Positions 1-64,000 of a DNA stretch of 64,000 nt are shown here, one piece after another; within the stretch, counting starts at the first letter, position 1; each line of letters begins with the position of its first letter. Source of the DNA: Gammaproteobacteria bacterium (GTDB lineage Bacteria; Pseudomonadota; Gammaproteobacteria; JABHGC01); NCBI GenBank assembly GCA_027077805.1, contig JALWTS010000005.1, forward strand, positions 1 through 64,000, in the 5' to 3' direction. A program made the translations under genes and the position numbers. A model generated the notes under the pieces. It made no database searches. It was not told the origin of the DNA and saw only the letters and a list, made by a program, of their open reading frames with translations.

Positions 1-168
1 GAACAAGGGATTGAACTAGGAGAAAAGCGAAAAGCATTAAAGGTAGCGAAAAGTTTATTAGCGATATTTCCAACTGATAATCAAAAAATTGCTGAATTAA
101 CAGGTTTGACAGTTGAGGAAGTCAACGTGTTACGTTCTGACCAAGACAAAAAACTGGGGTCAGAGTAA
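1..168 (+). CDS. Rpn-type nuclease/putative transposase, C-terminal fragment
   Basis: The first 55 codons are open in frame 1 and end at a TAA, so this is the tail of a gene that starts left of the window. The peptide has an EQGIELGEKRKALKVAKSLL helix followed by DNQKIAELTGLTVEEV. This is the usual ending of Rpn-family recombination-promoting nucleases (PD-(D/E)XK fold), which carry a helical repeat and then an 'IAxxTGLSxEEV' helix. The catalytic domain is not visible. The stop codon lies inside a REP-like sequence. It occupies the place where ribD often precedes ribE in gammaproteobacteria. The family call rests on the tail only. Confidence 0.55.
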   Translation, partial: EQGIELGEKRKALKVAKSLLAIFPTDNQKIAELTGLTVEEVNVLRSDQDKKLGSE

Positions 169-217
169 AATGTTCCCCATTTTTAGCCTATTAAATTCTT
201 AAATTTTACTCCTGCCC
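156..217. repeat. REP-like imperfect inverted repeat
   Basis: GGGGTCAGAGTAAAAT (157-172) is mirrored by ATTTTACTCCTGCCC (about 203-217), giving an imperfect hairpin with about a 30-base loop just after the Rpn fragment. A GGGGTCAGAGTAAAA core resembles REP-type dispersed elements that I recall from other gammaproteobacteria. It may also terminate the upstream transcript. I found no second copy in the window. Confidence 0.45.
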
Positions 218-253
218 TAATTATTTAAAAAATAAAATAACGAAGATAAAAAA

Positions 254-925
254 ATGTTTACAGGAATTATTCAAGCCGTAGGAACGATTACCGCTTGGCA
301 AAATCTAGGTCAAGATAAGCGTATGACTGTTTCTGCCCCTAAATTAGATTTTGCGGATATGCAAAAGGGTGATAGTATTGCGGTGAATGGCGTTTGTTTA
401 ACCGTGATTCAATTTCAACAAGATAAACATACTTTTATGGCAGATGTGTCTGTTGAAACCTTAACCCATACTAGTTTAAAACAATTATCACAGGGCAGTT
501 TGGTTAATTTAGAGAAAGCACTGACCTTATCTTCTCGACTAGGTGGGCATTTCGTGAGTGGGCATGTGGATGGTATCGCCGAATTGGTGAATAAAACCCA
601 ATTATCTAAGTGTGTAAAATTAGATTTTAATGCCCCTAAAACCTTAGTAAAATATATTGCTAAAAAAGGGTCAGTATGTATTGATGGCGTGAGTTTGACC
701 GTGAATCAAATTCAAGGGCAACTATTTTCTTTAAATATTGTCCCCCATACCTTAGAACAAACAATTATTGCAGAATATCAAATAGGACAAGTGGTGAATT
801 TGGAAGTGGATATGATTGCTCGATATTTAGAGAAATTATTATTAGGTCGAACATTAGAATCAGCACAGCCACAAGCAACATTAAGCACAGAATTATTACA
901 ACAACATGGATTTATCCAGTCGTGA
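254..925 (+). CDS. ribE: riboflavin synthase, alpha subunit
   Basis: Converts two molecules of 6,7-dimethyl-8-ribityllumazine into riboflavin plus a pyrimidinedione, the last step of riboflavin synthesis, in the cytoplasm. The 223 residues are two tandem lumazine-binding repeats (about 1-97 and 98-195). The first opens with the family's MFTGII start and contains GGHFVSGHVDG; the second has the matching KGSVCIDGVSLTVN. Length is normal for the trimeric enzyme. It is the first gene of an operon-like run with ribBX, ribH, nusB and thiL. The usual upstream ribD is absent. The next gene starts 25 bases downstream. Confidence 0.93.
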   Translation: MFTGIIQAVGTITAWQNLGQDKRMTVSAPKLDFADMQKGDSIAVNGVCLTVIQFQQDKHTFMADVSVETLTHTSLKQLSQGSLVNLEKALTLSSRLGGHFVSGHVDGIAELVNKTQLSKCVKLDFNAPKTLVKYIAKKGSVCIDGVSLTVNQIQGQLFSLNIVPHTLEQTIIAEYQIGQVVNLEVDMIARYLEKLLLGRTLESAQPQATLSTELLQQHGFIQS

Positions 926-950
926 TTCGATAGTAAAGGAAAATAATGGT

Positions 951-2063
951 ATGAATTTTAATACGACAGAAGAGATTATTGAAGATTTTCGTCAAGGCAA
1001 AATGGTGATCTTAATGGATGATGAAGATCGAGAAAATGAAGGGGATTTAATGATGGCAGCCGCCTTAGCACGTCCTGAAGATGTGAATTTTATGGCACGT
1101 TATGGGCGAGGCTTAATTTGTTTGACGCTAACCAAACAACGCTGTCAACAATTACGTTTGCCTTTAATGGTTTCGGGCAATGATGATACCGATGCTACTA
1201 ATTTTACCGTATCCATTGAAGCAGCCGAAGGCGTAACCACAGGTATTTCTGCGGCGGATAGAGCCACCACAGTCCGAACAGCTGTCGCAAGCAATGCCCA
1301 ACCCCAAGATTTAATTCAACCGGGGCATATTTTTCCACTCATGGCACAACCGGGGGGCGTGTTGACTCGGGCAGGGCATACGGAAGCAGGCTGTGATTTA
1401 GCACGATTAGCAGGCCATGAAGCGGCGGCAATGATTGTGGAAGTCTTAAATGAAGATGGTTCTATGGCTCGCCGTCCCGATTTAGAAGCCTTTGCCCAAA
1501 AACATGGGATAAAAATTGGTACCATTGCCGATTTAATTCAATATCGTATTGAACATGAAAAAAATATTGAACGCATTAGCGAATGCCCTTTAGTAACAGA
1601 GTTTGGCGAATTTCGTTTAATTGCCTTTCAAGATAATATTAACAATAGCTTGCACTTAGCGTTGGTCAAAGGCGTATGGAATAAAAACGATCCCGTATTG
1701 GTTCGAGTGCATATGCAGGACCCCATTTGTGATTTGTTTATGACCACGGATGATATTTGTGCTTGGCCATTGCGTCAGGCGATTCAACGAGTTGCCGAGG
1801 AAGGGCAAGGGGTGGTCGTATTATTACGTCAGCCCAATGCGGATGATGAGATTGTGCGTAAAATCCAAGATATACAATTACAAAGTTCCCATCAAAAAAC
1901 GATGGCAAAAGAAGAAAGCACGGATTTACGCCAATATGGGGTGGGTGCTCAGATTTTAGCCGATTTAGGGGTTCAAAAAATGCGAGTCTTAAGCAGTCCC
2001 AAAAAAGTCCATGCTTTATCAGGATTTAATATGGAAATTGTGGAATATGTGGCTTGTGAGTAA
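951..2063 (+). CDS. ribBX: DHBP synthase with degenerate GTP cyclohydrolase II domain (RibBX type)
   Basis: The N-terminal half is 3,4-dihydroxy-2-butanone-4-phosphate synthase, which makes the four-carbon riboflavin precursor from ribulose 5-phosphate. It shows MDDEDRENEGD (residues 22-32) and GHTEAGCDL. The C-terminal half (about 200-370) aligns with GTP cyclohydrolase II, but the zinc motif is replaced by RVHMQDPICDLFM, without the C-x10-C-x-C triad. It should therefore not act on GTP. This is the RibBX variant described in proteobacteria. I place the start at 951 because an AAAGGA ribosome site precedes it and the protein then begins like known RibB proteins; an in-frame ATG at 906 would overlap ribE. 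A separate ribA is expected elsewhere. Confidence 0.9.
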   Translation: MNFNTTEEIIEDFRQGKMVILMDDEDRENEGDLMMAAALARPEDVNFMARYGRGLICLTLTKQRCQQLRLPLMVSGNDDTDATNFTVSIEAAEGVTTGISAADRATTVRTAVASNAQPQDLIQPGHIFPLMAQPGGVLTRAGHTEAGCDLARLAGHEAAAMIVEVLNEDGSMARRPDLEAFAQKHGIKIGTIADLIQYRIEHEKNIERISECPLVTEFGEFRLIAFQDNINNSLHLALVKGVWNKNDPVLVRVHMQDPICDLFMTTDDICAWPLRQAIQRVAEEGQGVVVLLRQPNADDEIVRKIQDIQLQSSHQKTMAKEESTDLRQYGVGAQILADLGVQKMRVLSSPKKVHALSGFNMEIVEYVACE

Positions 2064-2108
2064 TGAAAATGATAATGACAAAAGATAATAAAGATAATAG
2101 GGATAAGA

Positions 2109-2573
2109 ATGAAAATAATAGAAGGTGAGTTCGTCATTGAAAACGCCAATTTTTGTTTAGTGGTTTCAAGATTTAATAGTTTTATTACGGAGAGTTTGCA
2201 AAAAGGGGCAATGGATACTTTAAAACGGCATGGGGCGAAAGATAAAGATTTAAGCACTGTTTACGTCCCAGGGGCATTTGAAATGCCCTTAGTATTACAA
2301 AAACTCGCAAAATCGGGCAAATATGATGCCATTGTTGCTTTAGCTGCGGTCATTCGTGGAGGAACCTCTCATTTTGATTATGTGGCAGGGGAGTGTACTA
2401 AAGGAATTGCACAAATGTCATGGCAATATCAAGTGCCGATAGCGTTTGGGGTATTAACGGTGGATACCATTGAACAAGCGATTGAGCGTGCGGGTACGAA
2501 AGCAGGGAATAAAGGAGCAGAGGCAGCACTTTCAGCGATTGAAATGGTCAATTTATTACGGAAAATTGATTAA
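2109..2573 (+). CDS. ribH: 6,7-dimethyl-8-ribityllumazine synthase
   Basis: Condenses the ribityl-aminouracil intermediate with the four-carbon phosphate made by RibBX, giving the substrate of RibE. The 154 residues carry the family motifs [24 protein letters not shown] (with the catalytic His) and a C-terminal helix around [14 protein letters not shown]. Length is normal for the icosahedral or pentameric enzyme. Its TAA stop shares one base with the nusB ATG, so the two are probably translationally coupled. It follows ribBX by 45 bases within the same operon. Confidence 0.95.
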
Positions 2574-2998
2574 TGAGCTTATTTCACAAACGCTCCCGAG
2601 CGAGACGCTGTGTGTTGCAAGGCTTATATCAATGGCAGATGACGCAGGTAAATATGACTGAGATTGAGCAACAGTTATTAATGGATATTAAGCCAGCACA
2701 AGTTGATGTCGAATATTTTTCAGCGTTATTATCCAATATTCCACAAGTATTAACTCAGTTAGATCAAAGTTTACAACCCTATTTAGATCGACCTTTAGAG
2801 CAAATTGATTTAATTGAGCGGGCGATTTTGCGTTTAGGTACCTATGAATTAAAATTCCGTGCGGATATTCCGCCAAAAGTTGTATTAAACGAATCCATTA
2901 ATTTAGCCAAAACCTTTGGGGCAGAACAAGGGCATAAATATATTAATTCTATATTGGATAAAGTAGCAAAGTCTTGTGTGTCAGAATCTACTAACTAA
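2573..2998 (+). CDS. nusB: transcription antitermination factor NusB
   Basis: Binds the boxA RNA element with NusE (S10) and supports antitermination of rRNA operons. The 141 residues begin with an RSRARRCVLQGLYQWQ RNA-binding helix and contain IDLIERAILRLGTYEL and VVLNESINLAKTFG, which are hallmark NusB helices. It overlaps the ribH stop by one base. The ribH-nusB-thiL order is widely conserved in gammaproteobacteria, which supports the call. Confidence 0.94.
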   Translation: MSLFHKRSRARRCVLQGLYQWQMTQVNMTEIEQQLLMDIKPAQVDVEYFSALLSNIPQVLTQLDQSLQPYLDRPLEQIDLIERAILRLGTYELKFRADIPPKVVLNESINLAKTFGAEQGHKYINSILDKVAKSCVSESTN

Positions 2999-3007
2999 TA
3001 GCGATTA

Positions 3008-3976
3008 ATGATGACCGAATTTGAATTAATCCAACACTATTTTGCCCAAACCTATTTATCTCGACCTGATGTAACATTGGGGATTGGGGATGATTGTGCG
3101 GTAGTAAACGCACCTGTTGGGGTTGAATTAGCTATGTCCACTGATACTTTGATTGAAGGCGTACATTTTTTTGCGGATACGGATCCCTTTGCCATTGGCT
3201 ATAAAGCCTTAGCCGTGAACTTAAGTGATTTAGCTGCCGTCGGTGCAAAACCTGCTTGGTTTAGTTTAGCATTAACTTTATCTGACATTGAACCCATATG
3301 GTTAGAGGATTTTAGCCAAGGGTTACTCAGCCTTGCCCAACAATATCAATTGGCATTAATTGGCGGTGATACGACTCGTGGGTCTGTCTTAAGCATTACT
3401 ATCAATATTGTGGGATTTTTACCTTATGATATGGTATTAAAACGCAGTCATGCTCAAGTAGGCGATGGCATTTATGTCACAGGAGAATTAGGCGATGCCA
3501 GTTTAATGCTAAAAGCCTTAACACAACAAATCACCCTTACGAATGAGCAAATTACCGCAATTCAGTCCAAATTATATTACCCACAACCCAGAGTATTGCA
3601 AGGGGAAGCACTGAGAAAATTAGGCGTTCATGCCAGCATTGATATTTCCGATGGATTAACGGCGGATCTCGGTCATATTTTAACCGCAAGTAATGTAGGG
3701 GCTTGTTTATACTTGGAGAAATTGCCATTATCGGCAACCTTAAAAAATTATATTCACACAAGTCAAGATTGGTCATTGCCTTTAAACGGCGGTGATGATT
3801 ATGAACTGTGTTTTACCCTAGCCGTGTCAAAACAAGCGACTTTAAATCAATTAAGCCAACATTGGGATTGTGCTTGTACTCAAATTGGGGTGATTGAAGA
3901 GGAACAGGGGTTGCGACTTAAGGATTTAGAGGGCAGTATCACAGCGGTTACGCCTGAAGGGTATCAACATTTTTAA
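3008..3976 (+). CDS. thiL: thiamine-monophosphate kinase
   Basis: Phosphorylates thiamine monophosphate to the active cofactor thiamine diphosphate using ATP. The 322 residues carry the PurM-like signatures GIGDDCAVV, STDTLIEGVHF, VNLSDLAAVGA, IGGDTTRG and LNGGDDYELCF, which supply the magnesium and nucleotide ligands. Two ATG codons are adjacent (3008 and 3011); the second would give the common MTEFELI start, so the true start is uncertain by one codon. The gene ends the rib-nusB-thiL run. pgpA, which often follows thiL, is absent; a gene on the opposite strand follows instead. Confidence 0.94.
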   Translation: MMTEFELIQHYFAQTYLSRPDVTLGIGDDCAVVNAPVGVELAMSTDTLIEGVHFFADTDPFAIGYKALAVNLSDLAAVGAKPAWFSLALTLSDIEPIWLEDFSQGLLSLAQQYQLALIGGDTTRGSVLSITINIVGFLPYDMVLKRSHAQVGDGIYVTGELGDASLMLKALTQQITLTNEQITAIQSKLYYPQPRVLQGEALRKLGVHASIDISDGLTADLGHILTASNVGACLYLEKLPLSATLKNYIHTSQDWSLPLNGGDDYELCFTLAVSKQATLNQLSQHWDCACTQIGVIEEEQGLRLKDLEGSITAVTPEGYQHF

Positions 3977-4025
3977 GGATTTTGCATAATAGGAATTCGA
4001 TAAGGAAATTAATGGGATAATAACA

Positions 4026-4937
4026 TTAAATTGGAATCTTAGTCTCTTCTTTGGCAATATGACATTGTAAGTTTGACCCTCGTTGTTGTATGAGGGCAAG
4101 GGCCTGGTGATGAATTTCAACCACTTTATCATCATTATAGCCGGGGTCATGATGAAATAAGTATAATTGTTTGACATTGGCATCAATGGCCGAATTAACC
4201 GTATCTAAATAGCAAGAATGTCCCCAACCCCGTTTTTTACGATAATCTTCAGGGGTATATTGGGAATCATGGATTAAAATATCAATGTCTTTCATAAAAT
4301 GAATGGATTTTAAAATGGTTTCTTGCTTCATTTGTTGCAATAAACTTTGTTCTTCGGCATCGGATTCGGCAATTAATTTATCAATGGCTTGGCAGGAAAA
4401 ATTAAGCTCATTATCGGACACATAAACAATATTTTTATCATTGGCAGTCATATGATAGCCAAAGGTACTGCCTGGGTGATGCACATTAAAAGTATCGATC
4501 TTAATATTACCCTCTTGTAAGGGAAGCGGGTGTTTTAAATAATTAATGTCCGCCAACCAAACTTCGGTTTGTACAGGAAAGTAAGGGGCTTGCATTTGAT
4601 CGGAAATACTTTCTTCAATTTGAGCTTGGCTTTTACCCGGACCAAAAAAATTCAGTTTCCATTGCGGACTAAAGGCAGGGGCAAAAAAGGGTAAACCACA
4701 AATGTGATCCCAATGATAATGGGTAAGTAATATGGTGAGTTCTTGAATTTTATCCTGTTGCATCAGTTGTTGACCTAAAGGAATAATCCCTGTTCCTGCA
4801 TCGCAGATGATGATTTGATCATTCACACATAATTCAACACAAGACGTATTGCCACCAACTTTTAAATGAGTCGCATAGGGTGTGGCATAGGAACCTCTTA
4901 CCCCCCAAAAACGTAAATAATTATCAATTTGTATCAT
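4026..4937 (-). CDS. metallo-beta-lactamase-fold hydrolase paired with a response regulator
   Basis: 303 residues of the MBL-fold family whose members begin RFWGVRGS and continue with VGGNTSCVEL and CDAGTGI. The metal motif is HYHWDH (residues 73-78); later ligands are probably in HHPGSTFG, HDSQYTPEDY and LFHHDPGYND. Relatives are annotated as ribonuclease-Z-like or class II cAMP-phosphodiesterase-like, but the substrate is not known. Its start overlaps the end of the upstream receiver-domain gene by 14 bases. The two are therefore probably co-translated, which suggests a signalling role such as degradation of a small messenger. Confidence 0.75.
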   Translation of the reverse strand: MIQIDNYLRFWGVRGSYATPYATHLKVGGNTSCVELCVNDQIIICDAGTGIIPLGQQLMQQDKIQELTILLTHYHWDHICGLPFFAPAFSPQWKLNFFGPGKSQAQIEESISDQMQAPYFPVQTEVWLADINYLKHPLPLQEGNIKIDTFNVHHPGSTFGYHMTANDKNIVYVSDNELNFSCQAIDKLIAESDAEEQSLLQQMKQETILKSIHFMKDIDILIHDSQYTPEDYRKKRGWGHSCYLDTVNSAIDANVKQLYLFHHDPGYNDDKVVEIHHQALALIQQRGSNLQCHIAKEETKIPI

Positions 4938-5334
4938 TAGAATTTCGTTTACTTTTTAGGTATTTTAACACAAGATCACGAATATAGCTTGCTCGAACTG
5001 GTTTGACGACAAATTCTAATGCCCCTAAATTTTCAGCAATACGCTTATCCTGCATGTAGTCTTTGGTGCTTAAGACAATGACGGCGGTGGTATGATGCAG
5101 GGTTTGATCTCGTAATTTTTGTAAAAAGGTCAAGCCATCAATGTTTGGCATTATAATGTCAATTAACAATAAGTCAGGTTGATGCGTTTTTAAATAAGGC
5201 AAGGCATCTTCGGCACTCTCAAATGTGATGAATTCTAGTGCTAAGTCTGCGATTGCCATTTTATATAAAGACAGTGCCGAGGCACTGTCGTCAATGGCAA
5301 CAATCGTTGGTTTAGCAGTGTTAGAATCGGTCAT
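4924..5334 (-). CDS. single-domain response regulator (receiver only)
   Basis: 136 residues forming one CheY-like receiver domain: acidic pair D15-D16 (AIDDS), phospho-acceptor D59 (LLIDIIMPNIDG), the Ser/Thr position in IVLSTKD and the conserved K111 (VVKPV). There is no output domain. I place the start at 5334 because AAGGAGG sits four bases upstream; an in-frame ATG at 5361 lacks such a site. The stop overlaps the MBL hydrolase start. The receiver probably passes a phosphorelay signal to, or controls, that hydrolase; no cognate kinase is adjacent. Confidence 0.85.
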   Translation of the reverse strand: MTDSNTAKPTIVAIDDSASALSLYKMAIADLALEFITFESAEDALPYLKTHQPDLLLIDIIMPNIDGLTFLQKLRDQTLHHTTAVIVLSTKDYMQDKRIAENLGALEFVVKPVRASYIRDLVLKYLKSKRNSNDTN

Positions 5335-5372
5335 CGTTCCTCCTTGAGGATTGCTATTCAAAGTTTATGTTT

Positions 5373-7034
5373 CTAGGATTTGACTTGTAAATCTTGCACG
5401 GAATCTTGTTGAATGGCTTGAATTTGTTTGGTATCAACTCGTGGCATTAATGGTTGAAACGCATTAATGGTATGATTAAGTAATGGCGTTTCAATGGTTT
5501 GCCATGTCATCGTCGCAATATTGAGCAAGGCTTCGACTTTTTCAGCGAGTAAGGGTAATACGGGTTTTAAATACACGATTAATACCATAAATAAATTAAT
5601 GGCTAAGGTGCAAACTTGATGAAGTGCGTCTGTTTGGTTTGGATTTTTTGCCATGAGCCAAGGTTTTTGTTCAGCAATATATTGATTGGCTTGGTCTGCC
5701 AGGTGCATAATCTCACGCATTGCTTGCGAATATTCTCGTTGTTGATAAGCCTCTGCAATGCTTGTCGATGCTTTGACAAACTCAGCATACAAATCATTAT
5801 TGGGCAGTTGTTGAGCAAGTTGATGATGAAACTGACGTTTTAAAAATGAACTAGAACGGCTGGCAATATTGATGACTTTGCCGACTAAGTCAGAATTAAC
5901 CCGCTGACTAAAATCGTCAAGATTAAGATCAATATCACTAATACTGGCGTTCAGTTTACAGGCAAAATAATAGCGTAAATATTCAGGGGCTAAGTGTTTT
6001 AAATAGGTGCTTGCTTTGATAAACGTCCCTTTGGATTTGGACATTTTTTTACCATCTATCGTTAAAAAACCATGAGTAAAAATAGCCGTTGGCGTGCGAA
6101 AGCCAGCCCCTGCTAACATGGCTGGCCAAAATAAGGCATGGAAGTACACAATGTCTTTGCCAATAAAGTGGTAAAGTTCAGTTTTGCTATCGGCTTGCCA
6201 GTATTCATCAAAGTCCAAGCCTTGTTGTTGACAATAGTTTTTAAAACTTGCCATATAGCCAATAGGGGCATCTAACCATACATAAAAATATTTATCTTTC
6301 GCCTCAGGAATTTCAAAGCCAAAATAAGGGGCATCTCGTGAAATATCCCATTCTTGTAAGCCTGCTTCAAACCATTCTTTAAGTTTACTGCTGATTTCTT
6401 CCTGTAAATGACCTTGTGTCGTCCATTGTTGTAGCATTTGAGTAAATTCAGGCAATTTGAAGAAATAATGTTCTGACGATTTTTTAATCGGTCGAGTGCC
6501 ACTGACAACTGAGATAGGGTTTTTTAACTCACTGGCATCATAGCTTTTATGGCATTTTTCACAATTATCACCGTATTGATCAGCTTCACCACAAACAGGG
6601 CATTCACCTTTAATAAACCTATCGGGCAAAAACATTTGTTTCACACTATCATAGGCTTGTTCGACTGCTCTCGTCGTAATATAACCAGCTTGTTTTAAGC
6701 GTTGATAGATGAAACGAGAAAGTTCTCGATTTTCCTCAGAATGTGTCGTGTAATAATGATCAAAGCCAATGGCAAAGGCTTGAAAATCTTGTTGATGTTC
6801 TTGATGAACTTTGTCAATCAAGGCTTCTGGTGAAATGCCTTGCTTTTGAGCCGCTAACATAATCGGCGTTCCGTGGGTGTCATCGGCACAAACATAAATA
6901 CAAGAACGCCCTTGCATTTTTTGAAAACGTACCCAAATATCAGCCTGAATTACTTCAACCAAGTGGCCCAAATGAATGGATCCATTGGCATAAGGTAAGG
7001 CACTGGTGACTAAGATTTTTGCTGTTGTTGTCAT
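5373..7034 (-). CDS. metG: methionyl-tRNA synthetase, short form
   Basis: Charges tRNA-Met with methionine. The 553 residues include the HIGH-type motif SIHLGHLVE, a zinc knuckle ([17 protein letters not shown]), the KMSKSKGTF loop and the anticodon-binding helical domain. The protein ends near residue 550, whereas the E. coli enzyme (about 677 residues) continues into a C-terminal tRNA-binding/dimerisation domain. Nothing on this strand between its stop and the receiver gene encodes one. Short MetRS forms are known, so this is probably natural rather than damage. It is divergent from mrp, as in E. coli and Pseudomonas. Confidence 0.94.
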
Positions 7035-7146
7035 AATGCTCTTTTTAGAAAAGTTGTATTGATAGAAATAGTGTTTTTTCTTTGGGGCTTGTTTAGTAAT
7101 CTTATATGGTTGATAAGATTTTATCTATTTTAAAGGAGAAATTATA
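7035..7146. promoter_or_regulatory. divergent metG/mrp intergenic region with leader hairpin
   Basis: This 112-base region must hold the start signals for both metG (leftward) and mrp (rightward). On the mrp side, AATCTTAT (7098-7105) pairs with ATAAGATT (7113-7120) around a seven-base loop. An AAAGGAG ribosome site follows at about 7132-7138, correctly placed before the ATG at 7147. I do not recognise a methionine riboswitch or T-box. Promoter hexamers cannot be assigned with confidence. Confidence 0.4.
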
Positions 7147-8241
7147 ATGGCAAATATTAGTCAAGAACAAGTAGAAGTCGCAATTAAATCGTATATCGAT
7201 CCACATACCGAACAAGATTTGCTTTCTAGCAAGGCCATCAAAAATATTGCCGTTGACGGCGATAAAGTAATATTTGAAGTGGTATTAGGCTATCCTGCTA
7301 AGGGGTTTGAAGCCGAATTAACTCAGGCATTAAGCCAGCGGATCATGGAATTAGAGGGTATTAATCAAGTTGATATTGATATTCGCTACAAAATCATTGC
7401 CCATAAAGTACAGAAAACTTTAAAACCCATTGATAATATTAAAAATATTATTGCGGTTGCCTCTGGTAAAGGGGGGGTTGGTAAATCAACGGTGGCCGTC
7501 AATTTAGCCTTAGCCTTATCCAAAGAAGGTGCAAGGGTTGGGATTCTCGATGCCGATATTTATGGGCCTAGTCAACCCAGAATGCTAGGTATTGCTAATC
7601 ATCAACCTCAATCTGAAGATGGGCAATCACTAGAACCTGTGATGAGTTATGATGTGCAAGCCATGTCGATTGGGTTTTTAATTGAAGAAGAAACACCAAT
7701 GATCTGGCGTGGACCTATGGTAACTCAAGCATTAGAACAATTATTAATGGACACTCGCTGGAAGGAATTAGATTATTTAATTATTGATTTACCACCAGGG
7801 ACAGGTGATACTCAATTAACCTTAGCCCAAAAAGTTCCTGTCAGTGGTGCGGTGATTGTAACCACGCCTCAAGATATTGCCTTACTAGATGCTCGTAAAG
7901 GGCTAAAAATGTTTGAAAAAGTGGAAGTGCCTGTGTTAGGCGTGGTCGAAAACATGAGTGTTCATATTTGTAGCCAATGTGGGCATGAAGAACCAATTTT
8001 TGGTCAAGGGGGGGGGGAAAAAATGGCAGAACAATATGATGTCAACTTCTTGGGGGCTTTGCCTTTAGATAAAAGCATTCGGGAAGGGACGGATAATGGG
8101 AAACCTTCGGTGCTTGCCGATAGTGATGGTCGTATTGCTCAAATCTATCGACAAATTGCGAGACGTACCGCTGCCAAACTTTCCTTACAATCTAAAAATT
8201 ATGCGGCAAAATTTCCAACCATTACGGTAGAAAATAATTAA
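7147..8241 (+). CDS. apbC: iron-sulfur cluster carrier ATPase Mrp/ApbC
   Basis: Carries and transfers Fe-S clusters to target proteins in an ATP-dependent way. Residues about 1-90 are a MIP18/DUF59 domain. The deviant Walker A ASGKGGVGKST follows near residue 105, and the Walker B region LIIDLPPGTGDT after it. A CSQCG pair near residue 280 is the cluster-bridging CxxC. 364 residues is the normal length. Divergence from metG matches other gammaproteobacteria. The sequence GQGGGEK is encoded through a run of ten G (8008-8017) followed by six A, a potentially slippery tract. Confidence 0.93.
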   Translation: MANISQEQVEVAIKSYIDPHTEQDLLSSKAIKNIAVDGDKVIFEVVLGYPAKGFEAELTQALSQRIMELEGINQVDIDIRYKIIAHKVQKTLKPIDNIKNIIAVASGKGGVGKSTVAVNLALALSKEGARVGILDADIYGPSQPRMLGIANHQPQSEDGQSLEPVMSYDVQAMSIGFLIEEETPMIWRGPMVTQALEQLLMDTRWKELDYLIIDLPPGTGDTQLTLAQKVPVSGAVIVTTPQDIALLDARKGLKMFEKVEVPVLGVVENMSVHICSQCGHEEPIFGQGGGEKMAEQYDVNFLGALPLDKSIREGTDNGKPSVLADSDGRIAQIYRQIARRTAAKLSLQSKNYAAKFPTITVENN

Positions 8242-8311
8242 AATTATTATTATTTTAATGTGTTTAAGACGAAAACCTTGAGCAATGTTTGATTTAAGCG
8301 TCAACAAGCGT

Positions 8312-8338
8312 AGGGCAGATATTTTTCTGCCCTTTTTT
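8312..8338 (+). terminator. rho-independent terminator after apbC
   Basis: GGGCAGA (8313-8319) pairs with TCTGCCC (8326-8332), followed by a run of six T. It lies 70 bases after the apbC stop and 30 bases before dcd. The T-tract is on the plus strand, so it terminates the apbC transcript. Confidence 0.85.
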
Positions 8339-8369
8339 ATGATTAAGCTGATTAACTTAGGATATAATT

Positions 8370-8933
8370 ATGGGGATTAAATCTGATCGCTGGATTCGAC
8401 AAATGGCACAACAGGGAATGATTCAGCCATTTGAATCGGAACAAATTCGTTATCATAAAACTAACAAAGTAATTTCTTACGGCACTTCAAGCTATGGTTA
8501 TGATGTCCGTTGTGCCGATGAATTTAAAATCTTTACTAATATTAATGCTAGCATTGTCGATCCCAAGGCTTTTGATGAAAAAAGTTTTGTGGATGTGCAA
8601 TCCGATGTGTGTATTATTCCACCCAATTCCTTTGCCTTAGCCAGAACAGTGGAATATTTAAAAATACCTAGGGATGTGTTAACTATTTGTGTGGGCAAAA
8701 GTACTTATGCCAGATGTGGTATTATTGTGAATGTTACGCCTATGGAGCCAATGTGGTGCGGCCATGTGACCTTAGAATTTTCCAATACCACCCCATTACC
8801 TGCAAAAATTTATGCTAATGAAGGTGTGGCACAAATTTTATTTTTTTCTGGGGATGAGGAATGCGAAACCTCTTATGCGGATAGAAATGGCAAATATCAA
8901 GGTCAGATGGGGGTTACCTTACCTCAGGTATAG
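8370..8933 (+). CDS. dcd: dCTP deaminase
   Basis: Deaminates dCTP to dUTP, feeding dTMP synthesis. The 187 residues contain [13 protein letters not shown] at the N terminus, [12 protein letters not shown], the nucleotide-binding [10 protein letters not shown] and [18 protein letters not shown] with the catalytic Glu. The C-terminal [11 protein letters not shown] closes the active site in this trimeric dUTPase-fold family. The gene follows mrp, an order also seen in Pseudomonas, but here a strong terminator separates the two. Confidence 0.95.
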
Positions 8934-9073
8934 CTTTACTTATGGAATATTAAAATAAACTTGTTACGATTTTTCCACTTATCCTTAAAATTCCACCATT
9001 TATCCATTCAACTAAGACCTGTTACTAAAGTTTGGGTTAAACTTTTGCTAAGTTTGAACAGAAAGGAAAGAAC

Positions 9074-9559
9074 ATGGCAGAATCTACGGTTGCATTATAT
9101 AAGCAAGGAAAAAAGAAATTTCGTGAGGGTTTGTTTAAACAAGCGTTATCATGTTTTATGGCAGCGAATCGAAACAACCAAGATCCAGAACGTAAAAACA
9201 AATATGCTTCCGCCATTGGAATGACACAAGTTTTTATGGGTGATCGCTCAGGTTTGAATTTATGTCGGCGTTTAGCGGAAATTGAACCTTTTGATGGTGA
9301 TGTTGCGTTACATTTGGCACAAGCGGAACTGCATATTAAACATCGTAAGCAAGCGATTGCTGCGATTGAACATGGATTGCGTATTAGTCCTAGACATAAG
9401 GGTTTAAACCATTTACAGCGAATGATTGGTCGTCGTCGCACACCCCCATTTAATTTTTTAGAACGGGATCATTTTTTAAACAAAGTTGTCGGTAAAATGA
9501 CCTATAAATCTTATTTAAAGAAACAAGCGAAACATCCGATATTGTCAAAAGTTGCTTAG
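9074..9559 (+). CDS. small TPR-like protein of unknown function
   Basis: 161 residues, no signal peptide, very basic at both ends. Helical repeats of TPR type are visible: LYKQGKKKFREGLFKQALSCF, then VALHLAQAELHIKHRKQAIAAIEHGLRISPRH. The C-terminal third (GRRRTPPFNFLERDHFLNK) is basic and ends in KHPILSKVA. An AGAAAGGAAAGA ribosome site precedes the ATG. TPR domains usually mediate protein contacts; I cannot name a partner. A 140-base gap upstream separates it from dcd and shows no recognisable gene. Confidence 0.7.
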   Translation: MAESTVALYKQGKKKFREGLFKQALSCFMAANRNNQDPERKNKYASAIGMTQVFMGDRSGLNLCRRLAEIEPFDGDVALHLAQAELHIKHRKQAIAAIEHGLRISPRHKGLNHLQRMIGRRRTPPFNFLERDHFLNKVVGKMTYKSYLKKQAKHPILSKVA

Positions 9560-9584
9560 TTTAAATCTTATAATTGGCTATAAT
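9556..9584 (+). promoter_or_regulatory. candidate sigma-70 promoter for ppx
   Basis: A perfect TATAAT (9579-9584) lies 36 bases upstream of the ppx ATG. A weak -35 candidate TTAGTT (9556-9561) is 17 bases away. The -35 overlaps the end of the TPR gene. This is prediction from consensus only. Confidence 0.4.
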
Positions 9585-9619
9585 GCCAGTAAAAGGTTTT
9601 TTTAGTGAAAGGTTTTTCT

Positions 9620-11113
9620 ATGTCATCTGCTGTTCACACTTTGGCTTCGGTTGATCTTGGTTCTAATAGTTTTCATATGAAAATTGTACGCATAGTCGGG
9701 AATCAGTTGCATGTGATTGATCGTATGCGAGAAATGGTGCAATTAGCGTCGGGCTTGGATCATCAAAATCGTTTAAGTTTCGAAGTGCAAGAACGGGCGT
9801 TTGCGTGTTTAGAGAAATTTGGGCAACGCTTGAAAAAAATGCCAGTAGCCAGCGTGCGAGTCGTTGGCACGAATACTTTGCGTAAGGCGAAAAATTCCTA
9901 TGAATTTATTCGCAAAGCGGAACAATTATTGGGTCATCCCATTGAGATTATCGCAGGGCGAGAAGAAGCCCGTTTGATTTATTTAGGGGTGGCTCATAGT
10001 GTGGATAGTGCCAAAGGCCATCGTTTGGTCATTGATATTGGAGGGGGCAGTACCGAATTGATTATTGGCGAAGCGTTTCAACCCAAACTCATGGAAAGTT
10101 TATATATGGGTTGTGTTAGCATGAGCCAAAGGTATTTTTCTAACGGCCAAATGACGAAACAAGCGTTTCGCCAAGCTGAAATTTCAGCCTTGTTAAGTTT
10201 GCAACCCGTGATGTCGCAATTTCGATACATGGGCTGGGATGCCGTGTTTGGGGCGTCAGGTACAATTCGGACTATTGCTAAAATTGTTGAAGCCCAAGGC
10301 TGGAGTTCTTCTGGGATTACGTTGGAATCTTTGGCATTATTAAAACAATTACTGTTAGATATTGGTCGTGTGGACAAGTTACCCTTTGATGATATCAATG
10401 AACGGCGTAAGCAAGTATTGCCAGGCGGTTTCGTGGTGTTATTTTCGATTTTTCAAGCATTAGATATTGCGGTAATGCAAGCGTCAAGTGGGGCAGTGCG
10501 TGAAGGTTTGATTTATGATTTATTAGGACGTATCCATCATGAAGATATTCGTGAACGTACTATTGCACACCTAAGCTCAAGATATCAAGTGGATCAATTA
10601 CAAGCAAAACGAGTGGAAACTTGTGCTTTGAAATTATATCAACAAGTGGAATCCATTGCGAAAGATTATCGAGAAGAATATCAAGAATTATTATCTTGGG
10701 GGGCAAGATTGCATGAAATTGGTTTAAGTATTGCCCATTCTCGTTATCATTATCATGGCGAATATTTACTTGCAAACTCGGATTTACCTGGTTTTTCTCG
10801 GCAAACCCAAAAAAAATTGGCGTGTTTAGTCCGTTTACATCGGCGTAAATTTAATTTAGATGTATTAAATGAACAAGCATATCCTGAGACGATGATGGCT
10901 TTGTGCATTATATTACGATTAGCGGTATTATTTTATCGTAGTCGTAGTGATATGAGTGTTGAACTTCAACATTTTGATATTAAAAAGCGAGCGGTTACTT
11001 TAGTGTTTCATCAAGATTGGCTCGCACAACATCCCTTAACTCAAGCCGATTTGGAATTAGAACAGACTTATTTACAAGCCGCGAATATCAAATTTGAGTT
11101 TGCTTCTGCTTAG
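9620..11113 (+). CDS. ppx: exopolyphosphatase / guanosine pentaphosphatase family
   Basis: Releases orthophosphate from the ends of polyphosphate chains. Some relatives (GppA) convert pppGpp to ppGpp, and I cannot tell the two activities apart by sequence. The protein opens with SVDLGSNSFHM (phosphate loop of the ASKHA fold), then EIIAGREEARLIY, DIGGGSTELI and FGASGTIRTI. The C-terminal half contains an HD-like helical domain (HEIGLSIAHSRYHYHGEYLL), as in Ppx. I start it at the ATG at 9620 (497 residues), which has AAAGG seven bases upstream; a GTG at 9605 is in frame. It is convergent with ppk1, four bases apart. Confidence 0.92.
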   Translation: MSSAVHTLASVDLGSNSFHMKIVRIVGNQLHVIDRMREMVQLASGLDHQNRLSFEVQERAFACLEKFGQRLKKMPVASVRVVGTNTLRKAKNSYEFIRKAEQLLGHPIEIIAGREEARLIYLGVAHSVDSAKGHRLVIDIGGGSTELIIGEAFQPKLMESLYMGCVSMSQRYFSNGQMTKQAFRQAEISALLSLQPVMSQFRYMGWDAVFGASGTIRTIAKIVEAQGWSSSGITLESLALLKQLLLDIGRVDKLPFDDINERRKQVLPGGFVVLFSIFQALDIAVMQASSGAVREGLIYDLLGRIHHEDIRERTIAHLSSRYQVDQLQAKRVETCALKLYQQVESIAKDYREEYQELLSWGARLHEIGLSIAHSRYHYHGEYLLANSDLPGFSRQTQKKLACLVRLHRRKFNLDVLNEQAYPETMMALCIILRLAVLFYRSRSDMSVELQHFDIKKRAVTLVFHQDWLAQHPLTQADLELEQTYLQAANIKFEFASA

Positions 11114-11117
11114 AAAT

Positions 11118-13196
11118 TTATGTTGCCAAGGCTTTTAATAATGCCATTTGAGCTGATACGGGTGGCTGTTCGGGGTCAGTTGCGGTAATGCGTTGATAAT
11201 TGCCATCGGATTGTAATCGCCATGCTTGTTGATTATCTTCTAAGTAATTAAATAAACATTCTTTAATCATTCGGCGTTTTAATCGTGGGTTTTCAATGGG
11301 AAAGCAAGTTTCAACCCGTTGAAAAAAATTGCGATTCATCCAATCCGCACTACCCGCATAGATTTCATGATGTGAATTGTTTTCAAAGTAAAATACCCTA
11401 GTATGTTCTAAAAATCGTCCAATAATCGAACGTACTTGGATATTGTCCGATAAACCTTTGATTCCGGGTTTTAAACAGCAAATTCCTCGAATAATTAAAT
11501 CAACTTTTACGCCTGCTTGGGAGGCTTGGTATAATGCTTGAATGGTTTTAGCTTCTACTAAGGAATTCATTTTTAAGATAATCCGTGCAGGATTGCCTTG
11601 TTGGGCATGATGCGTTTCACGGTTAATTTTTTCTAACATTCTATCATGCAAGGTAAACGGTGATTGCAATAGTTTATGTAAGCGACTGGCTCGACCTAAT
11701 CCTGTTAATTGCAAGAATATATTATGTACATCTTCACCAATGTCAGGATTTTTAGTGAGTAAACCATAATCAGTATATAAACGTGCCGTGCCTGCATGAT
11801 AATTTCCTGTGCCAAGATGTACATAACGTAGCAATTTCTGCCCTTCACGTCTTACGACCATTAGCATTTTGGCATGAGTTTTATGGCGTACGACACCATA
11901 AGCAACATGGGCACCAACTTCTTGGAGTAAGGTGGCAAGTTTGATATTTGCTTCTTCATCAAAACGAGCTTTAAGTTCAATAATGGCAGTGACTTCCTTG
12001 CCTGCTTTGGCCGCTTTGATTAATGCTTTGACTAAGATTGAATCGACGCCTGAGCGGTATAATGTTTGTTTAATCGCTAATACATTAGGGTCTTTTGCAG
12101 CTTGTTGTACCAGATCAATCACTGGGGTAAAAGATTCAAAGGGATGATGTAATAAAATATCGCCTTGACTAATGGCATCAAACATATTTTTAGTTTGGGC
12201 AATATATTCAGGAATTTTTGGGGTAAAGGCTTGGTATTTTAAATCAGGACGATTTTCAATTAATGCCGGGACTGCCATCAATCGGTGTAAATTAACAGGG
12301 CCATTGACTTGGTATAAATCATTGCTTTCAAGATTAAATTCTTGGAGTAAAAATTCAGCGATTTCATTAGGACAATTATCGGCAACCTCTAAGCGTACCG
12401 CTTCACCATATTTGCGTGAGGACAATTCCCCTTTTAAAGCTCGGAGTAAATCATCAATTTCTTCTTCATCGACAAATAAATCACTATTACGAGTGACTCG
12501 AAATTGGTAACAGCCCGATACGTCCATTCCTGGAAATAATTCGCTAACATAGTGATGGATAATGGAGGATAAAAATACAAAATCATGGGGTGAGTTGGCA
12601 ATATTTTCTGGAATATGTATGACTCTTGGTAGCGAACGTGGTGCTTGTAGTACAGCGGCACGACTGGTACGACCAAAGGCATCTTTGCCATGTAAAGAAA
12701 TAATAAAATTTAAACTTTTGTTTAAGACTCTAGGAAAAGGGTGCGAAGGGTCTAATCCCATTGGGGTGAGTACTGGTAATAATTCTTCTTGAAAAAAATG
12801 TTTTAACCAGTCTTGAACCGAAGGTATCCATTCATCCCGTCGTAAAAATCGAATCCCTTGTTGTTCTAATGCAGGAATTAAAATGTCGTTAAGCGTTTGA
12901 TATTGTTGTCCCACTAATTCATGAGCGGCATGGCCAATATTTTTTAGGGCTTCTTGAGGCGCTAATTGATCAGGGGTAGTTAAAATCGGCACTAATTCTG
13001 CGTGTTGTTTCAAACCACCTACCCGAATTTCAAAAAATTCATCTAAATTGCTGCTGGAAATGCAAAGAAATTTTAATCGTTCTAATAATGGGACTGAGGT
13101 ATCTTTGGCTTGTTCTAACACACGGTGATTAAAAGCAAGTAAACTGAGTTCTCGATTGAAATATAATTCTTGTGGGGATAATTCATTAATGTCCAT
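11118..13196 (-). CDS. ppk1: polyphosphate kinase 1
   Basis: Polymerises the terminal phosphate of ATP into polyphosphate, reversibly. The 692 residues span all PPK1 domains: the N-terminal helical domain (LYFNRELSLLAFNHRVLEQA), the head domain (FRVTRNSDLFVDEEEIDDL), and two phospholipase-D-like halves. The autophosphorylated histidine is probably H441 in KTHAKMLMVV; the second half contains YVHLGTGNYHAGTARLYTD and the EIYAGSADWMNRNFFQRVE motif. Length matches the family. It faces ppx tail to tail, so synthesis and breakdown genes are adjacent but on opposite strands. Confidence 0.95.
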   Translation of the reverse strand: MDINELSPQELYFNRELSLLAFNHRVLEQAKDTSVPLLERLKFLCISSSNLDEFFEIRVGGLKQHAELVPILTTPDQLAPQEALKNIGHAAHELVGQQYQTLNDILIPALEQQGIRFLRRDEWIPSVQDWLKHFFQEELLPVLTPMGLDPSHPFPRVLNKSLNFIISLHGKDAFGRTSRAAVLQAPRSLPRVIHIPENIANSPHDFVFLSSIIHHYVSELFPGMDVSGCYQFRVTRNSDLFVDEEEIDDLLRALKGELSSRKYGEAVRLEVADNCPNEIAEFLLQEFNLESNDLYQVNGPVNLHRLMAVPALIENRPDLKYQAFTPKIPEYIAQTKNMFDAISQGDILLHHPFESFTPVIDLVQQAAKDPNVLAIKQTLYRSGVDSILVKALIKAAKAGKEVTAIIELKARFDEEANIKLATLLQEVGAHVAYGVVRHKTHAKMLMVVRREGQKLLRYVHLGTGNYHAGTARLYTDYGLLTKNPDIGEDVHNIFLQLTGLGRASRLHKLLQSPFTLHDRMLEKINRETHHAQQGNPARIILKMNSLVEAKTIQALYQASQAGVKVDLIIRGICCLKPGIKGLSDNIQVRSIIGRFLEHTRVFYFENNSHHEIYAGSADWMNRNFFQRVETCFPIENPRLKRRMIKECLFNYLEDNQQAWRLQSDGNYQRITATDPEQPPVSAQMALLKALAT

Positions 13197-13234
13197 AATG
13201 CCTGTCTATTTCTAGGTCAAGGAAATAACCGCCT

Positions 13235-13262
13235 ATTATAGACGACTTAGGGGCTAATGCAA
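13235..13262 (-). promoter_or_regulatory. candidate sigma-70 promoter for ppk1
   Basis: Reading leftward, a perfect TATAAT (complement of 13235-13240) lies 38 bases upstream of the ppk1 ATG. A weak TTGCAT (complement of 13257-13262) is at 16-base spacing. No Pho box was recognised. Consensus match only. Confidence 0.4.
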
Positions 13263-13280
13263 TGACTTTGCCTTAGCCCC
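13250..13280. terminator. hairpin between ppk1 and the Tyr/His-rich gene
   Basis: GGGGCTAA (13250-13257) pairs with TTAGCCCC (13273-13280) around a 15-base loop, just downstream of the leftward Tyr/His-rich gene. There is no T-run after it, so termination would be weak. It overlaps the candidate ppk1 -35 region. Confidence 0.4.
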
Positions 13281-13304
13281 CAAAACCTGAGTGCTTGGAA
13301 ATGA

Positions 13305-13667
13305 TTAGTAGTAGAATTTAACACCGTAACCTTCTGGTGAATAGTATTCAACACTGCCATGAGGATCATCATCATAGTAATAATAATTTTCATAGACTTT
13401 ATAGCGATTGTAATGATGATAGCGTTTTTTGTAGTGATGTCTTTTGTAAACGTAGTAATCATCATCATCATAGTAATGTTTTGTATAACAACGATTAGTA
13501 TGATAATGTCTGTCGCGGTAGCTATGAACTCTTTTGACATATTTTTTATGAAAATTGCCGTGGTGATCATAATAAGTGCTAATCGATACGCTTGTATCAT
13601 CCGCACTGACAGGTTGAATGATTAGCATTAATGAAAATGTCAATATTGTTAATAAGCTTGTTTTCAT
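13305..13667 (-). CDS. exported Tyr/His-rich low-complexity protein
   Basis: 120 residues: a clear signal peptide (MKTSLLTILTFSLMLIIQPVSA), then about 98 mature residues with roughly 25 Tyr, 12 His and many Asp, Lys and Arg, arranged in HHYKKRYHHYNRYKVYENYYYY-like tracts. A single Cys is present. It ends EGYGVKFYY. AAGGAACC precedes the ATG on this strand. I do not recognise a family with certainty; similar exported Tyr/His/Asp-rich proteins occur in gammaproteobacteria without known roles. Metal binding or aromatic cross-linking in the envelope are possibilities only. It sits directly upstream of ppk1 in the same direction. Confidence 0.75.
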   Translation of the reverse strand: MKTSLLTILTFSLMLIIQPVSADDTSVSISTYYDHHGNFHKKYVKRVHSYRDRHYHTNRCYTKHYYDDDDYYVYKRHHYKKRYHHYNRYKVYENYYYYDDDPHGSVEYYSPEGYGVKFYY

Positions 13668-13791
13668 GATGGTTCCTTTTTTAGTTGAGTTTTAGGGTAG
13701 GATCACAATAGCATAAGAAAACTGAATCTTAACTGAATATCTGCTAAAATTAGTCATTAAAAAAAAGATATTGAAAAAGAGATATGCTTAA

Positions 13792-15030
13792 GTGGTGAGT
13801 AACATAGTATTAGATGCATTACGGCAGGCACTTGAGGCGAATCCTGACGATTTGGATTTGAAACTGCATTTGGCAGAATTATTAATTCGCAATGAGGAAA
13901 ATCGAGAAGCCTTGGAAATTTGTCAATCGGTTTTGGCAACACAACCTGTGCATAAACAAGCGTTACAAGTGGCATTAGCCGCTGCTGAAGCGTTTGAAGA
14001 TTCCACCTTGGTTGATGGTTATCAGCAATTATTAGCAAGTTTGCACCAAGAAGCCAGCGAAGGCTTTAATCCAAAAACCTTAAAAGAATTACAAACCAAA
14101 GTAAAACTACGTTTGGTGAAATCTGATAGTAGTAAACTTAAGGGTTTAGACGGTAAATTAGCAGTGTCTCCATGTGATTTAGAGCAGGTGGTGGGTATGG
14201 ATAAAGTAAAACAACGTTTAATTTTATCTATTTTAACGCCATTAAAACACCCTGATATAAGTCAAGCCTATGCGAAAACGCTTTCTGGTAGTTTATTGCT
14301 TTATGGTCCACCGGGATGTGGTAAAAGTTTTATTGCAAACGCTTTAGCGGGTGAGTTAGCAGGAAAATTTTTAGCGATCAATTTTACGGATATTGTGGAT
14401 ATGTATTTGGGTGAAACTGAAAAAAAATTACATGATATTTTTTATTATGCAAAAACTAATGCGCCAATGGTATTGTTTCTGGATGAATTTGATGCAATTG
14501 CACAAAAACGCAGTGATTTACGGCAATCAAGTTTAAGAAGTTTAGTCTCACAATTATTCACAGAATTAGATATGATTCATTATGATAATAATCAGGTCTT
14601 TGTCTTAGCAAGCAGTAATCAACCTTGGGATATTGATCCCGCATTCTTGCGTCCGGGTCGTTTAGATCGTTTAGTGGCAGTATTACCGCCAGATGACAAG
14701 GGCAGAAAAGCGATTTTTCAATATTATTTAAAATCACGTCCTATTGCGGATGATTTAAATTTGGATTACTTAGTGAAACAAACCGAAGATTTTTCAGGTG
14801 CCGATATTGCCTATTTATGTGAAGCAACAGTGGAATACGTCTTAGCAAAAAGTATTCAATCCGACGAAGTACACGCACTGCAAACCCAAGATTTTTTAGT
14901 GGCATTACAGGAAGTCCAACCAAGCATATCATCATGGTTAGAAACCATAAAAAATGACGCACTATTTTCTAATCCCGGAGGCTTATATGATGAATTACAT
15001 GCCTATCTCCATAAAAAGAAATTATATTAG
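13792..15030 (+). CDS. TPR-containing AAA ATPase
   Basis: 412 residues. The N-terminal 85 residues form two or three TPR-like helices pairs (LDLKLHLAELLIRNEENREALEI). A linker and one AAA module follow: Walker A YGPPGCGKS (171-179), Walker B MVLFLDEFDAI with D231-E232, sensor region ASSNQPWDIDPAFLRPGRLDR with arginines 287 and 290, and a lid domain with DFSGADIAYLCEATVEYVL. The module resembles the FtsH/Cdc48 class of remodelling ATPases, without a protease domain. The start is GTG at 13792 (or 13795): an in-frame stop lies immediately upstream and no ATG fits. It overlaps the START-domain gene; the substrate is unknown. Confidence 0.8.
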   Translation: MVSNIVLDALRQALEANPDDLDLKLHLAELLIRNEENREALEICQSVLATQPVHKQALQVALAAAEAFEDSTLVDGYQQLLASLHQEASEGFNPKTLKELQTKVKLRLVKSDSSKLKGLDGKLAVSPCDLEQVVGMDKVKQRLILSILTPLKHPDISQAYAKTLSGSLLLYGPPGCGKSFIANALAGELAGKFLAINFTDIVDMYLGETEKKLHDIFYYAKTNAPMVLFLDEFDAIAQKRSDLRQSSLRSLVSQLFTELDMIHYDNNQVFVLASSNQPWDIDPAFLRPGRLDRLVAVLPPDDKGRKAIFQYYLKSRPIADDLNLDYLVKQTEDFSGADIAYLCEATVEYVLAKSIQSDEVHALQTQDFLVALQEVQPSISSWLETIKNDALFSNPGGLYDELHAYLHKKKLY

Positions 15031-15634
15031 TTTACAGGGGACAGCAGTGGTATTATTATTTATTTTATTAATAAGCCATAGTTTCGTTAGCAATGCAGAA
15101 TCATGGCATTTAGTGCATGATGAGCAAGGGGTTCAAGTCTATTGGCAAACTATCGCAGGGAGTGATATTCCAAAATCTCGTAGCCAAATGACAGTAACAA
15201 CAACCATTGAAAAATTGTTAGTGGTGCTTGACGATATTGCAGGCTATAAAAATTGGATGTATTCTTGTCAAGAAGCCAAATTGCTGGGCAAAGAGGGGGA
15301 TAAAACTTATGTTTATACTGCCTTTTCAGCACCTTGGCCGGTGTCACCTAGGGATAGTGTCAGTTATTTTACCTTAAAACATACACCAGAACATAAGCAA
15401 TGGCAGGTTGAAGTGGTCAATCAAGCGGATAAACTCAAACCCCGTCAGGGTTATGTTCGCATGCCAAAATTGCAAGCACGATGGACGGTACACGCTATCA
15501 ATCCCTCGCAACTTCGCATTACTTATGAGTTGCATATGGAATTAGGTGGCAGTGTGCCTAGCTGGTTAGCTCAAGAACGATCATGGCAAATTCCGTTTTA
15601 TTCTCTGGTGAATTTACGCAAGATGCTGGAATAA
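14987..15634 (+). CDS. exported START-domain lipid-binding protein
   Basis: 215 residues with an N-terminal hydrophobic signal or anchor segment (TAVVLLFILLISHSFVSNA) and a START-type domain: ESWHLVHDEQGVQVYWQTIAGSDIPKSRSQMTV, YKNWMYSCQEAKLL, FSAPWPVSPRDSV and ITYELHMELGGSVPSWLAQ. START folds hold lipids or other hydrophobic ligands in a cavity; the ligand here is unknown. The start at 14987 is chosen because GGAGG lies five bases upstream; it overlaps the AAA ATPase end by 44 bases, so the two are likely coupled. It ends one base before an opposite-strand gene. Confidence 0.8.
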   Translation: MMNYMPISIKRNYISLQGTAVVLLFILLISHSFVSNAESWHLVHDEQGVQVYWQTIAGSDIPKSRSQMTVTTTIEKLLVVLDDIAGYKNWMYSCQEAKLLGKEGDKTYVYTAFSAPWPVSPRDSVSYFTLKHTPEHKQWQVEVVNQADKLKPRQGYVRMPKLQARWTVHAINPSQLRITYELHMELGGSVPSWLAQERSWQIPFYSLVNLRKMLE

Positions 15635-15635
15635 A

Positions 15636-16097
15636 CTATTTTTTGTGATGGTCGCTGCGGGTAATTGTACAATGCTTTCTAATTCCGGGCGCGGGATCAC
15701 CAAAAACATAATTATTACAATAAGCACCATCTTCTAAGGTACGATAAGCATAATGACCATTCGCCCCATATCTAACTTTTTTTCTGCCTTTGAAATGGCA
15801 ATATTGTCCTTCTCTAGCACAAGTTTGCCAATGATAGTTAGTATTTTTAAGGTAATAACAGTGTTTATAAGTGCCAGGGGCAGGATCCCCAAAATTTTTG
15901 TTATTACAAGCAATGCCGTTATGGGCAGTTAAGGCATGCCATCTTGATTTCGCCCCATATCTTACTTTCTTTTTACCCGAAAATTTGCAATATTGATGTT
16001 CATCTGCACATTTTATCCATTGATCGGCAATCGCATTATTCGCAATAAACAAGGGTATAAATAATAATGCTAGGCTTAGGGTTGCGATTTTGTTCAT
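15636..16097 (-). CDS. exported protein with two Cys-rich FGDPAPG repeats
   Basis: 153 residues: a signal peptide (MNKIATLSLALLFIPLFIANNAIA), then two tandem units of about 58 residues. Each has the order W-x2-CA-x3-YC-x-F-x-G-x-KKVRYGA, a central aromatic strand, CNN, then FGDPAPG and KHC. Each unit has four Cys, presumably two disulfides, and so the mature protein looks compact and extracellular. Similar single units occur in secreted carbohydrate-active proteins, but I cannot name the domain. The start at 16097 follows a GGAGG site; an ATG at 16130 is less likely. A 243-base gap separates it from gspL. Confidence 0.75.
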   Translation of the reverse strand: MNKIATLSLALLFIPLFIANNAIADQWIKCADEHQYCKFSGKKKVRYGAKSRWHALTAHNGIACNNKNFGDPAPGTYKHCYYLKNTNYHWQTCAREGQYCHFKGRKKVRYGANGHYAYRTLEDGAYCNNYVFGDPAPGIRKHCTITRSDHHKK

Positions 16098-16234
16098 TTT
16101 TCCTCCGATCCATTTAAATATCAAAACCAAAATAATTTTGATGTTATTTGGGCTTAATATGTTGGTATTTAAAAATTATAAAAAGTTCATAAACATTAAG
16201 TCTAAATAATATGTGAAAACAATACGAAAGCACA

Positions 16235-16261
16235 ATATCATTTGGCAAATATCAGTTGGCA
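16235..16261. repeat. 14-base-period tandem repeat upstream of the secretion operon
   Basis: ATATCATTTGGCA (16235-16247) is followed after one base by ATATCAGTTGGCA (16249-16261), twelve of thirteen identical. It lies about 80 bases before the gspL ATG in an otherwise empty 243-base gap. It could be a binding site, but nothing identifies a regulator. The spacing does not fit a sigma-54 promoter. Confidence 0.3.
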
Positions 16262-16340
16262 TTAGAATTTGAACAACGCACAAAAACTAAAACCAAGCTA
16301 TAATTTAACTTTTGATTTCTTAACAACAATAGTTGATTTC

Positions 16341-17447
16341 ATGAAAGTGCAATTACAACAATTTGGATTATTGGCATTTTGGCAATGGTGGATAGCAGAA
16401 TTACAGGAATTGATTCCCGATAAGGTTTGGCGATGGTTTCAATTGCAACGTAGTGTGGTATTGGTGCAAGTAACTCACGATGAATTGCTAGTTTCCCGTT
16501 ATTTTGAAGATCGTCCTGATGACATTAAATATCAAAAGATTGCGATTGAGCAACTTAATCAGCGTATGGTTTCAGAAGTATTACTAGGGGATTTAGATAG
16601 TAGTTTAACTCGATTGATCTTGTGCTTGCCTCAAAAAAAAGTACTGGTTAAAAAATTACGTTTACCTCAAGTTTTAGCACAAAATTTAAGACAATCATTA
16701 CAGTTTGAAATTGACCGTTATACGCCATTTCAAGCACATCAAGTTTATTTTGATTGCCAAGTGGTTCAGCACTTAGCTGACAAACAACAAATTGACGTTT
16801 TGCTAATTTTAGCCCCTAAAACCTTAGTAACGGGTTGTATGGAACGTTTAGATCAATATGGGTTTCGTTTAGATGGTATTGATGTGGCAAAAGTCGAACC
16901 TTGGGACGGTCGGCAACAACACCAAGTCAATTTATTACCGAAAGAGGATTTGCCCGAAAGAAAAAAAACTTGGGATGGATTGAATTTAGTGTTGTCTTTG
17001 ATCATTGTGGTATTATTAGGTATTGCGATTGGCGTGCCAATTTGGAATCAAGATCAAACCCAACAACAATTAGAGGCTGAGTTGCTCATTGCCACTAAAG
17101 CGGCGAAACAAGCCAATCATCTTCGGAATCAAATGGATGAAATCATGCAAAAAATGCAGTTTGTGTTACAAAAAAAGCAACAACAACCGACTACAATTGA
17201 GGCATTAAATGAATTGACCTTGTTATTGCCTGATAATAGTTGGGTGCATTTTTTAGAACAAGATGGTACTGAAATTCGGATGCAAGGGAAATCGCCCGAA
17301 GCTTCGGCTTTACTCGCAAAAATGGAACAGTCACGGTATTTTCATCAAGCAAAATTTCGCTCACCTATTACTAGAGATTCTAAAACGGGACTCGAACGTT
17401 TTCATTTGTCCATGGAATTAGTAGTCAAGCAAGCCCAAACTGAATAG
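16341..17447 (+). CDS. gspL: type II secretion protein GspL (PilM/PilN-like)
   Basis: 368 residues. The N-terminal half is an actin-like cytoplasmic domain of the PilM/GspL kind (LRQSLQFEIDRYTPFQAHQVYFD). One membrane helix (LNLVLSLIIVVLLGIAIGVPIW) follows, then a periplasmic PilN-like segment with a coiled coil and a ferredoxin-like fold (LTLLLPDNSWVHFLEQDG). In type II systems GspL links the ATPase GspE to the inner-membrane platform. I choose the ATG at 16341; an in-frame TTG at 16269 is possible. It opens the operon L-M-C/N-D-F-G-H-I-J. gspE, its usual partner, is not in the window. Confidence 0.82.
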   Translation: MKVQLQQFGLLAFWQWWIAELQELIPDKVWRWFQLQRSVVLVQVTHDELLVSRYFEDRPDDIKYQKIAIEQLNQRMVSEVLLGDLDSSLTRLILCLPQKKVLVKKLRLPQVLAQNLRQSLQFEIDRYTPFQAHQVYFDCQVVQHLADKQQIDVLLILAPKTLVTGCMERLDQYGFRLDGIDVAKVEPWDGRQQHQVNLLPKEDLPERKKTWDGLNLVLSLIIVVLLGIAIGVPIWNQDQTQQQLEAELLIATKAAKQANHLRNQMDEIMQKMQFVLQKKQQQPTTIEALNELTLLLPDNSWVHFLEQDGTEIRMQGKSPEASALLAKMEQSRYFHQAKFRSPITRDSKTGLERFHLSMELVVKQAQTE

Positions 17448-17453
17448 TTTTTT

Positions 17454-18071
17454 ATGATATTAACAAACGTATCCGCATCACAACAAAAACTATTGGCATT
17501 AATGATTTTAGTGTTGTTTTTAATCATTGGCTTAAGCCTTACTGTATTGCCGATTTGGTTGGTGCATCAACATTATCAAACCAGTATTACGGATACTTAT
17601 GATAGACTAATTCGTTACAAAAAAATTGCCAGTCAAAAGTCTGCTTTAGAACAACAACTCTCCCAACTGCAACAGCACTTAAGTTCGCAAGGCTTTTATT
17701 TAAAAAGTAATACTAACGCTTTGGCTTCGGCCGAACTGGCCGATATTGTCAAACAAGTGATCCGTTCCAGTCAGGGCGAATTAATTAGTACTCGTAATGT
17801 GGCGACTGCTAAAGAAGATGAAACTGATAAGGCGATGGGTTTACAGAAAATTACCGTTAGAGTCAAAATGCAGGTTAATATTAACAGCTTGCAAAAAATT
17901 TTATACAAGCTGGAAATGGGGCAACAACCATTGTTATTATTAGAACAATTACAAGTTAGAGCCATTACTTATCGCAGTTCTCGACGAGCAAAAAAGCAGT
18001 TGGAAGGGCGTTTAGATGTAAGTTTTGATATTTCAGGTTATCGTCAGATACTCGCTGAGGAGTCATCATGA
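17454..18071 (+). CDS. gspM: type II secretion protein GspM
   Basis: 205 residues with one N-terminal membrane helix (LLALMILVLFLIIGLSLTVLPIW), a coiled coil and a periplasmic ferredoxin-like domain. It resembles the XpsM branch of GspM, which partners GspL in the inner-membrane platform. It lies six bases after gspL and overlaps the next gene by four bases. The gene position is as informative as the sequence, since GspM is poorly conserved. Confidence 0.75.
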   Translation: MILTNVSASQQKLLALMILVLFLIIGLSLTVLPIWLVHQHYQTSITDTYDRLIRYKKIASQKSALEQQLSQLQQHLSSQGFYLKSNTNALASAELADIVKQVIRSSQGELISTRNVATAKEDETDKAMGLQKITVRVKMQVNINSLQKILYKLEMGQQPLLLLEQLQVRAITYRSSRRAKKQLEGRLDVSFDISGYRQILAEESS

Positions 18072-18598
18072 ATTTTTTGTGGTCACAGTTATCACGTTTA
18101 ACGAATGGCAATGGTTTATCAAATATTTTAATTTTGCTGGTATTTGGGCTATTGTTATGGATAGGTGTGCAAGTTCGTCCTAAAACGGATGTGGTACTAC
18201 CTAAGATCGCAGCTGCTCAGTTGCCACCCTTAGATATGCAAACAATGCAACTGGCTGTGATGCCTATTCGACAGTATCAAGAAATGATTCGTCGGCCGAT
18301 TTTTTATGAATCTCGGCAAGCATTGCAATCAAATGCAAAAAAAACAATGATATTAGGCGAGTTTGAGTTGACGGGTGTCATTATCACAGGAGATTATCGT
18401 TTCGCCATTCTAAAAAATAAAAAAACTAAGAAAGAGTTGAGCGTTAAGCAAGGACAGAATATTCAAGGGTGGTTAGTTAAGTCTGTTAATAAGCAAAAAG
18501 TTATATTGGAAAGAGGCAACCGAATTGAAGAAATTGCGTTAAAAGTTAAAACAAGCGAAACTAATAAACGTTTAAAATACCAACGTAGAAGACAATAA
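18068..18598 (+). CDS. type II secretion GspC/XpsN-like protein
   Basis: 176 residues: a short cytoplasmic start, one membrane helix (LSNILILLVFGLLLWIGVQV), a Pro-rich linker and a small beta domain like the homology region of GspC (ILGEFELTGVIITGDYRFAIL, then QGQNIQGWLVKSVNKQKVILERG). This domain normally contacts the GspD secretin and links it to the inner-membrane platform. No C-terminal PDZ domain is present; the protein ends in a basic tail. It could be called GspC without PDZ or GspN of the Xanthomonas type. Overlap with gspM suggests coupling. Confidence 0.7.
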   Translation: MNFLWSQLSRLTNGNGLSNILILLVFGLLLWIGVQVRPKTDVVLPKIAAAQLPPLDMQTMQLAVMPIRQYQEMIRRPIFYESRQALQSNAKKTMILGEFELTGVIITGDYRFAILKNKKTKKELSVKQGQNIQGWLVKSVNKQKVILERGNRIEEIALKVKTSETNKRLKYQRRRQ

Positions 18599-18676
18599 AG
18601 ATAATAAATATGAAGCAAATAAACAAGATAAACAAGAAAATAAAAAAAGAAAATAACCAGAAAGGGGAAAAAAATA

Positions 18677-20848
18677 ATGAAAATATATTTGGTATTGATA
18701 TTACTATCATTAAGTTTAACAGCCTGTTACCATGAGACAAAACAAGAAAATAATGAGGATGCCGTTGAAGATGACATAGAATATCAGTCATCTTCTGAAC
18801 AAAATCTACCTGTGCAACAGGCCGTCGTCCCATCTGACAATCAAGCAGTGCTTAATAATCAGGCTCAACAAAGTTTTTCTGGGGTCGTTAAAAAAGGCAC
18901 CGGCGTTTTTATTAATCAAGGGGCCGCTCAAGTTGACAAAATGTCGGTTAATACCCAAGGGGATTTAGTATTAAACTTTGAAGAAACAGATATTCGTGAA
19001 GTGATTAAAGCAGTGCTTGGTGATATTTTAGGTCAAAACTATACCATTGATCCTGCCATTAAAGGCACTATCACCGTACAAACACAACAACCTTTGGCCA
19101 AAGAATCGGTATTACCTATGTTTGAAGCGTTATTACGCCTGCATGATGTCGTACTTGTGAAAGAAGGTCATTACTACAAAGTCATGCCTTTAGCGGGAGC
19201 TTCTCGTACAACACTAGTGCCACGATTAGCTAAGAAACATGAAGCGGGTTTTGGTGCAAGAGTGTTCCCATTACGTTACTTAGCCGTAGCGCAAATGGTG
19301 AAAATTTTAACCCCTTTATTACCTGACAAAGGTAATATGACATCCGTCCCTTCACAAAATTTATTAGTCGTTACTGGGACAGGGCCAGAGTTAACTCGGA
19401 TCGCCGAAACAATTGCGATTTTTGATGTCGATTGGTTAGCAGGAATGTCTTTGGCATTATTTCCATTACAAACAACCGATGCTAAAACTGTTGTCGCCGA
19501 ATTAAATCAAATGATTTTAGGACAAGATTCCCCCATTAGTGGTGTGGTGAAAATTTTACCCGTAGAACGTTTAAATTCCATTATGGTTATTTCTAAACAA
19601 CCTCGATATTTAGAGAGAATCCAACAATGGATTGTGCATTTGGATCAAGCGGAAACTACCGCAGGACAGCGTTTATATGTGTATTATGTCCAAAATAGTA
19701 AAGCCTCAGATTTAGCCGCATTATTAAACGAAATAGTGGGTAATACTAAAACCAATAATCAAGCCAAAGTCTCCTTCGCCCCAGATGAAAAAACCGTGCA
19801 ATTAGAAAGCAAGACCAGCGCCCATAGCCAGCCTAAAGTCCAAACAAAATCTAGTGATGTTGGTATTGATATGACTGTCTCAAGTGTCGAGAATATTAAA
19901 ATTGTTGCGGATGATACGAATAATGCTTTACTCATTATGGCGGATCCGCAAGGGTATCGTTTAATTCAGAGTGCCTTGACTAAATTAGACATTGATCCAT
20001 TACAAGTCTTAGTCGAGGTTACTATTGCGGAAGTAACCTTAAATGATAATATGAGATTTGGTTTGCAATGGTTTTTTAAAAATGGTTTTAGTGGCAATAA
20101 TACCAAGGCGGTTGGTTCTTTAGATTTAGGGCCAGCAGGATTAACAAATGCCTTTAGAAATGTCGATATTCCTTTTGATGCTTTAGGAACAGCGGGTTTG
20201 GCATCACCTAATCCTAGTTTTTCTTATACTTTAGTTGAAGGTTTAAGTGTCAGGGCTGTTTTAGAGACGATTGCGTCAGAAACCGAGTTGAAAGTCATTT
20301 CTAGTCCTTCAGTCATGGTATTAAATAATCAAACTGCGGAAATCAATGTCGGTAATGAAGTGCCAATTTTAACGCAACAGTCCAGCAGTACCAATCAAGA
20401 AGCAACGAATCCATCTATTGTTAACAATATTGAATATCGAGACACAGGGGTGTTATTATCTGTGACACCTAGAGTCAATGCGGGGGGCATGGTATCAATT
20501 GAAGTCAGCCAAGAAGTCAGCGATGCAGTAACAACCGTTGTCTCTGATATTGATTCCCCAACCTTTACACAACGTAAAATTACTACCCAGGTTGGGATTC
20601 ATTCAGGACAAACCGTAATTTTAGGAGGATTAATTCAAGAAAGTAACAACCAAATTGATACAGGTGTCCCTGTCTTACATCAACTACCTTATGTTGGGCC
20701 ATTATTTGGTTCTAAAGAAACGACTAAAGTTAAAACGGAGTTAATGGTGATGATTACCCCACATGTGATTGATAATCAGAAAAAAGCACAGCAAGTCACG
20801 GACGAGTATAAACAACGTTTAAACGACATACATCAATTCGCTTTTTGA
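18677..20848 (+). CDS. gspD: type II secretion secretin GspD (lipoprotein)
   Basis: The outer-membrane channel of the system. 723 residues: a lipoprotein signal ending LTAC, an acidic low-complexity stretch, an N0 domain (LVLNFEETDIREVIKAVLGD), three N-type repeats (ARVFPLRYLAVAQMVKIL, LFPLQTTDAKTVVAELNQ, YYVQNSKASDLAALLNEI) and the secretin core with ISSPSVMVLNNQTAEINVG, VPILTQ and QTVILGGLIQE. The second-to-third repeat linker is low complexity. An A-rich leader with a GGGG ribosome site precedes it. The lipid anchor suggests self-targeting to the outer membrane; no pilotin gene is seen. Confidence 0.93.
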   Translation: MKIYLVLILLSLSLTACYHETKQENNEDAVEDDIEYQSSSEQNLPVQQAVVPSDNQAVLNNQAQQSFSGVVKKGTGVFINQGAAQVDKMSVNTQGDLVLNFEETDIREVIKAVLGDILGQNYTIDPAIKGTITVQTQQPLAKESVLPMFEALLRLHDVVLVKEGHYYKVMPLAGASRTTLVPRLAKKHEAGFGARVFPLRYLAVAQMVKILTPLLPDKGNMTSVPSQNLLVVTGTGPELTRIAETIAIFDVDWLAGMSLALFPLQTTDAKTVVAELNQMILGQDSPISGVVKILPVERLNSIMVISKQPRYLERIQQWIVHLDQAETTAGQRLYVYYVQNSKASDLAALLNEIVGNTKTNNQAKVSFAPDEKTVQLESKTSAHSQPKVQTKSSDVGIDMTVSSVENIKIVADDTNNALLIMADPQGYRLIQSALTKLDIDPLQVLVEVTIAEVTLNDNMRFGLQWFFKNGFSGNNTKAVGSLDLGPAGLTNAFRNVDIPFDALGTAGLASPNPSFSYTLVEGLSVRAVLETIASETELKVISSPSVMVLNNQTAEINVGNEVPILTQQSSSTNQEATNPSIVNNIEYRDTGVLLSVTPRVNAGGMVSIEVSQEVSDAVTTVVSDIDSPTFTQRKITTQVGIHSGQTVILGGLIQESNNQIDTGVPVLHQLPYVGPLFGSKETTKVKTELMVMITPHVIDNQKKAQQVTDEYKQRLNDIHQFAF

Positions 20849-20861
20849 TGGTGAGTTAAGC

Positions 20862-22085
20862 ATGCCTAGTTTTTATTACAAAGCGGTGAATCTTCAAGGC
20901 GAAACCTTTGAAGGGGAAATGGTGGCCGATAAACAAAGCATGGTAGTGGCAAGATTGCAAGAAAAAAGTCTAATGCCCATACAAATAGAGTTATTATCGG
21001 CAAAACAGCAAAAAAAAATTTCACAAGCAAAAACGGGCAAGGTTAAAACGAAAGTCAAATTCGATGATGTCGTGCAGTTTACCCAGCAATTAGCTACCTT
21101 GCTTAATGCTGGCCTGCCTTTAGATCGTTGCCTGCAAACCTTGGTTGATTTAGCGGATAAACCTGAAGTTGTGATATTACTTCAGCAAATTCAAGAAGAG
21201 GTACGAGGCGGGGCAAGTCTGGCTGTTGCCGTTGAATCCCATAGAGCAGTATTTGGTCGATTTTATGTTAATATGATTAAGGCGGGGGAAGCGGGTATTG
21301 CAATGGATCAAGTCTTATCAAGTTTAGCCGAGTTTTTAGAACGTTCTAAAGAATTAAAAGAAACCGTAAAATCGGCATTAATTTATCCTATGGTATTACT
21401 TACCGTTGCAGGTTTGTCGGTGATTTTATTGTTAACTTTTGTCGTACCTCAATTTACCCAAATGTTTGAAGATGCTGGGCAAGCATTGCCTATTCCTACT
21501 CAAATTGTCATTGCAATGGGAGAAGGTTTACAGCAATATTGGTGGTTGTTATTATGGATTATTGTTGGGATTGCTTATTATTTTAAACAACAATTTGCCA
21601 ATCCTAAAAGTCGTTATTTTTGGGACAAGCAACTTTTACAATTGCCATTAGTCGGGGATTTAATGGCAAAAATTGAAGTGGCACGGTTTTCTCGTACTTT
21701 AGGCACATTATTAAGCAATGGGGTACCATTATTGACAGGCTTGGCGATTATTAAAGAAATTATTGGTAATTTAGTGTTAGCTGAAAGTATTGCACAAGTA
21801 ACCCGCAGTGTTAAAGAAGGCAAAGGCTTAACTCGACCCTTAGCCCAAGTCAAAGTGTTTCCTAAATTTGCCTTGCAAATGTTAAGTGTTGGTGAGGAAA
21901 CAGGACATTTAGATGCCATGCTAATTAAGGTTGCCGATGTTTACGATCAAGAAGTAAAATTAAGTGTGCAACGTTTATTAGCTTTGTTAGAGCCAGCGTT
22001 GATTTTGGGATTAGGCATAACCATTGCGGGCATTATTTTTTCAATTTTATTGGCAATATTATCTGTCAATGAGTTGGCAATTTAA
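20862..22085 (+). CDS. gspF: type II secretion inner-membrane platform GspF
   Basis: 407 residues with two homologous T2SSF domains and three membrane helices (VLLTVAGLSVILLLTFVVPQF, WWLLLWIIVGIAYYF, and LEPALILGLGITIAGIIFSILLAIL). The N terminus FYYKAVNLQGETFEGEM is typical. GspF is the polytopic platform on which the ATPase is thought to drive pseudopilus assembly. It lies 13 bases after gspD. A second, diverged paralogue sits at 41.3 kb before the minor pilins. Confidence 0.94.
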   Translation: MPSFYYKAVNLQGETFEGEMVADKQSMVVARLQEKSLMPIQIELLSAKQQKKISQAKTGKVKTKVKFDDVVQFTQQLATLLNAGLPLDRCLQTLVDLADKPEVVILLQQIQEEVRGGASLAVAVESHRAVFGRFYVNMIKAGEAGIAMDQVLSSLAEFLERSKELKETVKSALIYPMVLLTVAGLSVILLLTFVVPQFTQMFEDAGQALPIPTQIVIAMGEGLQQYWWLLLWIIVGIAYYFKQQFANPKSRYFWDKQLLQLPLVGDLMAKIEVARFSRTLGTLLSNGVPLLTGLAIIKEIIGNLVLAESIAQVTRSVKEGKGLTRPLAQVKVFPKFALQMLSVGEETGHLDAMLIKVADVYDQEVKLSVQRLLALLEPALILGLGITIAGIIFSILLAILSVNELAI

Positions 22086-22112
22086 TTTGATAGATTTACA
22101 AAGGGATAAAAA

Positions 22113-22544
22113 ATGAAACAACCATTATTAGGGTTTAGATTAGGATTTAGTTTAATTGAATTATTAGTGGTATTGGTGATTTTAGGCTTATTAGCAGGGG
22201 TTGCGGGACCGAAAGTGTTAAAATACTTAGGGGGAGCCAAAGCTGATACGGCCAAAGTCCAAATTGAGGAATTTGGGGCGGCATTGGATTTATACCAATT
22301 AGAAGTAGGGCATTATCCTAAAAATAGCCAGGGTTTAGAGGCATTAGTTTCACAACCTGATGGGGTTTCACGCTGGAATGGCCCTTATTTAAAGAAAAAA
22401 ACACTGCCGAAAGATCCTTGGGGTAACGATTATGTGTATCGTTTTCCAGGTGAGCACGGGGATTATGATATTATTTCCTATGGTGCGGATGGTGAGGAAG
22501 GTGGCGAGAAGGAAAGTGCGGATATTACAAGCTGGAGTGAGTGA
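22113..22544 (+). CDS. gspG: major pseudopilin GspG
   Basis: 143 residues. The prepilin peptidase site is GFSLIELLVVLVILGLLAGV, with Glu at +5, after a short basic leader. The C-terminal region PWGNDYVYRFPGEHGDYDIISYGADG is the calcium-binding loop typical of GspG. It forms the shaft of the pseudopilus. It is 28 bases after gspF with AAAGGGAT upstream. The C-terminal tail is acidic and Ser-rich. Confidence 0.95.
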   Translation: MKQPLLGFRLGFSLIELLVVLVILGLLAGVAGPKVLKYLGGAKADTAKVQIEEFGAALDLYQLEVGHYPKNSQGLEALVSQPDGVSRWNGPYLKKKTLPKDPWGNDYVYRFPGEHGDYDIISYGADGEEGGEKESADITSWSE

Positions 22545-23003
22545 TTGCGATTACGTCGGGCTTACTCTTTATTGGAGCTGTTATTAGTCTTAGCCATTGC
22601 AGGCTTATTAATCACCTTAATTCCTCCCATGTTTTCTAAAGGTGCGAGCAGTGCCGAATTAAAAGCCTCAGCAAGAGGGGTGGTGGCGGGTGTGCGTTCT
22701 GCAAGAAGCCAAGCCATTAGTCAACAAAAAACCTTAGCACTACGGTTTGATTTACAAGAAAAAAATTTTCGGATTGAAGGCAACTCAAAAATATACCGAT
22801 TTCCATCCGATTTAGAGATTAAGTTAGAACTCGCACAATCCGCCCAAGCTGGTAAAAATAAGGATTTTGATGATAATATAGGGGTGATTTTATTTTTTCC
22901 TGATGGCAGTTCTAGTGGTGGTCGGGTGATTTTAGGATATGGTGAACGCCAATATGTGGTGGATATAGCATGGTTATCAGGGCAAGCAAAAATTGTAGAA
23001 TAG
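22545..23003 (+). CDS. gspH: minor pseudopilin GspH
   Basis: 152 residues starting at a TTG directly after the gspG stop, with a GGAG ribosome site inside the end of gspG. The cleavage region is RAYSLLELLLVLAIAGLLI: the residue before cleavage is Ala rather than the usual Gly, which prepilin peptidases can accept. The GspH/FimT beta-rich domain follows (ARGVVAGVRSARSQAISQQKTLAL, FFPDGSSSGGRVIL). GspH sits just under the pseudopilus tip. It overlaps gspI by 34 bases. Confidence 0.85.
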   Translation: MRLRRAYSLLELLLVLAIAGLLITLIPPMFSKGASSAELKASARGVVAGVRSARSQAISQQKTLALRFDLQEKNFRIEGNSKIYRFPSDLEIKLELAQSAQAGKNKDFDDNIGVILFFPDGSSSGGRVILGYGERQYVVDIAWLSGQAKIVE

Positions 23004-23407
23004 GCCAATTAAACCAATTAAATCAACGGGGCTTTTCACTGTTAGAAATTTTAGTGGCGTTTTCTATTTTTTCATTATCAATTGCTACCTTATTGCAAGT
23101 CTATTCGACTGGCATGCGATCCGCACGCTTGGCCCAGCAATATTCTGAAGCAACCCATTTAGCACAGTCAATTTTAGCTGGTGTTGGCACTGAATATAAT
23201 TTAGAAGAAGGTGAACAGCAAGGTCAATCGAAAGAGGATGGGTATCAGTGGCGACTCATTATTGCCCCCTTTGTATTAGAAGAACGATTACAAAATGGTT
23301 TGGAAATGAATCATCCTGCTTTGTATCATATTCAAATTGAAGTTCATTGGGGATCAGCCGTCACTTCTCGCCGAGTGGTTTTAACGAGTTTACGTTTAGG
23401 ATTGTGA
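22970..23407 (+). CDS. gspI: minor pseudopilin GspI
   Basis: 145 residues. The cleavage site is RGFSLLEILVAFSIFSLSIATLLQVY after a long 20-residue leader. If the leader is over-called, a later start is possible, but no ATG lies between it and the cleavage site. The short globular domain (YQWRLIIAPF, YHIQIEVHWG) fits GspI, which nucleates the tip complex with GspJ and GspK. The 5' end overlaps gspH. Confidence 0.85.
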   Translation: MVIRASKNCRIGQLNQLNQRGFSLLEILVAFSIFSLSIATLLQVYSTGMRSARLAQQYSEATHLAQSILAGVGTEYNLEEGEQQGQSKEDGYQWRLIIAPFVLEERLQNGLEMNHPALYHIQIEVHWGSAVTSRRVVLTSLRLGL

Positions 23408-23432
23408 TGATACATTACTCTTTTTGTTGCTT

Positions 23433-24116
23433 ATGAAAATATATCGAGGCTTTACTTTATTAGAATTATTAATTGCGATTTCCTTGTTAGGAATGTTAAT
23501 GGTATTATTATTTTCGGCATTTCGTTTGGGTAATCGTAGTTGGGAGGCAGGGAACAATAAAGCAAACGCCAACACGGAAGTGAGAATATTACATCGTTTA
23601 CTAACAAAACAATTGCAATCCTTGCATCGTAATCAAGCGAATCGTTCTAATTTTTTGCAACAGCCAGTATTACAAGGGGACGCGGAGCAATTAACGTTTT
23701 TAGCACCGGCACCCGCACAAGCATTAGTCGGTGGTTTATACTGGCATCATTTATATCTTAAGGAAATTGAAACGGAATCATTTAAGCAATCAAAACCAAA
23801 CATTGGTTTATATTTATCACTGCAATTATACCATCCAGATTTTGCAAGCAATGATAAAGATTATGATCAGCACTTGATACCCGCCATATTATTATTAGAT
23901 AATATTGCCACTCTGAAATTTAGTTATTTTGGCATGGAACAAATAGGAAGTGCTGCGATTTGGTGGGAACAATGGCAAGAGCAAACTCGACAACCATTAC
24001 TAATTCGATTGAATATTAAGCAATTTGATGATCATGAGCTAGAATTAACATTAACGACAAATTCACTTAATAGTGGAGATAAGGCAATGTTATCACCATT
24101 TCCTTTTGCAAAATAA
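23433..24116 (+). CDS. gspJ: minor pseudopilin GspJ
   Basis: 227 residues. The cleavage site is RGFTLLELLIAISLLGMLM; the rest is a GspJ-type domain with LFSAFRLGNRSWEAG, LTFLAPAPA and LLLDNIATLKFSYFG. I start at the ATG at 23433; in-frame TTG codons just upstream are less likely. gspK, which normally follows and caps the tip, is absent. The operon instead runs into an outer-membrane barrel gene. Confidence 0.85.
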   Translation: MKIYRGFTLLELLIAISLLGMLMVLLFSAFRLGNRSWEAGNNKANANTEVRILHRLLTKQLQSLHRNQANRSNFLQQPVLQGDAEQLTFLAPAPAQALVGGLYWHHLYLKEIETESFKQSKPNIGLYLSLQLYHPDFASNDKDYDQHLIPAILLLDNIATLKFSYFGMEQIGSAAIWWEQWQEQTRQPLLIRLNIKQFDDHELELTLTTNSLNSGDKAMLSPFPFAK

Positions 24117-24184
24117 CCAAGAGCCAAAGCGCTAAAAACAGCCAAGAAAATGACCATAATATATCGAAAATAAAAGGGGTTATA

Positions 24185-24967
24185 ATGAAAAATTACAAAT
24201 TATTAAAGTTTTTGATAGGATTAAGTGGAATCGCATTACATACGGTTACCATGGCGGAAGGCGTAATTTTTGTTCCTAGAGTATCGCTTGCCGTCTCAGA
24301 CTACACTTTTACTCAAAAAGAACGCCCTCAAGCGGGTTTCCCTGAAGTTGAATTTGATGTACGCTTTAAAATGTTAGGTGTCGGCACGACTATAGTCTAT
24401 GATAAATTTTATTTAGATTTATTTGGGCAACATTCAACGGATGAATCTGATACGTTTAAAGATGTTATCACTGAAAAATTTACAGGTGATAGAAAGGATT
24501 ACACTATTAGTCTAGGAATGAAAGTTTTAGATAACAAAGGGGCGGTTTATGTTGGCTATAAACTAGGTAAAAGTGAGGCGGATAGTAATTTAGGCACTAC
24601 TTTAGAATTTGAAGAAGATGGGTTTTTTATTGGGGCGAATTATGGTTGGGTCATTGCGGATACGGGGGTGTTATCACTCAATGTTGCCATTGCAAAATTG
24701 GATGGGCAATTAAAAGAAACCATTAAAGCACCTCATCCCTTTGCTGGTGTTGGGCTAGATATTGATGCCAGCAGTAAGGCAACAGGCATTAGTTATGGTA
24801 TTGCTTGGAGTTCTAAACTTTTAGGAAAATGGGGCTATTCGATTGGGGTGGATGTGAACAATTATACTTTTGATCATGTGAAAGATGATGATGCTGGGTT
24901 TCCACCGTCTGATGAATTTGAAGAAGATTTTATTACGGCAAAAGTGTCAATATCATATGCGTTTTAA
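24185..24967 (+). CDS. outer-membrane beta-barrel protein, unknown function
   Basis: 260 residues with a signal peptide (MKNYKLLKFLIGLSGIALHTVTMAEG) and alternating-residue strands throughout (TISLGMKVLDNKGAVYVGYKLG, GFFIGANYGWVIADTGVLSLNVAIAKLDG). It ends in VSISYAF, with the C-terminal Phe used by the BAM machinery. It looks like a small porin-like barrel of eight to twelve strands. AGGGG precedes the ATG. It sits 68 bases after gspJ and 63 bases before the pseudokinase. No substrate can be inferred; it could be a partner of the secretion system. Confidence 0.7.
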   Translation: MKNYKLLKFLIGLSGIALHTVTMAEGVIFVPRVSLAVSDYTFTQKERPQAGFPEVEFDVRFKMLGVGTTIVYDKFYLDLFGQHSTDESDTFKDVITEKFTGDRKDYTISLGMKVLDNKGAVYVGYKLGKSEADSNLGTTLEFEEDGFFIGANYGWVIADTGVLSLNVAIAKLDGQLKETIKAPHPFAGVGLDIDASSKATGISYGIAWSSKLLGKWGYSIGVDVNNYTFDHVKDDDAGFPPSDEFEEDFITAKVSISYAF

Positions 24968-25030
24968 TGATGAAGTGCCTTTGGTTTTGTCTTTTTTTAA
25001 TGATTGTTTTTAATGACTGGATAAATTGGT

Positions 25031-27514
25031 ATGGAAATTGATAATTATATCATTCATCAAGAAGTAGGACGAAGTGCGCTGGCAACCGTTAACTTAGCTG
25101 AGTATGAAGGTAGAAACGTTGCCATCAAAGTTTTTCGGCCATTTTTAAGCGAAAATCCATTATTCCAAGAAAAATTTTTGGAATTAAAAGATAGTTTTTT
25201 AGCTTTAAAGCATGAAAACTACATGCCAGTTTATGATATGGGAATTTGTCGTAAGCAATGTTATTGGTCTATGGAATATTTTCCTGAAGGTCCTTTGAAA
25301 CACCGATTGTTAGTCGGTATTCCTATGGAACAAGTGCAACAGGTAGTACAGTCTGTTGCGTTGGTTTTAGACTATCTTCATAATACAGGGGTGGCTGGTT
25401 TTATACATCATGGAATTTCCCCGAATAGTGTGTTTTTGCGAGAGGATGGTCGTGTGGTTTTAGGTGAAATTGAATTAGCACGAATCATTGCAGAACGTCA
25501 TGCCATTGCATTACCAATGAATCGCTTTAATGCTGGGCATGCCAGTCCTGAACAAGCAATGGGACAAAAACCTGATAAAAAAACTGATTTTTATCAATTA
25601 GGCATATTGCTTTATGAACTTTTAACGAAACAACCGTTATTTCACAGTTTAGAAAAAGAACCTGAAGAAATTTTGCAAATGCATATTTCTTCAGAAATTC
25701 CTGAATTGAAAGGGAAGGTTGCTTATTTACAGCCTTTCGTTGATAGGTTGTTAGCAAAAGACCCCAATGATAGAATTTATAATACTCGTCAATGTTTGGA
25801 AGCCAGTAAAATTTGGCAAACCGAACCCGAAGTGCTTGCGGATGGTGAAGAAGAAGCGATTTTAACATTACGACCACAATCGTCAACCATAGAAACCGCA
25901 AAACCTGACGCTAAAAAGTCTGGATTAGGCATTATGCTGAGTTTAGTGATAGGCTTGTCATTGATTGTGGCCATTGCTTATTGGTTATCGGTATCAACAG
26001 AGTCATCAGCTAACATTGAGGAGCAAGCAACGAATACTATGACGGAAGTTGATTCTGCCGAAAAGGAAATTGTGTATTTATTAGGATTGGCTCAACGACA
26101 GATTGATGCAAAACAATATGTAGAGCCTATTAATGACAATGCCTATGAAACCTATCAAAAGATTTTATTATTAGATAGTGATAATGTTGATGCTCAACAA
26201 GGTTTGGATAATTTAGCCAATACATTTGTTGATAAGGCAAAGCTACATTTAGAACAACATCAGTTAACAGTCGCATTAGAAGATATTGAAGAAGGCTTAT
26301 CATTTTTTCCAGAAAGCCAAGCATTATTGGAATTAGAAGACAATATTGTGCATCGCTTAGATGCGGCAAGTCGCCAACATTTGCAAGCATTACAAAATGA
26401 GCGAAAATTAAAGCAATTGACCGAACAAGCGACGAAGCAAATGCAACAAAAACAATTAGCTTTAGCATATCAAAGCTATCAGCAAATGGCACAATTAGAA
26501 CAAGGTAAAACACTCGCAGAACAGGGGCAAGCAAAGGTAGTCAATGCTTATCAACAAATGATTGATAAGGCTTTAAAAGATAAACAATTAAATAAAGCAT
26601 TTCAAACCCTAGAACAGGCATTAAAAACTATACCTAATCATCCTAGATTACTTGTCTTACAGGAAAAAGTTAAACAACAACAACAACAGTGGCAACGCCA
26701 ACGTCAACAAAAAATCCAAAAGTTAATGGCACAATCACAACAGTATATGCAACAACAACAATTAAAATCAGCGTATCAAAGTTTGCAACGAGTATTAGAA
26801 TTACAAGCCAATCATCTTCCTGCTCAAGCACGGCTCAATCAAATTGCAAATCTTTATTTAGAGACGGCGACCCAAGCACAAAGTACAGGGCAATTACAAA
26901 TCGCTTTAACCCAAATCCAAGAAGGGTTGAAGTTATTTCCGCAACATCAAGGGCTAAAACGTTTTAAAACAAGCATTGAAAATCAGATTAAGCTTGAACA
27001 ACGACGTTTGGCTCAACAACGGCAACTAGAACAACAAGCAAAACGGCAGCAGCAACAATTACAGCAACAACGCCAGATTGCCCAAACAGTACAACGTTTA
27101 TCGCAACAAATCGAACAAAAATTGGCTGATCAGCAGTGGCAGCAATCCTATCAAATTTATCAACAGTTGCAACAAATGGCACCTAATCATCCTAAAACTA
27201 ATATTTTATTAGAACGCATTGAGCAACAGCCTGTCCATTTAGCCAGAGAAAAACAACAACAAGGTTTCTTAAATCAAGCCTTAGTGCTGACCAAACAAGG
27301 TTTAGAAATTTTTCCTAGAAATATCAATTTGCAGCGTTTAAGACAAGAATTAACTCAGCAAATATCCGTTTCGATTCGGAAAAAACAACAGGAGCGAGAA
27401 CAGCGTGAACGGGAACGTCAACGTCAGTTGCAATTGCAACAACAACAATCTGCTCCTCAGCCAAAAGAGAAAGAAGAGGAACAACAAGACTTTCGCATTT
27501 TTGGCACGTTTTAG
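25031..27514 (+). CDS. membrane-anchored pseudokinase with Gln-rich TPR/coiled-coil tail
   Basis: 827 residues. Residues 5-270 have the Hanks-type kinase fold: VAIKVF with K33, a YMPVYDMG hinge region, SPEQAMG and TDFYQLGILLYELLT. The catalytic sequences are lost: the HRD loop reads HHGISPN (126-132), replacing the catalytic Asp by Gly and the Lys by Ser. The DFG position reads EIE (146-148), and the glycine loop is GRSALA. It is therefore likely a pseudokinase. One membrane helix follows (about 300-318), then about 500 periplasmic residues of TPR-like helices very rich in Gln. The gene lies between the barrel and the amidohydrolase. Confidence 0.85.
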   Translation: MEIDNYIIHQEVGRSALATVNLAEYEGRNVAIKVFRPFLSENPLFQEKFLELKDSFLALKHENYMPVYDMGICRKQCYWSMEYFPEGPLKHRLLVGIPMEQVQQVVQSVALVLDYLHNTGVAGFIHHGISPNSVFLREDGRVVLGEIELARIIAERHAIALPMNRFNAGHASPEQAMGQKPDKKTDFYQLGILLYELLTKQPLFHSLEKEPEEILQMHISSEIPELKGKVAYLQPFVDRLLAKDPNDRIYNTRQCLEASKIWQTEPEVLADGEEEAILTLRPQSSTIETAKPDAKKSGLGIMLSLVIGLSLIVAIAYWLSVSTESSANIEEQATNTMTEVDSAEKEIVYLLGLAQRQIDAKQYVEPINDNAYETYQKILLLDSDNVDAQQGLDNLANTFVDKAKLHLEQHQLTVALEDIEEGLSFFPESQALLELEDNIVHRLDAASRQHLQALQNERKLKQLTEQATKQMQQKQLALAYQSYQQMAQLEQGKTLAEQGQAKVVNAYQQMIDKALKDKQLNKAFQTLEQALKTIPNHPRLLVLQEKVKQQQQQWQRQRQQKIQKLMAQSQQYMQQQQLKSAYQSLQRVLELQANHLPAQARLNQIANLYLETATQAQSTGQLQIALTQIQEGLKLFPQHQGLKRFKTSIENQIKLEQRRLAQQRQLEQQAKRQQQQLQQQRQIAQTVQRLSQQIEQKLADQQWQQSYQIYQQLQQMAPNHPKTNILLERIEQQPVHLAREKQQQGFLNQALVLTKQGLEIFPRNINLQRLRQELTQQISVSIRKKQQEREQRERERQRQLQLQQQQSAPQPKEKEEEQQDFRIFGTF

Positions 27515-27544
27515 TGATGAGTGAGTTTAGGTGATTAAGTGGTC

Positions 27545-28759
27545 ATGATTAATCGTCGTCATTTTTTGGCATTGACAGCAGGCGTTAGCGTAACCGCTTG
27601 TTTTGATCAAGGATTATGGAATCCTTGTTTATCACCCAAATTTGAAATCTCGCCGTTACAACAGCAGGCTTGGCAAGGCATTGAAGCTAAGAAAGTTTGG
27701 GATAGTCATGTACATTTAGTCGGAATAGGGGATAGTGATAGTGGCATTTGGGTACATCCTTCCATGTTGCGTTTTTGGCATGTGACTTGGTATGGACGTA
27801 TGAAATTTTATCTTAATGCCTCCTGTGTTGCCGCTGAATCTCAAGCAAGTAGTATTGATCAAGCCTATGTGCAACGTTTAGTGCATTTACAACAACAATT
27901 TCATCCTGATAGTCGTTTAATGCTATTGGCATTTGATTATTTTTATTCCGAATCAGGTGAAAAACAAGCTGAAAAATCAACCTTTTATACTCCCAATCAC
28001 TATGCTTATAAGATTAGCCAACAATATCCACAATCTTTTGTTTGGGTGGCTTCCATTCACCCTTATCGCAAAGATGCTTTAGAACAATTAACTTGGGCTG
28101 TCGAGCATGGGGCGAAAGCGATAAAATGGTTGCCCCCTGCCATGGGGATTAATCCCAATAGTCCCTTGTGTGATGATTTTTATCAAGCATTAGTTAAGTT
28201 TAACTTACCTTTAATTACTCATGTTGGGAAAGAAGAGGCGGTAAGAGCAGAACAATCTCAATCTCTTGCTAATCCTTTGCTAGTACGTCGGGCATTAGAA
28301 CATGGCGTAAGGGTTGTGATGGCACATTGTGCGTCACATGGTCAGAGTTTCGATCTAGATCAGCCCTCAAAAACTCGAAAATTAAGACCTAATTTTGAAT
28401 TATTTACTCGAATGATGCACAATCCTGACTATGAACCTTATTTATTTGCTGATATTTCTGCCATTACGCAGGTGAATCGTGATTGGCAAGTAATGGCAAG
28501 TTTAATTCAACAACAACAGTGGCATTCACGCTTGCTTAATGGCTCTGATTATCCATTACCTGGAGTCATGCCGTTATTTTCAATGAAAATGTGGTTACAG
28601 CAAGGAATGTTAACACAAGCTCAAGCGGATGAGTTGACATTAGCTCATCAACATCACCCATTATTATTTGATTTTTTATTAAAACGTTATTTACGTTATC
28701 AAAATCAATCGTTATCAGCTAAGATTTTTATGAGTAAAGATTTTTTTGATCAATCTTGA
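27545..28759 (+). CDS. Tat-exported amidohydrolase (amidohydrolase-2 family)
   Basis: 404 residues. The N terminus NRRHFLALTAGVSVTAC combines a twin-arginine motif with a lipobox-like end at C19, so it may be a Tat-dependent lipoprotein. The TIM-barrel metal sites are DSHVHL (H55, H57), LITHVGKEE, VVMAHCASHG and LLNGSDYPLP (the last with the conserved Asp). The family includes decarboxylases and lactonases, so the substrate is open. I use the ATG at 27545 with AGGTGA upstream. It follows the pseudokinase by 30 bases and may share its transcript. Confidence 0.78.
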   Translation: MINRRHFLALTAGVSVTACFDQGLWNPCLSPKFEISPLQQQAWQGIEAKKVWDSHVHLVGIGDSDSGIWVHPSMLRFWHVTWYGRMKFYLNASCVAAESQASSIDQAYVQRLVHLQQQFHPDSRLMLLAFDYFYSESGEKQAEKSTFYTPNHYAYKISQQYPQSFVWVASIHPYRKDALEQLTWAVEHGAKAIKWLPPAMGINPNSPLCDDFYQALVKFNLPLITHVGKEEAVRAEQSQSLANPLLVRRALEHGVRVVMAHCASHGQSFDLDQPSKTRKLRPNFELFTRMMHNPDYEPYLFADISAITQVNRDWQVMASLIQQQQWHSRLLNGSDYPLPGVMPLFSMKMWLQQGMLTQAQADELTLAHQHHPLLFDFLLKRYLRYQNQSLSAKIFMSKDFFDQS

Positions 28760-28886
28760 CGGTTTTATTATTATTAAAAGCTAAGGGAACTGAACAGCCG
28801 GTCATAATCCCGATTATCGTTATTTCCTTGACGATGAAAAGGCAGTTGTGCGACTAGAGCTTTGTAAAATAAGGGGTAAGATTTGT

Positions 28887-29348
28887 ATGAAAATACAATT
28901 CACTACAATTAAGACGATGACTATTGTTTTATGTTTAATTTGGCATAATTTAGGGCTTGCTACCGCAATAATCCCGACAATTTCCAGTCCAATTAAACAC
29001 CATATTGTATTGCAAATTAGCACTGCTAATCCTGTCGTACAACAACGAGTCATCACGAATGTAACTAATATTTTAAAATATTTTGGTGAAGATACCGTGC
29101 AGTTAGAGCTTGTCGCTTATGGACCTGGTTTAAGTTTTTTAACACAAGGTAATCGTCATAAAGAATGGGTGGAGACGATGGCCGTTCATTCTAATGTCGT
29201 ATTTAGTGCTTGTGCGAATACCATGAAACGAATTGAGTTAAATACGGGTAAAAAACCCGTTTTATCCAAAGGGGTTGGTATTGTGCCTGGTGGGATTATT
29301 CGGGTGATTGAATTACAAGAGCTAGGCTATGTCGATATTATCCCTTGA
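28887..29348 (+). CDS. exported DsrE-family sulfur-relay-like protein
   Basis: 153 residues. A signal peptide (MKIQFTTIKTMTIVLCLIWHNLGLATA) precedes a DsrE/DsrF-like domain: HHIVLQISTANPVVQQRVITNV, VQLELVAYGPGLSFL, VVFSACANTMKR and IVPGGIIRVIELQELGY. The Cys in SACANTM is in the position used for persulfide transfer in this superfamily. Cytoplasmic DsrE subunits move sulfur in dissimilatory sulfur oxidation; an exported form would act in the periplasm. I use the ATG at 28887 with AAGGGG upstream. It is convergent with the TsdA-like cytochrome. Confidence 0.78.
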   Translation: MKIQFTTIKTMTIVLCLIWHNLGLATAIIPTISSPIKHHIVLQISTANPVVQQRVITNVTNILKYFGEDTVQLELVAYGPGLSFLTQGNRHKEWVETMAVHSNVVFSACANTMKRIELNTGKKPVLSKGVGIVPGGIIRVIELQELGYVDIIP

Positions 29349-29397
29349 TTATTAAACACATCATCTCAGCGATAAAACAAAGTCAAACCTCAGAATC

Positions 29398-29427
29398 AAG
29401 CCATTGTCTTGATTAAGACAATGGCTT
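29398..29427. terminator. perfect 13-bp hairpin between convergent genes
   Basis: AAGCCATTGTCTT (29398-29410) and AAGACAATGGCTT (29415-29427) pair perfectly around a GATT loop. On the plus strand it is followed by GTGATTTTTTG, a fair T-tract. It sits between the DsrE-like gene and the TsdA-like gene and probably ends the rightward transcript, perhaps both. Confidence 0.75.
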
Positions 29428-29455
29428 GTGATTTTTTGATTTAGATGTTGAATAT

Positions 29456-30388
29456 TTATTTTTTTAAGTTCTGATAAAACTCAATAATTGGTGGAAATGG
29501 TCCATATTTATGCTGTTCCGTTGGAAACTCATCCATATAGGGGGGATATGGGCTATCCACAGGTTTTTTGCTTCTATCTGGAAAATCATTTTCTTTATTT
29601 GCTTTTTCAGGACGTGCAAAGCTATTGATATAAGCGGCAACATCATAGGCTTGATCATCAGTGAGTAATGGACGATCATAGCTTACCCCTAAAGGCATAT
29701 TGTGTTTGATAAAACGCATGGCTTTTAGAACTCTATGCATGCCTGCCCCCTCATTATAACTATCCTCTCCCCATAATGGTGGAAATACATAACCGGGATC
29801 CGTGTCGCCAATGGCTGTTTTAGGTAAACCTTGACCATTATCACCATGACAGGTCTCACAATAAAACTGATAAACTTTTTTACCTGCCTTAATATCCGCT
29901 TTGCGATTAGGAATCGTAACCTTAGGAAAACCTCGACCCTCAACTTTTTGATCTTTAGGTAATTCACTCCCAAGCCAGTCCATATAAGCGACTATTGCTT
30001 TCATTTCTTTACTATCTGTTGGCATTTTATTGCCATTCATACTGCGTTGCATACAGCCGTTAATTCTATTTTCAATGCTACCTATTTTGTTTTCACGGCG
30101 ACGATATTGTGGAAACATATCGACTACACCGACAAAAGGGGCGGCATAACGCTTTTTGCCAGCGTTTAAATGACAATTTTGACAGTTTAAATTATTAATC
30201 TTATATTGTTTAAGATGTTTAGACGTATTCCTAATGAGTTCTTGACCATATGTTATCAATTCACCTTGTGCATTATCAGGAATGCTACTATCATCAGGAA
30301 CCTTCCATAAGTCATCAATAGCAAGTAGATGGGGGCTGTAAATTAAAAGGCTTAGCAGTAAATAATATAAATAGTTTGTTTTTTTCAT
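29456..30388 (-). CDS. tsdA: dihaem cytochrome c, TsdA-like thiosulfate dehydrogenase
   Basis: 310 residues with a signal peptide and two haem sites: CQNCH (69-73) and CETCH (177-181). Between them is INGCMQRSMNG with C112. In TsdA enzymes this Cys, together with a His, is the axial ligand of the active-site haem, where two thiosulfates are joined to tetrathionate (or the reverse). KHNMPLG (228-234) probably supplies the second haem's ligand. These features separate it from ordinary dihaem cytochromes. It acts in the periplasm. Sequence after residue 260 is Pro-rich. It is divergent from the SoxB-like gene with 129 bases between. Confidence 0.85.
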   Translation of the reverse strand: MKKTNYLYYLLLSLLIYSPHLLAIDDLWKVPDDSSIPDNAQGELITYGQELIRNTSKHLKQYKINNLNCQNCHLNAGKKRYAAPFVGVVDMFPQYRRRENKIGSIENRINGCMQRSMNGNKMPTDSKEMKAIVAYMDWLGSELPKDQKVEGRGFPKVTIPNRKADIKAGKKVYQFYCETCHGDNGQGLPKTAIGDTDPGYVFPPLWGEDSYNEGAGMHRVLKAMRFIKHNMPLGVSYDRPLLTDDQAYDVAAYINSFARPEKANKENDFPDRSKKPVDSPYPPYMDEFPTEQHKYGPFPPIIEFYQNLKK

Positions 30389-30412
30389 TGTCTCGCTCTT
30401 TGTCTCGCTCTT
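30389..30412. repeat. perfect 12-base tandem duplication in the tsdA leader
   Basis: TGTCTCGCTCTT occurs twice in direct succession (30389-30400 and 30401-30412), immediately upstream of the leftward tsdA ATG. On the coding strand this duplicates the AAGAGCGAGACA segment that must contain the ribosome site. The rest of the 129-base divergent gap is T/A-rich; a TATAGT near 30480 is a possible -10 for the rightward gene. Confidence 0.6.
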
Positions 30413-30517
30413 TATGTGAATGTATGCTAAGTATAAAACTTTTTTTTTAGAAAAAACTGACTTTTCTTTAAAAAATACTATAGTAGCTTATAAGGTTTCT
30501 TTAAATATAGGGATAAA

Positions 30518-32689
30518 ATGTTAATTAGAAATTTAATGATAGCGTTATTTATCAATGGGTTATTCATGTTTTCAGTCAATGCGGATAACGCAAGCACTGA
30601 CATTACTTTTATTCATTTAGGGGATATTCATGGTCATTTAATCCCTAGACCCCATTTACGTAGTGATGGCAATGGTCAATTACAAGGTGGTTTAGCGAGA
30701 ATGTATCACTTAATTGAAACCATTCGTCAACGTCATCCGAACAGTTTATTAATTAATACTGGCGATACGATTCAAGGTTCTGCAGAAGCCTTATATACAG
30801 AAGGTCAAGCGTTGGTCGATGTTTTAAATTTGTTTAAAATTGATGCGTTCGCACCAGGCAATTGGGATTTTGTCTATGGGGAACAACGATTTCGGGAATT
30901 ATTTTCGTGTTCTTCTCGTAAATCTCGCTGTTTGGCTCCTTGGGGAGCATTAAGTGCGAATCTATATGATAAAAAAACGGGAAAGCGACTATTGCCTGCC
31001 TATCAAATTCGTCAGATTGGTGAGGTCAAGGTTGGAATTTTAGGATTTACGTCAGAGCGAGGGCCAATGGTAGTAGGTGCGCAAGTGGTCGATGAATTTC
31101 GTTTTAGTCATGGTGATGCTGAAATGGCGGAATTTATTCCGAAACTTAGAAATAAGGAAAAGGTTGATTTATTAGTCGTGATTTCAGAATTAGGCTTAGC
31201 GAATAATATTCGTTTGGCAGAAGCGCATCCTGGCATTGATATTGTGTTATCCTCTGATATGCATGAAGAAACACCTGATGCCGTGAGAACGTCCACTGGC
31301 ACATTAGTGGTTGAAGAAGGACAAGATGGTACGAGAGTCGGTGAGTTTACTGCCATTATGCAAGATGGAAAAATGGTGGATTATAAATTTAAAATGCATA
31401 TTGTGGATGCGTCTTTAGCGGAATCCCCTTTAATTGCTCAAAAAATCGCCGATATTCGAAAGCCATTTGTGAAGAATGGTAGTTTTAGCTCGCACCATCA
31501 TATTAATCCTATCAATGGTTTAAGTTTGACAATGCCAATTGATACGGTGATTGGTGACGCCAAAGTGCCTTTATATCGGGCTAATTATGCCAATGAGGAA
31601 ATGCCTGCTGTGATCGAAGGTAGTTCTCATAATTTTTTAACCGATGCTTTTCGAGTGGTTTCTGGTGCCGACCTTGGGCTATTGCGTGGGTTTCGCTATG
31701 GAACTCATATTGCACCAGGGCCGATTAAACTTGAAGATATTTATCATTATATCCCTATTGGGCCTTTTATCGCAAAAGGGGAAATGTCGGGGAAAAAAAT
31801 TAGAAATGTGATTGAAAAAAGTGCCGATGGTTCCTTAGCGACGCCAAAATATTGGAAAGGTGGTTGGTTGTTTGCTTGGAGTGGGATAACATTTGATTTA
31901 GAGCCAACCGCTAAAAAAGGTGAGCGTAGTCGTAATATTCAGGTATTAAATGCTGAAACGGGTGAATGGCAACCATTAGTGCTAAATAAAATTTATACGG
32001 TAGCGTCCTATAACTATGCGGTTGAACCCAATTTAATTAATAAAATTCCAGCAAAAAATGTTAAAGTAGTGAAAGATAAACAAAATACACCCTTAGATGC
32101 CACCGATGTTGTCGTAGAATATTTAAAACAACATCCTGCGAATCCTGGACCTAGTCGGATTCATTTGTTATCACCCTTGCCACCCCCTGCTTACAAAAAT
32201 TTAGAAATACAACCCTTATTAGGAGCAAATTATTCACCTGATCCCTTATTGTCATCAGAATGTCAAGCTGATATGAAAAAATATTGCAGTAATAAGTCAG
32301 GTAAAGAATTGAAGATGTGTAGCAAACAACACTATCAGCAGTTGCAATTGGCTTGCAAAGAAAAAATCTTACAATCTTTAGAAGATAAAGGCAGTTGTAC
32401 TTGGGATAGATATAAATATTGTTCCCAATATTTGACAGGACGATTGGATCAGCTTAAAGGGAAATTATTAGGTTGTTATGTGGAACACTTCCCCGTATTA
32501 TCCAAAACTTGTCAACAGAAAACGGAATTTTTAACCATTTGTGAACAGGATATGCGTCGTTTTTGTGAATCAGTAAAAGCGGGGGGCGGTAGAGTAACTT
32601 ATTGTTTGAAAAGTAATTTTGATAATTTAACGGTGCGTTGTGGTGGTTATTTATTAGAACAGCGTAAAAAAAAGCAAGGAATGGGTTAG
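30518..32689 (+). CDS. SoxB-like metallophosphoesterase/5'-nucleotidase fused to Cys-rich GLG1-type repeats
   Basis: 723 residues with a signal peptide. Residues about 28-560 are a SoxB/5'-nucleotidase two-domain enzyme: HLGDIHGHL, INTGDTIQGS, GNWDFVYG (Trp replaces the usual His of GNHE, as in SoxB) and, in the C-terminal domain, SHNFLTDAFR and GFRYGT. SoxB removes sulfate from the SoxY carrier in thiosulfate oxidation. From residue 582 the protein carries three units of pattern C-x7-C-x(10-17)-C-x11-C, twelve Cys in all, like the Cys-rich GLG1/FGFR repeat family. This C-terminal addition is not part of ordinary SoxB. No soxYZ or soxAX is in the window. Confidence 0.8.
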   Translation: MLIRNLMIALFINGLFMFSVNADNASTDITFIHLGDIHGHLIPRPHLRSDGNGQLQGGLARMYHLIETIRQRHPNSLLINTGDTIQGSAEALYTEGQALVDVLNLFKIDAFAPGNWDFVYGEQRFRELFSCSSRKSRCLAPWGALSANLYDKKTGKRLLPAYQIRQIGEVKVGILGFTSERGPMVVGAQVVDEFRFSHGDAEMAEFIPKLRNKEKVDLLVVISELGLANNIRLAEAHPGIDIVLSSDMHEETPDAVRTSTGTLVVEEGQDGTRVGEFTAIMQDGKMVDYKFKMHIVDASLAESPLIAQKIADIRKPFVKNGSFSSHHHINPINGLSLTMPIDTVIGDAKVPLYRANYANEEMPAVIEGSSHNFLTDAFRVVSGADLGLLRGFRYGTHIAPGPIKLEDIYHYIPIGPFIAKGEMSGKKIRNVIEKSADGSLATPKYWKGGWLFAWSGITFDLEPTAKKGERSRNIQVLNAETGEWQPLVLNKIYTVASYNYAVEPNLINKIPAKNVKVVKDKQNTPLDATDVVVEYLKQHPANPGPSRIHLLSPLPPPAYKNLEIQPLLGANYSPDPLLSSECQADMKKYCSNKSGKELKMCSKQHYQQLQLACKEKILQSLEDKGSCTWDRYKYCSQYLTGRLDQLKGKLLGCYVEHFPVLSKTCQQKTEFLTICEQDMRRFCESVKAGGGRVTYCLKSNFDNLTVRCGGYLLEQRKKKQGMG

Positions 32690-32735
32690 TTTTATACTAG
32701 CAATGGAATAGTTTTAGATTTTAAGGAATAAATAA

Positions 32736-33299
32736 ATGAAGAAATGGGTGATTTTATTAGTGGTATTATTAATGTTGGGCGGTGGTGTTGTTTATATGTT
32801 AATGTACACACCTATGGGCGATATAGTATTCGGGGAAGCGAAACTTTATCAAGCCGAAGGTTGTGATGAAGAAATGAAAAAATATTGTTTAGAGCAAGAA
32901 TCAGGGGAATCCGATAAAAATTTAATGCGTTGCTTCAAAAACCATTTTCCAGAATATAACGAAACTTGCAAAACCAATGCCATTAAAATGGCTGAAAAAC
33001 GTGGCGGTTGTACGGCGGATCGCTATCGTTTTTGTAGTGATATGTTAACAGGTACCGTCAAGCAATTGGATTCCAAAAAACATACGGATGGTCGTGGTTT
33101 GTTAACATGTTATCTAAATCATCGTCCAAAACTTACTGAAGATTGTGGTGCTAAGGTAGATATGATGGCAGTATGTCAAGACGATATTCGTCAGTTTTGT
33201 GGTGATGTTGAGGTGGGTGGTGGACGTATTGGTAAGTGTTTGTTTACTAATCGAGATGGTCTAAGTAAAGAATGTGTTGATTCTATGGGTTTTATGTAA
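32736..33299 (+). CDS. membrane-anchored protein with three Cys-rich GLG1-type repeats
   Basis: 187 residues: one N-terminal membrane helix or uncleaved signal (WVILLVVLLMLGGGVVYMLMY), then three repeats with the same spacing as the tail of the preceding protein. Each is C-x7-C, a variable loop of 14, 24 or 12 residues, then C-x11-C; twelve Cys in total. The third repeats of the two proteins share GGGR-x3-CL-x2-N-x-D-x-L. It is therefore a paralogue of the SoxB-like protein's tail, held at the membrane. It lies 46 bases downstream, in the same operon. Function is unknown. Confidence 0.8.
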   Translation: MKKWVILLVVLLMLGGGVVYMLMYTPMGDIVFGEAKLYQAEGCDEEMKKYCLEQESGESDKNLMRCFKNHFPEYNETCKTNAIKMAEKRGGCTADRYRFCSDMLTGTVKQLDSKKHTDGRGLLTCYLNHRPKLTEDCGAKVDMMAVCQDDIRQFCGDVEVGGGRIGKCLFTNRDGLSKECVDSMGFM

Positions 33300-33321
33300 A
33301 ATTGCAATACGGAGAAAAAAC

Positions 33322-34179
33322 ATGTCAAAGGTAGAAGCGTTTTTTGATCAAGATACATTTACCTTAAGTTATATTATTTACGATTCTGAGACCAAAGATG
33401 CGGTGATAATTGATCCCGTTTTAGACTTAAATACCCGTTCTTGGGAATTTACGACAACTTCAGTGGATAAACTAGCAGATTTTGTGGAATCCAATGGCTT
33501 AACGGTACACTGGGTGTTAGATACGCATATTCATGCGGATCATGTTACTGGAATGCAAGCCTTGAAAACTCGTTTTGGGGCAAAATTAGGGATTAGTGAT
33601 CAAATTGCTATTGTACAACAAACTTTTAATGGTGTGTTTAATTCTCAAGATTATGTGGCAGAAGATGGCAGTCAATTTGATCGTTTATTAAGTGATGGTG
33701 ATATTGTTGAAGCGGGTAGTGTTAAAATAGCCGTGATTCATACCCCTGGCCATACCCCTGCCTGTTTAACTTACCAAACAGATCAAGGGATTTTTACCGG
33801 TGATGCCTTATTTATGCCAGATATTGGTGTTGCTCGTTGTGATTTTCCTAGAGGCAGTGCCAAAGATTTATATCATTCGATTATGCAGAAACTTTATACC
33901 TTACCTGATGAGACCAAAGTATTTGTAGGACATGATTATCCACCTGATAATAGGGATGTTTGTCATCAAACGACCATTAGAGATTCTAAGGCTAGAAACG
34001 TTGACCTTCCAAGTTCGATGACGGAAGAAGATTTTGTGGCCTATGCTGAAAATCGGGATTCACGCTTACCGCCACCAAGATTATTATTTGAAAGCATTCA
34101 AATTAATATCAATGCAGGTATAATGCCTCCTGAAGAATCCAATGGTAAACGTTATTTGCGTATGCCGTTGAAAGTTTGA
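33322..34179 (+). CDS. MBL-fold persulfide dioxygenase-like enzyme (ETHE1/Blh group)
   Basis: 285 residues, no signal peptide. The iron/metal motif is HIHADH (69-74); further sites are HTPGHTPACLTY, FTGDALFMPDIGVARCDF and VFVGHDYPPDNRD. The GVARCDFPRGSAKDLYHSI segment is typical of the ETHE1/Blh group of glutathione-persulfide dioxygenases rather than glyoxalase II. The expected reaction is oxidation of a low-molecular persulfide to sulfite with O2, in the cytoplasm. I use the ATG at 33322 after GGAG; an upstream TTG at 33274 would overlap the previous gene. It is the last gene of the sulfur locus before a terminator. Confidence 0.83.
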   Translation: MSKVEAFFDQDTFTLSYIIYDSETKDAVIIDPVLDLNTRSWEFTTTSVDKLADFVESNGLTVHWVLDTHIHADHVTGMQALKTRFGAKLGISDQIAIVQQTFNGVFNSQDYVAEDGSQFDRLLSDGDIVEAGSVKIAVIHTPGHTPACLTYQTDQGIFTGDALFMPDIGVARCDFPRGSAKDLYHSIMQKLYTLPDETKVFVGHDYPPDNRDVCHQTTIRDSKARNVDLPSSMTEEDFVAYAENRDSRLPPPRLLFESIQININAGIMPPEESNGKRYLRMPLKV

Positions 34180-34194
34180 TGTTTTATTCGGTGA

Positions 34195-34236
34195 TAAAAA
34201 GCCCTAGTGGTATTATTATGTTTATCGGGCTTTTTT
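34195..34236. terminator. terminator between the persulfide dioxygenase-like and Hpt genes
   Basis: AAAAAGCCC (34196-34204) pairs with GGGCTTTTTT (34227-34236) around a long AT-rich loop. T-tracts occur on both strands, so it can serve both convergent genes. It overlaps the last codons of the Hpt gene. Confidence 0.75.
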
Positions 34237-34551
34237 AAACCATGCCAGCAAATTTGAAATCGCCTGATCTAAATATGGCATGGTTTCTGTGATTTTGGTC
34301 AGTTGTTTGTCTGTTATTGCTTGTTCTAATTCCGCACAGATTTGCTGTAAATCTTCTGTGGCACAATAAACTGTGGCACTATGTAAATAATGCACTTGAT
34401 CCCAAAGTGCTTGCCAGTTTTGTTGTTGGTAGTTGCTTTTTATTTGTTGCTGTTGTTGAGGTAAAGTTTCAATCAGTTGTTGTAACATTTGTTTGGCAAT
34501 AGCAGGATGATTGCCTGCTCGTTGTAAGGCTAAAGTTTGGTTGTAAATCAT
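34222..34551 (-). CDS. stand-alone histidine phosphotransfer (Hpt) protein
   Basis: 109 residues forming a single Hpt four-helix bundle: AIAKQMLQQLIETLP, then VHYLHSATVYCATEDLQQICAELEQAI. The phospho-accepting residue is probably H57 within the HYLHSATVYC motif, which resembles the Hpt of BarA/GacS hybrid kinases. It would relay phosphate between a hybrid kinase and a response regulator; neither is adjacent. In pseudomonads gacS lies in the cysM neighbourhood, so this may be the Hpt part of a split system. It is divergent from cysM. Confidence 0.8.
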   Translation of the reverse strand: MIYNQTLALQRAGNHPAIAKQMLQQLIETLPQQQQQIKSNYQQQNWQALWDQVHYLHSATVYCATEDLQQICAELEQAITDKQLTKITETMPYLDQAISNLLAWFKKAR

Positions 34552-34636
34552 AGGTTTTTGCTTGATGTTTGTGAATTATTGACTAATATTAGACGCAAAT
34601 GTCCTAAAATCGAAATATTTTAAAGTTGATTGTGCT

Positions 34637-35530
34637 ATGAATTATCCAAGCATTGAACATTTTGTCGGCAATACGCCTTTAGTACGTTTGCAACGCTTAA
34701 ATATCCATACTAGCAATACCTTGCTTGTGAAACTAGAAGGCAATAATCCCGCAGGTTCCGTTAAAGATAGACCTGCGTTAAGCATGATTAAACGTGCTGA
34801 ACAGCGAGGCGATATTAAACCAGGGGACACCTTAATTGAAGCGACCAGTGGTAATACAGGGATTGCCTTGGCAATGGCAGCGGCCATTAAAGGCTATCGT
34901 ATGATTTTAGTCATGCCTGAAAGCATGAGTAAAGAACGACGTTCTGTCATGAAAGCATTTGGCGCAGAGTTGGTATTAACTTCGGCGGAAGGCAGTATGG
35001 AAGAAGCGATTGATGTCGCCAGACAAATGGAAACCGAAGGCAAGGGACTAATTCTAGATCAATTTGCCAATTTTGACAATCCTCAAGCCCATTATGAAGG
35101 CACTGGCCCTGAAATTTGGCGAGACACCCATGGCAGTATTACCCATTTTGTTAGTGCGATGGGAACTACTGGAACCATTATGGGCAATTCTCGGTTTTTT
35201 AAAGAAAAAAATCCTGAGATTCAAATTATTGGGGTACAACCAAGCAAAGGCTCGAAAATTCCTGGGATTCGACGTTGGTCCAAAGAATATTTGCCTAAAA
35301 TTTATGAGGCGAATCGGGTTGATAGATTGATTGATATTAGCCAAGCCGAAGCAAGCCAAGTTGCCTTGGATTTAGCCAGTAAAGAAGGGATTTTTGCGGG
35401 TATGTCTTCAGGTGGTGCAGTAGCCGCTATGTTAAAACTTTCTGAACAGGTGGAAAATGCGGTATTGGTATGTGTTATTTGTGATCGTGGGGATAGGTAT
35501 ATCTCAACTGGCTTGTATCCCATCGATTAA
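34637..35530 (+). CDS. cysM: cysteine synthase B
   Basis: PLP enzyme that makes cysteine from O-acetylserine and sulfide; the CysM branch also uses thiosulfate, giving S-sulfocysteine. The 297 residues contain the PLP-lysine motif NPAGSVKDRPALSM, ATSGNTGIALAM, MGTTGTIMG and FAGMSSGGAVAA. Length and the short C terminus (STGLYPID) favour CysM over CysK. Use of thiosulfate would fit the nearby thiosulfate genes. The neighbouring rlmD matches the cysM-rlmD order of pseudomonads. Confidence 0.9.
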   Translation: MNYPSIEHFVGNTPLVRLQRLNIHTSNTLLVKLEGNNPAGSVKDRPALSMIKRAEQRGDIKPGDTLIEATSGNTGIALAMAAAIKGYRMILVMPESMSKERRSVMKAFGAELVLTSAEGSMEEAIDVARQMETEGKGLILDQFANFDNPQAHYEGTGPEIWRDTHGSITHFVSAMGTTGTIMGNSRFFKEKNPEIQIIGVQPSKGSKIPGIRRWSKEYLPKIYEANRVDRLIDISQAEASQVALDLASKEGIFAGMSSGGAVAAMLKLSEQVENAVLVCVICDRGDRYISTGLYPID

Positions 35531-35591
35531 AAAGCAAGAAATTATAGTAGAGCCTTGTCTTTGTCCTGAAGCATAGGAATAGTAGAATTAA

Positions 35592-36389
35592 ATGAATGTC
35601 TTAGTATTTGATATTGAAACTGTGCCTGATGTTACATCAGGACGACGCTTATATAACCTGGAATCTAGCTTAAGTGATCAAGCTGTGGCAAAAGCCATGA
35701 TTCAAAAACGTAAAGATGAAGCAGGTACGGATTTTTTACGTTTACATTTGCAACAAGTCGTCGCTATTTCTGTCGTATTGGAATACAAAAAGAATAATCA
35801 AACCCAAGTAAAAGTCTGGTCAGTGGCCGAACCAAATTCCTCAGAAAAAGAAATTATTCAACGATTCTTTGAAGGCATTGATAAATTTTCACCGACTTTA
35901 GTCTCTTGGAATGGCATGGGCTTTGATTTGCCTGTATTGCATTATCGTTCCTTATTACATGGCGTACAAGCCCCACGATATTGGGAAACGGGACAAACTG
36001 ATGGTAATTTTCGTTATAATAATTATATTAACCGTTATCATGATCGTCATACGGATTTAATGGATGTTTTAGCATCTTATCAAGCCAAAGCCTATGCCAG
36101 ATTAGATGATATTGCGGTATTACTGGGTTTCCCAGGTAAAATGGGCATGAGTGGTGCTAAGGTGTGGGAGTCGTATTTACATGGTGATGTGGTTAGCATT
36201 CGTCATTATTGTGAAACTGATGTATTAAATACTTATCTGGTATATTTACGTTTTCAATTGATTCAAGGCAAGTTGCAACCGCAAGAATATCAAGCGAATT
36301 GTGAACAGCTTAAACATATATTACAACAACAATCCCAATCGCATTTACACGAATTTTTAGCACAATGGCAAAAAAACCTTTCCCCTTAG
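35592..36389 (+). CDS. predicted 3'-5' exonuclease of the PolB-like family
   Basis: 265 residues of the DnaQ-like exonuclease fold. The first motif is VFDIETVPD (DxE). Others are SWNGMGFDLPVLHYRS, HTDLMDVLASY and VRHYCETDVLNTYLVY-like YCETDVLNTY, giving the DEDD metal ligands. It matches the family of stand-alone exonuclease domains related to DNA polymerase B proofreading (DNA_pol_B_exo2). The role, perhaps in DNA repair, is not established. Its end overlaps the rlmD start by 25 bases. Confidence 0.85.
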   Translation: MNVLVFDIETVPDVTSGRRLYNLESSLSDQAVAKAMIQKRKDEAGTDFLRLHLQQVVAISVVLEYKKNNQTQVKVWSVAEPNSSEKEIIQRFFEGIDKFSPTLVSWNGMGFDLPVLHYRSLLHGVQAPRYWETGQTDGNFRYNNYINRYHDRHTDLMDVLASYQAKAYARLDDIAVLLGFPGKMGMSGAKVWESYLHGDVVSIRHYCETDVLNTYLVYLRFQLIQGKLQPQEYQANCEQLKHILQQQSQSHLHEFLAQWQKNLSP

Positions 36390-37678
36390 TCGAAGCAAAA
36401 ATTACAGCTTTCAATCACGATGGTCGAGGCGTTACTAGAATCAATGGCAAAGTTGTCTTTGTCGAACAAGCCTTACCTGATGAAACCGTCGTCGTTAAAA
36501 CCATTAAAAAACACAAACGCTATAATCAAGGCATTTGTGAACAAGTCATTGAAGCCTCACCCTATCGAGTGGAACCAGAATGTCCCCATTTTGATTTATG
36601 TGGTGCTTGTGTGTTACAGCATTTCGCCTCTCAGCAACAAATTTTAGCCAAACAACAAGTATTACTAGAGAATTTACAACATATTGGCAAAGTGACTGCA
36701 ACTGGCTTATTAGAACCTTTAGTTGCGAATGCTTGGGGTTATCGGCGTAAAGCTCGCTTGGGGGTAAAATATGTTGAAAAAAAACAGCGATTATTAATTG
36801 GTTTTCGGGAAAAACATACCCCTTATTTAGCAGATTTAAAGCAATGTTTAGTGTTAGAGCCTAAAGTTGGTCAACAACTAACCTTATTACAACAAACATT
36901 TAATCAGTTAACGATTAAGCGTCAGATTCCACAACTAGAAATTGCGGTGGGTGAGCAAACAACAGCGATTGTGATTCGAGTCCTAGCATTACCTACGGAT
37001 ACCGATAAAGCGATTTTAAAACAATTAGCCCAGCAACAAAATTACACGATTTATTTTCAAACAGGTGGTACTGATACGATTCAATCCTTAGAGCCGAAAC
37101 CAGCCCCATTATTTTATAGCTTAGCAGAACAACAACTACGCTTTTATTTTCGACCCTTAGATTTTTTTCAAGTGCATGCTAATCTTAACCAAAAAATGAT
37201 TAGTCAAGCCTGTCAATTATTGCGATTACAAGCCAGTGATAAGGTTTTGGATTTGTTTTGTGGCTTAGGCAATTTTAGTTTGGCATTAGCTCAATTAGCA
37301 GGCGAAGTCATTGGGGTGGAAGGGGAACAAAGTTTAGTGGTACAGGCAAGATTGAATGCCGATTATAACCGATTAAGCAATACCAAATTTTTTTATAGCA
37401 ATTTACATCAAAGTTTTAGGCATGAAGCATGGTCGCAACAAACCTTTGACAAAGCCCTAGTTGATCCACCACGCACTGGGGCAGAATTAGCCATACATTA
37501 TTTAGGTCAACAACAAATTCGCATGATTTTATATATCTCATGTAATCCTGCGACGTTGGCCAGAGATGCCGATATTTTAGTGCATCAATATGCTTATGAG
37601 TTGGAATTAGCGGGGGTAATGGATATGTTTCCACAAACTGCTCATGTGGAATCCATTGCTTTATTTCGCAAAAAATAA
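36365..37678 (+). CDS. rlmD: 23S rRNA (uracil-1939-C5) methyltransferase RlmD
   Basis: Methylates U1939 of 23S rRNA with S-adenosylmethionine. 437 residues: an N-terminal TRAM domain (AKITAFNHDGRGVTRINGKVVFV), a [4Fe-4S] site with C73, C79, C82 (CPHFDLCGAC) plus a later Cys in LKQCLVLE, the SAM-binding VLDLFCGLGNFSL, and the catalytic Cys in YISCNPATLARD with VDPPRTG before it. All key residues are present. The RlmD branch is chosen over RlmCD by neighbourhood and length. Confidence 0.92.
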   Translation: MAKKPFPLVEAKITAFNHDGRGVTRINGKVVFVEQALPDETVVVKTIKKHKRYNQGICEQVIEASPYRVEPECPHFDLCGACVLQHFASQQQILAKQQVLLENLQHIGKVTATGLLEPLVANAWGYRRKARLGVKYVEKKQRLLIGFREKHTPYLADLKQCLVLEPKVGQQLTLLQQTFNQLTIKRQIPQLEIAVGEQTTAIVIRVLALPTDTDKAILKQLAQQQNYTIYFQTGGTDTIQSLEPKPAPLFYSLAEQQLRFYFRPLDFFQVHANLNQKMISQACQLLRLQASDKVLDLFCGLGNFSLALAQLAGEVIGVEGEQSLVVQARLNADYNRLSNTKFFYSNLHQSFRHEAWSQQTFDKALVDPPRTGAELAIHYLGQQQIRMILYISCNPATLARDADILVHQYAYELELAGVMDMFPQTAHVESIALFRKK

Positions 37679-37731
37679 TGAAAAACCAAACTTATACATC
37701 ACACTTAGTATTTTTACTTAAGGTTAAAATT

Positions 37732-38232
37732 ATGGTAAGGAAAACAATAGAATTTAATTTAAATCAGCAAGCACAATCGCTTACCGTTGATCCTGCTATG
37801 CCATTATTATGGGCAATTCGAGAGCTAATTGGTTTAACAGGCACTAAATTTGGTTGTGGCAAAGGATTATGTGGTGCTTGTACTGTGCATTTAAATGGTA
37901 TGGCGATTCGTGCTTGTATTACGCCTATTGAAGTCGTCGCTAATCAAGAGATTACTACCATTGAGGGGATTCAATCTGAGCATCCTGTCAAACAAGCGTG
38001 GAAGGAACAAGATGTCCCGCAATGTGGTTATTGTCAACCTGGGCAGATTATGTCAGCCGTAGCTTTATTAAAACAAAATCCTAAGGCGGATTTAAATCAA
38101 ATTAAATCAGGTATGGCCGGTAATTTATGTCGTTGTGGCACTTATCAAGCCATTCTTCAAGCAATTTTACAAGCACAAGCAATGCAAGCAACTCAATTTG
38201 CCCAAGTCAAGGGGAACAACCATGAAGCGTAG
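37732..38232 (+). CDS. molybdenum hydroxylase, [2Fe-2S] small subunit (IorA-like)
   Basis: 166 residues with two [2Fe-2S] sites. The plant-type site is C42, C47, C50 and C62 (GCGKGLCGAC); the second is C98, C101, C133 and C135 (CGYCQPGQ and CRCGTYQAI). It passes electrons from the molybdenum subunit. No signal peptide is seen; it would be co-exported with the Tat-bearing partner. I use the ATG at 37732 with AAGG upstream; an ATG at 37678 touching the rlmD stop gives an unusual extension. It overlaps the large subunit by 11 bases. Substrate is unknown. Confidence 0.88.
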   Translation: MVRKTIEFNLNQQAQSLTVDPAMPLLWAIRELIGLTGTKFGCGKGLCGACTVHLNGMAIRACITPIEVVANQEITTIEGIQSEHPVKQAWKEQDVPQCGYCQPGQIMSAVALLKQNPKADLNQIKSGMAGNLCRCGTYQAILQAILQAQAMQATQFAQVKGNNHEA

Positions 38233-40414
38233 AGAATTTTTAAAACTAACCGCTGTGGTCAGTGGTAGTTTATTGATTGGGGTACAATGGTCTTGTGCCA
38301 GTGATAATATGACAGAATCGGATCAACGATTAAATGCTTGGGTTCAAATTCAAGCGGATAATCAAATTACCTTTATTATTGATAGAGCGGAAATGGGGCA
38401 AGGTGTGTTAACGGCTTTGACGATGTTATTGGCAGAGGAATTAGAGATTGAACCGAAACAAGTAAAAACTGAATTCGCACCTGTGGCAGATGTTTATAAA
38501 AACCCTGCGTTACATAGTCAAGTAACAGGTGGCAGTACGAGTATTGCAATGGCTTGGCAACCGTTAAGAGAAGCGGGTGCCAAGGCGAGAGAATTATTAC
38601 TGTTAGCGGCGGCTAAAACTTGGCAAATTGAGAAATCTCAGTGCTATGTCAAGGATACTAAAGTGTGGCGTAAGGATAATCAGCAATTTTTAACTTATGG
38701 GGAATTAGTTGACGTGGCACGTCAATTATCCCCTCCTAAAAAAGTGCGTTTAAAACCCGCCAGTCAATATCGTTTTATTGGTAAAGCCATACCTCGTTTA
38801 GAGACAGCTGATAAAGTTGAAGGCAACGCCGAATTTGGTATTGATGTGTCGTTGCCTGATTTATTAGTTGCCGTTGTGATTCATCCACCTGTATTTGGTA
38901 GTCAAGTTGAAAGTTTTGATGCCAGTAAAGCCAAACAAAAAGCAGGGGTCGTTGATATTATCGAAATTCCACAAGGAATTGCGGTTGTGGCTCAATCTTA
39001 TTGGCAAGCAGAACAAGCCAGTCAGTTATTAGAAATTCAATGGAAAACCGTTGATTTAGATAGTCTTGATAGCACTATAATCCAACAAAATCAGGCAGAA
39101 TTAGTCAAACAAACAGGACGTTTAATTCATCAACAAGGTCAAACTGCCCAAGCATTAATTGACAAAGCTGATGCTAGGCAAACCCTGTCTGTTACTTATC
39201 AAACGCCTTATTTAGCTCATGCGACTATGGAACCCATTAATTGTACGGCTTGGGTAACGGAACACCAATGTAGCATTTGGGTGCCTAGCCAAGCGCCAGA
39301 ATGGAATAAAAGCACTGCTAAAGAAATTACAGGCTTATCTGAGGAACAAATTACGGTACATACGACTTTTCTAGGGGGGGGGTTTGGTCGTCGAGTTTGT
39401 CCCGATGAAATTGCGGAAGCCGTTACTATTTCCAAACGCTTGAAAAAACCGATCAAAGTGCTATGGCCAAGAGAACAAGATATTCAACATGATTATTATC
39501 GACCTGCCACTTATCATCAGCTTAAGGCTAGTTTTGATGCGAATAAGCAACAAGTAAAAGCATGGCAACATAAATTTGTTTGTCCGTCAATTTTATCATG
39601 GATGTTGCCACACTTAGTGCAATCGGAATCACCGTCATGGTTGCCCGAAACGATTAAAGATTTATCGGGTAAAATTGCTCACGGTGTTTTTACCAAATGG
39701 TTGGTTGATGATACTTCAGTAGAAGGCACTAACATTCCTTATGCCATACCTAATCAAACCGTAGAATACATTTATTATGATCCGGGCATTCCTGTGGGTT
39801 TCTGGCGTTCAGTCGGTCATTCGCAAAATGCCTTTGTGGTCGAAGGTTTTATTGATGAAATAGCGAATCAATTAAACCAAGATAGTTATTTATTTCGACG
39901 GAAATTATTACAAGATCATGGACAAGCCTTAGCGGTACTAGATCGAGTGGCTGAAATGAGTCAATGGCATCAAAATAGTAATCATCCATCAAGATTTTTA
40001 GGTATTGCTCAACATTATTCGTTTGGTAGTTATGTGGCACAAGTTGCAGAGGTATCCATTCATCAACAAAGCATTCAAGTCGAAAAAGTTTATTGTGTGA
40101 TCGATTGTGGTCAAGTGGTGAATCCTGCGATTGTGAAAGCACAAATGCAAAGTGCCATTGTATTTGGTTTAACTGCAGCGTTAACAGGCGAGATTACTAT
40201 TGAACAAGGGCGAGTTACCCAGCATCATTTTGATGATTATCAATTATTACGCATTAATCAAATGCCAGAAGTCATGGTTGATATTATCCCTTCTGAAAAT
40301 GCCCCATCAGGCGTAGGTGAACCAGCCACACCACCAATTGCACCTGCGGTTGCCAATGCGGTTTATCAAGCCACTAAACAGCGATTACGTTCTTTACCAT
40401 TACGTTTGACTTAG
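38222..40414 (+). CDS. molybdenum hydroxylase, large subunit (IorB-like)
   Basis: 730 residues. The N terminus KRREFLKLTAVVSGSLLIG is a Tat signal. The body matches the single-chain IorB branch of xanthine/aldehyde oxidases: GQGVLTALTMLLAEELEI, GGSTSIAMAW, FLGGGFGRRV (cofactor-binding), VGFWRSVGHSQNAFVVEGFIDE, and near the end GVGEPATPPIAPAVANA with the catalytic Glu. Members hydroxylate aldehydes or N-heterocycles such as isoquinoline; the substrate here is open. The Gly-rich motif is encoded by a run of nine G (39374-39382). The small subunit lies upstream and a MocA-like maturation gene downstream. Confidence 0.88.
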   Translation: MKRREFLKLTAVVSGSLLIGVQWSCASDNMTESDQRLNAWVQIQADNQITFIIDRAEMGQGVLTALTMLLAEELEIEPKQVKTEFAPVADVYKNPALHSQVTGGSTSIAMAWQPLREAGAKARELLLLAAAKTWQIEKSQCYVKDTKVWRKDNQQFLTYGELVDVARQLSPPKKVRLKPASQYRFIGKAIPRLETADKVEGNAEFGIDVSLPDLLVAVVIHPPVFGSQVESFDASKAKQKAGVVDIIEIPQGIAVVAQSYWQAEQASQLLEIQWKTVDLDSLDSTIIQQNQAELVKQTGRLIHQQGQTAQALIDKADARQTLSVTYQTPYLAHATMEPINCTAWVTEHQCSIWVPSQAPEWNKSTAKEITGLSEEQITVHTTFLGGGFGRRVCPDEIAEAVTISKRLKKPIKVLWPREQDIQHDYYRPATYHQLKASFDANKQQVKAWQHKFVCPSILSWMLPHLVQSESPSWLPETIKDLSGKIAHGVFTKWLVDDTSVEGTNIPYAIPNQTVEYIYYDPGIPVGFWRSVGHSQNAFVVEGFIDEIANQLNQDSYLFRRKLLQDHGQALAVLDRVAEMSQWHQNSNHPSRFLGIAQHYSFGSYVAQVAEVSIHQQSIQVEKVYCVIDCGQVVNPAIVKAQMQSAIVFGLTAALTGEITIEQGRVTQHHFDDYQLLRINQMPEVMVDIIPSENAPSGVGEPATPPIAPAVANAVYQATKQRLRSLPLRLT

Positions 40415-40461
40415 CTTTTTATCACATTGGAATGTTGGGCAGGTAGCGAGGGAGCGGAGTG

Positions 40462-40596
40462 ATAATAGGTTAGATATTAGCTTATATAAGAAAAGTTTTA
40501 TATGTAAAATCTAAAACCTATTATAATAAATGTGCTATTGGCTGTAGCCAATAGCTTTGGTGAATCCGCCCATGTTACTTTTACTAAAAGTAACAT
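40462..40596. repeat. cluster of three inverted repeats in the gap before the MocA-like gene
   Basis: The 211-base gap after the Mo hydroxylase holds three hairpins. ATAATAGGTT (40462-40471) pairs with AACCTATTAT (40515-40524). CTATTGGC (40535-40542) pairs with GCCAATAG (40547-40554) around TGTA. ATGTTACTTTT (40572-40582) pairs perfectly with AAAAGTAACAT (40586-40596). None has a clean T-tract, so simple termination is not obvious. It may be a small dispersed element or an attenuator. Confidence 0.6.
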
Positions 40597-40625
40597 ACAT
40601 CTTAATAAAATGTTAAGTTTTGTGA

Positions 40626-41234
40626 ATGAAAAAGGATCAGGATGTCAATCTGGAACAAGCAATGTCTATCGGTTTTCTAATCTTAGCCGCGGGTTTAAGC
40701 CAACGCTTTTCCCAAGGTCATAAACTCTGTTACCCCTTAGCTGATCATCATCACAAGCCTATTATTTTAGAAACAATGACTCGCATACAGCAAGTAACGG
40801 ATAATTATTTAATTATTACTTCAAGTTTTGATAGTCTTGTCTCACAATTATTACAGCAATATCAGTATGATTTTACTATTTGTCCCAATGCTAATCAAGG
40901 TATGGGGGATACTTTAGCGTTTGGTGTCAAACAAACAAAAAATTGGTCTGGTTGGGTGATTATGTTAGCGGATATGCCATTGATTCAAGTTCAGACTTTA
41001 CAATCAGTTTGGCAAACAATTTCAATTGATTCACCTTTAGTTGTGCCTAAAAATTCCCAAGGTAGAGGGCATCCTGTTGGGTTTGGGCAGAAATTTTATA
41101 CAAAATTAATTCAGTTAACTGGCGATCAAGGGGCAAAATCTTTGCTAGACTTGTATCAGATTGACATCACTTATCTAGCTTGTAATGACCCTTATATTCA
41201 ATATGATATTGATACTTTAGACGATTTATCCTAA
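40626..41234 (+). CDS. MocA-like molybdenum cofactor nucleotidyltransferase
   Basis: 202 residues with the NTP-transferase fold: GFLILAAGLSQRFSQGHKL (nucleotide loop), TICPNANQGMGDTLAFGV, VIMLADMPLI (metal site) and GRGHPVGFG. MocA adds CMP to molybdopterin, giving the dinucleotide cofactor used by xanthine-oxidase-type enzymes. Its place directly after the hydroxylase subunits supports a role in maturing that enzyme. The start may be ATG 40626 or the in-frame ATG at 40662, which begins nearer to the conserved domain. Confidence 0.82.
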   Translation: MKKDQDVNLEQAMSIGFLILAAGLSQRFSQGHKLCYPLADHHHKPIILETMTRIQQVTDNYLIITSSFDSLVSQLLQQYQYDFTICPNANQGMGDTLAFGVKQTKNWSGWVIMLADMPLIQVQTLQSVWQTISIDSPLVVPKNSQGRGHPVGFGQKFYTKLIQLTGDQGAKSLLDLYQIDITYLACNDPYIQYDIDTLDDLS

Positions 41235-41330
41235 ATTTTGTACCATTTATCATATATTATTATATTAAGCTATAATAATATATTATATTTTGTTATTAGT
41301 TTTTGTTTCGTTTGGTTGTTTGATAGTTGT

Positions 41331-42545
41331 ATGTTGCGATTTTTATCGAAAAAGAAGCGTTATATTTATGTAGGGCGTACCAGTAGCAAAAAAGTTATTC
41401 AAGGTGAGCTTTATAGTAAACATCCACGAGTGGCATTAAATGAACTCAAAAGCCGTTCGATTAGTCCCTTATGGTTAAAACAAAAAGACAAGCCCAGTTT
41501 AATTTGTCGTAAAGTTTTCCCTAAAGAAATTACCTATTTTTTTCATTTTTTAGGGAGTTTAATACAGCAAGGCCTGCCAATTGCCGAGGCTTTAAAAGCA
41601 ATTCGTTTAAGCAGTGAACCTAGTGTGCAACGAGTATTAGAGCCAATTGAAGCCAAAGTAAATGCAGGACAGCCGTTATCGTATGGTTTGGACTTGTTTC
41701 CTGAATATTTTGATAAAGTGGCGAGAAATTTAATTCGGGTAGCAGAAAAAACAGGCACTTTAGAAGAAGCGTTATTAGAGTTATCATCTTATCGAGAACG
41801 CAGTGAACAAATTGAACAACGTTTAAAATCCGCTAAAATTTATCCCTTTATTTTAGTCATCGGCGAGGTGATGTTAATGACGGTTATGTTGACGATAATT
41901 GTGCCTGCTTTAAAAGAATTTTTTGAACAAGCAGGGGCGAGTTTACCATTTTTAACGCAAATGGTATTAGTATTGTCCGATTTAGTGATTCAATGGTGGT
42001 GGGCATTACTGTTTGGCGTGATATTGTCTTTGTTTATTTTCCAATTATTACGAACCTTTTCCTACAAAATGCAAACCTTTTTAGATTGGTTAGCCTTAAC
42101 CATTCCTGTTTATAAACAACTAAGCTCGGCAATGGCGATTTCTCGCTTTTTACATGGCTTAAGAACGCAAATTGCTTCAGGATTGCCTTTGCATGAAGGG
42201 ATGCAAGCAGTCAAGGGGACAACAGGTAATATTTTTTATGATAGAGATGTGGCAAAAATTAGCCGTCAGTTAGAAGAAACAGGGCATCCTTTATCCAAAA
42301 TTATTCAGAATTATCCACGTTTTCCTCAAAATTTAGTCTCATTTTTTTTAACCGCAGAATATACCGGCGAAATGCCAAAAATGTTAGAAATTGCAAGCCA
42401 ATATCATGACAGTAATTTGGAAATTAAAGTGGAAAAATTAGTGCAAAGTTATGAAATGATAATGACTTTAGTCATTTATGCCTCGATCGGTTTCGTGGTG
42501 ATTGCGATGTATTTACCTATTTTTAAATTGGGAACGGCAGTATGA
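41331..42545 (+). CDS. GspF/PilC-family inner-membrane platform protein
   Basis: 404 residues from the ATG at 41331 (an upstream start at 41238 would add a stray hydrophobic stretch). It has two T2SSF domains (ITYFFHFLGSLIQQGLPIAEAL and AISRFLHGLRTQIASGLPLHEGM), and three membrane helices. The N terminus YIYVGRTSSKKVIQGELYSKHPRVALNELKSR is a divergent form of the usual start. It is only moderately like the gspF at 20.9 kb. It overlaps the FimT gene by four bases. No pilB, pilD or pilY1 is nearby. Confidence 0.85.
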   Translation: MLRFLSKKKRYIYVGRTSSKKVIQGELYSKHPRVALNELKSRSISPLWLKQKDKPSLICRKVFPKEITYFFHFLGSLIQQGLPIAEALKAIRLSSEPSVQRVLEPIEAKVNAGQPLSYGLDLFPEYFDKVARNLIRVAEKTGTLEEALLELSSYRERSEQIEQRLKSAKIYPFILVIGEVMLMTVMLTIIVPALKEFFEQAGASLPFLTQMVLVLSDLVIQWWWALLFGVILSLFIFQLLRTFSYKMQTFLDWLALTIPVYKQLSSAMAISRFLHGLRTQIASGLPLHEGMQAVKGTTGNIFYDRDVAKISRQLEETGHPLSKIIQNYPRFPQNLVSFFLTAEYTGEMPKMLEIASQYHDSNLEIKVEKLVQSYEMIMTLVIYASIGFVVIAMYLPIFKLGTAV

Positions 42546-43099
42546 CAAAAATACTAAGGCAACAAGGATTTAATTTATTTGAATTAATAATTGTATTAAC
42601 TATTATGGGTATTTTAGTCAGTTTTGCCATACCAATGTATAGTTCTTTTCAAAGCCAACAACGGATTGAAGCGTCTAAACAAAAATTGTTAGATTTTATT
42701 CGTTTAGCCAAAACAGAATCCGCAAGGCGTAATGTTTATACCGCATTATGCCGTAGTAATAATTTAACGAAAACGCAACCACGTTGTGATAAAGGTGATA
42801 ATTGGCAAACAGGTTGGATGGTGGTTGCTGCAGGCATTTTAAATAATAAAATTTCACCATTTAAATCAAATCCTATGACAGATACTGTACTTAAAGTCAA
42901 TGCTGAAGTGGCAATGGTAACCATAAATGTGAGTACGGTAGAGGAACAACCACTGGTATTTTTACCCGATGGTAGTACCAATCAACAAGGCAATGAGGCG
43001 GTATTTTCCATTTGTGATCCCAATGGCAACAATAGTTTAGATGTTGTGATTAGTCCTGTGGGTCGTGTGGTCATTGAAGAACCTGCATCAGGATGTTAA
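42542..43099 (+). CDS. FimT/GspH-family minor pilin
   Basis: 185 residues. The prepilin cleavage region is QQGFNLFELIIVLTIMGILVSF with Glu at +5. The following helix and beta domain fit FimT/GspH (ASKQKLLDFIRLAKTESARRNVYTALCR, LVFLPDGSTNQQGN). Cysteines occur in ALCRS, PRCDK, SICDP and at the C terminus, so disulfides are likely. FimT-type minor pilins take part in pilus assembly or DNA binding. It starts four bases inside the platform gene. Confidence 0.85.
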   Translation: MTKILRQQGFNLFELIIVLTIMGILVSFAIPMYSSFQSQQRIEASKQKLLDFIRLAKTESARRNVYTALCRSNNLTKTQPRCDKGDNWQTGWMVVAAGILNNKISPFKSNPMTDTVLKVNAEVAMVTINVSTVEEQPLVFLPDGSTNQQGNEAVFSICDPNGNNSLDVVISPVGRVVIEEPASGC

Positions 43100-43128
43100 A
43101 AGATAATTCAATCATATTAGGATGAAAT

Positions 43129-43623
43129 ATGCAAGGTAATTTAAGCAAACAACAAGGCTTTACTTTAATCGAGGTGTTAATTGCTGCCACCGTATTAGCT
43201 GTCGGCTTATTAGCCTTAGCAGGATTACAGAATCAAGCCTTAAAAATCAATCATGGCACTTATTTACATTCACAAGCGGTGATTTTAACACAGGCCATTG
43301 TTGCTAAAATTCGGGCCAATCGTTTGGCTGGTCATAATGGGGATTATAATCTTAGTCCCGCCGTTGCACCGATTCAAGCAAACGTGGATTGTAGCCTTGC
43401 TACCGCTGTTTGTGATCCACAACAATTAGCCCAATGGGATTTATGGCAATGGCAACAATTATTAGCACAACAATTACCCCAAGGCGTTGGTGAAATTAGT
43501 GTGAGTTCTATCAATACAGGTTTGTCGGGTATTACGGATTTAGATACGGTATATCAGTATAGGGTTAGCATTTATTGGAATGATAGAGGTGAACAGCGTT
43601 CAATTATGGTGGAGACTCAATAA
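43129..43623 (+). CDS. pilV: PilV-type minor pilin
   Basis: 164 residues. The cleavage site is QQGFTLIEVLIAATVLAVGLLAL. The LAGLQNQALKINHGTYLHSQA segment and YQYRVSIYWNDRGEQRS near the end are typical of PilV, which helps prime type IV pili. The ribosome site AGGATG is near the start. Its stop overlaps the PilW ATG by one base. Confidence 0.85.
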   Translation: MQGNLSKQQGFTLIEVLIAATVLAVGLLALAGLQNQALKINHGTYLHSQAVILTQAIVAKIRANRLAGHNGDYNLSPAVAPIQANVDCSLATAVCDPQQLAQWDLWQWQQLLAQQLPQGVGEISVSSINTGLSGITDLDTVYQYRVSIYWNDRGEQRSIMVETQ

Positions 43624-44408
43624 TGATAACAAAAATAAAAATAAAAACTAATGGTTTTACCTTGATTGAATTAATGATTGCGATGGCATTGGGTTTAGTG
43701 CTTATTGCGGGTGCTATTTTTATTTTGATCTCAACTCGGCAAAATAGTCAGATGCAACAAGCCGTTACTTTGTTGCAAGATAATGGTCGAGTTGCTACTA
43801 AAATTTTTGCTCGTCATATTCGTATGGCAGGTTTTTGTAATGAGGCGTTGGAATTGCAAATTCCTTGTTCGGAGATTTTTACGGAAACCAATCCTCCTGT
43901 CTCTGGTATAGAAGGTGGTGGCATTAATCCTGATCAATTAACCTTGCGTTATGCCAGTGATGGCAGTATGCGAGATTGTTTAGGGAATACCATTGCGAAA
44001 GGGGGAACATCAGATAATACTTTTTTGGTGCAGACACTAGACCAAAATAAAAAGATGACCGCTTATGCCATTCATCCTGAATTTCAATACCAATTAGTAT
44101 GCCGTGATGCGAGTGGTGGTGAAATGATTTTAATGGATGGGGTTGAAAATATGCAGGTATTATACGGCATTGATACCGATGCTGATCAAATCGCAAATCG
44201 TTATGTCACTGCAACTACGGTACAAGCCAATGATAACTGGAATAATGTGGTAGCGATAACTTTAGAATTAATGTTGCGTTCACAAAATAACGCCGTTGAA
44301 TTACAAGCAAAAACCAATCGATTATTAGGTGTACAGTGGGTCAGTCATGACAGACGTTTACGTTATTTATTTGCCACAACGGTGAGTTTACGAAATCGAG
44401 TGAGATAG
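43623..44408 (+). CDS. pilW: PilW-type minor pilin
   Basis: 261 residues. The cleavage site is NGFTLIELMIAMALGLVLIAGAIF, followed by the family's ISTRQNSQMQQAVTLLQDNGRVATKIFARHIRMAGF. The later region GVENMQVLYGIDTDADQIANRYVTA is a PilW hallmark. Cysteines in GFCNEAL, IPCSEI, RDCLGN and LVCRDA suggest disulfides. It is coupled to pilV by a one-base overlap and followed by the pilX-like gene. Confidence 0.87.
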   Translation: MITKIKIKTNGFTLIELMIAMALGLVLIAGAIFILISTRQNSQMQQAVTLLQDNGRVATKIFARHIRMAGFCNEALELQIPCSEIFTETNPPVSGIEGGGINPDQLTLRYASDGSMRDCLGNTIAKGGTSDNTFLVQTLDQNKKMTAYAIHPEFQYQLVCRDASGGEMILMDGVENMQVLYGIDTDADQIANRYVTATTVQANDNWNNVVAITLELMLRSQNNAVELQAKTNRLLGVQWVSHDRRLRYLFATTVSLRNRVR

Positions 44409-44438
44409 AATAAAACCAATATATTAAGGAAAAAAATC

Positions 44439-46307
44439 ATGAAACAACAGCAAGGATCCGCATTATTTGTGGTAATGGTGATTTTAAGTATCTTGACTAT
44501 TATTAGTATTAATACCATTCAATCCGCTATGACCAATGAAAAGTTAGTCGCAGGCACACAAGATTATGCCTCTGCTTTTCAGGCAGCCGAAGCAGGCTTG
44601 CAAGATGCGAAGTTTTTTATTGCCCATCAAACGGAACGCCCTATGCCTTATAAAGTAAAAGGTATTGTGGCTAAAGGTAAAACCCCTGACCCTTCTTTGT
44701 CAAAAAAATGGTTTAAATTCGCTCGTAATTATGGAGAGGGTACGCATGGCTCAGGCTTAAGTTTAGCCGAGGTAGCAACGCAACCGAGTTATATTATTGA
44801 AGAATTGGATTATGTGGATGATATTGCAACTTACAAGATTACTGCCTTAGGTTTTGGTGGTTCATCGGATGCTAGGGTGGTTTTGCAAGAGGTGTATCAA
44901 CAACCCATTAAACCTGTGATTGATATTGAAGCCAAAGGTTTTATGAATTTTTTGATGTTATCGTCTGATATTGGTATGTCAGAATGTATTAGTTTCGGCG
45001 GTGGTCGTGGTACGGATAAAAATTGTGGCAGTTTTTTACCTAGATTTGTAACCGCACCTAGCAATAGCAATCCTTTCACACCGAGTAATTTATTACCTGT
45101 CACTTTGAATATTAAATTTTCGGGTATGATGAATGGCGTGTTTATGGCCGATATGTTATCGGGGTTAGATATGCGGACTATGACCAGTTTTTTCGCTATC
45201 TTTGGGGCCCTACAAATGGCAGGGATGTGCGATATGATGCCAATGCCGATGATGAGTGCCATGTGCAAAACCATGTCGTTTGCAGGCGGTGGTGCGGGGG
45301 TATTATTTGCTAAAGGCATTATTCCTAAAGGTTTTACTTGGGATAAGGTGAATATTGAAATTGAAAATTCCATGATGAATATGGTTGGAATTGGTAGCAT
45401 GACGGGGGACAATCATATTTGTCTTAAAGCCGATGGACGGATGATGAATGGCTTTGCCAGCATGAACGCCGCGGTCGGTCCTGGGGGGTATATGGAATTG
45501 ATGAAGCAAATGATGAAACAAGTCATGGGCAATATGCCAATGATGGATACTATGATAGATATGATGATGCAAATGATGCAAATAATGATGTCGCAAATGG
45601 ATAAAATGATGGGTTTACCCATTCCAATGATGGATATGATGAAAATGATGACCGAAATGATGGGCGGTAGTGGGGCGAATAATGCTGGTTTTGATGATAT
45701 TTACCAAATTAATGTCGGTTATCGAGGGGCATTGATGAATATGGTGATGATTGGGGACGCGGGTGGCAATGATATTTATCAAATCAGCACTGGGAAATTA
45801 GATAAGAACAGCAAACCCATGAATATGGGGGACATGATTATGATTATGGATATGTTAGGCGATGACTATTACAAAATTAATACCCATACGGCCGCAATGA
45901 TGGACATGATTATGTTAATGGATTGCCAAACCAATAATCTTAATGTTTATAAAGACTTTAGTCCCTCCTTTGCGGATATGATACGGATTATGATGCAAAC
46001 CATGTTAAGTATGATGCCTATGCCTATGCCATCCGGTGATAAAGCAGGCGGTTTAATGGGGGGAATGATGGATTTGGGCATGAACGCTATGATGAGAGTG
46101 ATGAAAATGATGGGCATGGATTTTAATCGTTTTATGAGTTGTGGCGGGCCACCTCCTGTTACCATTAACCCACTTAAATGGTTTCGCTGGATGTTTGATT
46201 GGATGCCTCAAGCCGATGCGAATATTTATGCCGACTATGCTAATGCGGCTACGCCTACATGTTATGAAGGACCGCAAACCTTGTCTTGGATGGAAATGAC
46301 CTTGTAG
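44439..46307 (+). CDS. PilX-like minor pilin with a giant methionine-rich extension
   Basis: 622 residues. The first 160 are PilX-like: QQGSALFVVMVILSILTIISI with the long first helix and AAEAGLQDAKFFI. PilX proteins are usually under 200 residues. Here about 450 residues follow, with about 93 Met in the whole protein (15%). Residues 352-408 contain 27 Met in 57 positions, in MxM, MM and MxxM patterns. A repeat near 420-510 has units beginning DIYQIN, DIYQIS and YYKIN. Single-letter bias comes from real ATG codons in one intact frame. pilY1 and the major pilin are missing downstream. Adhesion or Cu(I) binding are guesses. Confidence 0.75.
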   Translation: MKQQQGSALFVVMVILSILTIISINTIQSAMTNEKLVAGTQDYASAFQAAEAGLQDAKFFIAHQTERPMPYKVKGIVAKGKTPDPSLSKKWFKFARNYGEGTHGSGLSLAEVATQPSYIIEELDYVDDIATYKITALGFGGSSDARVVLQEVYQQPIKPVIDIEAKGFMNFLMLSSDIGMSECISFGGGRGTDKNCGSFLPRFVTAPSNSNPFTPSNLLPVTLNIKFSGMMNGVFMADMLSGLDMRTMTSFFAIFGALQMAGMCDMMPMPMMSAMCKTMSFAGGGAGVLFAKGIIPKGFTWDKVNIEIENSMMNMVGIGSMTGDNHICLKADGRMMNGFASMNAAVGPGGYMELMKQMMKQVMGNMPMMDTMIDMMMQMMQIMMSQMDKMMGLPIPMMDMMKMMTEMMGGSGANNAGFDDIYQINVGYRGALMNMVMIGDAGGNDIYQISTGKLDKNSKPMNMGDMIMIMDMLGDDYYKINTHTAAMMDMIMLMDCQTNNLNVYKDFSPSFADMIRIMMQTMLSMMPMPMPSGDKAGGLMGGMMDLGMNAMMRVMKMMGMDFNRFMSCGGPPPVTINPLKWFRWMFDWMPQADANIYADYANAATPTCYEGPQTLSWMEMTL

Positions 46308-46323
46308 CACTTGTTTGTTTGTG

Positions 46324-46345
46324 GGGGCGAACGGCCGTTCGCCCC
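46324..46345. repeat. perfect 22-base GC-rich palindrome
   Basis: GGGGCGAACGG (46324-46334) is followed directly by its complement CCGTTCGCCCC (46335-46345). It is far more GC-rich than its surroundings and lies between two convergent genes, 16 bases after the pilX stop. Palindromes of this core are known to me as dispersed repeats in some bacteria. It may also work as a bidirectional terminator, though no T-run follows. Confidence 0.75.
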
Positions 46346-46358
46346 TATATTCACCAGA

Positions 46359-49124
46359 TTATTTAATCCGTTGCGATAAGGTTTTGAGATCAAAATCGGC
46401 CTCACTGATATTCACGTTAAACCGATAATTTAACCAAACCATTTTGCTAATGTTTCCATTTTGCTTATTAGTCATGACGATTTCACCTGCCCGCCAGTGC
46501 TTACCTAAATAACCCTTAAATTGATTGGCCGTATAAATTTTAATAACTTGTTTCTTATTATTATAATAGACTTTTTTAAGCGTGCGGAATGCGTCTTTAT
46601 CAATCCAGCGTTCCTCATAAGCATAATTCGCACTCATTTTAGGCTTTGCTTTGATGACAAAACAATTTTTGCCATTATAGGTTTGGCTTTTTATCAATTG
46701 GTAATCAAATTCATATAAGGCTTGTAAATTTAAATCGAGATAAGAAAATTCACTGCCAGCAAACGAACCTAACTGATTATTTTCTGATATTTTAGTGGCT
46801 CGGCGAATGGCAGGAATATATAAGAATTGTTGATCGGTCAATTTTTCTCTGTGTTTTGTTAATAATGCCGTGCCTTTAATATCATCTGATTTCACTATCA
46901 CTAATAAACTTTGTTCTAAACTTTGGCTAATTTCCTTACTAATATAACTAAACTGGTGTTTCGTCGTTTCACCATGTTTCTTATTGATAATCAGTATCAT
47001 ATCTGCGATTTGCTGACCATAACCACGAAGACGGTTTCTCGCTTCTTCTGCAATCATAAAGCCTTTTTTAGCCGAACTAACTTGGGCGTTACTAATGCTT
47101 GATGCCGTTTGTTGAGGAATGTTAATCCTTATTTCGGGGGATGTGCTTGGATTGTTGACGACTTTTTGTTGGGGCTGGGCATTATTTGGTGAGGCATTTT
47201 TTATCTCATTGTTTTCAATGGTATCAAAATCTTCTTCAATTGCATTAAGGTTTGTTTCCGTTGTGCTATCATCACCATAACCATCGTCTTCATCACCATA
47301 ATCATCATCATAGTCATCGTCATAATTATCCTCTTCATCCTCATTGTAACTATCATCCTCATCTGCTTCAGATGTCTGATTGTAGTAAGGAATGCGAAAG
47401 GGAAGTTCAAAAGGCAGTTTAAATTTGGGATCCACTTGTTTGGCAGCAATTAATAAACCAAGCATAAGTCCAGCAAGTAATGCGAGATAAATACTCCATT
47501 TCATTAATTTTCCGATAACACGAAATAAACCCGCAAAGAAACGGATAATAATATTCGGTTTATCCTCTTTTGGTTTTTTATGTTGTTCTTTTTTAGTATG
47601 AGCACCAATTTTGATTTTTTTGTTGGATTTAACTGGTGGTGTTGGTTTTGGACTAGCCGTTTGATTAGTTCCAAATCCTTGAGGGGCTTCGCCAATTTCA
47701 ATTTGTTCTATTTCAGCATTATCAAATGGACTGCTTGTTTTGGTTTGAGGGGGGGATTTTGCTTGGGTTTTAGATGTTTGATTGGCTTTTGAAAGCACAT
47801 CAATATCGTCAATTGATAATGGTTCATCATCAAGGATGCTGGTTTTTTTAGTTTGTGATCGAGCTTGGCTTGCTTTTTTTGTGGTTTTAGGTGGGGGGAC
47901 TGATTTTTTAGTGGATGCTTGTTCATCTAATGGAAAGGGTAAATTTGCTTCTGCTTCAGCAATGGTATCTAAAGCTTGATCTAATTCTTTGGCGATTTGA
48001 TCAAATTCATTCCCTAAGTCGGCAAAATCATCGTTAGGTTGGTTTGCTTTTGCTGATTTTTTAGCAGAAGTGGCGGTTTTTGGTGTTGCGTTAGGTTTTG
48101 GCGGTTGAGGTTTTTTCGATGGTGATTGAGGTTGGGCTTTCGTCTCAACGGGGTTAGGTTCTTCTATAGACAAATTGCTAAAATCAATTTCTAATGCGTC
48201 TGCAATCGATTGTTCTTGCCTATCTTCCAGTTTTAGTTCTGATTTAGGTTTAGAGGCGGGTTTTGTTTGGGCGTTGGTTTTCGCTTTGTGTCTGTTTAAA
48301 AATTCGCTACGTCTTTCCAGCATGGCATGCAATCGGGCAATTAATTCTTTGGCTTTGACGGGTTTTGCTAAATAGTCGTTGGCTCCTGCATGAAAAACTT
48401 TGTTAATGGTCTCATCACTGGTATCACCTGTAATAATAATACAAGGTGTCTGGGAAATGACGGGATTTTTAAGGCGACGTAGGGTTTGCACAAATTCATC
48501 ACCATCTAAACCTTCTTCTGCAAGATTGAGGTCGGAGAGAATAATATCATAGTTTTTGGTGGTAATCACTTCTAAGGCTGCTTCAGCACTTAAATAATGT
48601 TCGATAGTAAACGGTTCCGTTTCTAAGGCTTTGCTTAAAAAATGGGCAGCCGTGCGACTGTCTTCAATTAAACAGATCAAGCCATTTTTTTGAGAGTTGC
48701 TTTGGCGTTCTTTATGGTGAGCTTTTGACGCATAATTTTTCATGCGTGCTTCTAAGGCTTTAAAATTTAGGGGTTTGATTAAATAGTCATTGGCACCTGC
48801 ATTAAATACGTCCAGCAATACTTGATCATCTTGACTGCCTGTTGCGACTAAAATTGGAATTTTATTAATGCTAATGTTTGGGTTTTGACGTAAGGCTTTG
48901 ATTAAATCAATGCCATTCATGCCTGTGGCCGATAAGGTCAAATCCGTAATCAATAAATCATATTTTTGTTGTTGAATGGAGGCTAATGCTGATTCCGCAT
49001 CTTTGAAATGCTGATAATCATATTCTGGCAATTTATCCAGAAATTTTTTCACTGGGAAGGCAGCGGTTTTGCTATCTTCAACGAAACAAACTTGAAATTT
49101 ATTGGCGTAGGTGGTCATAGTCAA
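46359..49124 (-). CDS. double receiver protein fused through a membrane helix to a periplasmic LolA-like domain
   Basis: 921 residues. Receiver 1 (10-130) has acceptor D61 (LLITDLTL) and K117; receiver 2 (147-270) has D198 (IILSDLNL) and K254. A 260-residue linker rich in Pro, Lys and Gln follows. One membrane helix is at about 543-561 (SIYLALLAGLMLGLLIAA). After an acidic Asp/Tyr stretch (588-620), residues 688-921 match the LolA-like 'outer membrane lipoprotein-sorting' domain: SDDIKGTALLTKHR, FLYIPAIRRATKIS, GSFAGSEFSYLDL, YEERWIDKD and LGKHWRAGEIVMTNKQ. That domain is normally a separate exported protein encoded beside RND pumps. The gene lies downstream of tolC. Confidence 0.85.
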   Translation of the reverse strand: MTMTTYANKFQVCFVEDSKTAAFPVKKFLDKLPEYDYQHFKDAESALASIQQQKYDLLITDLTLSATGMNGIDLIKALRQNPNISINKIPILVATGSQDDQVLLDVFNAGANDYLIKPLNFKALEARMKNYASKAHHKERQSNSQKNGLICLIEDSRTAAHFLSKALETEPFTIEHYLSAEAALEVITTKNYDIILSDLNLAEEGLDGDEFVQTLRRLKNPVISQTPCIIITGDTSDETINKVFHAGANDYLAKPVKAKELIARLHAMLERRSEFLNRHKAKTNAQTKPASKPKSELKLEDRQEQSIADALEIDFSNLSIEEPNPVETKAQPQSPSKKPQPPKPNATPKTATSAKKSAKANQPNDDFADLGNEFDQIAKELDQALDTIAEAEANLPFPLDEQASTKKSVPPPKTTKKASQARSQTKKTSILDDEPLSIDDIDVLSKANQTSKTQAKSPPQTKTSSPFDNAEIEQIEIGEAPQGFGTNQTASPKPTPPVKSNKKIKIGAHTKKEQHKKPKEDKPNIIIRFFAGLFRVIGKLMKWSIYLALLAGLMLGLLIAAKQVDPKFKLPFELPFRIPYYNQTSEADEDDSYNEDEEDNYDDDYDDDYGDEDDGYGDDSTTETNLNAIEEDFDTIENNEIKNASPNNAQPQQKVVNNPSTSPEIRINIPQQTASSISNAQVSSAKKGFMIAEEARNRLRGYGQQIADMILIINKKHGETTKHQFSYISKEISQSLEQSLLVIVKSDDIKGTALLTKHREKLTDQQFLYIPAIRRATKISENNQLGSFAGSEFSYLDLNLQALYEFDYQLIKSQTYNGKNCFVIKAKPKMSANYAYEERWIDKDAFRTLKKVYYNNKKQVIKIYTANQFKGYLGKHWRAGEIVMTNKQNGNISKMVWLNYRFNVNISEADFDLKTLSQRIK

Positions 49125-49172
49125 TTTTTTTATCCCGATTGATTTACGCTCAATCGGGATGTTATTAAATAA

Positions 49173-50579
49173 TTATTGAGCAAGGTTGACATTACCTGTC
49201 AGCCATTGATTTAAGTTTACAATGTCTTCTGCAGATAACATTCCTGCCGCTTGTTTTAAACGAAGGGTATTGAGAATATAGTTATAACGTTCGTTTTTAT
49301 AATCTCTTTCGGAACGGTGGTAATCTCGTTGGGAGTTCAATACTTCCACAATGGTACGAGTTCCTACTTCAAAACCCGCTTGGGTGGCTTCAAACGATTC
49401 TTTATTCGAAACGACCGCTTGTTTTAATGCGGTAACTCGGCTAGTGCTTGCCATCACATCATTGTAGGCTTGACGGGTTTGACTGACTACCGTACGTTGT
49501 TGCGTTTCTAAGTCATTTTGGGCTTTATGATAATCATGAGTGGCTTGTCTTGTTTTGGAAACGATTGCTCCACCTGAGTATAAAGATAAAGAAAATTGTA
49601 AGGCAAGTGAATCATTGCGTTGCACTCGATCACCGCCACCTGTTAAGGGAGATTCTGAACTCGATAAGTTTTTGTCTTCATATTCACGGGCCGCAACTAA
49701 ATCCAAGGTCGGAAAATGATTGGCACGTTGCAGTTTAATTTCTTTGCGAGCACGTTCCACATTATTTTGGGCTGAAATAATATTAGGATTTTGACGGATC
49801 GCCGTTTCTTTCCATTGTTCAATATCCTGGGGATCGGGGGGGAGTAAGGGCATATTATCGCCTAAGGCACTGAGTTCGGTATGATATTGTCCGGTAATTT
49901 CCCGTAACGACTCTAAAGAATTTGCTAAATTGTTTTGAGAAGCAATTTCATCGGCAACGGAATTGTCATAACGAGCCTTAGCTTCACTGACATCCGTCCC
50001 TGCAATTAAACCGACTTCATAACGTTTGCGAGTTTGCTCTAAATGGCGTTGGGTAGCAGTTTTTTCGACTTTGGAAAATTCTAAGTTATTATAAGAAATC
50101 AACACATTAAAATAAGCTTGTGCTGTCCGCAAGATTAAATCTTGTTCTGCCGCTACTAAATTCGCATCTGCCTGAGCCAAAATATTATCAACCTGTTGCC
50201 AACTAATATGGTTGCCATAATTAAAAATTGGTTGTGTTAGTTGGATTTGATAGGAATTCGTATTAAAATCATGGCGTTCCGTATCACTACTATTGGAATC
50301 CCCTTGGTTGGCCGCTGCTAATTGGTCGGTGAGTAGGGTGGGTTGAGTAAAATTGACATCATTGTCTTTGGTTTCCGCACCAAAAGTGATGCTGGGTAAA
50401 AACTGGGAAAAAGCTTGGGGCTTGGCTTCATAAACTGATAGCCTCTCTGCTTTCGTTGATTTAAGACTGGGATCAGAATCCAATGCTAATTCGTAAATTT
50501 GTTGTAAATTTTCGGCTTGCACAGTGCAAATCTGACTTGCCAGAAAAATAGGTAAAATAAAATGATAAGTTTTTTTCAT
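49173..50579 (-). CDS. tolC: TolC-family outer-membrane efflux protein
   Basis: 468 residues with a signal peptide (KKTYHFILPIFLASQICTVQA). It then shows the TolC repeat pattern of two coiled-coil hairpins: ENLQQIYELALDSDPSL, RKRYEVGLIAGTDVSEAKARYD and FEATQAGFEVGTRTIVEVLNSQRDY. It forms the outer-membrane duct for tripartite efflux or type I secretion. I use the ATG at 50579, preceded by GGGGA; an ATG at 50618 is in frame. It is divergent from the MFP-RND pair, which likely supplies its partners. Confidence 0.93.
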   Translation of the reverse strand: MKKTYHFILPIFLASQICTVQAENLQQIYELALDSDPSLKSTKAERLSVYEAKPQAFSQFLPSITFGAETKDNDVNFTQPTLLTDQLAAANQGDSNSSDTERHDFNTNSYQIQLTQPIFNYGNHISWQQVDNILAQADANLVAAEQDLILRTAQAYFNVLISYNNLEFSKVEKTATQRHLEQTRKRYEVGLIAGTDVSEAKARYDNSVADEIASQNNLANSLESLREITGQYHTELSALGDNMPLLPPDPQDIEQWKETAIRQNPNIISAQNNVERARKEIKLQRANHFPTLDLVAAREYEDKNLSSSESPLTGGGDRVQRNDSLALQFSLSLYSGGAIVSKTRQATHDYHKAQNDLETQQRTVVSQTRQAYNDVMASTSRVTALKQAVVSNKESFEATQAGFEVGTRTIVEVLNSQRDYHRSERDYKNERYNYILNTLRLKQAAGMLSAEDIVNLNQWLTGNVNLAQ

Positions 50580-50741
50580 AAGGTTATCCCCGTATTGGTT
50601 GTTAATACCATTGTTCATTGGTATAAAGATTTTTATTTTTCTAATGATTTATTGTTTTTCTTGTCTATAATATAACCTGATTCTTAGAAAAATCAATGAA
50701 ATCTATCTTTACTCATACATTATATCAAAAGATTTTTTATC
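50580..50741. promoter_or_regulatory. divergent tolC / efflux-pump intergenic region
   Basis: 162 AT-rich bases carrying the start regions of tolC (leftward) and the MFP gene (rightward). A perfect TATAAT at 50666-50671 could be a rightward -10, but no good -35 lies at 16-18 bases. I see no convincing operator palindrome for a TetR- or MarR-type repressor, and no such regulator gene is adjacent. Confidence 0.3.
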
Positions 50742-51758
50742 ATGTGGATGCGAATATTCTCTATTATTTTGAGTTTTATCATTGTAACAACTGTTTATGC
50801 CGATGATGAAGCGATTCCTGTTACTGTACAAAAATTAGAAAAATTGTTTATTTACCCACAAATCGAGGCACCTGCGTCTGTCGTGAGTATGAATGATAGT
50901 CAGATCAGTGCGGAGGTGAGTGCGAAAATTATTGAAATTCCAGTGGCGGTGGGTGATATTGTGGTAAAAGATACTACTTTGGTGCAATTGGACATGGCAG
51001 ATTTTGAATTGGAGCATAAACGCTTAAAAGTGAAACTTGCCCGAGTAGCCGCACAACTTAACCAAGCCCAAACGACCTTGAAACAACAAAAAGATTTGGG
51101 TAGAAATACCAGTAAATCAAAACTTAAAAAAGCTCAAACGGATGTACGAATATTGCAACTGGATTATCAAGAATTCAGTGTTGCCGTCAATAAAGCCGCC
51201 AGAAATATTGAAAAATGTGTGATTCATTCGCCATTTACAGGCTTAGTTTTAGAACGACTGGGCAAGGTAGGGGAATTTGTGAGTCCGGGGAAACCCATTA
51301 TACGGGTGATGGATGTGGAACGGATTGAAGTCTCTGCTCAAGTGCAAAGCAAAGATATTGAAAGTTTAGAAGCCACCGATAAATTATATTTAGAGTATCA
51401 AGAGAAACGTTATCCATTAAAACTGCGTACTGTCGTCTCACTATTAGATTCTCGAACTCGAACGCAAGAAGTCCGTTTAACTTTTTTGAATGAACATGCC
51501 TTACCTGGAACATCAGGGCGTTTAATTTGGAATGAAATTAAACCCCATTTTCCACCAGAGATTTTAGTGCGGCGTAAAGGGAAATTAGGGGTAATGGTTT
51601 ATAAAAATAAGCGGGTTAAATTTGTTGAATTAACGCATGCCTTAGAAGGTCGTCCCATTTTAGCCACTTTACCTGGTGCTACTTGGGTTGTCATCAATGG
51701 GCGTTATAGTGTGAAAGAGGGTGATACTGTTAAAGCCAGCAAACATCACGGTAAATAA
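50742..51758 (+). CDS. RND efflux periplasmic adaptor (MFP/HlyD family)
   Basis: 338 residues with a signal peptide (FSIILSFIIVTTVYADD), then barrel-sandwich half (AEVSAKIIEIPVAVGDIVVKDTTLVQLD), coiled-coil hairpin (LKVKLARVAAQLNQAQTTLKQQ) and second half (VIHSPFTGLVLERLGKVGEFVSPGKPIIRVMD). The adaptor bridges the RND pump and TolC. No N-terminal lipobox is seen, so it is not an AcrA-type lipoprotein. The pump gene follows 12 bases later. Confidence 0.9.
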   Translation: MWMRIFSIILSFIIVTTVYADDEAIPVTVQKLEKLFIYPQIEAPASVVSMNDSQISAEVSAKIIEIPVAVGDIVVKDTTLVQLDMADFELEHKRLKVKLARVAAQLNQAQTTLKQQKDLGRNTSKSKLKKAQTDVRILQLDYQEFSVAVNKAARNIEKCVIHSPFTGLVLERLGKVGEFVSPGKPIIRVMDVERIEVSAQVQSKDIESLEATDKLYLEYQEKRYPLKLRTVVSLLDSRTRTQEVRLTFLNEHALPGTSGRLIWNEIKPHFPPEILVRRKGKLGVMVYKNKRVKFVELTHALEGRPILATLPGATWVVINGRYSVKEGDTVKASKHHGK

Positions 51759-51770
51759 AATCCAATCATT

Positions 51771-54700
51771 ATGTTTAAAAATCTACTTGAAAATCATGTA
51801 TTAGCAACCTTAACCTTTGTTTTGGTTTTGGTCATGGGGTTATTGGCGTATTTTCAGATGCCGAGAGAGAAAAATCCTTCATTTAATTATAATGCGGTTG
51901 CTGTGGTTGTCTTATTACCTGGGGCTTCTACTTGGGATATAGAAAAGGCCTTAACCATTCCTGTCGAACAAGCGGTGGCAAAAGTGGATGATGTGAGAAC
52001 GGTTACCAGTGTGAGCCAAGAGGGGTTATCGACGACGATTGTCCGTTTTGGTGATATCAATGATGAAACCTACGATAGACGGATTACCGATCTGCGCCGT
52101 GAAGTACAAAATATTAGCAGTAGTTTGCCCCCCGAGGCCTCATCGCCAACCATTAGTTCTGTGAATAGTAGTAATTCCTTCCCTAGTGTCAGTGTGATTA
52201 TTACAGCCGTTGCGAATGATGAAAATTTAAGAAAACAAGCCGAATATGTCAGCAAAGATTTGGAACGAATTAAAGGGGTGGAAAGTGTTGGTGCGGTTGG
52301 TTTGCATGAGCCTGAGTATCAAATTCGGTTTCATCCAGAAGAACTGCAAGGGTTAGGGATTTCACCGACTTCTTTAGCCGATACGGTACGTTCGCATTTT
52401 CGTGATATTTCAGCGGGAACCATTAAGGTGAATGATCAACAGTGGGTAGTGCGTTTAGTAGGTGCGGTGAATGATTTAGAATATTTGGCTAAGTTACCCG
52501 TATTAACGGCGAATGGGGAAGTGCCGTTAGAAACGGTCGCAGATGTCGTTCGTGGCCGATCCAAAGCCACGGGTTTGGCAAGATCACAGGGAAAACCTGC
52601 TATTATGATTAATTTGACTAAAAAAGGGAGCGCGAATACTTTAAAATTGTTAGATGATGTCAGAAACTATATTGAACAACGTAATGCTCTTAAACATTCC
52701 ACTGGAATTGAATTATCCTTGCTTTATGATCAAACCGCTAGTATTCGTAATTCCATTGCAGTCATGGAAAGCAATGCTTTTTGGGGACTAATTTTGGTCA
52801 TGTTTATGACATGGTTATTTTTGGGCTGGAAAATTGCGTTATTAACGACATTAGGGATTCCCTTTACCTTAGCAGGAACTTTTTGGATATTGTCTATGCT
52901 AGGTTTTACCATGAATAATCCCGTGTTACTCGCTATTGTCATTAGTTTGGGGATGTTAGTCGATGATGCAGTAGTCGTGGTGGAAACGATTTATCATCGC
53001 TTACAAAAAGGAGGCGATGCCGTTACCGAAGTCGCCTTGGCACTGCAAGAAGTGATTCCCCCTGTGTTATCCGCTGTATTAACGACTATTGCCGCCTTTT
53101 TGCCCTTAATGTTGTTGCCTGGGGTCTTAGGTAAATTTATGTTGGTTGTGCCATTAGTGGTAACGGTGGCTTTGATTTTTAGTTTAACTGAATCATTTTG
53201 GATGTTACCCTCACATGTTCAGGCTTGGGATGTGAATTTTACGGGTGAAAGTCATTCGCAACGTATGCGAGAAAAACTTACTAAAAAACTGCGGCATCTT
53301 TATACCAAGCTTTTGTTTAAAGTAATGCGGTGGCAAAAATTATCACTGGCTACAGCGGTAGGTTTATTCTTTTTGTCAATTTATGCGGTTTCATCTGATA
53401 TTGTTAAAGTCAACTTTTTTGCCTTTGATTCGTATCGAGTCTTTTATATTGATATTGAATTAGAACCAGGGACTTCTTTAGATCAAACTTTAGATAAAAT
53501 GTTAGAAGTTGAAAATCTAATCCGTGATAATGCGATGTATGATGAGATTCGTGCCGTCGCTTCCAGTGCGGGTCGAGCCAATGGTAAAACTGGCGATCAT
53601 TTAGGACGGATATTAGTTACTTTGCAACCTCCTCGTCCCGATTTGCGTAAACTCGATGAAATGGTAGAGGCGATTCGCCCTATTATTACCAACATTCCTG
53701 GCACTTATAATGTGAATTTAGTGACATTTTCGGATGTGCCACAATCACCTGCGATTAGTGTTAAGATTCGAGGGGATGATTTTACCGAAATCAATGCGGC
53801 TGCCAAGGCTTTACATGAAATTGTTGAACAAATGGAAGGCAGTAGTGATGTGAAAATTGAAGATAATACGGGCAGTATGCAGTTATCGTTTCAATTAGAT
53901 GTCGATGCTGTCAGACGAGCTGGTTTAAATCCTGAAATGGTGTCTCGTACCATTCGTTTGATGGTGGATGGTGAAGTGCTAACAAGTGTACAAGATCAGG
54001 GGGAACAAGTAGATATTCGCTTATTGAGTTCAAGAGGTGTTTGGAACAATATTGATGAGTTTATGCGACAAACCATCGCCTTGCCAAATGGTGGGGGGGA
54101 TATTCCTTTGGCTCAACTATTGTCATATAAAGTAGAGAGAGGGACGGGTAAGATTCGACATTATCAATTTCGTCGTTCCATTACTTTAGAAGCGGATATT
54201 GATAAATCAATTATGAACACGGTGCAAGCGAATCAATATGTAAAAGAGGAATGGGAAAAAATTCAGATTGATTATCCTAATGTCAATTTGGACTTCTCAG
54301 GTGAATTAGATGATATTCAAGAAAGCCTGGATGCTTTAGTGAGTTTATTTTTATTTGGGATTTTATTGATCTTTTTGATTTTAGGGACTCAGTTTAATAG
54401 TTTTAGTCAGCCATTGATGATTTTATTTACCGTTCCCATGGCGTTCATGGGAGTCGTATTAGGCTTGTTTGTGACGAATAATCCTTTAAGTTTGTTTACG
54501 ATGTTTGGTGTGGTTGCTTTAGCGGGAATTGCGGTGAATGATGATATTGTATTGATTTCAACAGCGAATGACAGTCGTAAACGTGGGGTGAGTAAATTAT
54601 ATGCGGCAATTTATGCGGGACGACGACGCTTTGTGCCAGTGATTATTACCTCATTAACGACCATCGCAGGCTTATTTACTTTGGCAACGGGTTTAGCTGG

Positions 54701-55241
54701 CTTTTCCCTAATGTGGGGACCTGTTGCGGTAGCAATTGTTTGGGGTTTGGCCTCTTCGACGGTATTGACTTTATTTATCTTACCTGTGATTTATTATAAC
54801 TTTAGTAAAGAGACGATAGTGCAACGTGATTGTTTGCCTAGACGTCTATTTTTAAGGTTGACCCCATTATTATCATTTGTGTCCTTTTTATTACCGAAAG
54901 GGAGTTTAGCCTCTCGTCAAGTGGATCAAGTCGAATCAGCGATGATGGCACAATCGAAAGGGGCGAAATTGATGAAAGAAGGCAAATATTGGGAAGCGAT
55001 TTTGCATTTTGAAGAAGAAGCCAATGCCGATCCTGAGAATAAAACTTTAAATTTAAATACGGCTCAAGCGATGTTGATTTTTATGCAGAAATTTGGAGCA
55101 GATGTGGGATTTTTAAAACGATCCAAACGCTATTTAGATAGAGTCGCTCAACAAGATTCTGGGGACAAGCGTTATCGACGCTTATTAAAACTTTATCAGC
55201 AGTTAGTGATTACAGGCGGTGATTCACCGAATTTAGAATAA
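51771..55241 (+). CDS. RND efflux pump with C-terminal TPR-like extension
   Basis: 1156 residues. Twelve membrane helices and two large periplasmic loops follow the HAE/AcrB plan: MPREKNPSFNYNAV, GASTWDIEKALTIPVEQAV, and the proton-relay helix ISLGMLVDDAVVVVETIYHRL with its Asp pair. The last helix ends near residue 1010, where ordinary pumps stop. About 145 further residues follow; from about 1058 they form TPR-like helices (MAQSKGAKLMKEGKYWEAILHFEEEANADPENKTL). The tail would be cytoplasmic. Drug or metabolite specificity cannot be read. Its stop overlaps the trpF start. Confidence 0.9.
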   Translation: MFKNLLENHVLATLTFVLVLVMGLLAYFQMPREKNPSFNYNAVAVVVLLPGASTWDIEKALTIPVEQAVAKVDDVRTVTSVSQEGLSTTIVRFGDINDETYDRRITDLRREVQNISSSLPPEASSPTISSVNSSNSFPSVSVIITAVANDENLRKQAEYVSKDLERIKGVESVGAVGLHEPEYQIRFHPEELQGLGISPTSLADTVRSHFRDISAGTIKVNDQQWVVRLVGAVNDLEYLAKLPVLTANGEVPLETVADVVRGRSKATGLARSQGKPAIMINLTKKGSANTLKLLDDVRNYIEQRNALKHSTGIELSLLYDQTASIRNSIAVMESNAFWGLILVMFMTWLFLGWKIALLTTLGIPFTLAGTFWILSMLGFTMNNPVLLAIVISLGMLVDDAVVVVETIYHRLQKGGDAVTEVALALQEVIPPVLSAVLTTIAAFLPLMLLPGVLGKFMLVVPLVVTVALIFSLTESFWMLPSHVQAWDVNFTGESHSQRMREKLTKKLRHLYTKLLFKVMRWQKLSLATAVGLFFLSIYAVSSDIVKVNFFAFDSYRVFYIDIELEPGTSLDQTLDKMLEVENLIRDNAMYDEIRAVASSAGRANGKTGDHLGRILVTLQPPRPDLRKLDEMVEAIRPIITNIPGTYNVNLVTFSDVPQSPAISVKIRGDDFTEINAAAKALHEIVEQMEGSSDVKIEDNTGSMQLSFQLDVDAVRRAGLNPEMVSRTIRLMVDGEVLTSVQDQGEQVDIRLLSSRGVWNNIDEFMRQTIALPNGGGDIPLAQLLSYKVERGTGKIRHYQFRRSITLEADIDKSIMNTVQANQYVKEEWEKIQIDYPNVNLDFSGELDDIQESLDALVSLFLFGILLIFLILGTQFNSFSQPLMILFTVPMAFMGVVLGLFVTNNPLSLFTMFGVVALAGIAVNDDIVLISTANDSRKRGVSKLYAAIYAGRRRFVPVIITSLTTIAGLFTLATGLAGFSLMWGPVAVAIVWGLASSTVLTLFILPVIYYNFSKETIVQRDCLPRRLFLRLTPLLSFVSFLLPKGSLASRQVDQVESAMMAQSKGAKLMKEGKYWEAILHFEEEANADPENKTLNLNTAQAMLIFMQKFGADVGFLKRSKRYLDRVAQQDSGDKRYRRLLKLYQQLVITGGDSPNLE

Positions 55242-55885
55242 TGAGTGCGATACAAATGAAACGAACTCGGGTTAAAATTTGTGGTATTACACGGATTGAA
55301 GATGCTGAAACGGCTATTGCCTATGGTGCGGATGCCATTGGTTTAATGTTTTATCCACAGTCACCAAGAGCCATAAGTTTAGAGAAAGCACAGGCAATTA
55401 CCGCAATAATCCCAGCCTTTGTTTCAGTGGTAGGATTATTTGTTAATCCAGAACCAACTTGGGTCAGTTCAGTGTTAAATGCAATGCGAATTGACTGTTT
55501 ACAATTTCATGGGGATGAAACACCTGAACAATGTCGGGCGTATCAAAAACCTTATATCAAAGTGATAAGGATGAAATCTGAAACAAATGTGTTATCCTAT
55601 ACCAAAAGTTATGCCGATGCTGGTGCCTTGTTACTGGATGCGTATCAAAAAGATAAATTTGGTGGGACTGGACAAACCTTTGATTGGCAAGCCGTTCCGA
55701 AAGATTTAACCCAAGCAATGATTCTTGCAGGTGGTTTAAGGGCTGATAATGTTAAGCAAGCCATTCAACAAGCCCAACCCTTTGCGGTTGACGTCAGTGG
55801 TGGCGTTGAGCAACAGCATGGGATTAAAGACCCAAATAAAATTGCACAATTTATGCGGGCGGTTTCCCAATCTTGTAAATGGTAG
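55241..55885 (+). CDS. trpF: phosphoribosylanthranilate isomerase
   Basis: Isomerises N-phosphoribosylanthranilate in tryptophan synthesis. The 214 residues form a TIM barrel with RVKICGITRIEDAETA, GADAIGLMFYPQSPRAI, LQFHGDE, LLLDAYQKDKFGGTGQTFDW and AGGLRADNV, including the catalytic Cys (KICG) and Asp (LLLDAY). The ATG overlaps the RND stop by one base; an in-frame ATG at 55256 fits the family start MKRTRVKICG. The next gene, trpB, follows after 112 bases. Confidence 0.94.
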   Translation: MSAIQMKRTRVKICGITRIEDAETAIAYGADAIGLMFYPQSPRAISLEKAQAITAIIPAFVSVVGLFVNPEPTWVSSVLNAMRIDCLQFHGDETPEQCRAYQKPYIKVIRMKSETNVLSYTKSYADAGALLLDAYQKDKFGGTGQTFDWQAVPKDLTQAMILAGGLRADNVKQAIQQAQPFAVDVSGGVEQQHGIKDPNKIAQFMRAVSQSCKW

Positions 55886-55997
55886 TTTGAATATGTATTT
55901 TTTACTTAGCCCTCTCTCAATCTCCCCCCCTCAAAAAAAGGGAGGGGCGTAACGGTGAGCGGTGGCTAGGCAATCGTTTATGTAAGGACAAAATTGA
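55886..55997. other. trpF-trpB gap with C- and G-rich tracts
   Basis: The 112 bases hold CTCCCCCCCTC followed by seven A and GGGAGGGG (about 55923-55946). This could fold into an imperfect GC stem with an A-loop, unlike its AT-rich surroundings. A dispersed repeat remnant or weak attenuator is possible. I see no leader peptide with tandem Trp codons. No gene is present. Confidence 0.4.
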
Positions 55998-57197
55998 ATG
56001 GATTTTATGACATTACCCGATGAACAGGGGCATTTTGGTCAATATGGGGGGATTTTTGCTTCTGAAACCTTAATGTATGCTTTAGATGAATTGACCCAAG
56101 CGTATCAGCAATACAAAGATCAACCCGAGTTTTTGGCCGAACTACAACAAGATTTTACCCACTATGTCGGACGACCTTCACCCTTATATTTTGCAGCAAG
56201 TTGGACGCAAATATTAGGCGGTGCCAAAATTTATTTAAAACGGGAAGATTTAAATCATACGGGGGCACATAAGGTGAATAATACCATTGGTCAGGCTTTA
56301 TTAGCCAAACGTATGGGCAAAACTCGGGTAATTGCCGAAACAGGGGCAGGTCAGCATGGGGTAGCAACCGCAACTGTGGCAACTCGTTTAGGTTTGGAAT
56401 GTGTGGTCTATATGGGCGAAGAAGATATGCAGCGCCAAGCCTTAAATGTGTATCGTATGAAATTATTAGGCGCTAAGGTTGTCCCTGTAACTTCAGGGTC
56501 AAAGACCTTAAAAGATGCCCTAAATGAAGCCATGCGTGATTGGGTAACGAATGTTGATAATACCTTTTATATTATTGGTACAGTGGCAGGTCCACATCCT
56601 TATCCCATGTTGGTGAGAGATTTTCAAACCGTCATTGGTAAAGAAGCCAAGCAACAAATATTAGATAGGGAAGGGCAGTTACCCAATGCCTTAGTTGCTT
56701 GTATTGGGGGGGGGTCTAATGCCATTGGTTTGTTTCATCCATTTTTAGAAGAGGAATCCGTTAAAATTTACGGCGTAGAAGCAGCCGGTTATGGTTTAGA
56801 AACAGGTAAACATGCTGCTCCTTTATGTGCGGGGAAAGTTGGCGTATTACATGGTAATCGTACCTATTTAATTGAAACGGATGAAGGTCAAATTATTCCG
56901 ACTCATTCCATATCGGCAGGTTTAGATTATCCGGGTGTCGGGCCGGAACATGCTTACTTAAAAGATACGGGTCGTGCCAATTATGTGGCAGTAACAGATA
57001 AACAGGCATTGCAAGCGTTTCATTCTTTAAGCCAAACCGAAGGAATTTTACCTGCTTTAGAATCCAGTCATGCTTTGGCTTATACGATGGAATTAGCACC
57101 GACTATGGACAAAAATCAGATTATTTTGGTAAATTTATCAGGGCGTGGTGATAAAGACATTCATACCGTGGCAGAACAAGAAGGACTTCAATTATGA
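55998..57197 (+). CDS. trpB: tryptophan synthase beta chain
   Basis: PLP enzyme that joins indole and serine to make tryptophan. The 399 residues contain [23 protein letters not shown] with the PLP lysine, [28 protein letters not shown] and LSGRGDKD. Typical length for TrpB1. The GGGSN loop is encoded by nine consecutive G (56706-56714). It overlaps trpA by four bases, as usual for the channelling alpha2-beta2 complex. Confidence 0.96.
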
Positions 57198-58000
57198 ATC
57201 GAATCGAATCCTGTTTTGCTGACTTAAAACAGCAACAAAAAAAGGCATTGATTCCTTTTATTACCGCAGGTGATCCTAATATTGCTTTAACCTTGGAATT
57301 AATGCAGACTTTAGTGGCATCAGGGGCGGATATTATTGAGCTAGGCGTACCCTTTTCTGATCCCATGGCAGATGGGCCCGTGATTCAAAAGGCCAGTGAA
57401 CGTGCGTTAGCGAATAATATTTCCGTATTTGATATTTTTGACATAGTGCGACAATTTCGTCAAGGTAACCAGACTACGCCTATTATTTTAATGGGATATT
57501 TAAATCCCATTGAAGTTGTGGGTTATGACAAATTTGCCCGTCTTGCCAAACAAGCAGGTGTGGATGGTTTATTAACGGTAGATATGCCACCTGAAGAAAG
57601 TCATGATTTTATTGAATGTATGACACAATATAATTTAGCCCCAATCTTTTTGTTAGCCCCAACAACGACGCAAGCAAGAATACAAAAAATTTGTGCCTTA
57701 GCCCAAGGCTTTATCTATTATGTATCATTAAAAGGGGTAACAGGAGCGGGGCATATTGATATGGCGGAAGTTGGCTTAAAATTAACTCAAATTAGAGCGA
57801 TGACTTGCTTGCCTGTGGGGGTTGGTTTTGGCATTCGGGATGCCGATTCTGCTAAAAAGGTGGCACAGATTGCGGATGCGGTGGTGGTGGGAAGTGCTAT
57901 CGTGAAATTGGTTGAAGTATCATTAGATCAGCCGAATAATATTCCTATGTTAATGAAACAGTTGTTAACAGAAATACGTCAAGCGATTGATGAAGAATAA
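57194..58000 (+). CDS. trpA: tryptophan synthase alpha chain
   Basis: Cleaves indole-3-glycerol phosphate to indole, which channels to TrpB. The 268 residues carry [34 protein letters not shown] with catalytic Glu and Asp, [11 protein letters not shown] and [11 protein letters not shown]. It overlaps trpB by four bases, and the gap to the accD start at 58032 is 31 bases. No attenuator-like structure was seen. Confidence 0.96.
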
Positions 58001-58031
58001 TGAAAATGAAGGAACTGAACAGGAGAATGAA

Positions 58032-58970
58032 ATGCCTACTTGGTTTGAAAAATTAATTCCTTCTCAAATTAGGATTGATACGGGGAATAAACGAGCAGTG
58101 CCTGAAGGTTTATGGCAAAAATGTCCTTCATGTCATGCGATTTTATATAAAAAAGACTTAGAACGAAATTTGGAAGTATGTCCTAAATGTGGGCATCATT
58201 TTCGGATAGGAGCGCGTTGTCGTTTAGAATGGTTTTTAGACCCAGAACCGAGAGAAGAAATTGGAAATGAGTTAGAACCGCTGGATATTTTAAAATTTAA
58301 AGATAGTAAAAAATATAAAGAACGAATTGCCCAAGGTCAAAAAAGCTCCGGTGAGACCGATGCTTTAGTCGTGATGAAAGGCTGTGTTCAAGGTTTACCT
58401 TTAGTCGTCGCTGCTTTTGAGTTTCGTTTTATGGGTGGCTCAATGGGTTCCGTTGTGGGGGAACGTTTTGTCCGTGCGGTACAGGCTTGCTTAGAAAACG
58501 GTATTCCTCTTGTCTGTTTTTCTGCAAGTGGTGGTGCGAGAATGCAGGAAGCCTTGTTTTCATTAATGCAAATGGCTAAAACCAGTGCTGCTCTAACGAA
58601 ATTATCAAGACGGGGTATTCCCTTTGTTTCCGTCATGACGGACCCGACTATGGGGGGCGTTTCAGCAAGTTTAGCAATGTTAGGTGATGTTCATTTGGCA
58701 GAGCCTGAAGCACTGATTGGTTTTGCAGGACCAAGAGTGATTGAACAAACGGTCAGGGAAAAATTACCCGAAGGCTTTCAACGTAGTGAGTTTTTAGTCG
58801 ATCATGGGGCGATTGATCGTATTGTTGATAGACGAGAAATGCGTGTTACCATTGCCTCTTTATTGGCAATGTTAACGAAGCAAAGTGCCAGTAAGTTAGT
58901 ATTAGATAGCGATAGTAATCCGCCGACCTCGGTCGCTGATTCTGATGATAATTCGAATGTCGAAGCCTAA
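58032..58970 (+). CDS. accD: acetyl-CoA carboxylase, carboxyltransferase beta subunit
   Basis: Transfers carboxyl from biotin-BCCP to acetyl-CoA, making malonyl-CoA with AccA. I choose the ATG at 58032 because AGGAGA lies five bases upstream and the protein then begins [13 protein letters not shown], the family start; an ATG at 57987 would overlap trpA. The 312 residues have a zinc ribbon [24 protein letters not shown]-type pair of CxxC motifs (near residues 30-50). The carboxyltransferase core follows with [18 protein letters not shown] and [16 protein letters not shown]. The C-terminal tail is Ser/Asp-rich. It overlaps folC. Confidence 0.95.
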
Positions 58971-60264
58971 AACCTTATCTCAGTGGTTAGATTGGGTGCA
59001 AAACTTACATACGGTGGGCATTGATCTGGGTTTAGAACGAATTAAAACCGTCTATGATCGATTGTTTGCAAGCCAATCATGGCCTTATATTATTACAGTG
59101 GCGGGTACGAATGGCAAAGGTTCTTGTATTGCCTTGCTAGAGTCAATTTTAGTCTCCGCAGATTATCAGGTTGGCAGTTATACCTCGCCTCATATTCAAT
59201 GTTTTAATGAAAGAATCAAAATCAATCAGCAAAGGGTGGATGATCAAACGTTGATTCAAGCATTTGCACAAGTGGAACAAGCGAGAGTCGCCGTCAGTTT
59301 GACGTATTTTGAGTTTGTAACTTTGGTGGGGTTGCAATGTTTTGCTCAACAATCATTGGATTTTTTATTGTTAGAAGTGGGCTTAGGTGGACGTTTCGAT
59401 GCCGTTAATTTGTTGGATGCCGATTTAGCCGTTATTATGCCCATTGATCTCGATCATCAGGCTTGGTTAGGTAATGATAGAGAGACGATTGCCAAAGAAA
59501 AAGCAGGCATTTTACGCCAACAACAGTTAGTCGTTGTTGCGGATGAGCATCCACCGCGGTCGTTATTAGAACAAATCAATTCACTGGATGCCAAGGCTTA
59601 TATTTATCAACGAGATTTTGGGGTTGAACTAACCGAAACTACTTGGAATTGGTGGTCATCAAGCCAATTATTCGATGCCTTGCCATCCCCGAATTTGCAA
59701 GGGAGACACCAATATCAAAATGCGGCCACGGTGTTAATGGTCATCACTTTGCTATCTCAGCCGTATCCAATAAGTTTGGCTGCCATCAAACAAGGTTTAG
59801 TCTCCGTTAAGTTAATGGCAAGACTACAGTTAGTCTCACTGCAAGCAAATTATCCTTGTGATATCGTATTAGATGTTGCCCATAATCCACATTCTGTTCG
59901 GGCGTTACAACAATGGTTAAGCCAACAGTCTTACCGACATTATTATGCCATTTTTGCGATGTTAGCGGATAAAGCCTTGGTGGAAAGTATTGAATTATTA
60001 AAAAATGTCATAACCACATGGTATGTGATTGAGTTAGAACAAACACGAGGCATTGATGCAACAGAATTAGCAACAATGTTGTCAAAAATCGTTGCACCAA
60101 GATCGGTGGTTTGTTGTTATACTGTCAGTGCTGGGTTGCAACAATTGCAATCTCAGGTAACGACAGAGGATTTGATCATTGTTTTTGGTTCGTTTTATAC
60201 GGTAGCAATGGCATATAATGAACTAGAACGTATGAGCCTAATGGATTTCGTCATCGAAAGATGA
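58957..60264 (+). CDS. folC: folylpolyglutamate synthase / dihydrofolate synthase
   Basis: Adds glutamate to dihydropteroate and then extends the folate tail. About 435 residues with the ATP loop [46 protein letters not shown] and [12 protein letters not shown]. Two in-frame ATG codons (58945 and 58957) both overlap the accD end. I prefer 58957 because it begins with the [15 protein letters not shown] helix. It is followed by dedD, cvpA and purF, the standard gammaproteobacterial order. Confidence 0.94.
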
Positions 60265-60291
60265 AAGATTTAAATATTGATAGGTAAATAA

Positions 60292-60774
60292 ATGAACACA
60301 CAATTAAAACACCGTTTAGTTGGATTGGCAGTGATTGCTTCCTTCATTGGCTTAGCCGTGCCTTTTATTTGGCAACCGAAAGTGAATGGTATGCCAGAAC
60401 ATCCAGAAGTGGAAGTATTACCGACAGAGCAATCATTTGTTTCGCAAGTAGTTGCGGTTGATAATCGTTCGGTACTCCCCATGAATTTGGCCAGTAAAGT
60501 TGAACAAGCGAATCAGCAATTTGCTAAAATTGAAGCCGAACAACAATGGGTGATTCAAGTGGGCAGTTTTAGTGAACAAGCGAATGCGGCACGTTTAGCA
60601 AAGCAACTTGAGTTGCAATCTTATCCCGTGATCATAGAAACGACTAAAAAACAAAATAAAACATTTTATAGAGTGAGAATTGGTCCTAAAAATAAAGCAA
60701 TTTTGCAACGCTATCAACAACAACTTGCAGAAAAACTGGGATTATCAGATACGAGAATGATGTCTTATCCCTAA
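60292..60774 (+). CDS. dedD: SPOR-domain cell-division protein (DedD-like)
   Basis: 160 residues: one N-terminal membrane helix (LVGLAVIASFIGLAVPFIW), a linker and a C-terminal SPOR domain (WVIQVGSFSEQANAARLAKQLELQSYPVII, then YRVRIGPKNKA). SPOR domains bind denuded peptidoglycan at the septum. The order folC-dedD-cvpA-purF fits DedD. The helix and domain match in size (E. coli DedD is somewhat longer). Confidence 0.88.
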   Translation: MNTQLKHRLVGLAVIASFIGLAVPFIWQPKVNGMPEHPEVEVLPTEQSFVSQVVAVDNRSVLPMNLASKVEQANQQFAKIEAEQQWVIQVGSFSEQANAARLAKQLELQSYPVIIETTKKQNKTFYRVRIGPKNKAILQRYQQQLAEKLGLSDTRMMSYP

Positions 60775-60789
60775 AACAAGGTGAATAGA

Positions 60790-61299
60790 ATGGTTTGGTT
60801 AGATTATGCTATCTTAGCTGTGATAGCAGTTTCCACAATTATTGGTCTGGTTCGTGGCTTTATTCGTGAAGTTTTATCACTCATCGTTTGGGTTGTTGCG
60901 ATTAGTTGTGGTTTATTTTTTGCTAAAGATGTGGCGAGTTTGCTCGAATTTATTCCAGGTGAACAATGGCGAATATTATTGGGCTTTAGCAGTATTTTTT
61001 TAGCCATTGTTTTACTCGGCTCTTTGCTGGTTTATTGGATTGCTTTCGCCGCAAAAGCCGTAGGTTTCATTACGATTGATTGGATTTTAGGCATTTTATT
61101 TGGCATGATTCGTGGGGGGGGGATGGTGATATTATTCATCATGGTGGCAAATTTAACGAAATTGGTCGATATGCCTGTTTGGAAAGACTCCATATTTATT
61201 CCTTATGGGCAGCAAAGTATTGATTATTTGGAACAGGAGTTACAAATTCATGAAGTCTTAGAGCAATGGATGGCAGAATTTAATCATCGTGAGTCATAA
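60790..61299 (+). CDS. cvpA: CvpA family membrane protein
   Basis: 169 residues with four membrane helices (WLDYAILAVIAVSTIIGLV, VLSLIVWVVAISCGLFF, ILLGFSSIFLAIVLLGSLLVY, and GILFGMIRGGGMVILFIM). CvpA was named for colicin V production in E. coli; its normal role is unclear. I use the ATG at 60790, preceded by AAGGTGA; an in-frame GTG is at 60781. Nine G (61114-61122) encode the GGG of IRGGGM. It lies upstream of purF, as in most gammaproteobacteria. Confidence 0.9.
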   Translation: MVWLDYAILAVIAVSTIIGLVRGFIREVLSLIVWVVAISCGLFFAKDVASLLEFIPGEQWRILLGFSSIFLAIVLLGSLLVYWIAFAAKAVGFITIDWILGILFGMIRGGGMVILFIMVANLTKLVDMPVWKDSIFIPYGQQSIDYLEQELQIHEVLEQWMAEFNHRES

Positions 61300-61373
61300 T
61301 ATTTTATTTTAGCGAGCAAGGGCGGTTGCGGTCGAAAGAAGGCAACAAATTATAAGTCATAATATTTCATTTT
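61292..61373. repeat. 19-base direct repeat flanking the cvpA stop and purF leader
   Basis: AGTCATAATATTTTATTTT (61292-61310) recurs with one mismatch at 61355-61373, 63 bases later. The first copy contains the cvpA stop codon. Between them is a GC-richer stretch. It looks like the trace of a local duplication or of an insertion and its target duplication. The second copy lies just before the GAGAGG ribosome site of purF. Confidence 0.65.
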
Positions 61374-61389
61374 GAGAGGATAAAAGCTT

Positions 61390-62922
61390 ATGTGTGGCGT
61401 GGTTGGGATTGTTGGGCAATCCGCAGTGAATCAAGCATTATACGATGCCTTAACCGTATTACAACATCGGGGGCAAGATGCGGCAGGGATTGTTACTTGT
61501 GATAAAAACCAGTTATTTTTAAGAAAAAACAATGGCTTAGTGAGAGATGTCTTTAGTACCCATCATATGATTCAATTATTAGGTAATATGGGGGTTGGTC
61601 ATGTGCGTTATCCAACCGCCGGTTGTTCGTCATCGGCCGAAGCCCAACCTTTTTATGTCAATTCTCCTTATGGGATTGTTTTAGCCCATAATGGTAATTT
61701 AACCAATGCCGATGAGTTAAAAAAAGATTTATATCGAGACGATCTCCGCCATATCAATACGGAATCAGATTCTGAAATATTATTAAATGTTTTTGCCCAT
61801 GAATTGCAACGGCAAAGTATGGGGAAAACTCAAATTGAAACAAACGATATTTTTCTAGCCGTCAGTCATGTACATCAGCGTTGTCATGGTGCTTATGCTG
61901 TTGCGATTATGATTATTGGCTTTGGTATTGTTGCTTTTCGTGATCCTTATGGGATTCGTCCTTTAGTTTATGGTCAACGTAAAACGGAACAAGGTATGGC
62001 GTATATGGTGGCATCCGAAAGTGTTGCCTTAGATGTATTGGGTTTTAAACGTATTGCGGATGTACAGCCAGGTGAGGCGGTATTAATGGATACCAAAGGT
62101 AGGTTATATCAAAAACAATGCTCACTATCACATTGTCATTCGCCTTGTATGTTTGAATATGTTTATTTAGCTCGCCCAGATTCGATTATTGATGATATTT
62201 CCGTGTATAAAGCACGATTGCGTATGGGGGAAGCCTTAGCGGAAAAATTACTGCGTTGTTATCCTAAGCATGATATTGATGTGGTGATTCCAATTCCAGA
62301 TACGAGTCGTACTGCTTCGCTACAATTAGCGAACAGTCTAGGGCTTAAGTACCGTGAAGGCTTTATTAAAAACCGTTATATTGGTCGTACGTTTATTATG
62401 CCAGGACAGAAACAACGGAAAAAATCTGTACGCCAAAAACTTAATGCCATTGATTTAGAATTTAAAAACAAAAATGTATTACTAGTTGATGATTCCATTG
62501 TGAGAGGGACGACTTCTAAGCAAATTATTCAAATGGCAAGAGATGCGGGGGCGAAAAAAGTATATTTTGCGTCAGCGGCACCAGCCGTGCGTTATCCTAA
62601 TGTTTATGGCATTGATATGCCTGCGGCTTCCGAATTGATGGCTTATAACCGCACAGAGGAAGAAATTGCCGAAAAAATTGGGGCAGATTGGTTATTATAT
62701 CAGGATTTAGATGATTTAGTGGCAGCGGTTAAAACCAAGAAAAGTGCGAATGTACAACGATTTGATACGTCTTGTTTTAATGGTGAGTATGTGACTGATG
62801 TGAGTCCAGACTATATTCAACGTTTAGAGAAAAAGCGTTCCGAAAAAGCTAAAAAGAAACGGGAAAAGTTAAATAAAGATAAGACTATTGTTGATTTGTA
62901 TAATCGGGATGGTAATGGTTAA
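61390..62922 (+). CDS. purF: amidophosphoribosyltransferase
   Basis: First committed step of purine synthesis: PRPP plus glutamine gives phosphoribosylamine. After removal of Met, Cys is the N-terminal nucleophile (MCGVVGIVG). The glutaminase half has [10 protein letters not shown] and HVRYPTAG; the transferase half has the PRPP motif [16 protein letters not shown]. 510 residues, with a Lys-rich C-terminal tail ([19 protein letters not shown]), a little longer than E. coli PurF. GAGAGG precedes the ATG. No PurR-like operator was recognised. Confidence 0.96.
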
Positions 62923-62964
62923 ATATAAATTCGACTATTATTTCAAAAGGGGTATTGATAACGA

Positions 62965-64000
62965 ATGAAATCTTCTAATAATGATTTTAAAGGGCTGGCT
63001 ACTAAAGCCATTCGCACGGGTTATGAAATGAGTCAAGAACAAGAACATAGCGAAGCAATGTTTTTAACCTCAAGTTTTCGCTTTAATAGTGCGGAACAAG
63101 CTGCTGCTCGCTTTTCGCATGAAGAAGAAGGCAATATTTACTCACGATTTACTAATCCTACGGTAAAATTATTTATTGATCGTTTAACGGCAATGGAAGG
63201 GGGTGAGGCAGGTGTGGCGACTGGATCAGGCATGTCCGCAATTTTAAGCACTTGTTTAGGCATTATGCAAACAGGCGATCATATGGTTTCGTCTTGTAGT
63301 ATTTTTGGTACGACATCGGTTTTGTTTAATAAATATCTGAAAAGGCTTGGCATTGAAACCAGTTTTGTAGGCTTAAGTAATATTGAACAATGGGAACAAG
63401 CCATTCAAGCGAATACTAAAATACTGTTTTTGGAAACCCCATCCAATCCATTAACTGAAATTGCCGATTTAACCGCATTATCCAAACTCGCTAAAAAACA
63501 TCATTGCTTGTTAGTTGTGGATAATTGTTTTTGTACCCCAATTTTACAGCGACCTTTAGAATGGGGGGCGGATATTGTGATTCATTCCGCCACTAAGTAT
63601 TTAGATGGTCAAGGGCGGTGTTTAGGTGGGGCAGTCATTGGCAGTGAAAAAATAGTGGGTGAAGACGTGTTTGGTTTTTTACGTTCCGCAGGGCCAAGTT
63701 TGAGTCCATTTAACGCATGGGTATTCGCCAAAGCCCTCGATACCTTGAAAATACGGATGCATGCCCATAGTCAAAATGCCAGAGAATTAGCCACTTGGTT
63801 GGAGCAACAACCGCAAATTAAGCGGGTCTATTACCCAGGCTTACGCTCACATCCTCAATATCAGTTAGCCTGTCAACAACATGATGATACAGGGGGAATT
63901 TTATCGTTTGAGTTAGATGGGGGGAAACCGCAGGCATGGAAATTTATTAATGCCACCCAAATGTTGTCAATTACGGCTAATTTAGGTGATGCAAAAAGTA
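62965..64000 (+). CDS. metZ: O-succinylhomoserine sulfhydrylase, 5' part
   Basis: The gene runs off the right edge; 345 codons are visible from the ATG at 62965. It is a PLP enzyme of the Cys/Met metabolism family that makes homocysteine directly from sulfide and O-succinylhomoserine. Motifs are YSRFTNPTV, ATGSGMSAI, ETPSNPLTEI, VVDNCFCTPILQRPLEWGADIV and the PLP lysine in HSATKYLDGQGR. purF-metZ order is that of Pseudomonas. Use of free sulfide suits a sulfur oxidiser. Confidence 0.93.
   Translation, partial: MKSSNNDFKGLATKAIRTGYEMSQEQEHSEAMFLTSSFRFNSAEQAAARFSHEEEGNIYSRFTNPTVKLFIDRLTAMEGGEAGVATGSGMSAILSTCLGIMQTGDHMVSSCSIFGTTSVLFNKYLKRLGIETSFVGLSNIEQWEQAIQANTKILFLETPSNPLTEIADLTALSKLAKKHHCLLVVDNCFCTPILQRPLEWGADIVIHSATKYLDGQGRCLGGAVIGSEKIVGEDVFGFLRSAGPSLSPFNAWVFAKALDTLKIRMHAHSQNARELATWLEQQPQIKRVYYPGLRSHPQYQLACQQHDDTGGILSFELDGGKPQAWKFINATQMLSITANLGDAKS

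Follow-up and report, generated by a model that had tools for sequence, protein, structure and literature searches.

A tandem-receiver protein joined through one membrane helix to a LolA-like domain beside tolC and RND genes, and its possible role in envelope transport

Introduction

Proteins of the LolA fold hold hydrophobic cargo, and the same fold is used in envelope-stress sensing: RseB/MucB is soluble in the periplasm and acts on an anti-sigma factor. As regards control, two-component systems are known to regulate efflux pumps and envelope transporters through transcription. To our knowledge, known MacA proteins carry no receiver domain.

In general terms, the following described systems are among the closest to the locus analysed here: (i) AmeABCD, a monoterpene-efflux cassette of the HAE3 RND type, whose AmeB (DUF1329) has been placed in the LolA superfamily (PMC6394551); (ii) an MMPL-LolA fusion (TOL_3187), induced 42-fold on the n-C28 alkane (PMC6304351); and (iii) the tripartite pump MacA-MacB-TolC (reviewed in PMC5985334). 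In a Borrelia cluster, a LolA-like protein is paired with a MacB-like transporter (PMC13078400). No description of a receiver-LolA or a receiver-HlyD fusion was found in the open-access literature.

A receiver-LolA protein is encoded in the window, i.e., the whole stretch of DNA that was analysed (64,000 nucleotides of contig JALWTS010000005.1 from a gammaproteobacterial assembly). What is new here is a small, moderately supported receiver clade whose other members are fused, via one membrane helix, to a MacA/HlyD adaptor.

Architecture of the fusion protein

The gene and the parts of its product are as follows:

46359..49118, minus strand: rec-rec-TM-lolA fusion gene, 919 aa from ATG, a single unbroken frame
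48714..49094, minus strand: receiver domain 1 (Pfam PF00072; 178 bits with the clade-specific receiver model)
48942-48944, minus strand: acceptor Asp59 of receiver 1
48303..48677, minus strand: receiver domain 2 (Pfam PF00072; 177 bits with the clade-specific receiver model)
48531-48533, minus strand: acceptor Asp196 of receiver 2
47514..48293, minus strand: linker predicted to be cytoplasmic, residues 276-535, poorly conserved, with a high content of Lys, Pro, Ala and Ser
47442..47498, minus strand: single membrane helix, residues 541-559, predicted N-in/C-out
47250..47375, minus strand: acidic Asp/Glu/Tyr stretch of the predicted periplasmic linker, residues 582-623, by direct reading
46377..47078, minus strand: LolA_like domain (PF17131), residues 681-914, by Pfam and structure-sequence match

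The original prediction of a receiver-receiver-TM-LolA fusion proved real: one open reading frame encodes, in order, two receivers recognized by Pfam, a 260-residue linker, one membrane helix, an acidic linker and a LolA_like domain. The frame 46359-49124 (minus strand) gives 921 aa when counted from a TTG start. An ATG lies two codons further on, at 49118, and is the likelier start because the homologue in a second genome (G001, see below) begins at the equivalent ATG; the TTG at 49124 is possible too. The acceptors that had been named D61 and D198 are correct in the 921-residue numbering and correspond to D59 and D196 from the ATG.

Pfam finds Response_reg twice (5.6e-43). The acidic (ED) pocket, the acceptor Asp, the T/S and the Lys are present in both receivers of both fusion genomes and are identical in all four; the window acceptors are intact and so, as far as residues can tell, phosphorylation of these receivers is chemically possible. 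Within the fusion protein, Pfam gave no match to the HisKA/HATPase_c domains of a hybrid histidine kinase or to a GGDEF output domain of the PleD type. The membrane helix has a mean hydropathy of 2.15 (1.16 for the second-best segment), with four K/R among the 20 preceding residues, and the receivers are therefore predicted from hydropathy to be cytoplasmic and the LolA domain periplasmic. In the G001 homologue, the place of the acidic stretch is taken by a run of Glu and a stretch rich in Pro and Val.

The Pfam match to LolA_like covers residues 737-917 and positions 3-183 of the 184-position profile (E 1.8e-40; 139 bits vs a cut-off of 30). By sequence, the LolA part matches the solved structure 3BK5 over 234 residues (E 2.2e-40), and 4Z48 and 9TP6 match as well. 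Single-sequence structure prediction was too poor for use (mean pLDDT 58.6 and 33.8).

Distribution of the fusion and its LolA_like paralogues

The order to which the window belongs is represented in the comparison set by two genomes, that of the window (G000) and G001, which belongs to another genus. The latter encodes a fusion of 891 aa with the same architecture, 38% identical to the window protein. The linkers of the two proteins have diverged from each other, and the receivers have diverged to 54-59% identity with their acceptors still intact. Apart from these two, no receiver-LolA fusion was above threshold in the genomes covered, 369 from the class and 399 from the phylum. When the G001 fusion was used as query against the same genomes, whole-protein matches were obtained only in the window genome and G001; the remaining matches listed were confined to the LolA domain, and almost all of them lie in frames about 260-350 aa long. 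With the window protein as query, the scan of genome contigs returned generic receiver matches only.

Free LolA_like proteins are usually found in an MMPL-LolA-DUF1302-like cassette, and in most loci examined they adjoin MMPL and/or DUF1302-like homologues, which bears out the expectation of a normally free protein beside MMPL-type RND genes. Such a cassette is present in G001 (L040). The window genome also encodes a free LolA_like, with no MMPL beside it at its locus (L036), and one true LolA. In G088 (L054:1324-4533, minus strand), an MMPL permease is fused to LolA_like in a protein of 1069 aa that resembles TOL_3187 of Thalassolituus.

In the tree, the two fused LolA domains form a group of their own (100/99), separate from the free copies, those of G000 and G001 among them; a recent fusion of the genome's own free LolA_like was rejected on this ground. 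Mean identity to free LolA_like is 32% for the fused window domain and 40% for that of G001, and 60% among free copies. The fused domains keep only 43 (window) or 58 (G001) of the 85 positions that are near-invariant in free LolA_like, and therefore their cargo or partner may differ from that of the free proteins. From these comparisons, the fused domain looks like an old, fast-diverging, specialised extra paralogue.

The fused domain does not match PF03548. The genome's only match to that family is a separate gene (C31:103416-103892), so that replacement of true LolA by the fusion was rejected, and there is one MacB_PCD protein of LolC/E-like size. Having its own true LolA and LolC/E-like permease, the genome should not need the fusion protein for ordinary lipoprotein sorting. 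Control of lipoprotein sorting as such, one of the outcomes first envisaged, is accordingly not supported; published work ties LolA_like homologues to RND cassettes for apolar compounds instead.

Gene neighbourhood

The elements adjoining the fusion gene are:

49132..49160, no strand assigned: 11-bp perfect inverted repeat in the gap that separates tolC from the fusion gene (0 expected after shuffling)
49173..50618, minus strand: tolC, outer-membrane channel (TIGR01844, 333.6 bits)
50742..51758, plus strand: RND periplasmic adaptor, MFP (TIGR01730), divergent from tolC
51771..55241, plus strand: RND permease (ACR_tran), 1156 aa, about 145 of which make up a C-terminal extension

Profile matches confirm that tolC, MFP and RND genes lie beside the fusion. 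tolC is directly upstream, in the same direction, with a gap of 54 bases to the ATG. The permease is of the AcrB/MuxC (ACR_tran) type, not of the MMPL type usual beside free LolA_like, and with tolC, MFP and an ACR_tran RND as neighbours the fusion does not sit in an AmeABCD-like MMPL/LolA/DUF1302 cassette. The tripartite set (MFP, RND and TolC) occurs at 49173-55241 of the window and at locus L035 of G001, the sole relative with the fusion, and the two RND proteins are 65% identical. In both genera, the only two in which this linkage was found, tolC lies upstream in line with the fusion and the MFP-RND pair is divergent.

Of 273 class genomes, about 30 have an orthologue of the RND permease, at an identity of 42% or more. 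At 20 other RND-orthologue loci, neither a tolC match nor a receiver-LolA gene was found near MFP-RND, so tolC and the fusion seem, from these comparisons, to have been added to the MFP-RND locus within this order. A general tolC/RND neighbourhood as the cause of the linkage was rejected, as orthologous RND loci elsewhere are without tolC match or fusion. In G094, an MMPL-LolA-DUF1302-like cassette lies about 10 kb from an RND orthologue. In any case, a shared neighbourhood shows that genes are associated, which is less than a physical complex of their products. The large window genes that were scanned include no histidine kinase.

Several other features of these loci can be described. The extension of the window RND (about 1012-1156) is apparently common to G001 and shorter or absent in most orthologues, whose matches mostly end near residue 1015; it has a weak TPR match. 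On the minus strand, the 11-bp inverted repeat precedes the ATG by 13 bases; it is not a classical terminator, because no T run follows. A perfect, GC-rich 22-bp palindrome (46324-46345), present as a single copy in the window, separates the fusion from a convergent pilX-like gene and is possibly a bidirectional terminator or a repeat element. Downstream of the G001 fusion (L035:1061-2218, minus strand) there is a gene for a 385-aa protein that matches nothing in Pfam or NCBIfam, and after it comes a gene with a weak FIST/NosP-like match. Elsewhere in the window, 25031-27514 encodes an 827-aa protein in which a Ser/Thr protein kinase domain precedes TPR-like repeats, and 30518-32689 a 5'-nucleotidase/metallophosphoesterase with a C-terminal Cys-rich FGFR repeat.

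Receivers fused to MacA/HlyD adaptors

In the first sample of the class, the best receiver match was not a normal response regulator; it was a 1554-aa protein of G037 (L100:6306-12924), in which six receiver-like domains, a linker and one membrane helix lead to an adaptor of the HlyD/MacA type; the genes that come next encode an ATPase of the MacB type and a permease (MacB_PCD/FtsX). A profile of fused receivers then retrieved seven more receiver-linker-TM-adaptor proteins (G300, G197, G065, G102, G317, G191 and a degenerate one in G128), which brings the adaptor fusions to eight genomes in five families among the 369 class genomes. The MacB ATPase and permease are directly downstream in five of the eight (G037, G300, G197, G102 and G317); the frame of G191 runs off its contig. 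The window protein, first treated as an isolated case, seems instead to be a branch of an architecture that is more widespread, and the regulated export machine put forward in the original prediction gains independent support from these adaptor fusions, in which related receivers are joined to MacA-type proteins encoded beside MacB.

A histidine kinase/OmpR-type regulator pair is encoded near the adaptor fusion in two genomes, just upstream in G065 and nearby in G300; these pairs (L129:4479-9192 and L127:5553-12243) are candidates for the source of the kinase that would act on the fused receiver. The G128 protein (L126:1165-4281, minus strand; 1038 aa) is unusual in having four parts: two degenerate receivers, a membrane helix, an HlyD adaptor and a C-terminal rhodanese domain.

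A receiver of this clade, a linker, one membrane helix and a periplasmic transport domain occur together in ten proteins, for which a group of receiver-TM-periplasmic transport subunits is proposed. Acceptors are intact in seven of the ten, LolA and adaptor forms together. The acceptor Asp is lost in three of the eight adaptor fusions, being Ser in five G037 receivers, Asn in G317 and degenerate in G128; phosphorylation is therefore not general to the wider group, which leaves room for a docking role. Outside the window genome, the clade receiver had no match in a further 150 genomes of the phylum, nor was there any in plasmids.

Proposed function

All of these proteins have in common a receiver, predicted to be cytoplasmic, that a long linker and one helix connect to a periplasmic subunit of an export machine of the TolC or MacB type; the simplest interpretation is that phosphorylation controls this subunit, either because receivers pair or because a partner is recruited. 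The window protein is tentatively regarded as a periplasmic carrier or accessory subunit, anchored in the inner membrane, of a TolC-linked export machine, and its activity or assembly would be set by phosphorylation of its own receivers. The proposed sequence of events is: (i) a histidine kinase or phosphotransfer protein would phosphorylate Asp59 and/or Asp196; (ii) the receivers would change conformation or pair up, and the anchored protein would cluster or change its binding; and (iii) via the helix and the long periplasmic linker, the receivers would set the uptake of hydrophobic cargo by the LolA-like domain from the adjacent RND-MFP-TolC, or its delivery to them. The machine served is likely the adjacent TolC/MFP/RND set. 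Phosphorylation, the direction of signalling, the partner, the cargo and the kinase are all elements that we infer.

Phospho-control is supported by (i) acceptors and pockets that are intact despite diverged linkers, a single helix that is rightly placed, and a neighbourhood kept in both genera; (ii) the fusion of the nearest class receivers to MacA/HlyD adaptors, with HK/OmpR-type genes near those of G065 and G300; and (iii) the ties of LolA_like to RND transport otherwise (MMPL-LolA cassettes, MMPL-LolA fusions and AmeABCD). Against it weigh the occurrence of the LolA form in two genomes only, the lack of a histidine kinase among the large window genes scanned, the loss of the acceptor in three adaptor fusions, the low number of near-invariant LolA_like positions kept by the fused domain, and the fact that gene neighbourhood is no more than an association. 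A broader proposition, which we hold to be doubtful, is that of response regulators with periplasmic output, in which one receiver lineage is joined by a disordered linker and one helix to export subunits (MacA-type adaptors with MacB, LolA_like with TolC/RND), for direct phospho-control of envelope transport.

The same topology would suit an outside-in sensor, in which the LolA-like domain detects a periplasmic lipid or a mislocalised lipoprotein and its occupancy alters receiver phosphorylation, tuning a kinase or relay as a phosphate sink or an allosteric brake. The LolA fold is used in sensing by RseB (sigma-E pathway)/MucB, and the window receivers are without a further cytoplasmic output domain, which fits a sink. 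However, receivers usually act as inputs, the related ones are joined to MacA-type transport adaptors, not to sensory domains, and the genes adjoin transport genes; a sensor is thus an unlikely role.

Equally improbable is a docking or scaffold role, in which the receivers, by binding other proteins, would tether the periplasmic subunit to a signalling or polar complex and phosphorylation would be optional. Loss of the acceptor with the rest of the receiver kept, as in G037 (where the five best aligned of the six receiver-like domains have Ser), G317 and G128, is what such docking would allow; but most fusions keep it, and in the LolA form none of the four receivers has lost it in spite of their divergence.

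Origin of the fused receivers

It is also conceivable, if quite improbable, that the LolA form and the MFP form got their receivers separately, in which case the MFP relatives would say little on the LolA protein. With the single-receiver profile, the listed fused receivers of the class score about 130 bits or more and the next receivers 105 or less, a large gap that goes against separate fusion and arises partly by construction, since the fused sequences had gone into the profile; the degenerate receivers of G128 fell below the limit of this search. In a tree of 71 rows, the fused receivers form one group, with the second receivers of PleD-type tandem-receiver proteins as their nearest unfused relatives. 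This group has moderate support (90/72, or 87/80 when long rows are left out), and placing the LolA-form receivers outside the clade gives a tree that is not rejected (p-AU 0.31), both of which leave separate fusion some room, whereas the fused receivers come together in the best tree and in 86-90% of bootstraps. On these sequence data, a single origin is favoured, short of being shown.

Finally, an artefact, a chimeric assembly or a decaying gene is very improbable and was rejected, for although the fused LolA domain diverges faster, the independent G001 fusion excludes the frameshift or assembly join once feared in the linker, both genera having an intact frame with intact active-site residues, an identical architecture and the same neighbours.

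Comparison with known systems

If fused receivers act on a pump adaptor or a lipid carrier, envelope transport could be switched quickly and post-translationally, from the inside out; phosphorylation, in place of a change in gene expression, may then be the direct means by which cells control it. Were this true, uncharacterised LolA_like proteins would gain a functional handle. The adaptor-MacB version is a simpler system than the LolA one, and the architecture can be tested in few genes.

Like the window protein, RseB/MucB uses a LolA-fold domain in transmembrane signalling, but it is soluble and has no receivers. Tandem receivers are shared with PleD-type REC-REC-GGDEF proteins, whose cytoplasmic GGDEF output has no counterpart in the window protein. 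As to free LolA_like (PF17131; 3BK5, 4Z48, 9TP6), the window protein is homologous to 3BK5 over the full-length domain; while the free protein is exported alone and belongs to an MMPL-LolA-DUF1302-like cassette, the window copy is membrane-tethered, placed under receivers, and has no MMPL adjoining.

AmeABCD resembles the window locus in combining an RND permease, a LolA-superfamily periplasmic protein (AmeB) and an outer-membrane protein (PMC6394551), and differs from it in having no signalling domains and in its HAE3/MMPL-type permease and DUF1302 protein, as against ACR_tran and TolC in the window. In MMPL-LolA fusions (TOL_3187, PMC6304351; G088), LolA_like is covalently joined to an export component, as in the window, but it is carried by the permease itself and there are no receivers. 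With MacA-MacB-TolC, the TolC partner is held in common, and receiver-TM-MacA-type fusions were found here beside the MacB ATPase/permease; the window protein differs in that it has LolA_like in place of the adaptor.
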